64,000 nucleotides of DNA from Golubevia sp. BC0850 (Eukaryota > Basidiomycota > Exobasidiomycetes > Golubeviales > Golubeviaceae), in contig JAAVVG010000045.1 of the NCBI GenBank assembly GCA_012976225.1, positions 1 to 64,000 of the forward strand, read 5' to 3'. Under the pieces are notes generated by a model. That model saw only the letters and a program-made list of their open reading frames with translations. It did no database searches and was not told the origin of the DNA. A program made the position numbers and the translations under genes. The stretch's first letter is position 1. Every line of letters starts with the position of its first letter. This document shows, piece after piece, positions 1 through 64,000 of the stretch.

Positions 1-615
1 CCGTTTTCCGATAATCCAGGCCAGCTTGTTGGGGTGCTAGTCCTTGTGTTATGGAAATGGTCGTGAGTTATGTCTGGTGGTCCGATCCAGTGGACAGATT
101 CGGCTCAACTTCGCAGCTGAGGACCCTGTTGTTGATGTTCAGAGGTGTCAGTTTTGGCCTAACCCTAATAATTGATTCTTAGACGAAACCGTTCTCGTTT
201 GGTGATGGTAAGAAGAAGAGAAAAAGGAATTTTTGGATCAAAGTCGTCGATTGTCGCCGAGGAAAGCACGGCCAGGGGCTAGCCAACAGTCCTGCGTCGT
301 TTGGCCATGCTCTCCCTGGAGCAATCGAAAAGTCCCTTCAGATTTGGTCAAATAGCTGTCCACGATGCCCAGCATCCAAATTCCTAGGTCTTTAAAGAGG
401 GAGCCACCAGTAAGAACGAGACCTTGGCACTGGGAAGTGGGAAAGTGTCAACACTTCATTTAGCATCCAGCCAACAGAGAGAACAAACCACGGGAATCAA
501 AATTACAAGGGAGAATGAAAAATTGGTAACAAATCAAAAACATGAGAGCGTAATTCACAAAGACGAACAAACGAAGGGACAAAATAGAACAGCCCAAAAA
601 CAGTGAACTCTCTCT
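1..615. other. No gene recognised; downstream flank of KCS1
   Basis: I see no convincing gene here. The first ~180 bases contain short open stretches and a GTGAGT at about 63, so the 3' end of a gene lying to the left is possible, but nothing matches a family I know. The rest is probably the 3' flank of the minus-strand kinase gene that ends at 616. Confidence 0.4.
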
Positions 616-3600
616 CTACGATGAAACATACCCATTCAATCCACCCTCCCCATCTCCAAAGATTTGATCAAAAATTTCTTTCCCATCGACTCTCAGCTCT
701 CCCAGATCATCCTCTTTGACCATCTCTTCGATTCTTCTCTTCCAATCCTCATCCTCTTCTCCAACATCCTTCCCTTTTCTTTCCGCCTCTTTCCAAATTT
801 TCTCTTTCCTTCTCTCTCTTTCAGTAGACCATATCTCTTCAAAGCTGATAGCTAGATTTTTCAATCCCCAAAGATAGCCTGAATCTGGTCCATAAGGATT
901 TCTAGGTGGGAATCTTGGAATTGGTAAACTAGAAGAAGGTTCTTGATCCGACTTTAAAGCTGAAAGTTCATCTAACCCAACTCCCTCTCCTTGGTTTGCA
1001 TTCGGCTTTCGATCTGGGTCGTGATTTGGATTGTCATAATCGAAATCTCTTCCAGTGGTGCAGTGAGCGAAATCAATGATTCTGATGTTGATTTCACCTC
1101 TTCTACGTTTCCTTTTCGGAGGAGCAGAAGCAGGAACCATTGAAGAATAGTTTGAAGTAGACGAATGAGGTCTTTGATGTCTTGCTTGATAATTGGCATT
1201 CGAATCTCCCATTTCAGTTCTAGTAACAGGAGAGCTTGAAGGCGAAAGGAAGTTCTTGTTCGATCCCAAACTTCCAGGAATGAGTCCAACTTGATCGTCG
1301 ACCGGACCGACCATAGGAGAATTCTCGACACTGTCAGGAGCAGGACCTTGAGGGATTCCACCCATTCCAACTTTGACTCTCTCCTTGAATTCATGCTCTA
1401 AATTTCTTTGAATCTGTTCATCTCCATCGTATATGAAAAGTAAACTAGAAGCATAGAATCTATAACCTTTCAATTCGAAGATGATCCCAGCTAACCTGTA
1501 GAGTTTCTCTAGGATTAAAGGAATATGATGAAGTAGAATTTTCGTACCATCGTGGAAGAACTTGGCTAACGCTGAGGGGAATTCTGAAGGAGCGACTTTC
1601 CTACCATAATACTTGTCTTGAAAGAAGAACTTGTGAGTACTGATTTCGTAGACTTGCATTCCACAGATTCTAACTCCATGAGTCTTGGAAGTCGTTTTGT
1701 TGCATTTCTTAGTTTGAGATTGCTTCTTGGCGTCAGTAGCATCCAATCCGTATTGTCTAGTTCCCATCTTGAGATCCAAGACGCAAGGAGATCGAAGTCT
1801 ACCAGTCAAATCTTCCATGAGTAAGAATTGTTCTTGCCTAGTTGGCGAAGATTCCCTTCTAGTTGAACTTGAGTTAGCATTTGCTTCTCCCATCGTCGAG
1901 TGAACTAAATGACTAGTAGGAGAACAAACTCCGGATAAAGCTGGTGCATCTAGAGAAACTGAACTAGAAGGCTGCTGCAAAGGAGTTGGAGGAAAGGCTT
2001 CGAAAGCTCTTGGAGTTCTATGTCTTGATTCATCCGCTTCGTTTGTAGAGGACGTAGAGGAAGAGGATGATGGGTGATTTGGAACCGGAGCTTCTTGACT
2101 CTTAATATCTTCATTATCAAGGTCTTCCATCTGGAACATTCGACTATCATTTGAACCTCTTCTTTCCCTGACTTGAGCTGGAGAGTTGTCCCGGGTCTCC
2201 TTCTGAGCGTTGAGTTCGTCGTTATTCCTTCCGTCAAGACTAGAATCTGGAGGAGTATTGGAAACGCTGTTTCCATCGATAGGAGTGATACCAAATCCAC
2301 CACTAGATTTCAATCCAATAGCAGCATCACTATGAACCCTCCTGAATCTCATCGAGGGTCTATTGCCGATTCCCAAAGATTCAGCAGTTGACTTCTTCTC
2401 TTCTCTTTGTGATTCCTTGTCTGAAGTGACTTGCTCTTCGGAAGTTGAGCTTTGAAGTTGAGGAGGTAGCGGCGAAGAATTTGACGGGAAAACTGGCGGA
2501 GACCTAGGAGGAGTTGAAGGTTGTCTAATAGCTCTCTCAATAGCAGCCTCTCTAATCTCTTCATCTTTCTTCGAATCAAGTTTCCCACCCTCTTCACCTT
2601 CCTTCAGTCCTCCCATTCTACCTCTCCTCTTCTCTCCCTCCTCACTTTCCTCCCAAGCTTTCTCCAATCTCTTCCGATTCTTCCTGGCATTTCGATTGCT
2701 CGATCTCCAACCACTTCCAGACTGTCCTCCAGGAGTTGTGGATCCATGTTGATGATGGTGGGAAGATTGAAACCGGACATCTTCTCTCAAAGAACTGGTT
2801 GAAAAGACTTCTCTTAGCACTTGCTCTTGAAGTCTTCGATTCACTGAAGTGCAACCTCTTCCAAAGATTCCAGTTGGATTACTTGCGCTGCTTCCAGGAT
2901 TGCTTGAATTCGAGACGTTAGAGTGAAAGCTAGATTCCAGGGAACGAGACGGAGCAGTAGGTAAACCTAAACTTTCCTTGTTAGATTCCGTTCCAGCTTG
3001 ACCAAAAGAAGTAGACGGACTTCCAGCAGGAGTGATCGGACTGATCGATAAAGCTGGATCTAAACCATTAGAGTTTGAAGTTGAAGGCTTGAAATTAGGA
3101 GAAAAGGTTCCTTCACTTTGATTTGGACTATTGAAACCAGTGGCTTCATTACTGGAACCGAGATAATTAGAAACCTTCCTCGGCTCACTCGAATCTCGAC
3201 TTCTAGCCTTCAAACTATTCGGAGTGGAACTATGACTATGACCATAAGATTGAGAGTGAGAGTGACTTGAAGAACCCGAAGTTGAAGAATGTGTCCCTCC
3301 AACTCCACTTCTCCTCAACAACCAATCCGGAATGAAGTGTCGATTGAGATCCAAAGCGACTTCTGGAACCTCTCCGTCGTCATGTTCTTGTCCTTGAAAA
3401 ATCTTTCGCCTCTGAGGTTGAGCCGAGGATGTGGAATTGGTAGAGGTAGAATCTTTCTTAGTTTCTTCAGGTTTCGAAGAAGTCGATTGAGTTGACGTAT
3501 CTTGACTTTGAAGATCCTTCCCAATTTCTTTATTCTCTTCGATCCTATTCTTCCTCCCTCTTTCCTCATCTCCATCTCCCTCATCTTCACCTTCCTTTCC

Positions 3601-5904
3601 TTTCTTAACATGCCTATAAGTGACATTCAAAACTCCTAAATACATTGGAATGAAGGCCAATAACAAGGGACATCTCTTCTCCACGTTCTCATAAAACTCG
3701 TTCTCTCTACTAACTAAAGGTTTACAGACTGTCCTACTCGAGAATCTTAGAATAGCAGAATGTCCACCCACTTGATTGTTGAAAGGTTTCAATTGAACTG
3801 AAGTTGGAGGTTTTGAATAAGAGATTGCTCTTCTTTGATGAGGATGATCTTGACTCGATGGCGGAGGATGAGGATGAACATTAGTTGCTGACCTTTGATA
3901 AATAGGTCTAGAAGGTGAATTTGAATTTGAGGAAGGAGAACCAAGAGTTTCTGAAAACCCAACTGGAGACGAAGGATGAGACTTTGAAAGTGATGGAATT
4001 GGAATTGAACCTCTCAGATCTATGTCCCTTTCGCCGAATTCAGACTCCAAATCTTCTCCTCCCTCATAACCATCTTCATCATCTTCCTCTGATGAATCTC
4101 CACTTGACCAATCTTCATCTTCTAATCCGCTGTAATCATCTTCCTCTTCCACCTCTTCGTCATCTTCTTCCATTTCTTCTCGATGATTCCTTTCCTCCTG
4201 ATTTTCACTCTCAACTTGCTCAGGATCTTCCATCTGACTGAGTCCTTGTCTCAGTAAAAGGGCCGGAGTAACAGGTCTACTACTATCGATCTTCAAGGTT
4301 GGATTCGAAGAAGTTGAAGGGGTTTGTAAATTCGAAGTTGAGGAGTTTGGATCTACTTCATTTGAAGTGTTTGAAAGACTAGATCTTGCAGAAGGAGGTA
4401 ACAATCCCATTTCGCTTAAATCCTTCTCCTTTCCTTTCCCTTTCTCTTTCTCTCCTGAAAAGCTAAGTGGACTCTGTTTATGTCCACCATGATTGACCAT
4501 CATCGAATTACTAGGACTATTAGAATTAGAACCTGAACTTCGATTCTTACTCTTCTTTCTGTTACTTTCTTTCCCATTTCCAACGCCATTTCCACTTCCT
4601 GTCGTACTTCCGCTACCACTTCTATCCATTTCTCTATCTCTTCCTGGGGAATTCAATCCTCCTCCAATGCTTCCAGTTTCTTTGAACAACTGCAAAGAGA
4701 CACTTGCTTTCCTACCACTGCTACTGGAACCGAGTACGTCATCAAAACTACTAGAGTTGGAGCTGATAGGCAATTGAAATGAGAACAGGTCCAAATTGGA
4801 GTCATTTCTCGTAGAGTTTGAGGTTTCTGATCTTTTAAGAGGAGATCTTAGATTTGCAGTCGAAGATGTTGGTTGATTGGAATAAGTGAAAGAGACTGGA
4901 GTTTTGGAACTTGAAGAAGTTGGGGAGATGAAAGGATCTGAAATGACTCTTTCTCTGGAAGCCCCAGTCAAATTACTGGTTGATGAAGTGTCAGAAAAAG
5001 GGATGGAGGAGGAAGAGCCTCCAATTGAATTTCGAAGTCTTGGAGAGAGTGAAAAGGAAGTGGGGAAGATCTTGTCGTTTGAAGGGATGTTTCGACTTCG
5101 ATCGTTTCGATTAGGTCGAGGTGGTGAGAGGTTGAAGTTGAGCTGGGATTGGGATTGATGGTTTGGAGGTCCAGCGATTGAAGAAGAGGTTGAAAAGGTT
5201 GAGGGTGGGATGGAGGAACTCTCTTTCGATGATCTTCGGGATGACTGCCAAGGGATAGAGCACAAGACAGAAGTGTGAGTTAAACAATTCTTATCAGCAG
5301 TAAATGAGAACAATAATCTAATTCCATTGAAGTCAAAGGGACGTTCAGAACAGAACCTTTTGCGTCTTCTACAGACAATCTGCACCTTGGGATCATCTCA
5401 TCTCCTTCCCCTCCTCTACCCAATCCTTCTCGGTGATCAAATGAATAAACTCACAGTATCACTAACATTTGCCTCAATCCTATCGCCCTCTGACCTCTCA
5501 TGGATTTGCGATTGAGGAGAGGGATCATTCCTCTCTATCTCTATCTGCACGAGTGTCTCTCCCACCTCCCGATCCTCTGTCTCTTCTCCTTCCATTTGGG
5601 TACTGGAGATTATCTCTTGACTTTCTGTATTCGCTTGAATTGATAGAGGTTGAGGAGAGTTGGTATCAAGGCTTGAAGATGAGGCGCCAACGTGCGCTTC
5701 TGAAGAGGAAGGATGAAGATTGATGGCTGAGGTCGAGTTGGTTGATGAAGAAGTCACAGAGTTGTCTGTATCATGGATGTTACTGGATGAAATGGAAGTA
5801 GAAGAAGATTGAAGTGATGATTGTGGCTGAGGAGGTGTCGATCTTCTGTCAGATTGAGAATTGGACTTTGAATTGGAAAGTTGAGACGATTCGGTTGTTT
5901 GCAT
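616..5904 (-). CDS. KCS1: Inositol hexakisphosphate kinase (Kcs1 family)
   Basis: Two exons: 5904-5455 and 5244-616, with a 210-bp phase-0 intron (GTGAGT donor, TTGGCAG acceptor), giving about 1,691 residues. The C-terminal quarter is an inositol polyphosphate kinase domain: the family signature PxxxDxKxG appears as [10 protein letters not shown] near residue 1300, followed by the SSLLFIYDG segment near 1420 and the metal/ATP-site segment RIIDFAHC near 1540. The family makes inositol pyrophosphates (IP6 to IP7), which feed phosphate sensing and vesicle transport. A second upstream conserved piece ([11 protein letters not shown], near residue 690) is the usual N-terminal part of the kinase fold, separated from the catalytic part by several hundred Ser/Asn-rich residues. 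The first 500 residues are almost entirely low-complexity Ser, with an acidic run near 440-480. The first ATG of exon 1 was taken as start. The gene is divergent from the IF-3 gene. Confidence 0.9.
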
Positions 5905-6360
5905 TCCCTGGCCTGTTGCCTGGTGAAATTGAGGTTGGTCTTAAAGAGTGAATAGAACTTATCTGATAATGGGGTCAGGGATCGATAATGGAATAGGAAG
6001 GGAGAGAGAGAGATGAGATTGGGGGATAACTGAGAGAGTAACATGCCACTCTTTGCCTGCGCCACCACAGGTTGAAGATAGTTGGATAGAGTAGAATGAC
6101 TTACCTATTGAAACAGAGAATAGCAATCCGAATAGGTGGATCAATCTTCTCAATTCACAGATTAGAAGCGTCAGAGAAGAAAACTTGAATGGGAGAAGAT
6201 GGAAGAGAAGGAGATGGCGAGCAGAAGAAAGGAAAGGGAACTTACTTGCTTGCTTGCTCTCCTTCCTTTCCCAGCCAAACCTTAAATTCAACTCTTTTCT
6301 CCTCTCCTAATCTAATTTAATTTAACTAAGGACCATTAACGAGTAGAGAGGAATTCAAGA
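5905..6360. promoter_or_regulatory. Divergent promoter region KCS1 / mitochondrial IF-3
   Basis: A 456-bp spacer between two head-to-head genes. It is rich in purine/pyrimidine runs, with no clear TATA box or recognisable operator. Open frames on the minus strand here have no family resemblance and probably are 5'UTR. Confidence 0.5.
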
Positions 6361-7419
6361 ATGAGCTGCCTTTCCCTTTCCGTTCGCCGATCTACCAAAC
6401 CTTTGAACCTCTGCAACTTGTTATCTTCTTCTTCTTCCATTTCCGTTTCAACTCCAATTCAATCTCTATCAATAAGTTCAAATCACACTTCAATTCTCAA
6501 ACCCAATACACGATCCAACCTGAACCAATTCTCCCCTTCTCCTTCTCGATCCTTTCACCTGAGTTCCCTCCATCAAGCTTCATCTTCTTCACCTTCAACT
6601 CCACCTTCTTCAACTTCTTCTTCTCCCTCATCATCATCATCATCCGGACCACCCGTACAACTAAAAGATGAAGCCATTCGATCACGTTACGTTAGATTAG
6701 TAGATCCAGTAGAAGGTCTCTCTTCCCGTGCTTCAAGGACTACAGACCTTTTAAAAGAGATCGATCGATCCAAGTATTGGTTGGTTCAAGTCAAAGTTGG
6801 GAAGCCAAAGGAAATCAAGAAGTCTTCAGAAGAAAGTGTTGGTAAACGACGTCGAAGAGGTACAAATACAGGTACGGATACAGAGGGAGGAGAGCTGAAA
6901 GGAAATGAAGGAGAAGGAGAATCAACAACTTCAACTTCCAACCATTCGAAATCAACTTTCACTTCCGATCTAGAAGATCTACCTCTAGTCAAATTGGTTT
7001 CGAAGAAAGAATCTTATGATAAAGCCAAAGCTTCAAAACTCTCCAAGTCTACTTCATCCACTTCTACCAATTCAAAAGCCTCTACTTCCAAACAAATCCA
7101 ACTCACCTGGTCAGTTTCTCCCAATGATTTATCTCATAAACTCAAACCTCACAGGAAAGATCTTTTCAAAGGTTCCAGGATCAGAGTCGACATCATTACC
7201 AGAAAGGGTGGAGGGGTCAGTGTGGCAGGTGGTGAAATGCAGAGAAAGAAAGAAAGTTTCCTTGAGGAGGTTGAGAGGATTCTTTGTGAGGAAATGGAAG
7301 TTAAGGATGAGAATGGAGAGGTCAAAGAGGTTCTTAGAGGAAGGAGAAGTGGAGAGGTTGCTTGGAGAGATAATGCTAGTGTTGCGAAATGTGTTTTTGA
7401 GGTGGTTAGAGGGAAATAG
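6361..7419 (+). CDS. Mitochondrial translation initiation factor IF-3
   Basis: Single exon, 352 residues. The first ~95 residues are Ser/Thr/Arg-rich without acidic residues, as expected for a mitochondrial presequence. Then follows the IF-3 N-domain pattern (IRSRYVRLVDPVEGLSSRAS, near residue 100), a DLPLVKLVSKKESYDKAKA segment that matches the linker/C-domain entry of bacterial InfC, and the C-domain beginning KQIQLTWSVSPNDLSHKL with KGSRIRVDII. Bacterial IF-3 binds the small ribosomal subunit and keeps subunits apart before initiation; the fungal mitochondrial homologues (Aim23 in yeast) do this in the matrix. A basic, low-complexity insert (about residues 155-200) splits the N-domain region, a common feature in fungal versions. 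Assignment to the family is firm; I leave out a symbol because nomenclature differs among fungi. Confidence 0.85.
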   Translation: MSCLSLSVRRSTKPLNLCNLLSSSSSISVSTPIQSLSISSNHTSILKPNTRSNLNQFSPSPSRSFHLSSLHQASSSSPSTPPSSTSSSPSSSSSSGPPVQLKDEAIRSRYVRLVDPVEGLSSRASRTTDLLKEIDRSKYWLVQVKVGKPKEIKKSSEESVGKRRRRGTNTGTDTEGGELKGNEGEGESTTSTSNHSKSTFTSDLEDLPLVKLVSKKESYDKAKASKLSKSTSSTSTNSKASTSKQIQLTWSVSPNDLSHKLKPHRKDLFKGSRIRVDIITRKGGGVSVAGGEMQRKKESFLEEVERILCEEMEVKDENGEVKEVLRGRRSGEVAWRDNASVAKCVFEVVRGK

Positions 7420-8625
7420 GGAGGAAAAGAAGGAAGGGCAAAGGAGAATGGTAGACTTTTTTCAAAGGAATGAAAGGGTAATTAAATTTTATGTGGGAGG
7501 TTGTGAAGCTTGGAGAACGTTTGGAGAACGTTTGGACTTTGACGAAATTAAGAAATCACAGAGGAGAAAGTTTCTTTCGATTCTAGTGCAACACACTCTC
7601 TCTCCTCGTAGAAAGCATCTCAAGTTTCAAATGTCTTAGCTGATTTAGTATGACTTCATTCATAGGGTTCGGCTTTCTGAGGGAGAGGACTGGTGGTCAA
7701 ACTGCCAGACACTCGAGCTCATGATCCTTCAAATCGATTTTCAAGAACACCTTTCAAGCCTCTCCATCTCAAATCAATCTTCTACTTCCAGAAAATCCTC
7801 AAATCCAGAAATGATGTTTTGATCTACCTCTTCTCATCTCTCTTCTCATCTACTCTAGCTTTGATCTCTAGCTTTGATCTTCAGAGAAGCTCGAGTCGAA
7901 GAGGTGCAATGTCTAGAAGCGGAGGAAGGTCTTGCTTGATAAAAGCATTAGCAATCGACCAATTCTGCTCGGAATTCTTACCAAAGGTGGAAAAAAAAGG
8001 AGGGGGGAAGAAGTCTTCATAATTGGGACTCGACTTTGAAAACCGATCCCGCAACTGTTCACAAAGTATCTTGGGTTCTCATCACGTTCTTTCTAGGTCT
8101 TCTTCTCTCTTCTATCGTCGTCTCTTTAAGTTTGAAGTGATTTTTTATCAGCGAACTGAAGAAAGCGGCAAACGAAGTGTCAAGCTCACAATGCCAGATC
8201 GAAATCAAATCTCGATTCGAGCCAGCAAGACATTAGGCTTCTCTCTTACTTTCACACAGTCTACCATTTTTTCCGGTCCTAAATTCAGAATCCATCTTTG
8301 AAAGAAGATCCTGTCTTATTCATTTCTCTGGGAGTTCTGAAATCGATCCGTCCTTCTCCTTTCATTGTGGCTCTATCTGATGAGCTCTCCTTTCGGTAAA
8401 TCTTGGTTGAGGTGAAGGAGAGATCCATTGAACAGTTGAAAGTCATCTCCTTTTGCTTTGTCGCCAACTGCGACGAAAGAAAGGATCGAGGGAGAAAGCT
8501 CGAAGGAGAAGAAGCAGCGGAAGAGCCTTCTTCAGTCTTCACCACCATTATATCATTACGCCCCACCAACTTCCTCATCAATCGATTCTGTAAGAACTAA
8601 GATCGAGTTCTTTCAAATTCCAACA
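7420..8625. other. Intergenic region, nothing recognised
   Basis: About 1.2 kb between the IF-3 and bL36m genes, the latter probably including a 5'UTR. Several open frames exist on both strands but none has family features, splice logic or domain resemblance. A run GGAAAAAAAAGGAGGGGG lies near 7990. Confidence 0.4.
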
Positions 8626-9238
8626 ATGACATTTTCAAATTCTTTCTCCCTGTCTTGCCTTCGATCCATGGTTCGAAGTAGCAGTAGCAATAGCAGTAGC
8701 CTCTCTAATTCTATTCTATCAACTTCCAGATCCAGATCCAACCTTCAATTTCAACTTCGATCCATTTCCATTTCCACCACTTCAAATCTAATCTCAACCA
8801 ATTCATTCAAGCCTCCAACGAGTCCTCATTCCACTCAAACTCGATCAATGAAAGTTCGATCCTCAGTGAAAAAGTTCTGCGATGGTTGCTCAGTTGTCAG
8901 AAGGAAGAATCGATTGTATGTCATTTGTAGCAAGGATCCAAAACATAAACAGGTAAGTTTCGTTTCTATCCTAGAAATAGAGGGAGATGATCAGTGGAGA
9001 AGAAGGTGGAGAGGAAGAATTGGGAGATTGAACTGATGGAAGGGAATGAAAGGAAAGGTAAAGGCTATCAATCACCCCTCTAAGCCGCTAGAATTGAGAG
9101 AAAATCAATCTATCCTTTCAAGAGAGAGATACTTTGATATCAAAGGGTGGTGGCGATCTCATGTCTTCCTCCTCACTCATCATCTCTCCTCCTCTCTTTC
9201 CCTCCCCTCCACCTATCTCTTCAAAGCGACAAGGATAA
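8626..9238 (+). CDS. RTC6: Mitochondrial ribosomal protein bL36m with 12-nt last exon
   Basis: Exon 1 8626-8952 (109 codons), 274-bp intron, exon 2 9227-9238. Residues 75-112 form the small zinc-ribbon ribosomal protein L36: [20 protein letters not shown] followed by [13 protein letters not shown], with the Cys-X2-Cys ... Cys ... His zinc ligands. L36 proteins end in KQRQG; exon 1 stops exactly at KQ before a GTAAGT donor, and the only missing residues, R-Q-G plus stop (CGA CAA GGA TAA), follow an AAAG acceptor at 9226. The first ~74 residues are Ser/Arg-rich without acids, a mitochondrial presequence. The start ATG at 8626 was chosen because it gives such a presequence; an in-frame ATG at about 8668 is an alternative. 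Unspliced readthrough would add a different 28-residue tail. Confidence 0.85.
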
Positions 9239-9788
9239 ATGAAGTACTACGAGTTCAACTACGATGTGATCATTTCTCTCTTTCCTTTCAAACCTTAAGA
9301 CCTTCAGATCGTATTCTCAAGTCTAGCATGGTCTGAACAAGCTCTTCCTCCTTTATTTCCTTTCAAACACATGTTACAACCTCCTTGTGAAACTGTATGA
9401 CATTTCAATCCATCAACCTGAGTCGTAAAGAATCTAAACAAATTGTACATTTCAGTTTGTGGAAGAGCGGGCTCTGGTCAAACCCAAACCTGAATTCAAT
9501 CGGTCTCGCTCTAAGCTTCACCTCGAAGATCTTGGAATCGCCTTTCCTTTCTTCGGGAGGGATTCTCACATTACTCTGAGAGAAGTCTTTACAGACGTTA
9601 TGCCAAGTTGGATCCCACTCCATTCCTTCCCTCTATCAAAATAATTCAATGAGACGGTAGCACGGACAGAAAACAGATTGCAAAAAATGGGACTGAAAGT
9701 TGAAGTATGTACTTGTATGTTACAGGTCGTGAGATTTGATGAAGTCAAGTAGAAGCGACAGAGAACATGAAGAAAATAGTCGAAACCT
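9239..9788. other. Intergenic region, nothing recognised
   Basis: Spacer between the 3' ends of bL36m (plus) and a small minus-strand gene. Overlapping open frames on both strands near 9400-9640 show no family resemblance. No repeats noticed. Confidence 0.35.
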
Positions 9789-10368
9789 TCAAGCCAAAAA
9801 TCCATCGTCCTCAGAATCAGAGGCTTGAACGTGTTTTCTATCTTCCAAATCCGAATTCGAATCTGACACCGACGCCATTCCATGTTCTGGACCATCTTCA
9901 ACTTCTTCCAAGTTAACGTTCGAAGGAGGCCAAGAAGTGGCTTCGGTGTCAGTTGTGAAGCCTCTATTTGATGTTGATGACGTGTGAGATACTGGACGAT
10001 CTTGAACTTGATGTCGACGAGTTAAAACGGAGGACTCTCTGTAGAATTCGGGCTCCATCTTGAAATCTGAGTCCAGGTAGTGACGTCTCGAGGAGTTACT
10101 AGGATCAAGAACCGAGAGAAAATCGTGGTCTGGCATTGTCGATGCAAGTTCAGGCTCTGGTGAATTGAGAGCAGCGAATTCTGCCTCCTGAGAAAGAGAG
10201 GGGGAAAAGAGACAACGTTAGAACTCGCAATCGATCTGGCTGACTTGTCTAACTCGGATTCAGGAAATCAGGCTTGGAAGAGGGGTTGCTGGCCCTTCTC
10301 CTTCAGTTTGTCTGTCGACCGATTCGACTCTTACCTTGACGATCTTGAGGATCTAAGATTGATGGCAT
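9789..10368 (-). CDS. Small acidic protein, function unknown (two exons)
   Basis: Proposed exons 10368-10335 and 10180-9789 (141 residues) with a 154-bp intron (GTAAGA donor; GGCAG acceptor chosen because it keeps frame). The protein begins MPSILDPQDRQ, has a hydrophilic middle with many Ser and Asp, and ends in an acidic tail (SDSNSDLEDRKH then QASDSEDDGFLA). I do not recognise the family. No signal peptide or membrane segment is visible. The real status of the gene is supported by two decayed partial copies of its C-terminus elsewhere in the window (about 16620-16690 minus and 17400-17475 plus), which keep the same acidic motif. The first exon is the least certain part; the ATG at 10136 inside exon 2 is an alternative start. 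Confidence 0.5.
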
Positions 10369-10728
10369 CGATCTACCAGTTGCTAATCGTTCGAAAGGGG
10401 GAATGCGTTTTTGACTTGGAGGCGTCAATTCGTCAATTGGCGAGTTCGTCGCGGTTGGCGTGTTCTTGGAAGCTCAGCTTCTTGCTCAGCTAACCATCAG
10501 TCCATCACCACCCTTGAACTGAAGTGGATCCATCTTCAGATCAAACAGTGACAAGCGACAGTTATCTACCTCAACCTCCCTTGAACATCAACTGACAGAA
10601 GAGAAGAGAGACTGCATAGTCCATTCGACCTCTTGCACCTCCTTGTTGCGTAATCTTATCATCGATCACCCATCCCATCCCATCCCATCCCCTTCAAGTC
10701 ACTCTCTCTGATCTAATCCTAGTCGATA
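10369..10728. other. Intergenic region upstream of the m-AAA protease gene
   Basis: A 360-bp head-to-head spacer. A short direct repeat of CCCATCCCAT units lies near 10670-10690. The plus-strand open frame at 10245-10493 overlaps the first exon of the neighbouring minus-strand gene and has no family features. Confidence 0.4.
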
Positions 10729-13700
10729 ATGTTACCAAGTATACTCAAACGTTCAACTCGATTAGCAAGTACAAGTAGTAGATCGGGTGGAAGTATCAGC
10801 AGTAGTCGATCCTCTCTTTCCTTCTCCACCACCTCATCATCATCATCATCCTCATCCTCTCTCCGTCGTCCTCTAGCTTCAAGATCTTCCAGCAATTCCC
10901 CTCATCTATCAACCTCATTCTCACTATCCTCAAGAGGTTACGCTACTCCAACAAATCAACCTCCAAAGAGGGATCAGAAAGAGAAGAAGGAGGCTTCATC
11001 GAATAAGTCAGCAGAAGTTGGAGACAAAAAGAAAGATGATCCAGAATTCCAAGCTCAAATAGATAAAGGTTTACGTGAAGCCAAAGAGAAATCAGATCCA
11101 GATCCAGATCCTTCTTCTTCAGTTCCAAAAGAGTTGAAAGATTTCTTTGATAAGAAGGGGATTAAGTCAGAGGGAGAGAAGAAGGCTTCTTCAAATAAAA
11201 GTGAGAACAAAGAGGAATCTTCAGAGGAGAAAGAGAAGGAAGAAGAAAAGGAGAACAAAGAAAAGTCAAAGTCAAAGAAAAATCAAATTCCACCAGGAGC
11301 AACCGAGATTCGATTAAATGGAAACACTTTACTTCTAACAGCACTTTCCTCTTATGCAGTTTATAGATTAACTTCATCCGATTCAACTTCTTCTAGAGAA
11401 ATCACTTGGCAAGAATTTAGAACCGCATTATTAGATAAAGGTTTGGTAGATAGATTAGAAGTTGTCAATAGACAAAGAGTTAAAGTTCATCTTCATTCAA
11501 ATGCAACTGGTGGAATGTATCAATCTTCTTCCTCTTCAGATGGTGGAGTCACAATGTCAAATGGTGGATCATCAAATCAATCTCCAAGACCTACAACTTC
11601 ATCAGGAAACAACGCCTACTGGTTTTCAGTAGGCTCAGTAGAAGCTTTCGAAAGGAAACTAGATGAAGCTCAAAGAGAGTTAGGAATCCCTTCAAATGAG
11701 AGAATCCCAGTCGCTTATCATGATGAAGTCTCCGCCTCTTCTACTTTGTTACATTTTGCTCCTACAATCCTATTGGCTGGTTTGTTATTCTACATGACGA
11801 GAAGAGCTGCTTCTGGAATGGGAGGTGCTGGTGGTGGTGGTGGGGGAGGTGGAATCTTTGGAGTTGGCAAATCTAAAGCTAAAATGTTTAATCAGGAAGA
11901 ACAGGTGAAAACCAAATTCAAACATGTGGCTGGAATGGATGAAGCCAAGGAGGAAATTATGGAATTTGTTAACTTTTTGAAGAATCCTGCTAAGTATGAG
12001 AAACTTGGTGCTAAGATTCCTAGAGGAGCTATTCTTTCTGGTCCGCCTGGAACGGGAAAGACTTTGTTGGCCAAGGCTACGGCTGGGGAAGCTAAGGTTC
12101 CTTTCTTGAGTGTTTCTGGTTCGGAATTCGTCGAGATGGTGAGTCATCGATAAGGATGAAGAGGAGGAAAGGCTCCGATTAAGACTGGACATGATTTGTC
12201 AGCTTAGGATGGAAGGTGGATGGTTAGTTTGATGAACGGAAGAAGTTGGGACGCAGTTCGAAGGGATACGAGGAGATGCCAGGCAGAAGGAAGGGTAGGG
12301 ACAGGTTACGTCATCCTCTTGTCCTCTCTTTCTCCCTCTCGCCACTCTCCCTCCAAAACTCGCTGCAATGCGCATGATTTCCGCTATCCTATTTTCTGCC
12401 AACTGCTCCTCAGTCCAAAGATCACTGACATCTCTTCTCTTCCCTCCATTCCCTCTCTCCCACCCTTCAGTTCGTAGGAGTTGGACCCTCGAGAGTCCGT
12501 GACATGTTCGCCAACGCCAAAAAGCATGCTCCATGCATCATCTTCATTGATGAGATCGATGCTATCGGAAAAGCCAGAGGTAAAGGAGGTAACTTTGGAG
12601 GAAACGACGAAAGAGAATCAACACTTAACGAATTACTAGTTCAGATGGACGGATTCGGAACTGAAGAACACGTAGTCGTTCTAGCTGGTACCAACAGACC
12701 TGATGTTCTAGATCCAGCTCTAATGAGACCTGGAAGATTCGACAGGCACATCGCAATCGACAGACCAGACATTTCAGGAAGACAAGAAATTTTCAAGGTT
12801 CATCTAGGTCCAATTACTCTATCAAGCGATACGAATACTGAGCTGTTATCTGAAAAGCTATCTACTTTGACCCCTGGTTTCTCTGGTGCTGATGTTGCCA
12901 ACGTTTGTAACGAAGCTGCTCTAATCGCTGCAAGAGGCGGAGCTGAATCAGTCGAAGAATATCATTTCGAGTTAGCCATTGAAAGAGTCATCGCTGGATT
13001 AGAAAGGAAATCAAGAGTTCTATCACCTGAAGAAAAGAAGACGGTCGCCTATCATGAAGCAGGTCATGCAGTTTGTGGTTGGTTCTTAGAACACGCCGAC
13101 CCCTTATTAAAGGTTTCAATTATCCCAAGAGGGGTTGGAGCTTTAGGTTATGCTCAATATTTACCAAAAGAAAGGTTCTTGTTCTCAACTGAACAACTTT
13201 TAGATCGAATGTGCATGACTCTTGGAGGTAGAGTTTCTGAAGAAATCTTCTTTACCACAATCACCACTGGAGCTCAAGATGATTTATCTAAGATTACTAG
13301 GATGGCTTTTGAAATTTGTGCTAGTTATGGAATGAATAATATCATGGGTCCTGTTAGTTATAAGGTTGAAAATGAAAGTATGCATAAACCTTATAGTGAG
13401 AAAACTGGCGAAATGTTGGATAATGAAGTTAGGAAAATGGTTACTTTAGCTCATGAGAGAACTACTAAGTTGCTTAGAGAACATAAAGATGATGTTGAGA
13501 AGGTTGCTCAATTGTTACTTCAAAAGGAAGTCATTACTAGAGAAGATATGAGAAATTTGTTGGGAAAGAGACCTTTCAAAACTGCTGACGAAGCTGATGC
13601 TTATTTGGACAAGGTGAGTTTCCTACCTCTTGCTCTCTATGTTCTTTTTTCGGATCGATTCTTGTTCATGAGACTGATCACTGGCAATTTCTCCTCATCC

Positions 13701-13850
13701 CTCCTCCTCTTTGGTCGTCAACAGAAGGGAATGTTGAAGCAGCGTAAGAAGGTTGGAGAATCTTCTGCTCCACCGCCACCACCTGAAGAGCTCGGACCAG
13801 AGAGCGCAGCAGGTCTTGCAGCTTCAAAACCTCAAGAACCAAGACTTTAA
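10729..13850 (+). CDS. AFG3: Mitochondrial m-AAA protease subunit (Afg3/Yta12 family)
   Basis: Exons 10729-12138, 12471-13613, 13725-13850; about 892 residues. Order of parts: Ser/Arg-rich presequence, a charged stretch, a first membrane segment ([14 protein letters not shown], near 202), the FtsH extracellular-type domain ([20 protein letters not shown]), a second membrane segment ([13 protein letters not shown], near 350), the AAA domain with Walker A GPPGTGKT (near 445), Walker [12 protein letters not shown], second-region arginines in MRPGRFDR, and the zinc protease motif HEAGH followed by the usual distal Asp region. The enzyme degrades misfolded inner-membrane proteins and processes mitochondrial L32 and others. 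Splitting at EFVEM|FVGVG is confirmed by the AAA consensus. The last intron (13614-13724, 111 bp) has no in-frame stop; its removal leaves a Pro-rich C-terminus (APPPPPEEL). Yta10 and Yta12 are closely related, so the exact orthologue is uncertain. Confidence 0.9.
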
Positions 13851-14680
13851 GTCTCGAAAATCTCAAAAACCTATTTCTCTCTAATCCGAACCTTACACCC
13901 TCGATACTAGACCGAATCTCTTCAGAGATCTCAGAACTTCTCTCACCACTCTTTCCAGACCTTTCCACCTTCTATTCCAATCATACTTTTTCCTTTCCAT
14001 CCTACGACTCTTTTGTCAAATAGCAAAGATATGCCTTCTCTTGTACCATCGATCTTCCCTCTTCTCACCTTTTTTCCCCTTCTTTTTCTCTGTCTTTTCC
14101 GCTCTTTCCTCATAAACCCAACACATCATTGCAACAGCATGTGAAAATTTAATCATTACAGACTGAGATACAAACAGAAAAAACTCAGAAAAGATACGAA
14201 CATCGCAGTTTCGATGGTGTGAATGAGACAAACGAGGTGAAGGTGCTTTCAGTGCAAATCCAATTCGGTCCATTGTGATTGCCTTGATGTTTCAAGAATC
14301 TTCGCTTATCGAATTTAATGACCTCTACACATGACTTGCTCCTTGAATGTTTAGTGAAATGAGAGCTTCTCTTCTCGCTTTGAGATTTGAGAGTTGGAGG
14401 TCATCTCCTCACCGACCATGATGGAACTCAGCCTCTCCATCATCTGTTCTTTGAGTATTACAGATATCTCTCAGTCTACTGGTATCATGTTCCAAAGTCT
14501 GTTGACTTTTCCAAACTGGCAGAGGGGCGATGCTTGAACAGCCCCGCCAGCTTCTCTTATGTATGAGGTAGAGACACCGCCCTCTGCCTCTCTTATCTTC
14601 ACTCTCCTCCCACATATCAATTTTCTCATCTTTCATATAAAAGTACCATCAGCAGCCCAACCCAACCCAACCCCACCAAA
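13851..14680. other. Intergenic region, nothing recognised
   Basis: About 830 bp between the protease gene and the glutathione transferase-like gene. It contains a T/C-rich run near 14060-14110 and a CAACCCAACCCAACCCCACC run just before the next start codon. No gene seen. Confidence 0.4.
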
Positions 14681-16410
14681 ATGCAATCCAGCGATTCACA
14701 AAATTCAGTCTCCTTGAATGGGGAAGCCGACACTTCCATCAGTTCCACTTCCAATTCGGCATCTTTACAAGATTTATCAATTCAATCTGACTCAAATCTA
14801 GCAACAGCAACTGAATCTCAACAACCAGAAACCCAAACTTCAGCTGAAGCTCAAGCTGAAGCTCAACAAGTTCAATCAAAAGCAGCAGCAGCTTCAGCTT
14901 CAAATTCAAATTCCAGTTCCTCCACCAATCCAACCTCCACTCTTGCTACTACTTCTCTCTCTTCTTCAATTGAAGGTTTAGTCCTCTACGATCTTACAAC
15001 AAAGAAAGGCTCAAATCAATGCTTTTCACCTCACACTTTGAAAACCATTCTAGATTTGAAATTGCTGGGAATCGGTTATGAGAGACAAAGGCTGACCTTT
15101 GCTCAGATTCGTGGTGAACTCAGTAGAAAGGTCGCCGACAATGTCACCGTTCCTTGTTTGGAGCTGAGCGATGGAACCAATATAATTGAGAGCTGGAATA
15201 TCGCAGAGGTGAGTGACAAGAAGGTACAGGTGCGAGAGGAATGGATTAATGATGAGTTGGTGTTGAGAGGACTCGATTGACTGTCAGACCTCGCAACTTC
15301 AAGCGCTTTACGAGTGTTCCAATCAAATAAACGATTCGAGAAAAATCTCAGTCAAGTAGCAAAAAGCTGGTTGCAACCTACTGGTGGAGACGAATTTGGC
15401 CGTTCTCTTATCAGGTCATTCATTTGTCCTACCCTTCCCACTCTACTCTCAGTGTGCCTTCCGCTCCCTCTGATCTCGCTTCGTGGGTGTAGAGCATGCT
15501 AATATCTTTCCACCTTTCTCTCCTTCAGTACCTCGAATCTCAACATCCAAAAGGAGTCCTTCTATTCCCCTCAACCTCCTCAAAAGTCTTCGCTCAATTC
15601 CTCAACACTTTCGGAAAGACGGTTTTAGGACCCAACATTGGTCCTCTATGTATGCCTCAGATCGCTTGTCTAGTAGACCCAGAATCAGCGGATTATTTCG
15701 TCAATCAAAAAGTTGGAGCTGCAAGAATTGAGAAACTCACCAAAATGACTGCTGTTGAGAAACAGAATTACGTTGAGGGAGCTATCAAGGCTTTGGGAGT
15801 TGTAGACAGTGCGTTGGGAACTAATGATGCTGTTTATGATCCAGATGCAACTCCTCAGGAGATTGAGAAGAGAAGAAAAAGAGGTGGGGATGTAGAAAGC
15901 TATAGTGGAAATGTTGGGGATGAGAAATCGAGAATGGTTAGGAAATGGTTGTGTAAAGGAGAGGAACCTAGTCATGCTGATGTAAGTATTTCGAGAAGTT
16001 GTGATGATTTGTAGTTCGAGTACAGAACCGTGGCAGCGACTGACTTGACTTCGCTTTCTTTGCCTTTCTTCCCACTCCTCTTCTCCTTGTTTTCTCAAAC
16101 TCCGGATTCTTCTAGTTCGTTCTTTTTGGGTGAGTGTCTCTGACCGCTTGCTACTGTTTCCAGCTCTACCAGACCTTGATACTCCAAGTCCTGAAATGAA
16201 CACCTCCGCTGACTCTCGCTCTCGCCCTTTCCCTCTTTCTCTCCCCCCTCTCCACACTTTCTCCTCGAAAGTTGGTACTCATTCACAAGAGTCACAGGAC
16301 CAGAGACTACAAAGCAAATCTGGCAGAATTCATCTAATCCACTCGTCAAAGCATGGGTCAATAATCTACTTAAATGGTGTGGAAAGGAGATCACCGATGA
16401 TTTCATTTGA
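14681..16410 (+). CDS. Glutathione S-transferase-like protein
   Basis: Four exons: 14681-15208, 15529-15981, 16116-16129 (14 nt) and 16272-16410; 377 residues. After a Ser/Gln/Ala-rich N-terminus of about 100 residues comes a thioredoxin-fold GST N-domain: LVLYDLTTKKGSNQCFSPHT, then the cis-Pro region VPCLELSDGTNIIESWNIAE and YLESQHPKGVLLFP. The pattern is that of the basidiomycete GST group that includes UstS-like and fungal-specific forms. The C-terminal helical domain begins near residue 195 and ends ...WYSFTRVTGPETTKQIW, WVNNLLKWCGKEI. The microexon TTCGTTCTTTTTGG is required: it supplies FVLFG, joins GG to T of the following exon and restores frame through to the TGA at 16408. Substrate unknown; the N-terminal Ser (FSPHT) is where the catalytic residue sits in related Ser-type GSTs. 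Confidence 0.75.
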
Positions 16411-16616
16411 GACAATGGCAATTCAGAGCTCTTGATTCATCACTACATGTTGTTGATAGATACTCAACAAACAATCTCGATTTAAGCTACGAGTTCTCTT
16501 GAGGCAAATCCTTTCAATAAATGGACATTTACATGTTTGAAAGTCGTTGCTAAGAGCTGAAAAGTAAGATTCAATGCGAGAACAAAAAGTGCCAGAAGTT
16601 CCTCGAAACGGTCAGG

Positions 16617-16700
16617 CCAAAACTCTATCACCTTCGGAATCAGAGGCTTGAACGATCTCTCCGTCTGCGTCTTCTAAATTCGAATCGTTCCCCGTGGTGT
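16617..16700 (-). pseudogene. Relic C-terminus related to the small acidic gene at 9.8-10.4 kb
   Basis: On the minus strand the end of the small acidic gene is recognisable: NDSNLEDADGEIVQASDSEG followed by DRVLA and a TGA, against SDSNSDLEDRKHVQASDSED, DGFLA and stop in the intact copy. The nucleotide match is clearest over GAATCAGAGGCTTGAACG (plus strand). No matching upstream exon could be found, so this appears to be a truncated duplicate. Confidence 0.6.
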
Positions 16701-17394
16701 GGGTTGAGTGTGGGCATCGGAGTGTGACTTGCAGATTGCATTAGAAGAAGCGGGTTCTGGAGACTGAGAGTTTTCAGGAACCTTTCACAGCAATTTCCTA
16801 CATTGATCAGATGAAGAAAGATTCGTTGATTGGGATCAAGAAACTACTCTGGTTTTCAGCCTCTCCCGGTAAGGTCCATCTGCATTGAAGAAGGCAAGAA
16901 GAGGTGGAAGAACTCAGGAAGTAGATCCAAGCCAAAAAACAAGTTGAGGAAGATAAGGGAGAACTGCGAGAGCACGTGGAGGAAAGAAAATGTCTGTTGA
17001 GTTTATGACTCTGAATCTAAGAATTTTCGATCCATGTCGGCATTACTTCTACTCCCTGAAGTCGAGCTACCAGAGTTCAGTATCAAAATTGGGTTAGCAC
17101 TGAGTTGTCGACCCTCCCTTCTCTCTCAGGAAGCCGAACTCTCTGCTCTCAATTTACAAGAGACGTAAATTGGATCTTCAATTCCAAACGACGACACTCT
17201 CTCAATTCTGCATCCTAGCAGTCACTCGAGCAATTTTCATTGAAATCAGGTTTCAAGACAGTGCCAGAAGTCTACTGGATATCACCAGAGGACTACATAA
17301 CTACAGTCGAGTCGTCAACATCAATCCCAAGACCATCCTCTCTTACACCTCTTCCAATTGAGGCTCGAAGCTGACACTGAAACTACCTGATGCA

Positions 17395-17475
17395 CTACTT
17401 AGAATCCGGAAGTAGAAGAAGCTGAGGGTGATTTAGGCCATGTGGTGGTGTCGGATGCGGATTCGAACTTCGAAG
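17395..17475 (+). pseudogene. Second relic related to the small acidic gene, opposite strand
   Basis: The plus-strand reading EEAEGDLGHVVVSDADSNFE resembles EEVEDGPEHGMASVSDSNSD of the intact minus-strand gene at 9789-10368. The frame closes after GCM. Similarity is short and acidic, hence moderate confidence; the orientation is opposite to the other relic at 16617-16700. Confidence 0.35.
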
Positions 17476-17760
17476 GGTGCATGTAAATGGAAACCCCCTT
17501 CAAGCTTCAATTCCGAAAATGATAGGTATCTGGCTCAATGACTTCGACCGACTTTTGACATACACTATGCTCTCCCATTTTTGTATTTTACTTTATCAAA
17601 CCTACTGACTCTCAAACAGATACTGTACGCGGGGAAGAGCTGGGGTTCCATTGCAGAAACGACTTTCTTGTCTCTTGGCCACAGCAGGATCAAAAGAACC
17701 AGCTAGACTCTTCTAAGGGCTCAGTCAGGGTCAATATTTGCCTGATCAAAAGCGACGAGA

Positions 17761-17855
17761 GATTGGCAGAATCGAGGGGCTAGTGAGAGAACCAGGCTGC
17801 GTTTTCGAATCGCATTAAGTGAAGTTTCTACGTTCGCATCTTCCTTCCCGAACCA
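17761..17855 (+). repeat. Shared upstream block, copy A
   Basis: Contains GGGCTAGTGAGAGAACCAGG followed by CTGCGTTTTCGA and GTGAAGTTTCT, then a pyrimidine-rich end. The same block lies before two other F-box-like relics and before the MFS transporter gene. Here it ends about 70 bp upstream of the F-box relic start at 17926. It is probably promoter/5'UTR sequence copied with the family. Confidence 0.7.
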
Positions 17856-17925
17856 CTCAATACTCGATCTTCGATCCCACTTCAATTGAACGCTGAATCT
17901 TAAGGATATACTTTCCATCTTAATC

Positions 17926-20130
17926 ATGAGTCACTCAAGAGCTTCCTTCAGAGATGCTCTCCTCAGTCTTCTCTTTCCTTCCAACTCCCTCTCTCGCTCT
18001 TGCCTCAGCCGTCTCAACCAATTGGAGATCTCGAGCGAAGGCAGATGCTCCTTTCCATCGAGTTCTAAATATCACAAGTCTAGGTCTCAAACTCAACGAA
18101 TTAGAAATCATCAAAGTCATAGCTCACTTCGCTTCACAGTACCCAAGACCTTTCCTAGAAGTTCATCTCGATCTCAGCAAATTCTGGAGGACTTGGGATG
18201 ACGGAGATCACGAAAAGGGTTTTCATGATATTATTCCAGGTGAAATCATGAGGTTATCATCGTATATACTACCTCAACTCATCTCTACGCTCTTGAATGC
18301 TACAGAGGGGAAACTTCAAAGGTTATTTCTAAAAGCTGAACACGACGTGGGGGGCAGAATCTGCTGCACTTCAGCTGAGATGATATTGGAAGGAGTTTGG
18401 GATTTAGCGAACTCAACAGAAGACTTAAGGGAGATCAAATTGGAGGTTCCGTTCCCACTCTCCTTCAGTTCTGGTGGGTTGGGAAAAGGTTCCAGGATAC
18501 GATGAAAAGAGGAGACAATTTCACGGACAATTTCATGGACATGCATGGAGATGCTCATGTATGTAACCAGATTATAAAGACGTGATCAGATTTACTGGTA
18601 AGGGGTGGAATGATCTAATCTTCGACTCTCGACGACTCTCAGTCTCAAGCTCTAACAGAACTTCTACAAACCATTCAGTTGTCGGTCTCTTCACTCAAAA
18701 TCCTAGATATAACTGCAAGAGACCGTAATCTTCAGATCAGGCCAGTTCTAGTTCTGGTTGCTAATTGTGAGATCATCCAACTTAAGCTGTTGATCAAAGG
18801 GGCATCGTCAGTGGAAAATCAGGTTTACAACTTCCCACAGAACACCCTTCCATCTCACATCGCCAACCTTACTCTAAAACTCATAATCCTAGAGCTGGAG
18901 TGGGAGTCGGAGCCGTTTCTTGGTTGGTCAGGAACGAAGTTAGAGACTTTCCAATCAATCTGCGGAGAAAAAGGTCCCTATCCAAAGTCTAGTCAGAATC
19001 CTTAATTGTAATGCTTCTCTGAACACACTAAAGCTTAAGAACTTCCAAATCATGAAATCTAGTTCTTCAGTTGGAGTAGCACAAGTCGTTCTTCCCAAGC
19101 TTCAATCCCTTGAGTTGATCCACGTCTTAGAAGAAGGACTCTTCATAGATGCACTCGTTCCTCAACTTCAAATTCTCAAAATTAAATTAAACGAGAGAAG
19201 AAATAAGGAGAAGAGAAGACTGGGAGAAGAAGGGGAGAGAATCTTCGAAGACTTCTCGTCGATCTTGAGATGCTGCAAGTCAACTTCGAAGGAATTAGCG
19301 ATCGGAGAGAACAGTGATGCCACATGGCAGAATGAAGCAGTGGAAGAGAAGATCCTGTCGTTCTCAGCCTTGGAAGTTGTAGAACTCAACGTCAGATTGG
19401 TGAATACAGCTGGTCAGATGGAATTTTAGGGGGTTAAGGATTTGAGATTAGGCCTAGACACATTTACCCTTCGGCCCTCTATCCAGCTCATCAGTGCTTT
19501 AAGTCAGTCTTTGGAGTCAATTCGGATTCTAGAATCAAAGACAAATTTGGGAATAGGGAATCTCTCGAATTACGATATTTCGTCGGCTTTGTGACAAGCA
19601 ATTTTGAAGGAGTTTCGTTTCCAAACCTGAATACTTTGGATCTGATCTTAGAGTCATTGCCATTATTGAATTTCCTCTCCAAATCTGCTCTGGATTATCT
19701 GGAAACCATCAAGATCTCGAACAAGGGTAGCTGGTTGGAAGGGTTCGACGGGTTTGATGCAACTCAACAAGTCAAGCTTCTAGAAGTGATCTTTTCTTTC
19801 CTCAAACCCAACGCCCATTCCTTCAAAAGATTCACATTCACTCAATTTAATCCGGTTTCAGACTACCAAGAAGAGCTCCTGGAGTTTCTGTACTTAGAGC
19901 ATTTGTTCATGGAAAACTGTTCTCCGTTGCTTTTCCTCAACTTTCAAACCTGCAAGTGTCCTCAGCTTTCAGACGTCATAGTGTCCGCCATAGATTTTTC
20001 ACCGGGTAACTTCAAGAGTTTTCCAATAGAGAAGCTTCCAGAGGTTATCAACTCGGCTACAGGTGCTTGGAAGAGGCGCTTCGACGATGCTTGGAAAGAA
20101 TTTCAGGAGGTCGAAATTGAAAGGTCATAG
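17926..20130 (+). pseudogene. F-box/LRR-like gene, relic A
   Basis: The N-terminus reads as an F-box: LPSEMLSSVFSFLPTPSLAL then ASAVSTNWRSRAKADAPFHR, closely parallel to the relic at 20482. The ATG at 17926 is out of frame with this F-box by one base: AGAGCTTCC here against AGAGCCTTCC in the copy at 44384. Leucine-rich repeat-like segments follow but in changing frames: 17954-18505 (frame of the F-box), 18679-~18950, ~18950-19429, and 19591-20130, with open LRR-like reading also between 19430 and 19590. No convincing splice sites explain the changes, so I count about four frame disruptions. F-box proteins recruit substrates to SCF ubiquitin ligases; the original substrate is unknown. An intact gene with several unusual introns is the alternative. 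Confidence 0.6.
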
Positions 20131-20304
20131 GAAATAAAGAGAGGTAGAAGAGGGGCAGGAACTGGGATTGGAAGGGAATGGGATGAGGAGGGAAGAGAAA
20201 GAGACAGAATAGTGCTTATCAATTTTATTCAATCTCATTTCAATTTTTATTTCACTGGCTTACTTTTGAGTTGATTCGCCTTCTTTGTTTCTTCTTCCTT
20301 GACT

Positions 20305-20400
20305 CAGGGGCTTGTGATAGAAGCACACTGCGTTTTTCGACGTCAGAGCAAACTGCGCGGATCTGCTCGTTCTACTTCTTCCTTCCGAACCATCACTCCT
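20305..20400 (+). repeat. Shared upstream block, copy D
   Basis: A more diverged copy: GGGCTTGTGATAGAAGCACA then CTGCGTTTTTCGACG, with the pyrimidine-rich CTTCTTCCTTCCGAACCATC end matching copy A. It sits about 80 bp before the start codon of the F-box relic at 20482. Confidence 0.55.
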
Positions 20401-20481
20401 CGCAAGCAGTCAACTCAACGCGCTTTCCCAACACTCTTTATCTTTCTTCGATTCTATTCTTTCGCTACTACCACATGAACC

Positions 20482-21768
20482 ATGTCAGATCCTCTCCAGA
20501 GTCTACCAGCTGAGATGATGACCTCCATCTTCCTCCAACTCGCTACTCCCTCAATTGCCTTATCAAGCGGCGTCTCAACCAATTGGCGACGCCAGATCGA
20601 ATCAGATTATCCACTTCATCGAGTCCTCGATCTCACCAAGTGCAGAGAGAGCTTGGACGAATTGGACATCCTCAAAGTCATTCATCATCTGTCCTTCAAG
20701 TACCCGTAACCCTTCAAGGAAGTTCGTCTAAGGCTCAACGGCTTTTGGAAGACCTGGCAAGATTTAGAGTCAGATCAGAACTCGTCATTTGATCTCAATC
20801 CGACTTTGGCCCGAGTCATGGAAGTCTCAGGTTACAGATTTACAACTTTAATCAACAATTTATATCTGGCAACGGAAGGCAGAGTCGAGAGGCTTTTCAT
20901 ATCAATTGAAGACAGTAAGCACGTACCAAGAAGGAATGTCGGGGACTTTTCTGAAGCGATAGTCAAGGGAGGTTATGATTTGAGTGATCTGTCATTCAAT
21001 CTAAGGGAGCTCTCCTTCTATATCCCCTTCCCTTTTTCATTCAGCTGCGGAGAATATAGGGAAAACTCCAAGAGAATTACGTTGGAAGGGTTTCAGATAG
21101 AAGAGGAAGCCCTAATACCAGTGATACAACTCAAGAATTTTATCCGAGAAGCAACTGCCTTCACTGGTCAAGGGTTGACCTGGATCTACTTAAATTCAAG
21201 ATATGTGCTGGACGGCTGGAAGATAGTAGATGGAACGAGCACCAAGACTACGAGGCCGAAGTTCAATCCTTAATAGAGTTGTTCCCGAGAGATCAAGCAG
21301 TCCAAAGCAACCCTCGAGTGTTTGACTTTACATGTGAATGCCGATCAAGCACCCGAAGCAGTTTTCGATATGATCATTTATTGCAAAAAATTTTCAAGCC
21401 TCACTATCACTCTCTCTTCGGACAGAACGGAACCAAGGGTGGTCAAGCTTCCAAGATCTGCATTTCCATCTAAGATCCCGACTCTGGTCTCAACTCTGAC
21501 CAACGTGGACCTGGACTGGGATTCAAGAGGACCTCAATCTTGGGTTGGGAAGGATCTGCTATTCTTGAGCCTCTCTGCCCAAAGTTCGACTTCTCGTCCC
21601 TCCTTCGCCATTCCAATCGGTAGCACGACAATTCTCCTCAACTCGACGAATCCTCAGACTCTCGCCCTGCGAAGAATCTCGAACTCAGGAACTCACCACG
21701 CGGTCAAGAATTTAAGAGTGGGCCCCTCAAGTTCAAATTGGGGGGATCGGTTTTCGAAGGGTGGATAG
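20482..21768 (+). pseudogene. F-box/LRR-like gene, relic D (premature stop)
   Basis: Starts MSDPLQSLPAEMMTSIFLQL with an F-box and the family motif GVSTNWRRQIESDYPLHRVL. At 20707-20709 a TAA interrupts the frame where relic A reads YPRPFLEVHL (here YP*PFKEVRL). Reading continues in the same frame as LRR-like sequence to 21273, then shifts (EVQSLIELFPRDQAVQSNPR in another frame) and returns at 21322 (TLHVNADQAPEAVFDMIIYC). At least one stop and two frame changes. It is shorter than relics A and C, so the C-terminal LRR part is probably lost. Confidence 0.7.
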
Positions 21769-22466
21769 AAGAGAAGAATCAAAAGAGAATTGCATGGAAG
21801 AGCGGGTGATCAAGCTGAAAAGGAGAAAGGGAAGGAAAAGGAAAGAATCATTCCCCTCCTTTTTCGTGTATTACAAGTTATCCAGGGAACCTGTAATAGT
21901 TTCATCCTTTATTCTTTCATTCTTTGACCGTTTCTGATTTGATGTTCCAGCTTGACCATGTTCAACTGCTACTCTTGTTGAGCCAATTCTCCTCGTTATG
22001 CTCCTCGAGCAAGACCACAAGACAAGAGTCAGGGCATGTCCTTCTTTTCTCATAACCAGTAGTCGAAAAAAGGAGACCGAGGGGCAACCCTTTTCCGAAG
22101 AAGGCAGACCAACCAATAGATCTTTTCATTCCTCACTCTTCCCTATTTCGCATCTTCACATCCAAGTGCCTCACGTCTACTAAACGTAATCAAGACAAAT
22201 AGCATTCCATCTCCCAAAGGAAAGAAGATCAAAGTTCCCTGCACTAAGAAACTTGAAACAGAAATCACATGGAAGCCTAGATTTGAGATGGAGATTGTAG
22301 AGACTTTTATTCGGTTTCGACATCTTGTGACTTCTTTGGCTGGAGGGGAGGAGTGGTTTTGAGGTTGAAAGAAAAAAGGTTGGAGGAAGAGAAGGAAGAG
22401 TGAAGGAAGGACGAGAGAGTGGGAGAAGGAAAAGGGAACGGGTGAAAAAGGTAGAGAGGAAGAATG
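21769..22466. other. Intergenic region, nothing recognised
   Basis: About 700 bp between the F-box relic and the minus-strand complex I gene. Purine-rich (GGAAAGGAAAAGG near 21825; GAGGAAGAGAAGGAAG near 22380). No gene recognised. Confidence 0.4.
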
Positions 22467-23378
22467 TTAGAAAGGTGCCAAGAGTCTCTTAGATGCTGCT
22501 GAGGTTCGACTCTTCCTTCGAGTCACTGTCTGACATGTCTATTCTTGATTGCTTCATTTTGAAGATTCAGAAAGGTCATCGCATACACTCTCTTCTCCCA
22601 TCTTCCCCATTTAACCACTAATACTTGCCTTCCCTCAAACCTCCATCAAGGATATCGCAAAGAAACCGGCGTTCCTGTGTACTCACCTTAAAGAAAGCCT
22701 TCCTCCTTTCATCCCTAGCTTCTCTCCAATTGAGGTCCTTCGAACCTTCATCATGACCATGTCCCTCGCTTTCTTTCCTCAAATCCAAAGGACTTGCTCT
22801 TGGGTATCTTCCAGAAAGAGATGAACCAGCCGCATCGAAAGTACCGATCAAAGCTGCTAGACCAGCACAAGAACCGAACATTAGAGGGACGGATCTCACT
22901 GAGAGGAAGGTGGGTTAGAGAGGAAGGACAAGATCTAGGTTGAGTCTCATACATTCCTCAATGAAGCTTGCCTTCTGTCTTTTGCAAGCTATCCACCGAG
23001 AAATCTTTCCTAGTACTTCTATAAAAGATCCTAGCCGATCTCTTGCCACTCACTCGAAGCTCCAGCGACCAACCCAGCAGCGCAACCTCCAGCAGCTCCA
23101 TTGAAAGCATCGTTCTTTTCCCTAACGTTTGATACTGCAGCGTCAGTGTAAGCGAATATTCCACCCATAGCTGTGAATAAAGCGATGGTTGAACCGGATC
23201 TAGTGAAGATTCCCATCGCACCCTTGTCGTGCTTTGAGACAGAGTTCTGAACTGCAGAAACTATTAAACCAGCTGCTGCAGAAGTTACTACAGCGTTCAT
23301 TCCATTGGAGAAAGGCGCTTTGGAAGTGTAGGCTTCAGGTTCAATTGAAGATTTGCTCTGCTCTGGATTCGAGGCCAT
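22467..23378 (-). CDS. Complex I accessory subunit, NDUFA11/B14.7-like (Tim17/22/23 fold)
   Basis: Exons 23378-23054, 22898-22687 and probably 22529-22467 give 199 residues. The protein has the Tim17/Tim22/Tim23-type series of Gly/Ala-rich membrane helices: NAVVTSAAAGLIVSAVQNSV, STIALFTAMGGIFAYTDAAV, AFNGAAGGCAAGLVAG and PLMFGSCAGLAALIGTFDAA, with the R-E-K-N-D-A-F-N-G segment typical of the fungal 21-kDa complex I subunit rather than the import channel proteins. It sits in the mitochondrial inner membrane as part of NADH:ubiquinone oxidoreductase. The last exon (ending ASKRLLAPF) rests only on an acceptor and frame; without it the protein would end in the retained intron. The gene is divergent from HEM12 with 133 bp between start codons. 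Confidence 0.75.
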
Positions 23379-23511
23379 GATTTGTTAAGGATAGGATATT
23401 GATTGATGGTGGTTGGGTGGAAGTGGAAGCAGCGACCAAGAAGATTAGAATTGGACCACTTCTCTCCTTGCCTTTCCTTTCCATTCCTTTGCTCTCCACC
23501 CAACGCAACAA
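23379..23511. promoter_or_regulatory. Short bidirectional promoter, complex I subunit / HEM12
   Basis: Only 133 bp separate the two start codons, so both genes must use one compact bidirectional promoter. It contains a pyrimidine-rich run (CTTTCCTTTCCATTCC) but no clear TATA box or CCAAT box in either direction. Confidence 0.55.
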
Positions 23512-25066
23512 ATGAGCGACTCTATTCAAAAGAATGATTTGATAATCAGAACCGCTTGGGGAGAGAAGACGGATAGAACTCCTTGTTGGATCATGAGGCA
23601 AGCTGGAAGGTATCTACCAGGTAAGTCACCCCCGCAGCTAACCAACAGGAATCCGTTCCCACTGCATTCTGAGTGGCTCTAGCATACCTAACATGAAAGC
23701 TTCAAAGTCTACTTATCGCCAAAGATCAACTGCAAGACGATTAAAACTGAGCTGATCTAACCCTCTGCTCTCTCTCTCTCTCCCCCCCCAGAATTCAGAG
23801 AACTCCGAGTAGTCCATGAGTTCTTCGAAAGGTGTAGAAACCCAGAAATCGCATCCGAATTGACCATGCAACCCATCCGTCGTTACTCCGGTTTATTAGA
23901 TGCAGCCATCATCTTCTCAGATATTCTAGTCATCCCTCAAGCCATGGGAATGGAAGTTCTAATGATTTCAGGTACAGGTCCTTCCTTTCCTCAACCTTTG
24001 AAGACCCCAGAAGATCTAAACCGATTGACTGAGAAAGTTGACGTTCAGAAAGAATTGGGTTATGTTTTCGATGCGATCAGATTGACTCAGAAGAAATTGG
24101 ATGGTCAGGTTCCGCTGATTGGGTTCTGTGGGGCTCCTTGGACTCTCATGGCTTATATGATTGAAGGTGGTGGAAGCAAGACTTTTGAGAAAGCCAAGAG
24201 ATGGTTATATATGTATCCTGAGGAGAGTAAGCAATTGTTGAAGAGGATTACCGATGTTTCTATCGAGTATTTGGTTGGTCAGGTTAAGGCTGGTGCTCAG
24301 GTGAGTTCGACATTCAGGATCGAAGGGTTTTCAAGCAGAAGTAAAGAGGATCAGAAATAGAACGACTCAAATGGAAGGACGCTTCAAGGGGGGAGGAAGG
24401 CAGATGGGGAATGGAGAGCTAGGCTTCACCCTCACCTGAGTTCTGTTCCTCGCTTTCCTGCTTTGGTTCTCTATCTACTTGGTCTTTTGAAGTATCCTCT
24501 CTATGAACTACTCTGAACCTCTTCTCCTCCCTCTCTTCCCTCACCTTCCTCTGCAGATGCTTCAAGTCTTCGACTCCTGGGCCGGAGAACTCTCCGTCAA
24601 TCATTTCGAAGAATACTGTCTCCCATCTCTCAGAACCATTGCTTTAGAAGTACGTAAATCACTCCGAGAAGCTTCCATCGAACCAGTCCCAATGATTGTT
24701 TTCGCCAAAGGAGCCTTAGGACATTCAATTGAAGAAATCGCTAAATCAGGTTATGATGTCGTAGGATTAGATTGGACTATTAGACCTCAAGATGCAGTCA
24801 AGAGAGTCAAAGGAATCATGTCTCCAGAAAGGAATCATCAAATCGTCCTTCAAGGGAACATGGATAATGTAGCTGTTCTTGGTGGAAGGGAAGCTATCGA
24901 AAAAGAAGTCGAGAGAACCCTGATCAAGGAGAAAGGTGGTTTTGGGAATGGAAATCATATTTATAATTTCGGGCATGGTTTCTTACCTCCAACCGATCCT
25001 GATGACGTCAGGTTTTTGTTGGAATGTGTTCATAAGTATGGGAAACAGGCGGCTGGCAGTCAATAG
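23512..25066 (+). CDS. HEM12: Uroporphyrinogen decarboxylase
   Basis: Exons 23512-23620, 23792-24300, 24557-25066; 375 residues, the normal size. The substrate-binding signature [15 protein letters not shown] is split by the first intron (LP|EF), and [19 protein letters not shown] is intact in exon 2; the catalytic Asp corresponds to [18 protein letters not shown]. The C-terminus carries the conserved GLDWTI, LQGNMD and NFGHG segments. The enzyme decarboxylates uroporphyrinogen III to coproporphyrinogen III in the cytosol, the fifth step of heme synthesis. The first ATG after the short divergent promoter was used. Exon 3 begins at ATGCTTCAAG after CTGCAG; the joined reading [16 protein letters not shown] matches the family. 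Confidence 0.95.
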
Positions 25067-25461
25067 ATTTCAGTGGAAGGGTAGTTTGGAGTAGGGGAGG
25101 AGGCACTCTACTTTTTCAAGCCAAGGTTGGCGTTTGACTCTTGTAAAATGGACACCAATGTCAGGGTTAATTCTCGCAATACAACTTCACTTCTGATTTG
25201 TCTTTTTCGACAACGCAGTCTGATTTGCGAGCGATGGCTGACTACTCATTTCAACTGGTAAGCCTTTTTTTTCTTTTTTTTCTTTCTTTTTGGCTATTTC
25301 TTCTCCTTTTCTGGTTCCAATTATCAAATCCTCATCCCCCGAACTTTCAACTTCGCCTCTCTCCAGACGATCGAACAAATACTATTCGTTGTCGTTACAT
25401 TTCATTTCGTTCGTTTGTATAATTGTCTAAAAATTGCTTTCCTTAAACTTCGTTGTCTACC
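25067..25461. other. Convergent 3' flanks of HEM12 and UAP1
   Basis: A 395-bp tail-to-tail spacer. A long T-rich run (TTTTTTTTCTTTTTTTTCTT) lies near 25267, which could serve as a 3'-end or polyadenylation element for either gene. No gene seen. Confidence 0.45.
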
Positions 25462-27176
25462 TCAGACATTATCGATCATTTCACTTTTCTCGAACTTCTT
25501 TCCCTTTAGTCCTTCCAATCCTTCACCAGAGTAGGAAGCGAGGGGGCTAATCTCCACCTCGACTCCTTCTGCAACTTGAGCTCCAGCCTTCTCCAACCAT
25601 CTCTTCTGTTGAGCCAATAAGTCTCTTCTTGAAGTTTGAGGATCATCACTTCCGGTATTTGGAGCATTCTTCAAAGGGGAGAACTCTTCTTGTCTTGGGA
25701 CTTCATGAATTGTAAGCTCTTTGCAGTAAGGGAAAACGTCAAAGATAAAGAGTTCCAACTTCATTCCATTAGGGGTGCTTGGTTTAATAGAGTTGCCTTC
25801 AGCATCTAGAGTTGGAATTTTCTTTCTTGCGATATGGAATGACATCTCTGATTCAAATGAAGGAACATCTTTAGATAGGAAGGAAGTAGTGTAAAAGTGA
25901 TTGGCAATGTTGGCAGCTCTGAGTAGTAAATCTCCATCTTCATCTTTCTCTTCACTTAGAGCCTTTGGAATTTCAGAATATTCGATAACGCTGAATTTTC
26001 CATCTTTAAGAGCTACTACTCCGACACTTTCACTTGGATTCGTCTTCTTGACCACCTTAACACCAGCTTGAACCTGCTTTGATAGACAAGCTCCGATGAA
26101 GACTGGATCTCCTACCTTGACTAGACAGTTGTCTACACCATAGGCGTGGAGGTACTTGATTCCACGAGAGGATAGAGAAGAGATGACGGATTCCGAAGTT
26201 GAAGGGTTGAGAGGAGCTCTTAGAGCAGTGTAGATTCCACCGTTTCCATCTGGTGCGGTTGCAATACGAGATTTGGTGTCTAGCATTATCTTTCCTTCCA
26301 TTGTGAGACAAGGTAGGGTTCCTGAAAGAAACAGAAAGATAGAATGGGAGGTGAGATTGGAAACAGATAAGCTGCATTCCAGCTGAAAGCTCGAGAGGTT
26401 CCATGTCCCAGCTTCTTCTCGATTTCGATTTGCTAGATCATAGGACTAGCTCTGGTGATCATGTCCAAAAGGCTGATCGGGGTGACTTCTACTAGACAGC
26501 AATGCAACGTGCCCTCCCATCTTCTAACCCCACTTCTTTCGCCCTTCCTTGTGAACTCACCCTGTTCAAAGAAGATGACATTCTTCTCTTCCAGCCCAAA
26601 GAAAGCATTCTTCTCAAAGAAGCTTTCTGTTGGTTTCCTGGTAGGACCACTAGTCATGATATACCAAGGAATGACCACGCTTCCCTTTCCTTTACCACCT
26701 GTTCCCTCTGCCAGCGATTGTAGCTTTAAGATCCTCTCAGCTTGTAGTTGAAAGAGAGATTTCTTGGAAGGTAAACCAATGTCATAACATCCTTTTGGAT
26801 CTGAACTTCCTAACCTAGTTCCTTGACCACCAGCCATCAAGAGAACTCCAACTTCTCCCTTGGAGATAGCTTCCAAACCTAGTTGCCTTAACTTCTGTTC
26901 CTCTTGAGAAACTGCTGATGCATCTCCTGTAGAAATGAGAGAGGATGAAGGAGGTGCACTAATGTCTGCTTTGACGTTTGATTCTTCAGCTTGCTTTGCT
27001 TCTTTCTCTGATTGAATGGCTTTGGAGTAAACCGAGTTAACCCTGGAGACGTCTAAAGAGGAGAGCTGAGATAGAAGGTTCTGTTGCTCTTCTTTGGAAA
27101 GTGAATCGTAGAATTGAAAGACTTGAGATTGTCCTGCGGACTCATACTTCGACTTCAATGTTTCAAAGTCGGACAT
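25462..27176 (-). CDS. UAP1: UDP-N-acetylglucosamine pyrophosphorylase
   Basis: Exons 27176-26561 and 26321-25462, intron 239 bp, 491 residues. The nucleotide-binding loop is GVLLMAGGQGTRLGSSDPKG (near 110-130), followed by GLPSKKSLFQLQAERI, PWYIMTSGPTR, FFEQGTLPCLT across the junction, and APDGNGGIYTAL. The enzyme makes UDP-GlcNAc from GlcNAc-1-phosphate and UTP, the donor for chitin, N-glycans and GPI anchors; QRI1 is the yeast name. The MSDFETLK start was chosen; the open frame extends upstream but no family residues do. The C-terminus (LKGKKF) is as expected. Confidence 0.93.
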
Positions 27177-27440
27177 GGCGATGTGTTGTGGTGAGAATTG
27201 AGAAAGAAAGGGGATAGAATGTAGCGAAGTTCCACACAACAATGCAACTGGCCCGAGCGTCAAGCAACAGATGAAGGCGGATTAAACACAATCCAACGCA
27301 AGACAGTCAGAAACTTACATAGAGTTCGAAAATCAGAGAATTTTGCAAAGGGAGAAGACGAAACATGCTTGGATCTTTTGCGAGTAATGTTACAAGGTTC
27401 TTCAATTTCTCTTACTATTTCCTTCCCTTCTCTTCCTTCC
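27177..27440. other. Spacer between UAP1 start and PCH2 end
   Basis: A 264-bp same-strand spacer that must hold the UAP1 promoter and the PCH2 3' end. No clear signal was recognised. Confidence 0.35.
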
Positions 27441-29920
27441 TTATACAGAACCTCCCTCCAGAACCATGTTGGATTCGTTCTTTTGGTCCATCATAGCTCT
27501 CGTCATCGCGTCCACCCAGACTTCGCAAGAGACGGGCTCTACTGCATCTAGGTATCTCGAATGAGCTAAGACTGGAAGGCGTCGGAGAGCTCTGCCAGAA
27601 AGACCCTACGAGGAAAAAAGAGCGAAACGAGATTTGAGTATCCGAGCAAAAGGGGTAGACGAGGTCAGATCTGTACAAAGAACCCAAACTACTTTGCATA
27701 AAGCTTCTTGACACTTACGCTACAGCTATGAGCCAGATCCCACAATTTTGAGCTAGCGTTGGAATAGATCTCGGTTAAGGGAGAAGAAGAGGCAGCCTGT
27801 CTTTGAGAATAGACTTGATTGAAGTCAGCCAAGTCCTTCAAGAGTGACGATGTGTGTGAGAACGGGAAAGATGAACTAGTCAGCGTCGAGGCTTAGATTC
27901 TGATCAAGAGAGGTTTATGTTCTCTTCATCATCATCTTCGACAGAGTTGAGAAGTTTCAAAGTTGCCAGCTTCGAAGCAAAGTATTGGACTGTCGAACTC
28001 ACCACGTCCTCGATGAGACCGGCACGAGCTAATTCCGTAGCACAAGATTTGAGAATCCAGTAGATGGCTTTGGGTGGAGGAGGTCCAATGTACTGTTTGA
28101 TATCCGCACGATCGATGAAAGCAGGGTCTGGAGAGAAAAGAAAGGAGAGGAATGGAAGTCAGGAATGGAAGTCAGTAATCGAGAGAGTCGAGAACGTCGC
28201 TTCAGGCTGCTTCAATCACCTATTGTTTCAGAAATGTTACTCGTTGTCATAACCAGACAGTTCTTTCTATGCTTGAGCTTGTCTAGCTGCGTCAATAGAG
28301 CGTTCACGACTCTGAGAGCGTCTCCGGGTTCAGCAGAAGACATGGAAGCGCTTCTGGCGGTGGTCAAAGATTCGACTTCGTCTATCAAGATGACGACAAA
28401 GGTGTTCTCTTCTTCGACCAGCTCTGTAACCATTGCGAATAACCTTTGAACTAATTTCCCAGACTCGGAGAACCATTTGGAGAAGAGAGAATGAGAATTG
28501 ATCTCGACAAGGTTTCCTCTGTTGTAACTTGAAACCGGTAGAATGAATGAAGAGGAAATGAGACATTTCAGCAACTGAAATGAGGACTGTTTCAAGTTTA
28601 CGAGAAGGTTTGAAAATCCAGGCCAGACTCACCGACCCGATAGACGAATCGCAAGTTTCTGAGCGAGAGCTCTACAAAGACTGGTCTTCCCAGTACCTGG
28701 AGGTCCATGAAGTAGAACGACTCTTGAGAGAGGGAAAAAAATAAGTGAATTTGTGTTTCAGGTCGGGAGATGGAGAATGCGACGCATACATTCCACTTTC
28801 GAGGTCTCGATGTGGCGGTAAGGGAAAGAAGGAGAGACGAGGAAGCACTCACCTATTCCAAGAGACCACATTAAAGTCGATATCGCGATCTGAGAACTTG
28901 AGTGTAGTGTTGATATAACGAAGAAGCCTTAGCTTTACGTCGTCTTCGTAGATGAGGCTTTTGAAAGAGGGGAAGAGGTGAGGTCAGAGGTGCTGCGAGC
29001 TCGAAGAGCATCTCTATTCCAGCTCTTCCATTCCGTCTCATAAATGAGTTCATTTTTGAGCCGAGTGCATCAGAGTACAAGCAGCAGCTCCGGCTTCAGG
29101 GAGGGTGTTGTTCTTGCTTCTCCTCTTCCTGTGTTGCTTCCCTTCCTTGCCCTCCTCATCCCTGCCTTGGGCCTCTTCTCATGCTCACGGTCTCGTAACT
29201 CACTTGTCCCAGATTCCATCAAGAGCCTTGCTGGGCAGTTCAGAAACTGTAGCAGCCGATACGTCGCTATCCTCATCCCTTTCAGCATTTGGATCTGCAG
29301 CAGAGAACTCTAACAACTGTTCCGTTGGATCTGGTTTCCATACGTGTATAACCAAATTTGAGCTCTTGGTTTCGACAATAGACTCTCCAGAAGCTTGGAA
29401 GACGTAAGACAGTGAAGGAAGGGAGGGAGGAGGGGTTGAAGAGAGATTAGGCCACCTTCTTCTATTTCCTCCTCTGTTCCCAAGTAACTCACCAGATTCA
29501 GCTACCCAAATCATGTCTACATTCTGTGCCAGACTAGGATCACTCTTCCACCCAACCAGTTCTGATTCACATTCCAGAGACGCTGTCTTGTGGTTGATGA
29601 AAGACTGGACTTGCTTCTTGACGAGATCGACACGGATGCTCGAGGCGGGAACAAGACGCACTTCGACTGCATAGAGAAGAGCGAAGAAGATCAAAAGAAA
29701 TAGAAAGTGAGCTGGCAAGGTCGAAGAAGATCGTGCTTGAGGAGATTTGAGAATCGGATGGAGACTGACTGTGAACTACTGGATTTGCTCTCCTCTTCCC
29801 ATTGACTAGACTGCCACCAGCTGTAGCAGCTGCATTGGAAGATGAGCTTCCCTGGACTACACTTGACATGTCTGTATCTTCTTGGTTTGAATAGTGATTA
29901 GGATAGGAGGAGGATGACAT
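27441..29920 (-). CDS. PCH2: Meiotic checkpoint AAA ATPase Pch2/TRIP13
   Basis: Nine exons: 29920-29770, 29666-29493, 29393-29204, 28957-28853, 28722-28633, 28527-28220, 28127-28003, 27835-27719, 27605-27441; 474 residues and every junction keeps frame. An N-terminal region ([29 protein letters not shown]) matches the HORMA-binding domain of TRIP13, then [20 protein letters not shown], Walker [41 protein letters not shown], Walker [12 protein letters not shown], sensor [18 protein letters not shown], and the closing [19 protein letters not shown]. The hexamer remodels HORMA proteins (Mad2, Hop1) in spindle and meiotic checkpoints. The exon 7/8 boundary is the weakest: a stretch after 28003 ([15 protein letters not shown]) could also be coding. 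Intron 2 (99 bp) is stop-free in frame. Confidence 0.88.
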
Positions 29921-30705
29921 GTTGTGCGGGAAGGAGAAAAGGTGTTGTTCAAATAAGTCGTGTTTTGAGTTGCTCGCCCGCCTCGTGAGCTGGAGTACAA
30001 GGTCAAAGACTCAGAGGGAACAAAACCTTCTTGAAATGAGGATTTGAAATGAAATTCAAAAAGACAAACGAGATCGGACAGCTCAAAGAAGCGCATATAG
30101 ACAATGCAGATCCATCCTTTCGACACGCCCTTCTTCCCCCAGTTGAAATCTGTTTGAGCGATGAATTTGTGTTCTAGCTTTGACAAAATCTTGGTCTTGA
30201 AGTATCGAGGCATAGAGAACCCTCTAAGACCAATAGAAATCAAGTCATCCAAAGCAACATGTTCCTCGATGTGTGAAGACTTTGAGGTACTCCCAATATC
30301 GTTCATCGTCAACATCTCAAATCATCACAATCCAAGAGAATCAAGCTAGCAGCAAACACACGTTCAAAGAATCAAGAAGCCAAATTCGAACCAAACTAAA
30401 CACATCAGAAAAAGGAAAGGAAGTATGAAACGGGAAGTAAAAAGTTTTTTGGGGAATCATCAAGAAATTAGCAGAAAAGACCAGAGAGAGTGTACGTGGG
30501 AGAGAGAAAGGGAATAGACCAGTTTATTTACAAAAGCGCGGGCGAGAGAGAAAGAGAGAGAGGAAGAAAGAAAGTAAAATCTAGAGTGGTAGAGAGTGTT
30601 GAAGCGGAGGTAAAGAGACTTTTCATCTAACACCTATGGAAACTCTTGAATAGAGGCAAAGAAAAGTTCCATTAGAAAGACATTGAAACGATCTTCCAAA
30701 GGCTC
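29921..30705. other. PCH2 upstream region and Rab5 3' flank
   Basis: About 785 bp. A minus-strand open frame covers 29857-30315 but overlaps the PCH2 start and has no family features. A purine-rich run (GAGAGAGAAAGAGAGAGAGG) lies near 30545 and marks likely 3' flank of the Rab gene. Nothing else recognised. Confidence 0.4.
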
Positions 30706-32261
30706 TCAACAAGCGCACCCATCTTTATTCCCCTCCTCTGCATTCCTAGCCAAATCAACTCTATTAGCTCCCCCATTCGAATTCGCATTCCTTCCTCCAG
30801 CAGACCCAGGCCCAGCCACAGCAGCCCCAGCATCTTTATTCATAGCCTCAATCTTAATCCTCTTTGCAATCTCGGTGAAAACCTCAGTTACACCTTGACC
30901 ACTTTTAGCAGAGGTTTCAAAGAAAAGCAGACCCAATTCTTTGGCATAAGCTGTTGCTTCTTCCTTTGGAACTGCTCTTAAGGTTTCACCTGAGGTATTG
31001 GAGTCTTCAGGACCTGTTGTAGTTGCTCCATCGTCGTCTTCATCGTCTGAAGAAGAAGAGGAGGTTGGCTTTGAAGAGGACTTTAGGAGATCGATTTTGT
31101 TTCCAACTAGAGCTATGACAATGTTTGGGTTGGCTTGACGTTGAAGTTCTTTGACCCAGGATTTAGCCTTTTCGAAAGAGGACTAGGGTTTGGGGGGACA
31201 AAGTATGGGGGAAATTAGTTCTGGAGTCAAGATGAAAGGGGAGCACCACCTTCAGCAAGTTGAAACCAAGTCCACCTTCAAAGGCTTTTCCCAAGCCTTT
31301 TCCTAAGCCTTTTCCTCTAAATTGATCTCCAATCGACATATGTCCTTCAGTATCCCCATGTCTCCTAATGGCTCCTTTCTGGTTCTACATACCATCTCCC
31401 TTTCTCCTCTCCTCATCTCCTCTACACTTGTCACAAATTCAACTCCCCCCAAAGCACCCACTCAGCACCACTCTGGGGACCTCAATGAGAAACTCACAGC
31501 TTTGGTGACGTCATAAATGACAGCGCTTGCCTGAGCATTCCTATAATACATAGGAGCCAAAGAGTGGAACCTCTCTTGTCCAGCAGTGTCCCAAATCTCG
31601 AATTTGATTACTCGATCTTCTAGACGACACTTTTGCTGAAAGCAGGAGAAGATGATGGTCCAAAAGGAGAGAGGAGAAGCCAAGAGATGGGTCGGTCGAA
31701 AGAGAGAGAGGTAGGGCAAAGGGAGAGGGAGAGGAAGGGGGGAACGTCAATAATCTGAGAAGAGGTAGCAGTTGAAGACTGTAAAGGTAATGCAAATCTC
31801 CTAGTTTCTATCTTTCTCTTCCTCAGAGTGCTTTTTTATCAAAAAGGCAAAGTAGAACATGCGAGATTGGCATGATGTCGGTTTGAATTAACTCACAGTC
31901 AAGAAAGCGGCCCCGATGGTTGGTTCCTTGTTCTCTTGGAAATCGTTCGAGACGAAACGTAAGACTACGGAGGATTTACCGACGGCTGCTTCACCTGAGA
32001 GAAGAAAAGGGAAGGGTAGAGGAAAGGGAAGGGAAATCCAAGCGCAGTTCAGTTGCAGTGAGGAAGGAGTCAGTTGTCAGAGGATTAGAAAGGGAGTGGG
32101 GTGCTCTCTGTCTCCCGAGGTGATTGACCGAATCTGATCTTGTTGAGTAGGAAATTGTGAATGATTTGAGGGGATGAGAAACTCTACTCACCCAAAAGGA
32201 CAAGCTTGGTTTGATAAGGTCGTTGAGCTGCAGCAGCAGCTGGAGTGGATTGTTCAGCCAT
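30706..32261 (-). CDS. VPS21: Rab5-type small GTPase with acidic insert
   Basis: Exons 32261-32192, 31994-31897, 31635-31498, 31182-30706; 260 residues. G1 GEAAVGKSS, Rab5-type effector region [13 protein letters not shown]3 [10 protein letters not shown]4 VGNKIDLL, G5 [10 protein letters not shown] and a C-terminal prenylation motif CAC all present. Rab5 proteins (Vps21/Ypt51-53 in yeast) control early endosome fusion. Directly after the G4 motif there is an insertion of about 35 residues, Ser-rich then acidic ([16 protein letters not shown]), not present in typical Rab5; the protein is some 45 residues longer than usual. The first intron splits the P-loop codon (LLG|EAAVGK). Which of the yeast Rab5 paralogues this equals cannot be decided here. 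Confidence 0.88.
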
Positions 32262-32683
32262 TCTCTGATATTTGAGGCAAAGTAAAGTCTAACTTAGCTT
32301 GATGAGATAGATAGGTTTAACTAGCAGTGAAATGGCAATCGATTGTTTTCTTGAGGATAGGAGCAAATTGGAGGTGGGAGAGAGCACAAAATCACCAAGT
32401 GGTTTGTTTCCCTTTCTTCTTAGGAACCCAATCCCCTCAACCCATTCCGTTCAATCTACTCTACTTTAGGATCAGATTAAATCAACTTCTTCAAGCAGAG
32501 TAGACTAGAATATAAAAGCAGGCATCATTGAAATTGGAGCGTCGCCCTCTCCTCCTCCTCCTGCTTCTCCTTTCTTCCTACTCTACTTCTTCTGCTTAAG
32601 TCGCTAATCATCTCCAGCTTCCAGCTTCCTTCCTCAAGTATAGAATCAAGATTGGCATTCATTCATTACTACAGAAACCATCC
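32262..32683. promoter_or_regulatory. Divergent promoter region Rab5 / LETM1-like gene
   Basis: A 422-bp head-to-head spacer. A TATAAAAGCAGGC sequence near 32511 is a possible TATA element for the plus-strand gene, about 170 bp before its ATG and followed by pyrimidine-rich CTCCTCCTCCTCCTGCTTCT. No operator recognised. Confidence 0.45.
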
Positions 32684-34872
32684 ATGATGTTACAGATATG
32701 TCGATCAATTCCTAGAGTCAGGCGGTTAACATATAATTCCGATGCTTACAAGTACGCTTCCCCAGTCAAACACTTTTCAAGTTGCACCCCTTATCAAAAT
32801 CAGAATCAACTAAGTCATCCAAGTCTTCGGATAGCTTCCAGTAGAAGGATAGCATCTCATGATGCCAGTCAACTTCGATCCATCTCAACTTCTTCGTCTT
32901 CATTACAACAGCAGCCGGGTAATCAAGTGAATCCATCTAATTCTTCTGCATCAACTCCAACTCCAACTACCAAACCAACCAAATTAACTTCAAGGCCTAA
33001 TCTGAAACCAGCTCCGATCCGACCTTCTTCTTCAACCGGCTCTTCAACTTCTCCCTCTTCTTCTCCAATCCAATCTAAATCCACATCGGAACTCAAACCC
33101 AAGACAGAGCCTTTCTCTGATTCTTTGCTCAAGCAGCAATCAAAATCAACCGCTACTAATCCTTCAACTCCACCTTCAAATCCTTCTCCTTCTGCTTCCT
33201 CTGCTAGAAGTGAACCTCAAACCTCTCCCACCAAACCAGAAGAAAGGGAAACCTCCATCACATCAAAGCTTCAATCTTTCATTCATACTCTACGTTTACT
33301 CTTTCGATTCTATTTCAGAGGGGTTAAACAGATTTGGTGGGATAGTAGAGAGATCAGTGCCATCAGGAAAAGGTTGAGAGAGGAGAAGAAGGAGTTGGAA
33401 GTGGTGGCCACTTCTGTAGAACCCAAGAAAGTTCAGCATGCAAGGGATGTGAAAGATCAAGAGATAGATCAGGTGAAAGTTGAGGCCAAAGGAATTAGAT
33501 GGGGAGAAGCTGCTATGATGTGAGTATGGAGAAACTCGAAACTCATTCCAAAGTAGAGAAGGTCCACCAAGATTTAAAGAAAAGGGAATGGGGTAGGGAT
33601 AACTTTGTCTATCTCTCGAGAACAGAGTTTGGATTATCTGATCGAAAGACCTTCAAAAGATCTTTGGAAACAAAGCTTGGCTTGGTTTGTCATTTGAGCC
33701 CTTTCTCCCCCCCCCCAAAAGATCTTTCCAAAGAAACAAAGAAACAAATGTCGAAATTCTATTTCACAATTTCTTCTCTCGAGTCTTTTCTAGAAGCCTT
33801 TCTCCCTCTCCTTTTTTCAACTCACTAATATCTCTCCTCTTCCACCCCCCTTTCACTTTTCCCCTTTTCTCATAGTCGTTCCCATCACCACGATCTCCTC
33901 TGTCTACCTCTTTTCCTAATCCTCTTACTCCTTTTAGAAGAAGCCATCCCCTTGATCGTTATCTTTGCTCCTGCTCTACTACCCACTACTTGTCTCCTAG
34001 AGTCCCAAAGAGAAGGTATCAGGAGGAAAGAAGAGATCAGAAGAAGTTTAGCTTGGGAAAGGTTGAGTGGATTGAAAGTTGAAGAAGGAAAAGGGAAAGG
34101 AAAGGGGAAGAGAACAAGTTGGGAATTGAAGGGCTTGGGTAGAGAGGAGTTGAGAGATTTTAGTAGGTGAGTTCAGGCTTTGATAGAAACAGGTCCTTAT
34201 GGAAGCAAGTCTTGGTCTTCGGTTCTTGCTCCAAATTTTCTGGGCTGAACTGGATCTTTGATCTAACCTTCCCTTCTTTTATTCTCTCTCTTCCCAGTAT
34301 TTTCTCACTCCCATCTTATGGACCGACATTTCTACTACGTCATAGACTTTCAAACCGTCTCCAATTTTTACAGAAAGATGACCAATTGCTTTTGAAAGCT
34401 AGCAAAGAACCTGCTAGTAGTAGTTATGGAATGCCTACTGATAGGGAAATCTTAGCTCAAGCTGCTGGAGAAAGAGGTTTGAGAGCCAGTGGTAGGAGTG
34501 GGACTGAATTGAGAGAGAGTGAGTATCTTCCCCCTTTTCCCTAATTCGTTCCAGCAGGAATCGTTCCAAGATTGCTCACCCTTGAACTCTCCACTTCTCT
34601 TTCTTCTCCGAGTAGGTCTTTTCAATTACTTGTCGCTAATGTCAAGAGGAGAAAATCAAAACAAGACTACCGAGGAACTTTCAATCCCGATAGAGCTTTA
34701 TGAATCTAAAGGACTTTTGGAAATTAGGAAACAAGCTCAAAAGGAAAGTGAGAAGGGAGTTTTCGCTCAAGCTAAAGATGTTATGGATAGCGTTTTGAAA
34801 GAGGAGAGGGAAAGAGAAGTTAGGGAAAAGGAGAAAAAGGAGATGGAGGAGAAGAAGAAGGAGAAGAAATAG
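32684..34872 (+). CDS. LETM1-like mitochondrial inner-membrane protein
   Basis: Exons 32684-33519, 33876-34166, 34298-34518, 34616-34872; 534 residues. Residues 1-190 are a basic, Ser/Pro-rich presequence and linker. The LETM1-like core follows: FRFYFRGVKQIWWDSREIS, then in exon 2 a hydrophobic segment LCLPLFLILLLLLEEAIPLI plus IFAPALLP, and GPTFLLRHRLSNRLQFLQKD in exon 3. Relatives (Letm1, Mdm38, Letmd1) are inner-membrane proteins linked to K+/H+ balance and to binding mitochondrial ribosomes. The C-terminal ~85 residues are a charged coiled coil (EEREREVREKEKKEMEEKKK). The ribosome-binding-like part is shorter than in true Mdm38, so a divergent LETM1 member rather than the orthologue is likely. 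Confidence 0.65.
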
Positions 34873-35224
34873 GTTCTATCAACTCTCAGTTCTCTCTCAA
34901 GCTGCGCTTGTCCTTTGAAAACATCCAAACATTGCTTTTCATTCGGTTTCTACGTCAAATGTCCCACATATTATAGTCTTGCATCATCATTTTTTTGCAC
35001 AGCTGCACCTAATCATCCACCGCTCGATTTGTTCTGTTCTACAATACTCTTTTTCTCTTTTGCAGGTCATCCTTCTAATTCAAATAGATTTTCAAACATT
35101 CAGAATTCGTTGGGTTTTTCGTGTGGAATCTGTGACTCTGTAGATTTTCGTTGACTTCGAACGAAATTGCCAAAATAAAATGGTGTAAAAGCAAATGATA
35201 GTGAAATGTTCGACTTTCCCCAAC
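34873..35224. other. Convergent 3' flanks of the LETM1-like gene and IRC3
   Basis: A 352-bp tail-to-tail spacer with T-rich runs (CATTTTTTTGCAC near 34990). No gene seen. Confidence 0.4.
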
Positions 35225-38148
35225 TCAACCATTCAAGTCTCCAACTTTGACCATCTCCTTTTCCTTCCTTTTGGTTTCTTTCTCTTCCTTCAACAACCTT
35301 CTGTTTTGAAATTTCGCTTCTTTTTCCCATCTAGCCTTTGCTCCATGTTGAAGTCTAGTCAACACTGTGCTAGCTTGGCCTTTCGTGAGATTCGGTAGAG
35401 CAGATCCAACAATCCCATCTGAACCTTTCCTTCGTGACTTCGCTTTGGACTTGGATTCCTGTTCTCCTGAGGACGAAACTTCGATTTGAGCGTCGATTGA
35501 AGTTGAAGGTCTACTTCCAATCAATCCTAATCTCTTCTCGACGAACGATCTCTGCTTCTCACTGGCTGGTTTCATTCTCCAGGGAGCATATCTGCTCAAG
35601 AGATTGCTCATAGGACCCCCTCTGAGGACTCTGGAAGTCGCGTAGGTGTCGCTTCCTCTAATGGCCGCCTCAACATTGGATGCGTAGAGAACGTGCCTGG
35701 CTCTTCGAAAGGGGGAAGCACCTCGACGAGTGAATGGCCAAGATTTGGCTGCTATTTCTTCCTGATCGGAATTCTTTGGGGTGAAGCGAGAAATCCAGTC
35801 TGGAGAAAAGGAGAAGGGGGATGTGAGGGAGATCGAGATTGAGTGAACATGGTGAGTAGATGGGATAGAACGATGTAAGAACTAACTCACCATTCTCTTC
35901 ATCCTTCTCTTCCTTCTCTTCCGGTTCATCTTCATTTCTCTCGACTCTGATAAACCCAGCAGTTGGGATGTCGAGAACGTAAACATCTCCACCACAGTCA
36001 ACCCAAGCATTTCGACTCATTCTTTCGACGATTCCAGTGTTCCCTCTCACCATTGCTTTGTGCAGCTCCCAAGGGTTATCATAGTCTATGTAAGTAACGT
36101 TGGTAGGATCTGCCAATTCAGGAGATGAAGGACCAGAGTTTAAACCTGGATCTTCTTCAAGAATCGAAGGGTTCAGATCTAAACCTCTTTGTCTTAACGA
36201 TCCGATGTCTTCTCCCTCTATATCTTCATTCACGTCTAATCCAAATAGTGTTGGAACACAAACCACCCCTTTCTCAATACTCCCAACGACATCTAAGATT
36301 AAACATTCTTTCTTCCCAGTCTTTGGGGAGAGTCGTAAACCTCTTCCTATCATTTGAGAAAAGATGTTCCTCGATCGGGTGGGTCTGGCTAAAAGAACAC
36401 AATCGATTGAAGGGACGTCTGCTCCTTCAGTTAAAATCGCACAGTTCACTAGAACTGGAAACAAACCTTCTCTGAAATCCTCTAAAAGTTCTCGTCTTTC
36501 TAAAGTTGCTGTTCCTCCATGAAGATATCTTGCGTCGATCCCTGCCATTCGAAACTCGTGAGTGAGTTGTTCGACATGATCTATGTTGACGCAGAAGACT
36601 AGAGTTGATCGGCGTCTTGGAGAGGTAGAGGTTGGGGTAGAAGAAGTGGCATTGGTTGCGTCTAGATCTGACGATGTGGATTCGCTCCAAGCTCTATCGA
36701 GCCAGGACCTGACTATCAATCGATTCACTGCTGGCGTGTTGACCACCGAGGCTAGAGAAGCAGTTGCAAAGTCTCCAAAGGCTCCGATCTTAACGCTAGA
36801 GAGGTCCAAGTCAGCTTTGATCGAAGTGAAGCGGACTGGGCAAAGCCTGGGAGGGGAACAGTGATCAAAGTGTTCAACAAGAGAGAGAGTCTTTCCCTGA
36901 ATGAATACTTGAGGACTCAACTAAGAACTTACCATTTCTCTTCGATCATGTCCAACAGATCTCTGTGCCAGACGATCCTGTCGAAGACTCTCCCTAGAGC
37001 TAGACCGTCGTGCCGGCTGAAAGTGGCACTAAATCCAATGATAGGTATCTTTCTAGCAGGCACATCGGAAGAAGTAGAGGAAGCATGAGAGGTCTGCTCC
37101 TTCTCTTTTCTTCTTGATTTCCGGATCGAAGCTTCTTGCTCCTTGCGTTCTTCCATAGAGACATTGATTGAAGGGTCAAAATGAGATAGGACTGAGATGT
37201 AAGATGGAGCTGCTGCATGATGAGCTTCGTCCACCTAGAAAGAGAAAGAGGAGAAGAGAAACTTGCGTTAGAAGCTTGGAATAGGAAACGAGTCTGAGTC
37301 TTTGACTCACGATGACGGCCTTGAAGCCTCTTGGATCGAACTTGTTCAATCGGTCCTCACTCCGATGAAGGGTCTGGTAAGTAGCAACAGTCACATCTGC
37401 AACTCCAGAAGCGACATATTTACTTCCTTGTTCGATTTCGACTGAAAGATCCGGATGAGAGAGACTGACAGTCCTGGCTGCTTGCAAAGCCAGCTCGATT
37501 GAAGGGACAATGATAAGCACTCGATTTCCTGGGGCTGGAGATAGAGTCGATGTAGAAGAGTAAGGTAGATTGGGTAGAGGTGGGAGAAGTTCAACCAGCG
37601 AAGTACTGACAATCGAAGGGAAGGGAAGGGAAGTAAGAAGCTTCAGAACAGCTGCAGACCAACAATGCAACGCATCTTCTTACTCACAACATGGTCGTTT
37701 TACCACTCCCAGTAGGGCTAGAAACTCCAATGCGGGAAGTCCCTTCTCTGAGAGCAGCCAGGCAAGCTTCGACGCATTCTTCTTGATAATCCCTCAGAAC
37801 GATATCACTCCCATTCTGCTTCGATTTGAGATCCGACTCATCCAGTAGAGAAGCTTGAATCTCTGCTTCCACTTTGGTCAGGCTTGTGGTTCTTCTCTTG
37901 CTTGTCTCCATAGTCCTCTCGACATTTCTTCCAGGTTTCTTCTTGGTCGCAGTTGCTTTGGACTTGGTAGCGTAGCTTGCGAGTGATGGAGTAGGAAAGC
38001 TGATGGATGGGTGACTAAGAACTTTCAGGTTCCGGATTTGAGACGATAGCAGTCTGGATTGCAGAAGAGGATAGGCTCCTAGCATTGAAGCCAGGGAAGG
38101 AAGAAGGCAAGAGGCGAAAGCTTGAAACTTCTCACTCAAACAACGCAT
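35225..38148 (-). CDS. IRC3: Mitochondrial superfamily 2 helicase Irc3
   Basis: Exons 38148-37688, 37605-37311, 37234-36933, 36846-35891, 35799-35225; 862 residues. Basic N-terminus as mitochondrial presequence, then helicase motifs: LRDYQEECVEA (Q-like), SSPTGSGKTTMF (motif I, split by intron 1), VATYQTLHR (Ib), VDEAHHAAAPSY (motif II, DEAH, at the start of exon 3), IGFSATFSRHDG (III), VFCVNIDHVEQLTHEFR (IV), TEGADVPSIDCVLLARPTRS (V) and QMIGRGLRLSPKTGKKEC (VI). Irc3 unwinds branched DNA and supports mtDNA maintenance. A low-complexity insert is present between motifs III and IV (SSTSSDLDATNATSS). The C-terminal ~190 residues are basic. Divergent from SHP1 with 187 bp between start codons. 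Confidence 0.92.
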
Positions 38149-38335
38149 CGCTGCGATTCTTAATTTTTTTCCCCCTCTTTCTTATCGATTTAGAGTACAA
38201 AATCAGTCTTTCTCCCCTTCAGATGGAAAGAGTGCAGAGGGGACGTCGAATGCGAGCTCTGCCCTAATTGGTCTCCACTCTCAAATCTCAATCTGAAATC
38301 TTGGTTCTCGACCACCCAACCCTGGAATCAACACG

Positions 38336-40159
38336 ATGGACGAAGAAATCTCTCGATTCATAGATATCACTGGAGCTGATTCTGAACAGGCCAGGTGAGC
38401 TGATTTAAAGGGAAGAGTGTCCAGAGAGGAGGAGGGAAGCATCCCTCCGATCTCCAATCTTCTAACCACTCATTCGACTGTCAATCCCAACTCACCTCTC
38501 CCTCCAAATTACCAAGGCAGTTCTTGGAAAGAGCAGATGGAGATGTTCAGCAGGCTATGGCAGAGTTCTTCCAAGCTCAGGAAGATGCTGCGAACCCACC
38601 AGCAGCTGCCACTGCTCCAGCTGCAGTAGAGCCAGAAGCAGGCAAGTAGCTTTCACGAGAGAAGGACGGAGGAGCGGGATATCAGAATCTAGAGAGAACT
38701 ATGTTGGAAAGATGAAGCAGCTTGGCTAGTCCAAGCATAGACAGGAGAGTCAAGAAGGGCTGACGCCTCCCTCTCATTCCTCGATCACCTATCGCTGTCT
38801 ATGTTCTCAGCTGCCCAGCCAGCTCCAGCCGACTACACCGGACCTAGAACTCTCTCTGGAGCTCCAGCAGCCCCTTCTTCTTCAGGATGGAACAGTGGAA
38901 ACAACAGTGGAACTTCAACTCCCAACTCCCGTTCAGGTTCTAATCAGATCCGTTCAACTGGCTCTCGTGGAGGAATGTCATCCTTCAGTGAGATCCGTGG
39001 AAGAGATACTGGATCTTCTCGTGGAGGTGGTGGAGGTGCTTCAAGAGTTGGAAGAGTCCGACGTAACAATGAAGACGACGAGGATGAAGAGGAAGAGGAT
39101 GAAAGCAAAGGACCAGCCAACTTCTTTACAGGTGGAGAGAAATCTGGTTTAAGCGTTCAGAATCCAAATCGTGGAGGCGATAGAAATGAGGAGGATCAAC
39201 CTGAGATGGTTAGAAATATCTTGAAGCAAGCTGAAGCTCTAGGTAGAGCTCAAGCCGAAGCTGGAGGTGCAGGAGGTTCTGGTTCTTCAAGTGGTGGAAT
39301 TGCAACTACCAATCTAGGATTCTCTGGAAGAGGCAGAACCATCGGAGATGAAGCTGCTTCAGAGGAACCTTCTTCTTCTTCAAGACCAGCAGCAGCAACT
39401 AGAGTCACTGACGAAATGGATCAAGATGACGAAGAAATGGAAGGTGATAAAGTTTCAAGCGAACCAGTCATTCGTCGCTTAACTTTCTGGGCAGATGGCT
39501 TCTCAATTGGAGATGGACCTTTAATCAGCTCTAACGATCCAAGACATGAAGAGGTCCTAGCTGCTATCAATGCTAAGAGAGCTCCTCTAGCTCTACTGAA
39601 CGTAGCTTTTGGTCAACCAGTGGAACTTAGAATCGAAAAGAGAATTCATGAAAAATACAAGCCTCCTGCTTCTGCTCCGGTCCAACCTTTCGGTGGCAGT
39701 GGAAATAGATTGGGTTCTCCAGCTCCTGCTATGGCTGGAGCTCCAGCTTCTACCTCTGTTCCAGCTACTTCAACTTCAACAGATACTCCAGTTCACTCAG
39801 ACCTTAAGGTTGATGAAAGTCAACCGATTACTCAGGTTCAGTTGAGATTGGGTGATGGAAGTAGATTGGTTGGAAGGTTTAATCATACTCATACGGTAGC
39901 TGATATCAGAGATTACATCAATGCGTGAGTAGCTGTCTAGACACAAAGTCCTTAAAACGTTCTTTGACTTCTCATCGCAGACCTTTCCACACTCTGACGA
40001 TGGACGCTTCTTCCTTGTCTTCGCAGTTCCAATCCAGACTCGACAGCTCGTTCCTACACGCTTCAATCTTCTTTCCCTCCAAAACCTCTCGCAGATGAAT
40101 CAGTTTCGATCAAGGATGCTATGTTACTCAATGCTGTAGTCATTCAGAAATGGGGTTAA
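38336..40159 (+). CDS. SHP1: p97/Cdc48 cofactor Shp1 (p47, UBX family)
   Basis: Exons 38336-38394, 38517-38641, 38811-39924, 40027-40159; 476 residues. N-terminal UBA domain split by intron 1 (MDEEISRFIDITGADSEQAR then FLERADGDVQQAMAEFFQAQ), a Gly/Ser/Arg-rich acidic linker, a SEP domain (VIRRLTFWADGFSIGDGPLI; DPRHEEVLAAINAKRAPLAL) and a C-terminal UBX domain (QVQLRLGDGSRLVGRFNHTH; YTLQSSFPPKPLADESVSIK). These proteins link ubiquitylated substrates to the Cdc48 segregase. Intron 2 appears to be of the GC-AG class: GAAGCAG|GCAAGT to CTCAG|CTGCC; no GT donor nearby restores frame. Intron 1 uses the CAAG acceptor at 38516 rather than GCAG at 38520. Confidence 0.92.
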
Positions 40160-40444
40160 TCGATAGCTGGAAAAGAAAAGAAAGAGAAAGGGAGAAGCGG
40201 AGAAGTGGGAAAGGGGCTAGAAATTTGAAACGAAACTTTTGTTCAGAAAACGACATTCAAGTGATGATCATATTTCAATGTTTCTTTTAGACTCTGAGCG
40301 ATCCGTTTCAGCTTCCAGAATAGGTCATCGAGAGAAATGGAGAGGCGAGTCAGCGAGGACAAGCGAAGGCACAATGAGACGACCAGCAAGAGTTGAGAGC
40401 TAGGTAAAAGTATTGCGCACTCACTGATTGAGAGACCTCCCCTT
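40160..40444. other. Convergent 3' flanks of SHP1 and the BTB pseudogene
   Basis: A 285-bp tail-to-tail spacer, purine-rich at the start. Nothing recognised. Confidence 0.35.
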
Positions 40445-41289
40445 TCAAGCTAGCTCCTTGAGTCCTTTAAACTCAAGTTTGAGGAGGGCTTGATTCAAAT
40501 GGCGAGCGCGAAGAAGGTCCTCATTGAAACAGCGGAGACACTCGCAGCCGCATGAAAAGTGACCGTAAGAAGATTCCTTTATATCCGCGGCAGATTTCAG
40601 GTGGCTGAGAGAGCATAATTGAAGGAGGCTGATCCATCGTCCGTGTTTGCCTTGATAGGGACATGGCCAATTTCTGTTGATGATATACAGCTTATTTTTT
40701 CCCACCGAGTTCTGAAAGCGTGGAGGGGTCTAAGTTTGAAATAAAACAAAAGTAGGATTTCTTCAGATGCATTCAAGGTTACGTCCTCCATTGTAAGGGA
40801 CGTTTTGGTGACCGATTTGGTGAGTTCCCAAAGCTCCTTTCGATCTGCTAACGCAAAACACTTCATGATCTGAAAGTCATCCCGCCCATTCCAGCCTAAC
40901 TTCGTCTCTCGATGTAGAGATAGATGAGGATTACCCAAAGGCTTGATAGTGAGGATCACCAGGATTGAGACGCTCTCGGCTTGGTACTTCTCTGCTGCTT
41001 CTAGAAGATTGACCAGGGAGTTAGTGGCTTTGAGGTTCTGAAGCGCGGCGGGACGTTCTTTTAACCATTCCGCCAGGTTCAAAGCGGAGAGAAACTCAGA
41101 AAGTCAATCTGAGTCCTCGGAGAGAGTAATGACCTCCGCTTCTCGACCTTCTCCAATTTTAATCATGTCTTTCTAAACTTTACTTTGCTCTGCTCTCTCT
41201 TTGCTGATACTGAAAAATTTCTCATCTGAAGATTTGAAGATAAGATCCTTGATCTCTCCGTCTAACTTGACGTCGATTTTTTGAGACAT
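40445..41289 (-). pseudogene. BTB/POZ-domain gene, broken
   Basis: Reading from ATG 41289 gives MSQKIDVKLDGEIKDLIFKS, the usual start of the large basidiomycete BTB/POZ family, then a TAG (after AEQSKV), KDMIKIGEGREAEVITLSED, a TGA, and LSEFLSALNLAEWLKERPA with LLEAAEKYQAESVSILV and CFALADRKELWEL. Near 40700 the frame changes again at a GTGGGAAAAAATAAG run, after which SLSHLKSAADIKESSYGHFS and CGCECLRCFNEDLLRARHLN follow, a typical C-terminus. So there are two in-frame stops and at least one frameshift. BTB proteins often act as Cullin-3 adaptors; what this copy bound is unknown. Confidence 0.8.
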
Positions 41290-41462
41290 GGTGATGGTCG
41301 GAAGGGAAGAGAGGCTTTGAGTGGTCGCTTTTGAAGCGAGACGGAAGCGCAGAGAAATGTATTGTACAAGGTCGTTGCATCCACTCTGCTAATCTCCTGT
41401 CGTGAGTTGCAGTTCCTTCCTAATTCCAGCATTAATCCAAGCTCTTCTGCGCAGGAAAGAGG

Positions 41463-41545
41463 AGATGGCAAGAACGGAGGGCTAGTGAGAGAAGCAGGCT
41501 GCGTTTTCGACGCATGAGGTGAAGTTTCTTCATTGAAGAAATTTC
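41463..41545 (+). repeat. Shared upstream block, copy B
   Basis: Contains GGGCTAGTGAGAGAAGCAGG, CTGCGTTTTCGACGCATGAG and GTGAAGTTTCTTC. It matches the blocks before the F-box relics but here lies 60 bp upstream of the MFS transporter start and about 175 bp upstream (opposite direction) of the broken BTB gene. Confidence 0.7.
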
Positions 41546-41604
41546 CTTCTCTCGAACACATCGTGTCGACCCCCCAACCCTCAGATTCTACCAGGAGACA
41601 CTGT

Positions 41605-43872
41605 ATGTCTTCAATTTCTCTGGAAAAAGCTCTACCCCGAGAAGTAGTAGAGAGCAAAGTTCCAAAGGAAAAGAGGAAATCCGACGAATCTGGTCCTATG
41701 ACTCACCCTTCAACAACCCAAAAGGAACCCATCTCTCTTTCTCAACGCTCTTCCGATCAAGGTGTTCACATTTCAGAAGTCGAAGAGATTCAATTGTCAA
41801 GTCTCGGAGAGCAAGATCAACCCCTAGAAGACGGACAGCTTGTTTATGAGAGATCAAGGGAAATGGCCTTCAATCTTCCGTCGAGAACTTCCACCAACAA
41901 TGCCTTCCTCCCCCCTGTAGATGGCGGAAAACAAGCTTGGAGCTTTCTAACAGCTGGATTTTTTATTGATTTCTGTGTTTGGGGCTTCGTGAGTCAAAGC
42001 AAAGCGGGCTCGTTCTTTTTCCCAACCGTCGTCTCGACTTCAACGTGCTTACCATTCTCTCACCCTTCACGACCTCTCTTCCGAATCAAAACACAGGTAT
42101 TCTCATACGGAGTGTTCCAATCACACCTCTCTTCGTCATCCTCGCCTTTCGTGTCCTCTTCAGGGAAAGCTCCAAGCTCAGGTTTCGTCTCAGCCGTTGG
42201 AACCGTATCCATCGCTCTTCTATATTCTTTACCAGTGATCCTATCAAACCTTTTCACTCTGAGACCTCATTACATCAAGCCTCTCATGGTATCAGGTCTG
42301 GTCCTATCATGTGGTAGCTTGCTCGCAGGAAGTTTCTCCAACTCAATTGGCGTTCTGCTTTTCACTCAAGGAATCGGATTTGGAGTCGGGGCTGGTCTAG
42401 TCTTTACTCCTGTGATGCTTTGGATCCCAGAGTGGTTCTACGAGAAGAGAGGCCTAGCAACCGGAATCGTTTTTTGTGAGTGTTCGAAAAGAAGACTAGA
42501 TCTTTAGAATCTTACTCCGGACCTCAGGCTACTACTTTTTGTCCCTACCACTGATTGTCTCACTTTTTTTTCTCCGGTGTTCTCGATCTTCTCGTAGCTG
42601 GATCGGGACTTGGGGGAGTCGTTTTTCCTTTACTCATCAATGGCTTGCTCTCGAAAGTGGGATTCAACTGGACTTTGAGATTCTTCGCTCTCTTCTTCCT
42701 GGTCATTCTAGGTCCTGCTACATATCTCACTCATTCTAGAGTAGCTGTCAGACTTCCAACTAGAGACCCTAGTGAGGCCGATCTACTTTCGAAAGAGGGC
42801 GTGAAAGGGTTTTTGAGAAGTTTGATTCCTCTGGTACCCAAAGCTAGAGACTACGCTTTTGTAACGGATTCAACTTGGATAATAGTGGTAAGTACTATCT
42901 CGAACGAGGAGCAAGGGCTTGAAAAGGAAGGAATTGGAGATCATGGATGAGTTCAAAATCTGGTGTCGCCTGTTTGCTGACAGGACTGAGTCTCTTTTCT
43001 AGGCTACAGTTCAATTCATTCAAGCAATCTGTTATTTCGCAGTCTCGCTTTACATCGTGGATTACGCGGTGTCTGTCGGAGCATCGTGAGTCGACAGTCG
43101 CCATCTCTCTCTCTCGATCCCCAAATGCATCTCACCGCTCATCTACACTCTTCTCTCCCGCCTCCAATTTGACCGCAAAAATCAGACCTTCTCTTTCAAC
43201 CGCTATTTTATCCACTTTCAACGCAGCGAACATCTTCTCTCCGACCGGCACAGGATATCTGGTGGACAAATTGGCCTCTCCGATCGTAATGGCTATCTCT
43301 TGCGCTGCTGCCAGCTTGACTGCTTATCTGATTCTAGGATTCGCAACTTCTCCGCCGCTAGTATTTGTCTTCGTCGTTCTTTTCGGTCTGGTCGCAAGCG
43401 GCTTCTTCGCGACGGTCTCCGGAGGTTCAGCAGAGATTGCCAGGAAACGAAACTCGCCGATTTCTAAAGTCATCTATTCGTTGATGATGGTCAGAGGTAA
43501 GTCTCTATCTTCTACGACTTTCTGGTTCCGGGTGTTGATATGATGATCTCTTTCCGATTGATTTTTTTTTTTTGATTTTTTCTCCAGGTCTGGCGTCCAT
43601 TGCTGGACCTCTTATCGCTGCCTCCCTTTACAGAACCGATCTTGTAAAATCTCAAACTGGTGGATACGGTCCTCACGGATTCACTCCGGTCGTGTTGTTT
43701 GTAGGAAGGTAAGTCAGCTTTGGCCATATCTTGAATTACTTGCCTTCGCATTCTTCTCTCTCTCTCTCTCTCTCTCTCTCCCCCCCCCCTCTCTCTCAGT
43801 GGAATGGCTGTTTCCTGCATGATTTCCGGCTGTTTTCAATATTTAAAAAAGGCCGTAGCTACAGAACAATAG
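41605..43872 (+). CDS. MFS transporter, monocarboxylate (MCT) type
   Basis: Seven exons: 41605-41988, 42097-42475, 42598-42887, 43003-43085, 43186-43496, 43588-43708, 43800-43872; 546 residues, all junctions in frame. A hydrophilic N-terminus of ~110 residues precedes the MCT-family entry DGGKQAWSFLTAGFFIDFCV (TM1) with YGVFQ, then LVLSCGSLLAGSFSNSIGVL, PEWFYEKRGLATGIVFSGSG (loop and TM4-5), LGGVVFPLLINGLLSKVGF, and C-terminal half VQFIQAICYFAVSLYIVDYA, ANIFSPTGTGYLVDKLASP and VLFGLVASGFFATVSGGSAE. Such fungal transporters carry monocarboxylates, riboflavin or other small acids; the substrate cannot be inferred. The start at 41605 gives the shortest N-terminus; the open frame continues upstream to 41533 through the shared block. 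The last intron ends in (CT)n C9 tract. Confidence 0.85.
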
Positions 43873-44195
43873 AGACTCAATCTTATTGTACGAGACAGAT
43901 AATTTAAAGTCGTGTCACCTCTTCCTTTTTGTGATCGCAGGCAGACTTGTCATTAGCCTATAAGGCTATCGCTTCTTGATTGAAGGGGAAGGGAGAGTGG
44001 ACAAATGATTATGAAAGTGACCAAGACACAAGATCAGGGGAAGGCAATCGAGAGAAGGAGAGAGAGCTGTGGGTACCCCTTCTGGAAACGAGTTCGGATC
44101 GTTCTTTTGATGAGGACTGACTTGCAGCTGGCTCAATCATGCTTCATAGCTCATTGAATTTGGCTTTGAAACCGAGCCTGCTCTCCGGAGAAGAG
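43873..44195. other. Intergenic region, nothing recognised
   Basis: About 320 bp between the MFS gene and shared block C. No gene or signal recognised. Confidence 0.35.
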
Positions 44196-44295
44196 AATGG
44201 CAAGATTGAGGGGCTAGTGAGAAAAGCAGGCTGCGTATTCGACAAGACACATGAGGTGAAATTTCTTCGCTCGTTCGCGTCTTCTTTCCAACCAC
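44196..44295 (+). repeat. Shared upstream block, copy C
   Basis: Contains GGGCTAGTGAGAAAAGCAGG, CTGCGTATTCGA, CATGAGGTGAAATTTCTTCG and TCGTTCGCGTCTTCTTTCCA. It ends about 90 bp before the start of the F-box relic at 44384. Copies A and C also share the TTCGC..TCTTC..TTCC end. Confidence 0.7.
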
Positions 44296-44383
44296 CTCCG
44301 CCTCCCATCCTCTTCGGTTCTACCTTTCCTTTCATTCTGTTCTGAGTTCCTCTTAACTATTCTTCAGCCCACAGTATCGAGTT

Positions 44384-46804
44384 ATGGTCGATCCAATCAA
44401 GAGCCTTCCTTCAGAGATGATCTGCAATCTCTTCTCCCGCCAAACAACTCCTCAAATCGCAAGATGCACTGCCGTCTGCGCTGATTAACAGATACATAGA
44501 TTAATAAAGTTTAGATGATACCAAGCTCAAGCAGTCATTCAGCGAGGAAGAGATTATCCAACTGGTTCAACGTCTAGCTTGGCTCTCCTCTCATCCAAAC
44601 AAGGAGATTCATTTAGACCCAACCTCCTTTGGAAAAAGCTCCTCAATCCTAGTCTGCATGATGAAGGAGACCCATCCTAGGGAACTCTAATGGAAGCTAC
44701 TTCGAGGACGTTCGAACATCTGATCGAAGGGCTCTGTGCAGCAAGTGAAGGCAAGATCAGAAAGTTCTCTGTTCAAGCCGAACCGGGATCTTCTGCGTAT
44801 ACTCCTCAAAGTCAACGTCATCTAATCCAAGTCGTCCTGGAAGGTGCTTTATTACTGCAGGAGCTGACCGAGGATTTGAGAGAGGTCAGCTTCCAAATCC
44901 TCGGTCAGCTTCAACATTCCCTTTCCAATCTCAGTAGTCACCGAAGGCAAAAATGCCCTAAAGCTCTCTGTAATAGATGGAAGAAAGTTCTCTGCGATCG
45001 ATACTGCTGGTTATTTCACATGGGATTCGCTTGAATGCAAGAACTTCATCGCAAAGATGAGTAAGTTCACTGGAGGTAGCTTGTCGAAGCTCAGTCTCCG
45101 CATTGAACATCTCATTAATCCGGAATCAGAAGATCAGGAGTTGGAAGAAGAATTATAAGATCTAGTGGAGCTTGTGGAAGAGTTTGAAGCTTCAAAGGAG
45201 ACTCTAGAGGATCTTCGACTCAGTATCCTGATCAGTGCTCATAGTGATGGGCTTCCAAGACTAGTCGCCACTTGCTCAAACCTTCATACTCTTCATCTCA
45301 AGTTCCACAAAGCATATCTTGAGGAGGAAGGATCAGAAGACGTGGTGATAACACTTGCAAGCCAAGCACCTATCTCTCTTCTGAAGGTCCTCAAATTGGA
45401 TTTGACCGGAGTCGAGATCAGCTGTGAGCCAATGTCACTAGTCGACTGGATTGGAACAAGTCTAGAATCTCTGCATATTACGTTCGGATCACCCTACTCA
45501 TTCCCAAGCGTGTCATCAGAGGATCTCACATCAATTCTTAGGCGTAACACTTTACTCAAGTCCATCCACCTAGTAGCTTTTAATCCAGCAGAAAAACCAT
45601 CTCCAAGCAACATGAATCTAGCAAATCTTCAATCTCTCACGCTCGATGAAAGCAGCCTATCAACAATCGAAATCTTTTCAAGAGCTGAACTTCCTAGCCT
45701 GCAGACTCTGGAAATCAGTCAGGTCACCAGGAACGTAGATGATGATGGTGAAGAACAACAAGTAGTGTCAAATCTTATCCCAATCCTTCAAGGCTCATGT
45801 CAATCCCTGAAGAAACTCAAGGTGTGGGGACAGTTAGGAGTCTCTCGAGTCCGTTCGAGCTCCTTGATTCTTTCTCAGCTAGAAAGTCTTTCCATCTTCC
45901 TCAGTTCCTCCAGTTTGGTTAATCTGCTCAGTCAATTCAAGTTTCCAGACCTCAAGCATCTGTCCATTGAGTCCACTCGAATCGTAGCCGAATCTCTATC
46001 CAACTTGTTGCTTTCTTCCGGTCAATCTTTAGAGACGATAGACATGATAACGGGCCTAGATTGAGCGTTCATCGAAGGAGGCGATCAGAGCAGCTTATTC
46101 CTACCAATGAAGGAGTTTTGTCCTTTCCAAGCCTCAACGTTCTAAAGCTCTCACCAAAAGTCAGTTCCATCATCCACTTCTTTGTCAATGCTCGGTTTAG
46201 AAAGGTCTCGGAACTGTTCCTAGGTGATGCAAAAAGTACAAAAGAGGTCATTTCTATCATAAACTCTATATCTCCGTCATCAACAAGGCTCGGTTTGTGG
46301 AGTTGTGAAGGTGAAGACGAAGAAGAAGCAGATTTAGAGAAAAGAGCAAATACTTTTCCATCGTTAACAAGCCTTGACATTAATTCCTGCTCTCTATCAA
46401 TCAACAAACACTTTCTCCAAGATTGCCACTATCCTACGCTTTCAGACCTTGAAAGGAAAAGATACTCCTTCGTGGCCAGCACTCCCGATGTACCTATTAA
46501 TCAAATTCTAGATTTAATCAAAGCTTCCCCATAGACTTTACAGAAGTTGGTCTTGAGAACCAAGTTCGGGAAGGAGGAAAAAGAGATGGAGAAATTAGAA
46601 GTTCCGATCATCCTTCCAAGCCTTACGCATATGAGTCTGGGAAAGCTTGGATTCAACCATTCGGAATCTATGGCCAACAAATTCAGCTACCCTCCACTTT
46701 CAAGTTTGACTTCCATGCTCGAGGGAGAAGAATTGAATCAGCTTAACCTCCTCCTCAAGAAATCTGCCCCCAACCTCAAGAATCATGATCGCAGACATCA
46801 CTGA
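44384..46804 (+). pseudogene. F-box/LRR-like gene, relic C
   Basis: Begins MVDPIKSLPSEMICNLFSRQ with a clear F-box start, but the frame meets a TAA after TAVCAD where other copies read NW, and further stops follow within 50 bp. Fragments continue as LRR-like sequence: 44690-~44930, then a long open piece 45165-46064 (about 300 codons: LLKVLKLDLTGVEISCEPMS, LANLQSLTLDESSLSTIEIF, SQLESLSIFLSSSSLVNLLS), 46061-46534 in another frame and 46547-46804. At least six disruptions. The long LRR part is the best preserved of the three relics and shows repeats of roughly 24-28 residues. Whether the 300-codon piece is still expressed as a separate short protein is unknown. Confidence 0.7.
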
Positions 46805-47307
46805 GGCTCAAAAGCTTTACCATTAAAGTCGAGGGAGGAATAGGATAGGGAGGGCGCAGGAAAGGAGAGTCTGAAGAGAGCAACTTTGAGGTTGAAGGAT
46901 AGAAGGATGGAAAAAGGAGGGACTACGGTCATTGTTTTGAAAAACGTTGACAATTCATCCTTTTGTCTTCAAACCAGTTCATTTTAATTCAATGGAGAAA
47001 TGGCGGGCTAGGGATGTGACCTGAATTCTTGTGATAATTTGTAAAGTCCAAAGTGACATCGAGATTTTCGAGGATTTTGAATCAAGTTCTACTTCTCCGA
47101 GCTGTCTCTCAAAAGGCCCTCCAGTCTTGAAGTACGTTTCATTTTTCTGGCCTCTTGTCTTTGACTCCAGTCTTCTAGGCTCGATAGATTTCGAGTGCTA
47201 CAAAGTTCCCACCTTGTTATTTCAACGGAGTGGCAGCAAACGCCTCATTAAGATTCCATCACTTTCCATAAAATTACAGAAACAACCTCTTCTCTCCCCC
47301 ACCCCCC
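46805..47307. other. Spacer between F-box relic C and PML1
   Basis: About 500 bp. A plus-strand open frame starting at 47031 (EDFESSSTSPSCLSKGPPVL) might be further LRR-like debris, but the resemblance is too weak to call. The end overlaps the PML1 3' side. Confidence 0.35.
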
Positions 47308-48588
47308 TCACTTCTCTTCCAACAGAACATACTCCCTCTCACTAGCTCCCAGTTTGAAAGTATCTCCATTCTTCAATTCCCAATATCTGGAAGTTTCAAT
47401 CTCTTTCCCGTTGACTACGGTTCCATTTGAAGATTCCAAATCTATCAAATACGGTTTGGTGAATCTTTTGGAATCTCCAAATTCGTTTGTCGTTGTGATT
47501 GAACGGAATTGAAGGACTAGATGTTGTTTTGAAAGTGAAGGATGATCTACTGGAATGTCACAGACTGATCTGTCTCTGCCGAAGAGATAACAGGATTGAC
47601 GAGAGAGGTGGAATAGATCTGGAGAGGCGGAGAGGAGACAGAAACGGAGGGGTCAGAGGGGTAGCTTCTTTGTGCCAAAGAGTGGAAATCAGGAGAGGTT
47701 GAGAGACTGAAGAGCTATAAGATCATCTTCCAGAGGGATTAGATGGCAGAGCTGGACAAGATGGCATGCATTCAGATCCTCGCAGACTCGGAGCTCCCAC
47801 TCCCCTCTTCTCATAATTTATCTCGCTCCCAAGCTAATCATGCTGATTTAAAAGTCTGCTTTCTCGTGTGGTGTTCCCTCGTGCCAGCATCTTCCTCCTT
47901 CAAAGCTCAACTTCCACTCAGCAGAGATCTACTCACCAACTTCCTTCCCATCTTTAAAGACGTACAGTCTCCACTTCTTCTTAGGTAGCCTAGCTTCCGG
48001 AGGTTCATGATACTTCAATGCCACCCCATTCTTGCTATTACTAGCAGCAGCCAATAGACCTGAAGTACCAAAATCAGGTTCATCATCTACTTCCTCCGTC
48101 TGCTGCTGCTGAGGTTGCTCTTGCCTATTGCCACCCCATTCATTTGAGCTTGGATTTCTTTCGCTATTAGATCTATTAGATCTAGTACTTGAATCGTATC
48201 TCGCTCTTTCTTTCCTTCTGTCGGCTTCGAAATCTGGAGATCTAGAAGACCTCCTTCGATGAGGTGGTGGATCTCTTGTCCTTGTGTCCCTATCATCTCT
48301 ATCTCTATCTCTTCTGTCTCTGTCTGGGTAGCCACTATCTCTTTCTCTTGAGAATCCATTTCGATCTGAGTCTCGATCTCGATGTCGACTTGAGGAAGAT
48401 TTGGATGATCTATCTCTTTCTTCTGAATCCTCTTTTTGATCCCATCTTGACTTTGGCTTGGAAGTTGAGGCTGAGCTGGAGGAGTACTTGTCTCTTGGTC
48501 GATCTCTTGAATTGTTGGAAGAAGATCTGTGAGAATCTCTAGGAGAATAATCAGTCATTTGCAGACTGGATTCTGGATTGGAGCGCAT
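47308..48588 (-). CDS. PML1: FHA-domain splicing factor (Pml1/SNIP1, RES complex)
   Basis: Exons 48588-47937 and 47618-47308, intron 318 bp; 320 residues. The N-terminal half is rich in Arg, Asp and Ser (RDRDRDDRDTRTRD), as in metazoan SNIP1. Then comes KYHEPPEARLPKKKWRLYVF, the entry of the family, and the FHA domain: CYLFGRDRSVCDIPVDHPSL (phosphopeptide-binding GR and S..H), SKQHLVLQFR, DLESSNGTVVNG and GDTFKLGASEREYVLL. In yeast, Pml1, Bud13 and Snu17 form the RES complex needed for pre-mRNA splicing and retention. The start is the first ATG of the open frame (MRSNPESS); a later ATG (MTDYSPRD) is possible. Splice position K-E-V|D-L-F-H is supported by domain continuity. Confidence 0.88.
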
Positions 48589-48756
48589 GGCAAAGAATGA
48601 AGAAGTTGTTGGACTGTACAACTATCTCCATCGCATCCTTTGACCTTCTCACGTCTTTCGCTAATAGATCCACAACTGTTCACCTCTCTGTCAAATAGTT
48701 CAGGAAAGGAGTGTATTTGATAGATTACGTCTCTTCAGCAAAGCCTAATTCTTCAT

Positions 48757-50172
48757 TCATTCCGTCTTTTCTTTCATATCTCCTTCTCTCAAAACTCCTT
48801 CGATCCCACTCCTGACCCTAGGTAAGACGAAAACAAAAGCAATTGACAGAACTGGAAGTAGCAAGATTAGAAGATCCAATGCAGTCCCAGGGATCGCCCC
48901 AAAGTAGAAGTGTTCGAGCTTCAAATGTAAAGGAACTAGTAAATTTCCGGTGCACTTGAAATCTTCTTCCTTCTTCGCTCTACTTTGAGATTTGATTTGA
49001 GGCTTTGAATTTGGCATAGAGGCAGGCCTACTACTGGAAGCAGCGCTGGTAATGATTCCAGGACCTTCGACTGATCCAGCTTCTTTCAATTTAGCTTGTA
49101 TTTGAGAAGAAGCGCAACTTGGATGATAAGGTGGAACTAGTGGAGAGTAGAGATAGGAAGAAAGGAAATCTAAATACTTGAGGAGGAGATCCTTTGGAGA
49201 GGCGTAAAAGGAGCTTGATGAATTGAGGCTAGAGGATGATGAAGTAGGGATTCTGACTGAATGAGACTTAGCTGCTATATGAGCATAAACGACTGAGCAC
49301 TTCTTAGTCTCTGAGTTAGGCTTAACATCCGAGTCTGATTCAGGATTTGCTCTTGGAGTTGGCTCTGTATTGATCTTGGATTTGGACTTGGGCTCGACCA
49401 TGTGAGTTGGAGCTGGTCCTAGAAAAGTGGACTGACGGTCTTCTTCTGTCTGCCAGACTACGGAACCTAGCGAAAGCATAGAGGAGGGTGTATGAATTGA
49501 GATAGTGACGTCTATTGGGAACTGTGACGAGAAAGAAGATAGTTGGAGGTTCAGTCCAAGTTTGGTTCGGCCTGTCAAGATGAACCCACTCACATTAGCT
49601 GGCCAGACTACTCGTAGTTGATAGTTGTCCCTTAACAAGTCTTTGAGCTTGGACAGTAAACCATCTTTCTGAGGTGTAGGAGGAGGAGGAGGAGGCTGGA
49701 AGCCACCATCGTACAACTCGAGAGTGATCCAAGCTCCTTGACTGCTGGAGAAAGGATCGACTTCTTCTTGGTCTGCTTCTGCGGACGGGCCTTTGTGATC
49801 CTTCGCTACCAGGTTGTCTGATTCTTCCGGAGGTGCCGACAAAGAGAAGAGAGAGGGAGAGGTGGCGGAGAGTCGAAGCTTTGGCCTGGAGGACGAAGAA
49901 GAAATGCAGAGAAAAGACGAGGTGAGCTCGTTAAGCTGTTAGACACTGGATGGAATGAGCCCAACCAAATAGCAATGCTATCAGTCTGTTACTTACCAGT
50001 CTCTTGACAACTGAGCTGCAGCTCTCTCCGTCTCAGAGGCTTTCTTACCTCCGACTGCTTCTTCAGAAGTCTCCGGACATCGAAGGTGTTGGAAGTTTGC
50101 TAGCTCGACGTTGGCTCTAACTTGAAAGAGAAGTACGCTGATCAATAAGACTAGAACACAGAGTCTCAACAT
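48757..50172 (-). CDS. ER-type single-pass membrane protein, function unknown
   Basis: Exons 50172-49997 and 49885-48757; 434 residues. It begins with a signal peptide (MLRLCVLVLLISVLLFQVRA) followed by NVELANFQHLRCPE, has a mostly hydrophilic lumenal region with WITLELYDGGFQPPPPPP and LRVVWPANVSGFILTGR, a Ser/Lys-rich low-complexity part, and a C-terminal membrane helix (TALDLLILLLPVLSIAFVFV) with a short charged cytosolic end (GDMKEKTE). This type I layout is that of ER membrane proteins such as the GPI-mannosyltransferase accessory proteins, but I do not recognise a specific family motif. Same strand as PML1, 168 bp upstream of it. The signal-peptide exon was added because its GTAAGT donor and the CTCCAG acceptor restore frame (RDW|PKLRLS). 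Confidence 0.65.
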
Positions 50173-50829
50173 GACATGTCGATCCAATGATGTGTTAATA
50201 CAGAAAAGTTGCGCTTTCCTCTCTTTTGAGATGAAGCGATGAAGAACAAGGACACGTTCAGCAGTCAATGTTCGCGGCATCCCTTTCTCGAGATCAACAA
50301 CGATGAAAACATGAAAGAAGACGAAATAATTGCGCATTTAAAGAAGTGTAATGAAAAGGAAGCAGAGAGAATCTAGAAAGGGTTGTTGTTGAGCAGCTTT
50401 TGGCGAGAAAGAAACCGAGACAGAGAAAAAAAGTACAATTTGAAAAGCAAGGAACCCAAATTAGAACAAAAGAGAGAGAGAGAAAAGGTGAAAAAGATTG
50501 TGATGGTACTGTACTGTATTTACTGCGATGTATTGGGAAGCAAGAGAAAAGAGTCGTAATTTGACAGGCGTGGGGTTGGAGGAAGGTTGAAAGTCTTTAA
50601 ATCTGAAGTTGAGGTAAAGATTGAGAACTAGAGTGAGGTTTCCTTTCAATTTTGTTCTCTTCAAGTAGCTTTGTGATTTTCGTGAGGTGGAAGAGGGTTT
50701 TGATGAAGAAGGTGAAAGGTGACGAGTCTTCACGGAGGAGGGACTGAAAGGTAAGTGGGTATCTTTGAATTCTACAATCAGAAGAAGGCAGAGCTTACGA
50801 TTGTGAAGTTGGGAAAGAAAGAGAGAGTC
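50173..50829. other. Promoter of the ER-type gene and 3' flank of P1
   Basis: About 660 bp without a recognised gene. AGAGAGAGAGAGAAAAGG near 50470 is a purine-rich run. Confidence 0.4.
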
Positions 50830-53800
50830 TCAATTCGCTAGCCACATGTCTACGTTTTCGGCGTCTTGTTCTTGCCTTTCCCTCTCTATCCTCTCTCTGA
50901 TTTCCCTTTCTCTTTCAGTCTCGACCTGCTCCGGCGTATTTTGAGTCTCCACTTCTCCATTCGGTCGAGGGAAAGCTTCCTGTCGTAGTGGAGACGGATT
51001 GAAAGCAGAGGTGGAATTGGCATTGAGGTTGGTGTTGATGTTCGATGGGATTGATGACGTCGGACTTGAAGTACTGTTTGAGGCGACACTTCCCCAGTCT
51101 CGATCGTAGCTTGGAGGTAATTCATCCACATCATCTTCGTCGTCACTCTCAGGCTGAGGTAGCGAACCACCATCAGAATGAACGAGAACTCTTCTTGTTC
51201 TTCCATCTTGAGATTCGGTTTGAGTCATCATAGTTCCACTTATCGAGCTCTGATTCTCTGGGTTGAAGATAGTACTTCCGCCAACGAGAGATGCAGTTGG
51301 AGCGTAGGATTCAGCTGCACTTCCAAAGTGCTGATTCCTATGATGCTGACCAGGCAGGGATTGTGGATTGAGAGCTGGCGGCCAACTGAAAGCACTTGAG
51401 TTTGTCGGGACTGTTGAGTATCCTCCACTAGTCGTAGGTCCATTCCCACTCGAAGGAGAGATTGGAGAAGAGTTGAGAGAGGAAGGCTGATAGAAAGTCC
51501 CACCCCCATTCCAGGTTCCGGGCACAGACTCAGTTGTCTGGTGTCCAAGGCCTCCTCGAGCAGAAGAGGTCGAGCCTGACCCTGATCCAGATCCAGAGCC
51601 AGAGACCGTCGAGGAGCCTTGACCGGCAGCCGAGACGAAAGGCGAGACCGAGCTGAAGAGGAGGTAGGAGAAAACAGTTTGGCCGAAAGTCAGTCGAATG
51701 ATCGAAATTGAGCAAGTCGCTTTGCCACACTCCTTCTTGGCCTCTAGGACTACCCACTAGGTTTGGTTCACACCTCTCCTCCAACCTCTTCCACCTTCCC
51801 TATCCTCAGCATCCACGAACTTTGGTTCTTTCCACATGAGCTCTTCTCTCTTTCTCTGTTTTCTCTTTCTGTAGAAGAAACAAACGACCAAAGCAGCGAT
51901 GACCAGACCAACAGCTACAGCTCCACCAATGACACCTCCAATGATGGCTCCGTTGTTCTTCTTCTGAGAAGAATATTCAGAGATAGCTCCTTCGAGGTTA
52001 TAGAATCCGGCGATAGGATCTGAAGGGACTATCAAAGGAGTTTGAGTGTTGAATACTCCTGCCCTTCTCAACTCAGCAGCGCATCCGAGATTGGAGGAGT
52101 TCTTATTTGGAGCGATAGTGTAGACTGAGGAGGCACCACCACTTCCTCCAAAGTAGTTAGAATCCCCCATGACGATTTCTAGAAGCGTTCCGGCTGGGAA
52201 GGGGAGGAAGGTTCTGAAGGTGAAATCGGTAAAGTTGATTTGATTCAATCCTGCTGTGACACCGGGCACTAGATTGATGGACATCGGTGGACTTCCAAGA
52301 GGAAGATAAGTGAGAGTGAAAGGCGCTTGACCTTGAAGGGAGAAAAGGAGAAAGATTGAATGAGAAAACGAAGTTGGTCAATCGAGCCTCGTCTCTATTC
52401 GCAACTCACCTCGATGATCTTGAGATGAGAATTCGACCTCTTCGCATTCTTCGAAAGCTCCACCTTCGTTGTCGTCCACAATTTTGTCCTAATTGCAGGG
52501 TAGGAAAGAACGCAGGGTCAATAGAAATGGCGTAAGTTGAATGTATGCCTCCCAAATCCAAAGAGTTCAAGAGACTACTCGAGGAAAAAGCGTCTAGAGA
52601 ATGGCATGAATACTCACAATACCCCAATACCAGTTGTTGTTCTCGGTCCAGGGGTTGCAGCTCGAGGGGGCTCCATGAGAGGTTGTCATGGAAAGGACAC
52701 CGGCTGCGAGAGGTGGAGAATCAAAGAAAACGCGAAGGTATCATGATGAGCAAACCTTCTCAAGTCTCATACTTTGGGCAGAACGCTGGGATATGGCTCA
52801 AGGCTTCTTTAGGTCGAAGGTGGAGCAGAGATGTCATTCCAAGTCTCGTCCTTTTCCTTCTTCCCAAACTCTCAGATGTCTCCGAAAAGGATCCTATCAT
52901 CTGTTGATTCTCAAAATCTCTCCTCCTACTATCAGACAAATAGATCGACTCACAAGTATTCGCTCTGCCTTGACTATCCCCCACTCCCACCGAGAAAGAA
53001 TCAACCTGACCATTTGGATTTGGGACTGAATATTGGAAAGTCACCGAATCGTTGTTAGGGCCTGATCTTGGATAATCGGAATTGACTCTCCAGGTAGGTA
53101 CTGCGGAATAGTTCCCGACGATCCAAACCTAGAACGTTGAAGAGAGAGAGGTATATCCAATGGGGAGAGGTAGAGAGAGGGAGAGGAATCCCGAGGGTAG
53201 AGGATTGGTCAGTCTTCATGATTTATTTGATGTGCATTGAGCTATCTCGTTTGGATTGTTAATGAAGATTTTCTCTCGTTCGTGGCTGATCATTTGATCC
53301 ACTTGGACTCAGCATTTTCGAAACGAACTCCAGGAAGTGAAGGGCCAGGATGGAAGTGCTCCGACCCATTCCTTCCTCTTCTTCGCTCTCTTACTTCCCC
53401 GGAAGATCGATCAACAGTCTTTGAATAATTTCACATTCCCATGTGCGAGGAAGCCACTTCTGTTGCCAATTGACTCATCTGATTTTGCTGCGCCTGATCG
53501 AACCCCAATGCCTGTCCTTCTCTCTTTCACCATGCTCTCCATCTTAGACTACTCACAGTATAAGGGAAAGCATCATCTGAAACTGGGAAAGTAATATTCA
53601 GAGGAGTGCAGGCTCTAGGCAAAGAGAGAGTCATAGGTAAAGCCATGTCACTTGCTGCTGTTCCTGAAGATGAGGATGAGGCTTGACCATTCGCCATGAT
53701 GGTGGCTGATATAGTTAAAATCAAGAAGGTGTTGAATAGAGAGAAGGAAGAGGAGAGTATTTGACTTAAGATTGAAGTTGAAGATGAAACCTTTCGCCTT

Positions 53801-53898
53801 GAAACGAAAGGAGATCGAGCAGAGGTAGTAGAAGATGGAGAAGCGGATGAAGAACAGGTTGAAGGTGTGGCAGTACTACCTCCAAGGAAGTTCATCAT
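50830..53898 (-). CDS. P1: receptor-like single-pass membrane protein, tandem family
   Basis: Six exons: 53898-53557, 53128-52954, 52703-52618, 52488-52410, 52331-51758, 51652-50830; 692 residues. Parts in order: Ser-rich N-terminus with an internal hydrophobic signal (LFNTFLILTISATIMANG), ectodomain 1 (CTPLNITFPVSDDAFPYT; VWIVGNYSAVPTW; SVGVGDSQGRANT), ectodomain 2 (FEECEEVEFSSQDHRGQAPF; FRTFLPFPAGTLLEIVMGDS), transmembrane helix IIGGVIGGAVAVGLVIAALV, basic stop-transfer FFYRKRKQRKREE, and a ~275-residue cytoplasmic tail with VDELPPSYDRDW (PPxY) and a charged coiled end. The most diverged and longest copy; it has two extra introns in ectodomain 2 compared with P2-P4. Ectodomains resemble the two-fold beta-type surface domains seen in unnamed basidiomycete membrane proteins. 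Ligand and role unknown. Confidence 0.72.
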
Positions 53899-54699
53899 TC
53901 TCTCTGACGTTTGAATTGCCTTTGCCTTGTTGACAATCAATTGTCTGCTTCTTGAAGAAGTTCAAGACCGAACAGCACGGAAAAAAGGAAGATGAAGATG
54001 AAGATGAAGATGGATGAAAGAGGAAGTTCAGTCCAGCTGCCCAGATCAGCCAAGTCGGACCCAGTTCGGGGCGTGTAGACTCACCTCAAAGACGTTGGTT
54101 GGTAAGAGTAGAAGAAGAAAGGAAATTTATTACAGAAGAGAGAAAGAAGATGAAAGGGAAAGGAAAGAATCATCATCTTCTTGTGAATAATTGGCCATCT
54201 GCTGTCTCTCACAGTCACCCGAACACCTTAACATTTCTCTCCTTCCATCGCCGCTACTCTATCACCTCGCTAAGGAGTTCTAAGTAATCTAAGCCACGTT
54301 TTCCCTCCTAGCTCCTCGGTTTGATCACATCCGTGCTGCATTTCTGCCCGATTGATTAAAGTTGGGAGCCATATCGAGCCATGTGGCAGTATTGCTTTGA
54401 TCGAATCTGGCAGGAGAGCAGGACAGAACCAGAAAACGACAGCTGTCGGCGTTGAAGTTGATTTCTTCCTTCCGTTTAAAGCCAGAAGGAAAGAAAGGAG
54501 TTCTGGTCCAGAAAACTCAAGCGAAGTGATAGAGCGGATTGACAGAGGGGCGTTTGGAAGCCTGAGGGAGTGTCGACTCTCTTTTCTGAAACACCTAGCG
54601 TTTCGTGTCACTATGAAATTTTTCGATGAAAAAGAATGGATATTCCACTGACATTAAAACAAGACAGAGAGCGACTAATAGACCCAGGACAAAAGAGAA

Positions 54700-55380
54700 A
54701 AGAGGGAGTCGGGAGCTGGGGTGGGGGAGCAACGAGAGAGCAGCTTGATGAAAAGGGTACTAGGACTTGCAGGAGTGAAAGAGACCCAAAGAAAGATGAA
54801 AAGTTGGTACTTTGAAGTCCAAAAAGAAGAAACTAGAAACTGGTGAAGAGGAGACTGGGTTAATGTGGCTATGGCCGGGGACGTTTGGGTGTGGATGACT
54901 CAAGTTGGGGGTAAAGGGAGAAGAAAGGGGGGAATTGGTGCTTACAGAAAGAGGGACTGATTCTGCTTGGAGCCGTGGAAGAAAATTAGAAGGGAAGGAG
55001 CTAAAGATTGAGGGGAGAAACAGAGACTTCCATCCTTCTCGTTCTGATCAACCGCATGGTTAACAAGATGAAATAGAGCAACATTATATTGACTAAGACC
55101 ACAAGCTATAAATAGGTAACCCATTTGACTACATGTAGAATAAGCAATTACTCGTTTAAGATCATTTTGTAGTAGTCCTGTGCTAGCTGCAAAGAAAGCT
55201 TGATCCTCTTGTTTTCGAGCTTCTCGAATCTATTCAAGCTTTTGAGTTGACGTTCTTTTGTTGACTTTGATTTTGACTCTAATTGTGACCTTTCAGGCTT
55301 TCGTTTTGTGATGGTTGTTTTTCTAAGATTTGAAGGTGTTGAAGGAATCGTTCTTCTGAGACTGGACTTCCTTTCCCATG
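54700..55380. repeat. Duplicated 3' flank, copy beside P2
   Basis: Diverged counterpart of 59410-59940 beside P4. Landmarks in the same order: GGAGCTGGGGTG, GATGAAAAGGGTA, GTGGCTATGGCCG, CAGAAAGAGGG, GATTCTGCTTG, CTTCTCGTTCT. Shows that the tandem duplication included the 3' flank. Confidence 0.65.
55053..55200 (-). other. Nuclear copy of mitochondrial nad5 (NUMT)
   Basis: On the minus strand the sequence reads [20 protein letters not shown] then [20 protein letters not shown] and ALFHLVNHA. This is the highly conserved core of NADH dehydrogenase subunit 5 (fungal ND5: [19 protein letters not shown]). The reading is uninterrupted and AT-rich relative to its surroundings. Only about 49 codons are present, with no nad5 sequence before or after, so it is an inserted fragment and not a gene. 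The corresponding flank of P4 goes straight from TCTATGATTAACC to CTTAATCTTTT with no such insert. Confidence 0.85.
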
Positions 55381-55386
55381 TCCAGT

Positions 55387-57438
55387 CTACTTTGGATAGG
55401 CTCCAGGAGCCTCTTGTCCTCCAGATTGATTGGCTTCGAGATCATAGTTACTGACTACAGCTTCTTGACTGAGACTGCGATCTGGATTTTGAACTAGCGA
55501 GGGGATTCGAGTTCCTTGTTGACGAGCTTGCTGTTGAGCACCCCAATCGTTGTATTCAGAGAGGTATTGATCGATTGGCATGTCTTGACCGTGAGTTGGA
55601 GGATGATCTAGAGTTCTGGCTTCGATTTGACCTTGTAAGTTTCTATGAGACTCCAATCCATCTTCATCGTTTGAAGGGACTCCAGTCAGAGTGTTGGGAA
55701 TTGGAGAGACGGGATGGTCTTCTTCAGTGAGATTCTTGGCTCTCAACTGGTAGGAACTAGTTCCGAAACTTTGAGGTTGATTGTTTGAGCTCGTCATAAC
55801 TTGAGATTGAATTCCAGGCGTGGGTCCCAAGTCCTGAGCGTCAGTGCTTTCTCCTGCAGTCGAAGTTGGATGATTCGAGTGGTGACCGGTCGAACTTCCG
55901 AACCCCAAAGCTCTAGCTCCCAAAGGATTCTCAGCACTCATGGCGTCACACTCAGACAGAGGACGGGCATCTGGAGATCCGAAAGGAGTGATAGAGCTGA
56001 GAAACAAACAAGTGAAGAGGTCAGCCAAATGTCAACTGGCAATCGAACTGGGTTGACTTCTGAGAACTCACTAAGATTGAGCACAGTCATTGACTCCTAA
56101 GTCTTTCTTTCTCCCTTGACCAAGAATTACGGGATTTCCATCTTCATCTCCGACCAGATCTACGAAGATGTTCTGCTCTCTTCTTGCTTCTTCTCTGACT
56201 TTCTTTTGTCTTTTCTTGTAAATGAAAAGAGCGACGAGAGCAGCGATGACAAGACCTGCAGCGACGGATCCACCAATGACTCCTCCAATGATTGTACTTG
56301 TTCTAGTAGCTTTGCCTGAAGCTGGTTCGTTACCGACCTTGACGGCTCCTGGAATGTCGTTGAATTGAGCAGTAGTTGATCCAAGAGGTGGGAGAACGTT
56401 GGCCGTGTCTAGACCCTCGATTTGATAACCTGGCTCAAGACAGAAAGTCTCTGTAGAGTTCAGTAGTATAAACTGATCGGAACTTCCAGAGTTACCACCA
56501 GCAGCAGAATCTCCTGCCGCTACCTGCAGCTGAGTTCCAGCAGCGTATGGGATTGGAGTGAGATAGCTGAAAGTAGTGTAATTGACTGATTGACCAGGAG
56601 GCATTGTGGAGATCAAAGCACTTGCTGGAACTCTGACAGTCTTTGGACTTTGTTCGAATGGTAACCAAGTGAGAGTGTAGTTTGGTGGAGCTGAACGTAT
56701 CTCAGTTTGAGGGATGTAAACTCTAACGAATCCACACTAAGCGTAGTTCTTTCCACCTTCAGATTCTGGTTGAGAATCAAAAGCGAAGAACCAGTCCGAT
56801 GCTTGAGAAAAGGTTGGGCAGGAAGCATTTCCTGAGGGAAGAATTGGGATTTCGGCAGCTTCGAGAGTCGGAGAAAGTCAGAATGTATGCCATTTTGAGC
56901 TCAAAGCTCAATACTTCGAAGGTACCCACAACTACTCCCATTTCCAAGACTGTCAGATATAGCGATGTGAAGCACGTTTGCAAATCCATCTTTGGCTGGA
57001 ACCAGATACTGGAAGGGCTCGTTCACAGGGTAATCGGCTTTGATTGAGTACCTGTAGATTCCAGCTCCGATACCTATAATCCATACAATGTAAGGATAAC
57101 CTTCTGGAATTCTGTCAAAAGTGATGTCCATTGGAAGGCATGCGACAGCTGAAGTGTGTTTGAAGGGTAGATCTCCGAAGACGCGAGGCAAAAAAGAAAG
57201 CAAGAGAAGAGTTAAAGGGGTCGCGAACAGAGTCAACTGCAACTTGAAACAGAAAAGAAAGATCAGTAAGATCTCATACTTATCGTAGGCAACAGATATC
57301 AGATGGTTTTTTTGGGTTGCATTGAGGAAGAGCATCCCACTAACAATGCAGCCACGATGTCTACGAACGATGAGGTTTTGATAGGTTCGATTGCCCTTTC
57401 TTTGACGTGGAAATACTCACAAAGCTTTTGAGTACCAT
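55387..57438 (-). pseudogene. P2: receptor-like membrane protein with one nonsense codon
   Basis: Exons 57438-57421 (18 nt), 57242-56930 (313 nt), 56858-56072, 55996-55387, 575 codons. Signal peptide (LFATPLTLLLLSFLPRVFG), ectodomain 1 (SAVACLPMDITFDRIPEGYP; PFQYLVPAKDGFANVLHIAI; SDSLGNGSS), ectodomain 2 (SCPTFSQASDWFFAFDSQPE; APPNYTLTWLPFEQSPKTVR; GTQLQVAAGDSAAGGNSGSS), helix TIIGGVIGGSVAAGLVIAAL, juxtamembrane KKRQKKVREEARREQNIFVD and a Gln/Ser-rich tail. In ectodomain 2 a TAG (56739-56737) stands where P3 reads the Gln of DYAQCELV. Everything else is open, so the loss may be recent. First two exons have the same lengths as in P4. The tail exon holds the 354-bp tract identical to P4. Confidence 0.72.
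55453..55806 (-). repeat. 354-bp tract identical to P4 tail exon (copy in P2)
   Basis: By direct comparison I found no mismatch with 60019-60372. It codes for the tail from QVMTSSNNQPQSFGTSSYQL to SRSLSQEAVV-like end (RSLSQEAVV). Immediately outside, the two genes differ clearly (upstream GIQS here against ANS in P4; downstream SNYDLEANQSGG against ETFDPENDQGGS). Confidence 0.9.
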
Positions 57439-57978
57439 GATTTGAAGGTTTGTTAGAGGATATTCTTCAAATCCTAGAAAAAGAAGTTGAGAAAGGAGAA
57501 GGGAGAAGGACGAAGATGAACGGGGTCGAACTTGATTCACAGATGCTGCCAAAAGTTTGCTCAATGCAGCACGAAATTTAGATTCACTTCCGATTCGAAC
57601 TTTGAATGCTTCAGACTCGTCACATTTTGAGATTAGAACAAGAACCAGTATCAATAGGTACAAAAAATGGGAAAGTATGGCTTCAACAAAGAGAGAACAG
57701 CGAGAGAGACAATGATTCACAAAAAACGCTAGGAGTTGTGACAATTTCTGGTACAGAGTTTGAGAGTACTATGAACGAAGAAGATACATTCAGCCGACGG
57801 AATAGGTAGAATAGAGACGAACGGCTTCAGTAAGTCGACAGAGAAGGGGTGGAAAGTTATTGAGACAGTTGAAGAAAACCAGATTGACTACAAGAGGAAA
57901 ATCAATTCAATAATGAAAGACTTCCAAAGTCTATTCCAGAATGGTCTGTTGAAAGCAGAAGCACTAGAACTTTCGGGC
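57439..57978. other. Spacer between P2 and P3 relic
   Basis: About 540 bp. A minus-strand open frame of ~127 codons (57361-57744) overlaps the P2 first exon and shows no family features; it is not called. The P2 promoter must lie here. Confidence 0.35.
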
Positions 57979-59055
57979 TCAACGTTGACGTTTCCAGAAA
58001 GATAAAAATTGAGGTGTGGATCCTCCAGCAGGTAAAGCGTTTGAAGTGTCCAAATTCTCGAATCTGTGGTCTGGTTGAAAGCACGAAGAGTCCTTGGATT
58101 GTAAGACTGAGAATTCGTCAGAGCTTCCACCATTTCCTCCTCCGAGTGAATCTCCAGCAGCAACTTGAAGTTGAGTTACAGCTGCGAAAGGGGTTGGGGT
58201 GAGGTAGCTGAAAGAGGTCCCTCCATCTGTTAAGGCGCTTGCTGGAATGTTAATGGTCTTTGGACTCTCGTTGAATGGTGACCAAGTGAAAGTGTAGTTG
58301 GGTGGAGTGGAACGAGTCTCGGCTTCAGGGATGAAGATTCTAACGAGTTCGCATTGAGCGTAGTCCTTTCCTCCTTCGGATTCTGGTTGAGAATCGAAAG
58401 CAAAAAAGCGGTCGGAAGCTCTGCTGGATGAAGCACAGCTATCATTCTCGGAAGGCAGGATTGGGAAGGATTCGGCTGTGGGCGATGGGCGAAGGCCAGA
58501 TTTCAAAGGAGAGGAAACGAAATGAATAGGAGTCTCAACATGGGGTAAAGCAGAGAATAAATAATTGTGCTCTGGACACTTACAGGTGTTTCCGTTTCCT
58601 AGACTATCAGAGACAGCGATATGAAGAGCAGCAGGAAAATCACCTCTGTTAGGAACCAGGTACTGAAAAGGCTCATCTTCAGGATAATCTCTTCCCATGG
58701 TGTAAGGAACGACTCCGGCACCAATTCCAATAATCCAGATACTGTAAGGATAGCTTTCTTGAACTCTTTCGAATGTACTGTTCATTGGAGTGCAAGCAAC
58801 AGCAGTAGAGTGAGTGAAAGGCAAGTCGCAGACGACTGATGAAGCCATGCAAAGAAGTACGACGACCACTGGAAGAACTGAAGAGAATTAAAATTTTGAG
58901 AAAGGATGAGAAGATAGAGAGCGTTCCAGTCGGCTTTGAGTCTCTTAGGCGTTCTGAATGGTCGAGTGGGGAAAAATGTCGAAAGCGTTTGCTTTTGAGA
59001 AGTGAACCTGTTCAGTAGAACCAAGATTAATACTCACAACGCTGTTTAGCATCAT
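57979..59055 (-). pseudogene. P3: receptor-like family member lacking membrane part
   Basis: Exon 1 59055-59038 (ATG ATG CTA AAC AGC GTT, 18 nt like P2 and P4), exon 2 58877-58584, exon 3 58475-57979. Signal peptide (VVVLLCMASSVVC), ectodomain 1 (STAVACTPMNSTFERVQESY; PFQYLVPNRGDFPAALHIAV) and ectodomain 2 (DRFFAFDSQPESEGGKDYAQ; CELVRIFIPEAETRSTPPNY; GTSFSYLTPTPFAAVTQLQV) are well preserved, but after STPQF the frame ends at a TGA and in the other frame FYLSGNVNVEPESSSAS resembles the P2 stalk before the sequence diverges. No transmembrane helix or tail follows. Exon 2 is also one base out of phase with exon 1 compared with P4. A secreted decoy is conceivable; decay is more likely. The 108-bp intron is stop-free. 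Confidence 0.65.
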
Positions 59056-59952
59056 TGAATTGATTTTGTCTAGAAGTTCAAAGTTAGTTGAGGAGATGAA
59101 CCTTGGGAGAAGAAGAAACAAAACGAACTTCCCAAAAGTTCGCATCACGTCATCGGAGGTTCAAACTTTCAGCCTAACGCACTCGAGCTTCTCGTTTCAA
59201 GCTCTTAGGAGCTCAACATACGATAGGGTTCGGATCTGAAAAGAAAGCCATGAAGTCTCGAGACTAACGCCCGTTCGTGAGAATCCTTGAACGTTTGAGA
59301 AGTCGACGATAACTCTGTCTTCGCGAATTTGGGGAATTTGAGATCCCTTCGAATTAGGAAGAAGCACAAGCGGAACCTAGGAAGAGAAGATACGCACTGA
59401 TTTCTGAGCCCATGGGAAAGAGACAAGAAGGGAGCTGGGGTGAGAAGCAACGAGCAAAGGAGAGAATGGGGTGAACAGTGATGAAAAGGGTATTGTAATC
59501 TGTAGAAGTGGAATGATTCGGAAGAAATACAAGACATAGGTACTTTGAAGCCCAAAAAGAGGAGAGCAAAAGAGAATTAAGAATAAAGTGGCTATGGCCG
59601 CGGACGTTTTGGTGACGGACGGAGAAGTGAACTGATGCTTGCGGAAAGAGGGTATGATTCTGCTTGAAACTGTGGAAGGAAAATCAAAGCCTAGAAGAAT
59701 GAGAATTGACAGGAAAAGAAGAGATTTGACTCCTTCTCGTTCTATGATTAACCCCTTAATCTTTTAGTTTTCAATTTCTCCTCAAGTATTCGAGCTTTTG
59801 ATTTGAGATTCTGTTGTTGATTCTGATTCTTATTGAAAATTTGAGCTCTGGGATCTCTCGGGGTTTTGCGGTCTCCTGAAAGAGTTGAAGACTTGACTCC
59901 TGTCTCCTAGTGTTGAGATTCCAAATCTCAACTTTTCCCTCCTATTTCCAAG
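59056..59952. other. P3 upstream region and P4 3' flank
   Basis: About 900 bp without a recognised gene. The part from about 59410 is the counterpart of the P2 3' flank. Open frames near 59205-59570 on the minus strand show no family features. Confidence 0.4.
59410..59940. repeat. Duplicated 3' flank, copy beside P4
   Basis: Counterpart of 54700-55380, without the mitochondrial insert. Landmarks GGAGCTGGGGTG, GTGATGAAAAGGGTA, GTGGCTATGGCCG, GGAAAGAGGG, GATTCTGCTTG and CTTCTCGTTCT appear in the same order. Confidence 0.65.
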
Positions 59953-61923
59953 CTACTCTGGATAACTTCCAGGAGCCTCTTGACTTCCACCTTGATCATT
60001 CTCAGGATCGAAAGTCTCGACTACAGCTTCTTGACTGAGACTGCGATCTGGATTTTGAACTAGCGAGGGGATTCGAGTTCCTTGTTGACGAGCTTGCTGT
60101 TGAGCACCCCAATCGTTGTATTCAGAGAGGTATTGATCGATTGGCATGTCTTGACCGTGAGTTGGAGGATGATCTAGAGTTCTGGCTTCGATTTGACCTT
60201 GTAAGTTTCTATGAGACTCCAATCCATCTTCATCGTTTGAAGGGACTCCAGTCAGAGTGTTGGGAATTGGAGAGACGGGATGGTCTTCTTCAGTGAGATT
60301 CTTGGCTCTCAACTGGTAGGAACTAGTTCCGAAACTTTGAGGTTGATTGTTTGAGCTCGTCATAACTTGAGAGTTTGCCCAAGAAGTGATAGAATCGTGA
60401 GCGTCACTGAATCCACTTTCGGAAGGAGGTGGATGATTGGAGTGACCAGTCGAACTTCCTATTCCTCTGGCTCTGAGTGTTTCGGCACTAAACGTGTCAG
60501 TTTCAGAAGCGGGTCTGACCTCTGGAGATCCGAAGGGAGTGATGGAGCTGAGAAACGGGGATGTTGTAAAGCAATGTCAGTTGACTGGCAAGAAATCGAA
60601 ATTTTCACTCAAGTGTCTTAATACTCACTAAGATTGAACGGAGTCATTAACTCCCAAATTTTTCTTTCTTCCTTGTCCTAGGATTTCAGGATTACCATCT
60701 TCTTCTCCTACCAGATCTACGAAGATGTTGTGTTCTCTTCTTGCTTCTTCTCTGACTTTCTTCTGTCTCTTCTTGTAAATGAAAAGACCGATAAGAGCAG
60801 CTACTACTAGACCAACAGCGATTGAGCCACCGATAACTCCACCTATGATAGCTGGAGTACTTGAACCTTTCAAAGCTTCCCCGTCAGGCACAGTGATTGC
60901 TCCAGGAAGATCCAAAAATCTAGCCGGTAGTTGACCTCTGACTTGAGGCAAGGCATGTTGGGCATCTACCCCCTCGAGTACAAAGCCTTGATCTAGACAA
61001 GAGTTGTTGACGGAAGACTTCATAGTAAAGACAGAAGAGGAGCCTGATGTTCCTCCTCCTTGGGAATCTCCAGCAGCGAGTTGGAATTCGGTTCCGGCTG
61101 AGAGAGGATTGGTACCCCGGTAACTGAAAGCCTCATCGTCTTGATTCAGAGCCGAGGGGGGAACGTTGATTGTTGTTGGTTTTGCTCCAAAAGGTAGGAA
61201 AGTGACTGTGTAATTGGGCGGTGTTGAACGCTCGTCTGTTGGGAACCAATGGACGAGATCGCATTGGAAGTAGTCCTCACTCTCGACCTCTCCTGGAGCT
61301 GGAGGATCGTAAGCGACAAACCACTTAGGAGCCCCGTTGAAGATTGGACAACTTGTGTTTCCAGAGGGAGAAGGCAAGATTTGGATAGATTCAGCTGAGA
61401 TAGAGGCGAGGGGGAAAGCAAGAAAAAGTCAGCAGGTTGTCCATTGTTTCAAAAGCAAGCAAACCGGAGAAACTTCAAGAGGCCAAAATCTCACAACTGT
61501 TTCCATTTCCAACACTGTCAGCAATAGCGATGTGAAGAAAAGGATCTGGACCTGCCACAGCGCCTGAAGAAACGAGATACTGGAAAGGCTTGTCGTCCGG
61601 ATAATCCTCTTCGATGAGAAAGGTTTTGATTCCATCGTTGACTTTAGCTATCCAGATGACGTAAGGGAATTCACCCGGAGTTCTGTCAAAGGTGATGTCC
61701 ATCGGCAAACACTCCACGGCTGAGGTGTGACTGAGAGTCAAGTTTTTGGCGCAGACTCTTGACAAAGATGAAAGAATGGAAAGAGAAGTCAAAATGATCG
61801 GAAGAAGCTGAAGAATAAAAAGAGGTTTTTGGTTAAGTGAGCGGGTCTTATCGGAGAGTGAAAGGTTGTGGAAATCGTCTGACGTCTTTCGCGAGCAATG
61901 CTAACCATTTTGAAGTTATTCAT
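59953..61923 (-). CDS. P4: receptor-like single-pass membrane protein, intact
   Basis: Exons 61923-61906 (18 nt), 61807-61495 (313 nt), 61394-60629, 60547-59953; 563 residues, in frame throughout. Signal peptide LLPIILTSLSILSSLSRVCA, ectodomain 1 (SAVECLPMDITFDRTPGEFP; PFQYLVSSGAVAGPDPFLHI; ADSVGNGNS), ectodomain 2 (CPIFNGAPKWFVAYDPPAPG; STPPNYTVTFLPFGAKPTTI; GTEFQLAAGDSQGGGTSGSS), stalk, helix AIIGGVIGGSIAVGLVVAAL near 295-318, basic juxtamembrane KKRQKKVREEARREHNIFVD with acidic LVGEEDGNPEI, and a tail of ~215 residues. Intron 1 uses a weak donor (GTTAGC) but the same 6-codon first exon occurs in P2 and P3. The tail exon is joined at TA|C (Tyr). Function unknown; a surface receptor or adhesin-like sensor is inferred from the layout only. 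Confidence 0.75.
60019..60372 (-). repeat. 354-bp tract identical to P2 tail exon (copy in P4)
   Basis: Partner of 55453-55806, no mismatch seen over the full length. It lies entirely inside the tail-coding exon; the transmembrane exon and the 3' flank of the two genes are clearly diverged. Confidence 0.9.
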
Positions 61924-62714
61924 CGTGGTCGATGATTCTAATTGAGTTGATCAAGTTGAGTCTCTTTCGGTTCATACAGGTTGAACTGAGAAAGAAGATG
62001 AAGAAAAGTGAAAGGTTGAGAAGAAGAAGAAGAAGAATCAAGAAGAAGAAGAATAAGAAGTAAAAGAAAGCGGTGCGCGAATCAGACGCAAGTCACTTCG
62101 ACTTCGCACCGCTTCTACGGACTTCGATGCTCTCTCGAGTCTCCTTTGCTGTTCTTGTTCTTCCAAATTGCTACTGTGATTAGAGGTGCCTTTCAATTCA
62201 GATTAAAGGAAGGCGAAAAGGGTGGAACGGAGAAGTGAGAGACGACTTGCTCTTTTGAACTATGTCGAGAAACAGAGGCATTGAGTTCGAGAACAGGAAA
62301 GAAAGTGAAAAGAGAGCTGATCTCAGGAAGATAGAAGAAATTTACAATGACAGTGAGCAAAATGTTGATGAGGAGAAAAGATAACCAAAGATGGATGGAA
62401 GAAAGGGGAGGAAAAGACAACAACAATGATAGCTATAACGTGAGATTTAGAAGAAGTAGAGTAACAGTGAAGGAAGAATTTCTAAAATTAAAGTGAAGAT
62501 AAGAGTGGGAATCAAATAGGAAGTGAGGAGTCTGAAGTGACGTAATTTTCACGGAAGAGAGTACAATTCCAAGCAAGGATTAAATTGATGGAGGCGCGAA
62601 AAGGAGCAGGTAATTGAAAAAGTCAGAATGAAAAGTGGGAAAGAATTTGAAGTTGAAAGAGAGCTGAGGAGGAACGTCGACTTTTCACTTTGACGCATAC
62701 ATTCTCTATTTTCC
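61924..62714. other. P4 upstream region and P5 3' flank, with GAA repeats
   Basis: About 790 bp without a recognised gene. A (GAA)n microsatellite-like stretch lies at about 62019-62061 (AAGAAGAAGAAGAAG with two interruptions). The rest is purine-rich on the plus strand. Confidence 0.45.
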
Positions 62715-64000
62715 TTAAAACCTATGATTGTACTGAGGTCGTTCAGAATGATAAAACATTGAAGCATCTTCTTCATCCCCTCTTGAATCGATTTCTTGCT
62801 GTTGCGGCTGTCGTTGTTGAGAAGAACTTTCGGAAGATATCTGCACTGGAGAAAGGTTTTCAACTGGAGGTTGAGTTGTAATTAATTCATGAACTTGAGG
62901 TTGTTGACCACTCCAACCACCATATTGAGGAGGTAATTCATCAACTTCCTCTTCTTGAGTCCCAGCGTTTAATTCCAGTGGTCCAGCATCGGCATGTTGT
63001 AAAACTCTTCTATCAGTACCATCACTTCCCATAGTTCCATATTCATCTCCATGAGCTAATAAACCTTTTCTAGGTAGAGGGGGAGCTTCTGCTCTATTGA
63101 TGCTTTCATTTCCATTCCTTGTTCTCAACTGGTAAGATTCAGCTGAAGTAGATGGAGCTCCGCCTACTGAAGATAGTGAATTCCTTCGACCATCTCGATA
63201 TTGAGAACCGCTACTACTTGGTTGATGATTGCTTAATCCAGCTGCTCCTACTAATGCTGCTGTGTTTCTTGTTGAGCTTGAGTTCATCGTACCAATGTCT
63301 CCAGCGTAAACGTCACTTCCAATTCCTCCAACTCCATTCGAGAAAGTCGATCTTGGATAAAGCGGATCGTTGTAGTTTCCATTTCCTCCTCCTCCCCAAG
63401 TAGAACCACCTGCGCTGATGCTTTCTGCTCGAGATGAAGATCCGAAGTCTGGTGAAGGATGAGAAGGAGTGGCGTGGTATTCGAAGGGAGAGACGGAACT
63501 GGAACGAAGATTGAAGAGCAAAGGAACGGAAAGTAAGCAATAGTTCGCTGACAATCGGAGTGACTTCGAAAACCCAATCCTACTCACTAAGTCTGACCAA
63601 CTCCATCATCTCTTCTCCTTCGTTGACCAACTCCCAAGACCTCTACGTTTCCGTCTTCATCTCCATCCAGATCGACGAATCGGTTCTCTTCCTTTCTAGC
63701 CTCCTCTCTAGCTTTCCTCTGCCTTCTTCTGTAGATCATAAACGCTATCAAAGCAGCTACGATCACAGCAACTGCTATCGCTCCACCCTGTGAGAAGAAG
63801 ATAGAGGTCATGTCAGCTCTCAGCATTACATAGCGAGCCGCAAAGACAATTTGTACTCACGATGACACCTCCAGTGATAGCTCCAACATTGGATCCTCCG
63901 CCACCACTCGTCCCATCTCCATTAGCAGAATCCACCGCTCCCGCCAAATTCGAGAACGTAGCTACAGTACTTCCACCAGTCGGTAGAGCAGCCGTCGTGT
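62715..64000 (-). CDS. P5: receptor-like membrane protein, 5' part outside window
   Basis: Visible exons: from the window edge to 63861, 63787-63588, 63498-62715. The first visible exon codes a Gly/Ser stalk (TAALPTGGSTVATFSNLAGA; DGTSGGGGSNVGAITGGVI), the second the membrane helix (GGAIAVAVIVAALIAFMIY), basic segment YRRRQRKAREEARKEENRFV and acidic DLDGDEDGNVEVLG, and the third a 261-codon tail with VDELPPQYGGWSGQQPQVHE (PPxY) and Gln-rich end. An additional intron splits the helix region compared with P2-P4. The tail resembles P1 more than P2/P4 (DELPP-Y motif). Ectodomains and start codon must lie to the right of the window. Confidence 0.75.

Follow-up and report, generated by a model that had tools for sequence, protein, structure and literature searches.

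What are the proteins encoded by the gene array at the end of the window, that is, of the whole stretch of 64,000 nucleotides analysed here, and what does the likeness among the copies tell about their function? An earlier note had described a tandem array of five genes. Actually, five paralogous minus-strand units do extend from position 50830 to the end of the window (Table 1), but not all of them are intact. In our gene models, which are predicted and use GT-AG introns, g1, g2 and g5 look intact when g1 is read past the end of the window, whereas g3 and g4 are broken as assembled. Only a part of g1 lies in the window; the gene continues to contig position 64809, with a tentative ATG first exon at 65719-65826, which would give it a first intron of 909 nt. 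The truncated g3 lacks the helix, the juxtamembrane segment and the tail. If it is spliced as g2 and g4 are, at the homologous sites, the hydrophobic exon does not continue the frame of the short ATG exon (59055-59038) and runs into a stop; in order to set the frame, our model of this gene includes the acceptor G, one base before the exon start given in Table 1. The most divergent copy is g5.

Table 1. Features of the array and of its flank, in window positions.
Feature	Position	Strand	Details
g1, 3' part	62715..64000	-	exons 62715-63498, 63588-63787, 63861-64000 (last runs on to contig 64426)
g1 juxtamembrane segment	63588..63733	-	YRRRQRKAREEARKEENRFVDLDGDEDGN...
g2, open, 563 aa	59953..61923	-	4 exons: 61906-61923, 61495-61807, 60629-61394, 59953-60547
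g2 juxtamembrane segment	60629..60777	-	
g2 tail exon, 354-bp tract	60019..60372	-	identical to g4
g3, truncated copy	57979..58877	-	both ectodomains, exons about 58584-58877 and 57979-58475
g4, interrupted	55387..57438	-	4 exons: 57421-57438, 56930-57236, 56072-56858, 55387-55996
g4 in-frame TAG	56737..56739	-	between the two ectodomains, upstream of the helix; one TAG also in the genome search
g4 juxtamembrane segment	56072..56220	-	
g4 tail exon, 354-bp tract	55453..55806	-	identical to g2
146-bp nad5 fragment	55054..55199	-	3' flank of g4; PF00361, E 6.4e-14
g5, open, 692 aa	50830..53898	-	6 exons: 53557-53898, 52954-53128, 52618-52703, 52410-52488, 51758-52331, 50830-51652

The similarity within the array is far above chance. 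When the genome was searched with the piece of g1 that runs from the ectodomain to the juxtamembrane segment, the best exons had E values of 2.5e-59 (g2), 3.4e-30 (g3), 3.4e-60 (g4) and 1.1e-26 (g5). Furthermore, we found five related loci outside the array, distributed over four other contigs: two on C64 (C64a and C64b) and one on each of C13, C55 and C15. Matches on C1, C28, C6, C5 and C4 were not counted as relatives, because they lie either in the helix or in unrelated frames, which by eye appear to be Kelch-like, Ser-rich, SH3-like and pseudouridine-synthase-like. A match on C10 had an E value of 0.48 in the genome search.

The members of the family, apart from the truncated g3, share two homologous four-Cys outer domains, a helix of the GGVIGG type, a juxtamembrane segment that is first basic and then acidic, and a long tail. 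The homology of the two ectodomains, already claimed in the earlier note, was confirmed by hhalign, whose probability reached 94.05, while 20 column-shuffled controls gave at most 7.70; a MAFFT alignment that placed ECD2 pieces on ECD1 was discarded. All seven ectodomains examined (g1-g5, C64a and C64b) contain exactly four cysteines and several N-glycosylation sequons. Likewise, a separate exon encodes the tail, as had been noticed, in g1, g2, g4 and g5 as well as in C64a and C64b, and the junction lies inside a Tyr codon (TA/C or TA/T). The signal peptide that the earlier note assigned to all five paralogues is plausible by hydropathy in g2 and g4, but the hydrophobic stretch of g1 and g5 starts at residue 36 or 51, and therefore both a signal peptide and a signal anchor are possible in these two.

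Regarding the fold of the outer domains, each of them may be a beta-sandwich of the Ig/FN3 kind, with a disulfide that closes it, although the structure models are too weak to prove it. Every Pfam match on the ectodomain stayed below the cut-off of its family, and we took as chance those of VTT_dom in g5 (E 0.0037 and 18.1 bits, where 33.9 would be required), of Big_6, a bacterial Ig family, in g1 (E 0.08) and of DUF5812 in C55 (E 0.08). When the PDB was searched by sequence with an ectodomain profile of four rows, there were two matches, of which the better had an E value of 0.27. The structure prediction proposed in the earlier note was run with AlphaFold2 on window-only alignments, and the two models had a mean pLDDT of 38.8 and 41.4. 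Six strands per domain were predicted in the latter, which covers both domains. None of its 807 Foldseek matches had an E value up to 0.001; FN3 scaffolds are among the PDB entries at the top of the list, where the lowest E value was 0.045, and this is at best suggestive of an FN3/Ig fold.

Could the array belong to a known family? No named family with this architecture was found in the literature searched, whose coverage was partial, so that its absence is not proven. Mushroom-forming fungi commonly have two-domain proteins with motifs like these, which are not known to carry a name. The Pfam model TM_ErbB1 (PF21314) matches the helix and the basic residues weakly (best E 2.9e-05, 24.1 bits), but this is under the curated cut-off of 27.1 and confined to the helix and juxtamembrane segment, and no ErbB ectodomain or kinase was among the matches listed; ErbB receptors were rejected. 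Kre9/KNH (PF10342), a short beta domain found in proteins that fungi secrete, had four matches in the whole genome with an E limit of 10 (two of them over the cut-off), none of which is at the loci of the family.

The Wsc and Mid2 sensors are single-pass proteins with a signal sequence, an ectodomain, a helix and a tail, and the array proteins have the same order. It is possible, although doubtful, that the latter are wall sensors or adhesins of this kind, whose ectodomains would bind a wall polymer and whose juxtamembrane segment would feed a Rho/MAP-kinase pathway. A protein that crosses the membrane once and has a conserved segment in the cytosol would fit, and so would the SKN1/KRE6/Sbg1 gene of beta-glucan synthesis upstream on the same contig (E 3.3e-21 and 1.1e-19), although this neighbour may be there by chance. 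Among fungal adhesins with recognised N-terminal domains, beta-sheet domains are used, Ig-like and FnIII ones included, according to sections of PMC6023273. Nevertheless, no WSC family was listed among the Pfam matches, for which the E limit was 1, or 10 in the case of the g1 ectodomain, and Mid2 (PF04478) appeared only at the helix of g5, with an E value of 0.24 and 11.6 bits against a cut-off of 23.2. Furthermore, the 55 residues before GGVIGG contain 9, 13, 13, 15 and 25% of Ser/Thr in five proteins, which is not an obvious Ser/Thr-rich stalk.

The juxtamembrane segment had been described as near-invariant over the five copies, and this did not hold. Its amino acid identity was 88% between g2 and g4, 61% between g1 and g2 and 50% between g1 and g5, and g3 does not have it. 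A constraint does exist, most clearly outside the window: between C64a and C64b the pN was 0.034 (0.000-0.077) in the juxtamembrane segment and 0.321 (0.276-0.367) in the ectodomain, around nine times lower in the former, with similar pS (0.58 and 0.62). In this pair there is clear evidence of strong purifying selection on the segment. Elsewhere it was weaker: the constraint between g1 and C64a was only about twofold (pN 0.179 against 0.391 in the ectodomain), and between g2 and C64a the dN was 0.385, against 0.58-0.62 in the ectodomain. The other half of the contrast drawn in the earlier note, rapidly changing and diversifying ectodomains, is unsupported, because the dN/dS by domain was 0.12-0.44 in the ectodomain wherever dS was computable, and because the distal tail evolves at about the same rate (pN of 0.286, 0.312 and 0.407, against 0.337, 0.321 and 0.391 in the ectodomain, in three pairs).

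Part of the likeness between g2 and g4 has another origin. Since the two tail exons share 354 identical bp, a stretch copied recently, and pS falls from 0.75 in the ectodomain to 0.48 in the helix and juxtamembrane segment together and to 0.50 in the part of the tail that lies beyond the identical tract, gene conversion contributes in part to their similarity in helix, juxtamembrane segment and tail. Over a part of this cluster gene conversion imitates functional conservation, which calls for caution in reading paralogue arrays. Conservation of the tail is not confined to this pair: none of 500 shuffles reached the similarity of g1/C64a, g1/g5, g1/C64b or C64a/C64b, and only one did so for each of g1/C15 and g5/C15. 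The similarity of g2/C64b was weak (12 of 500), and it was not above chance for g2/g5 (102), g5/C64b (109), g2/C15 (304), C64a/C15 (149) and C64b/C15 (135).

One could then suppose that the array has no special role, being made of local duplicates that drift and decay, with a similarity kept by gene conversion. Two of the five copies are indeed broken as assembled, and the identical tract is shared by an open and a broken copy. Nevertheless, we consider it unlikely, because the low dN/dS of the ectodomains and the constraint on the juxtamembrane segment of C64a and C64b point to long-term selection on the family. It is very improbable that these are kind-recognition (allorecognition) receptors, with variable ectodomains and a constant inner part refreshed by conversion from pseudogene donors, since, although the tandem layout would suit them, as would the combination in g2 and g4 of old ectodomains with a homogenised 3' part, the ectodomains have no excess of replacement changes and the identical tract sits in the tail, outside the ectodomain.

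The reading that we prefer, and only tentatively, is a birth-and-death cluster of uncharacterised type I membrane glycoproteins, some of whose tails would recruit an Rsp5-type ligase and so set surface residence. An L/PPxY motif was found in three of the nine members with scannable tails, namely g1 (in VDELPPQYGGW), g5 (in VDELPPSYDRDW) and C15, and the tail alignments among these three extend to the site. The other six tails (g2, g4, C64a, C64b, C55 and C13) do not have the motif; at the aligned place C64a has IPLPY, and C64b ends earlier. Such a motif appeared by chance in 425 of 5000 shuffled g1 tails and in 242 of 5000 shuffled g5 tails (5-9%). The genome also contains, at C61, a frame of 763 aa with three WW domains and a HECT domain, the layout of Rsp5/NEDD4.

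Yeast has membrane adaptors that recruit Rsp5 through PPxY or LPxY, such as Bsd2, Tre1/2, Ear1, Ssh4 and possibly Rcr1/2, according to parts of PMC2810449, and Comm, Rcr1/2 and PRRG4 are, in excerpts of PMC5578492, transmembrane L/PPxY proteins linked to the surface levels of other proteins. The same excerpts state that in chitin deposition the activity of Rcr1 does not require Rsp5. Our family resembles the yeast adaptors (Rcr1/2, Ear1/Ssh4, Bsd2 and Tre1/2) in membrane anchoring and, for g1, g5 and C15 only, in L/PPxY; however, it differs from them by its tandem-domain ectodomain and its conserved juxtamembrane segment, and Ear1 and Ssh4 carry SPRY domains, unlike our proteins (PMC2810449, in part).

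In the preferred reading, that of glycoproteins with ligase-recruiting tails, the ectodomain would be the part that binds a client at the wall or surface, and the tails of g1, g5 and C15 would recruit a NEDD4/Rsp5-type ubiquitin ligase via L/PPxY, which would set the surface lifetime of the protein or of its client. The juxtamembrane segment would be a common docking or sorting module, and members without L/PPxY, such as g2, may be adaptor-independent versions. A signalling or trafficking role had been suggested earlier; the motif in some tails lends some support to trafficking, but the function of the family is still something that we infer. There is a very slim chance that the array is the fungal equivalent of clustered recognition receptors and combines a constant, converted cytosolic module, separately evolving ectodomains and, in some copies, a PPxY/Rsp5-type surface switch. 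A family with no Pfam model, a constrained cytosolic segment of 40-50 residues and a candidate ligase-docking motif would offer a handle on the regulation of fungal surface proteins.

Finally, the nad5 fragment that flanks g4 is 100% identical to positions 36558-36703 of contig C42, which carries COX1. It is a nuclear copy of mitochondrial DNA and not a part of the array family.

The five minus-strand paralogues, g1 to g5, lie on a contig (C39) of 73,585 bp, in a genome of 25.8 Mb in 64 contigs; the window covers bases 1 to 64,000 of this contig, and its genes and introns are of fungal type. Their models were built by hand from GT-AG introns and alignment across the paralogues, reading from the window end. 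The array holds five copies, three of which look intact. The earlier note was right on location and count, but it made all the parts common to all five, which is wrong because g3 lacks the helix, juxtamembrane segment and tail and g4 is interrupted; what it observed stands in its main lines, with details to be corrected.

Hand-built models of the five paralogues
Gene	Position	Strand	Structure
g1	contig 65826-62715	minus	5 exons, first tentative
g2	61923-59953	minus	4 exons, 563 aa
g3	about 58877-57979	minus	two ectodomain exons
g4	57438-55387	minus	4 exons, TAG at 56737-56739
g5	53898-50830	minus	6 exons, 692 aa

In the predicted models of g1, g2, g4 and g5 the tail is a separate last exon, joined by a splice within the Tyr codon (TA/C or TA/T) that opens a YS[IV][ST]PF motif, and the two paralogues on contig C64 (C64a and C64b) have an identical junction. 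The g3 frame stops eight codons past the last aligned residue; from its short ATG exon (59055-59038), splicing at the counterparts of the g2 and g4 splice sites leads out of frame into the hydrophobic exon, where a stop is reached. The 108-nt intron of g3 (window 58476-58583) is in frame and stop-free, and thus the broken copy is one long ORF over both outer domains. The interruption of g4 sits between its two outer domains.

Exactly four cysteines per ectodomain were found in 7 of 7 examined (g1-g5, C64a, C64b), at offsets 1, 84-92, 112-123 and 202-219, together with four to seven N-glycosylation sequons in each. The two outer domains, ECD1 and ECD2, are homologous to each other (hhalign probability 94.05, against a maximum of 7.70 in 20 column shuffles). 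The first domain of a protein on contig C55 matched ECD1 at a raw probability of 97.3 and ECD2 at one of 91.6, and its second domain and the pieces of a relative on contig C15 gave weaker matches (0.45 to 77). No Pfam family passed its cut-off over the ectodomain; VTT_dom on g5 (E 0.0037) was the best of the weaker matches. Structure predictions, limited to contiguous window translations, gave two models with mean pLDDT of 38.8 and 41.4; the two-domain model, the one at 41.4, has six strands in each domain, and its best PDB matches include FN3 scaffolds, with 0 of 807 matches at E up to 0.001. These models suggest that the outer domains are likely Ig/FN3-like.

Searching the genome with g1 and g5 gave 23 and 22 matches respectively at E up to 10, among them the exons on C39 and the two C64 members, at 709.6 kb (minus) and 214.4 kb (plus). 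One member on C13, apparently broken, is spread over several frames; in the region 437500-442500 its ectodomain lies in several broken frames and the helix, juxtamembrane and tail frames are kept, which points to another decaying copy. The C55 protein is a more distant two-domain relative (E 0.06 with g1, 2.0e-5 with g5), through which a further one on C15 was reached (E 1.2e-5). Matches on C1, C28, C6, C5 and C4 were not counted, being confined to the helix or to unrelated frames, and the count leaves out a match on C10. The C5 frame (256000-261500) is a single-pass membrane protein matched solely through its helix, and its C-terminal stretch resembles by eye an SH3 domain, Sho1-like. In a tree of eight proteins (g1-g5, C64a, C64b and C55) g3 groups with g4 (96/95), C64a with C64b (100/99), and g2 with g3 and g4 (83/99); g1 and g5 are unplaced.

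Selection was assessed by pairwise Nei-Gojobori counts, with synonymous sites close to saturation in many pairs. In the C64a/C64b pair pS is similar across the ectodomain (0.62), the helix plus juxtamembrane segment (0.59) and the tail (0.58), while the juxtamembrane pN is 0.034 against 0.321 for the ectodomain and 0.312 for the tail; constraint on the juxtamembrane segment finds its clearest support in this pair. In g1/C64a the difference is roughly twofold (pN 0.179 vs 0.391 in the ectodomain), and in g2/C64a the juxtamembrane dN is 0.385 vs 0.58-0.62. Ectodomain dN/dS was 0.12-0.44 in every pair and domain with computable dS among nine pairs, and therefore there is no sign of positive selection, a pairwise result from sequences too few and too diverged for site-level tests; the diversifying ectodomains of the earlier note are unsupported. 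Outside an identical tract shared by g2 and g4, tail dN is 0.35-1.26 and tail pN (0.286, 0.312 and 0.407) is close to that of the ectodomain (0.337, 0.321 and 0.391). Therefore a conserved helix-juxtamembrane island is flanked by two variable regions, and the proposed contrast of conserved inside and variable outside does not hold.

Between g2 and g4, pS drops from 0.75 (0.66-0.84) in the ectodomain to 0.48 (0.35-0.64) over the helix plus juxtamembrane segment, and the tail, with the identical tract set aside, has 0.50 (0.36-0.65); taken by itself the juxtamembrane segment has 0.46 (0.27-0.67), an interval that just touches that of the ectodomain. The tract itself covers 354 bp of the tails (g2 60372-60019, g4 55806-55453). 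The pattern is best explained by recent gene conversion or unequal exchange, added to an earlier homogenisation that affected the 3' half; the identity could also come from a collapsed assembly. Similarity also extends into the 3' flanks of these two genes (window 54746-55045 for g4, 59479-59743 for g2), where four short two-copy families spaced about 4.7 kb apart are 71-90% alike; the stretch that was duplicated or converted may thus reach past the coding region. The g4 flank also carries a 146-bp mitochondrial nad5 piece (window 55054-55199, minus), 100% identical to C42:36558-36703 on a contig with COX1 exons, which would be either mitochondrial DNA inserted very recently into the nuclear genome or a chimera of the assembly.

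Regarding the tails, 15 pairs were compared with shuffles that preserve composition, not local runs. Local similarity exceeded the shuffled level for g1/C64a, g1/g5, g1/C64b and C64a/C64b (0/500 each), g1/g2, g1/C15 and g5/C15 (1/500 each), and g2/C64a and g5/C64a (3/500 each); g2/C64b was weak (12/500), and g2/g5, g5/C64b, g2/C15, C64a/C15 and C64b/C15 failed (102 to 304 of 500). The C64b tail ends ahead of the C-terminal block. RRVLxHxDxGxL...VDELPPxY...W is common to g1 and g5, the remaining tail being hard to align; the aligned site reads IPLPY in C64a and YLSEY in g2 and g4, and the C15 tail carries VIDLPPQY. Thus L/PPxY occurs in three of the nine tails scanned (g1, g5, C15) and is absent from g2, g4, C64a, C64b, C55 and C13. 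It also arose in 425 of 5000 shuffled g1 tails and 242 of 5000 shuffled g5 tails, therefore the aligned context outweighs the motif alone. Near their C-termini the C15 relative and g5 have EDDADMWL and ENVDMWLAN, and g1 has EEDASMF nearby; acidic-DMWL is possibly a second short tail motif.

A secretory-type N-terminus is seen in g2 and g4 by hydropathy, and contig C61 carries a frame of 763 aa in which HECT comes after three WW domains, the Rsp5/NEDD4 layout. The best explanation is that these are type I membrane glycoproteins whose ectodomain would bind a client outside the cell, while the L/PPxY of some tails would recruit the ligase, which would control surface residence. By analogy, membrane adaptors of yeast that carry PPxY or LPxY are described as bringing Rsp5 to other membrane proteins (PMC2810449); another paper links the transmembrane L/PPxY proteins Comm, PRRG4 and Rcr1/2 to the surface levels of other proteins, and states that Rsp5 is dispensable for Rcr1 activity in chitin deposition (PMC5578492), so the motif may not carry the entire function. 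The likeness to Rsp5 adaptors is one of working, not of membership. We hold this ligase-recruitment explanation tentatively, with rather less than even confidence, and it is weakened because so few members carry the motif. The signalling or trafficking role proposed earlier is reasonable for the juxtamembrane segment, without its diversifying-ectodomain part.

Tandem surface-protein clusters in which copies decay and undergo conversion are nothing unusual as loci; this family has neither name nor model, and its features are sharp and testable. The literature searched yielded no named family with the two-domain ectodomain, helix, juxtamembrane segment and tail. Membership in Wsc, Mid2, Kre9/KNH and ErbB was tested in each case and rejected; TM_ErbB1 reached at best 24.1 bits (cut-off 27.1), in a match limited to the helix and juxtamembrane segment. 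Upstream of g1, at about 70.1-71.5 kb of C39 on the plus strand (8103-9459 of piece L003), lies an SKN1/KRE6/Sbg1 beta-glucan synthesis-associated gene, and between the two there is an AhpC/TSA-like frame (L003 4156-4599, below cut-off).
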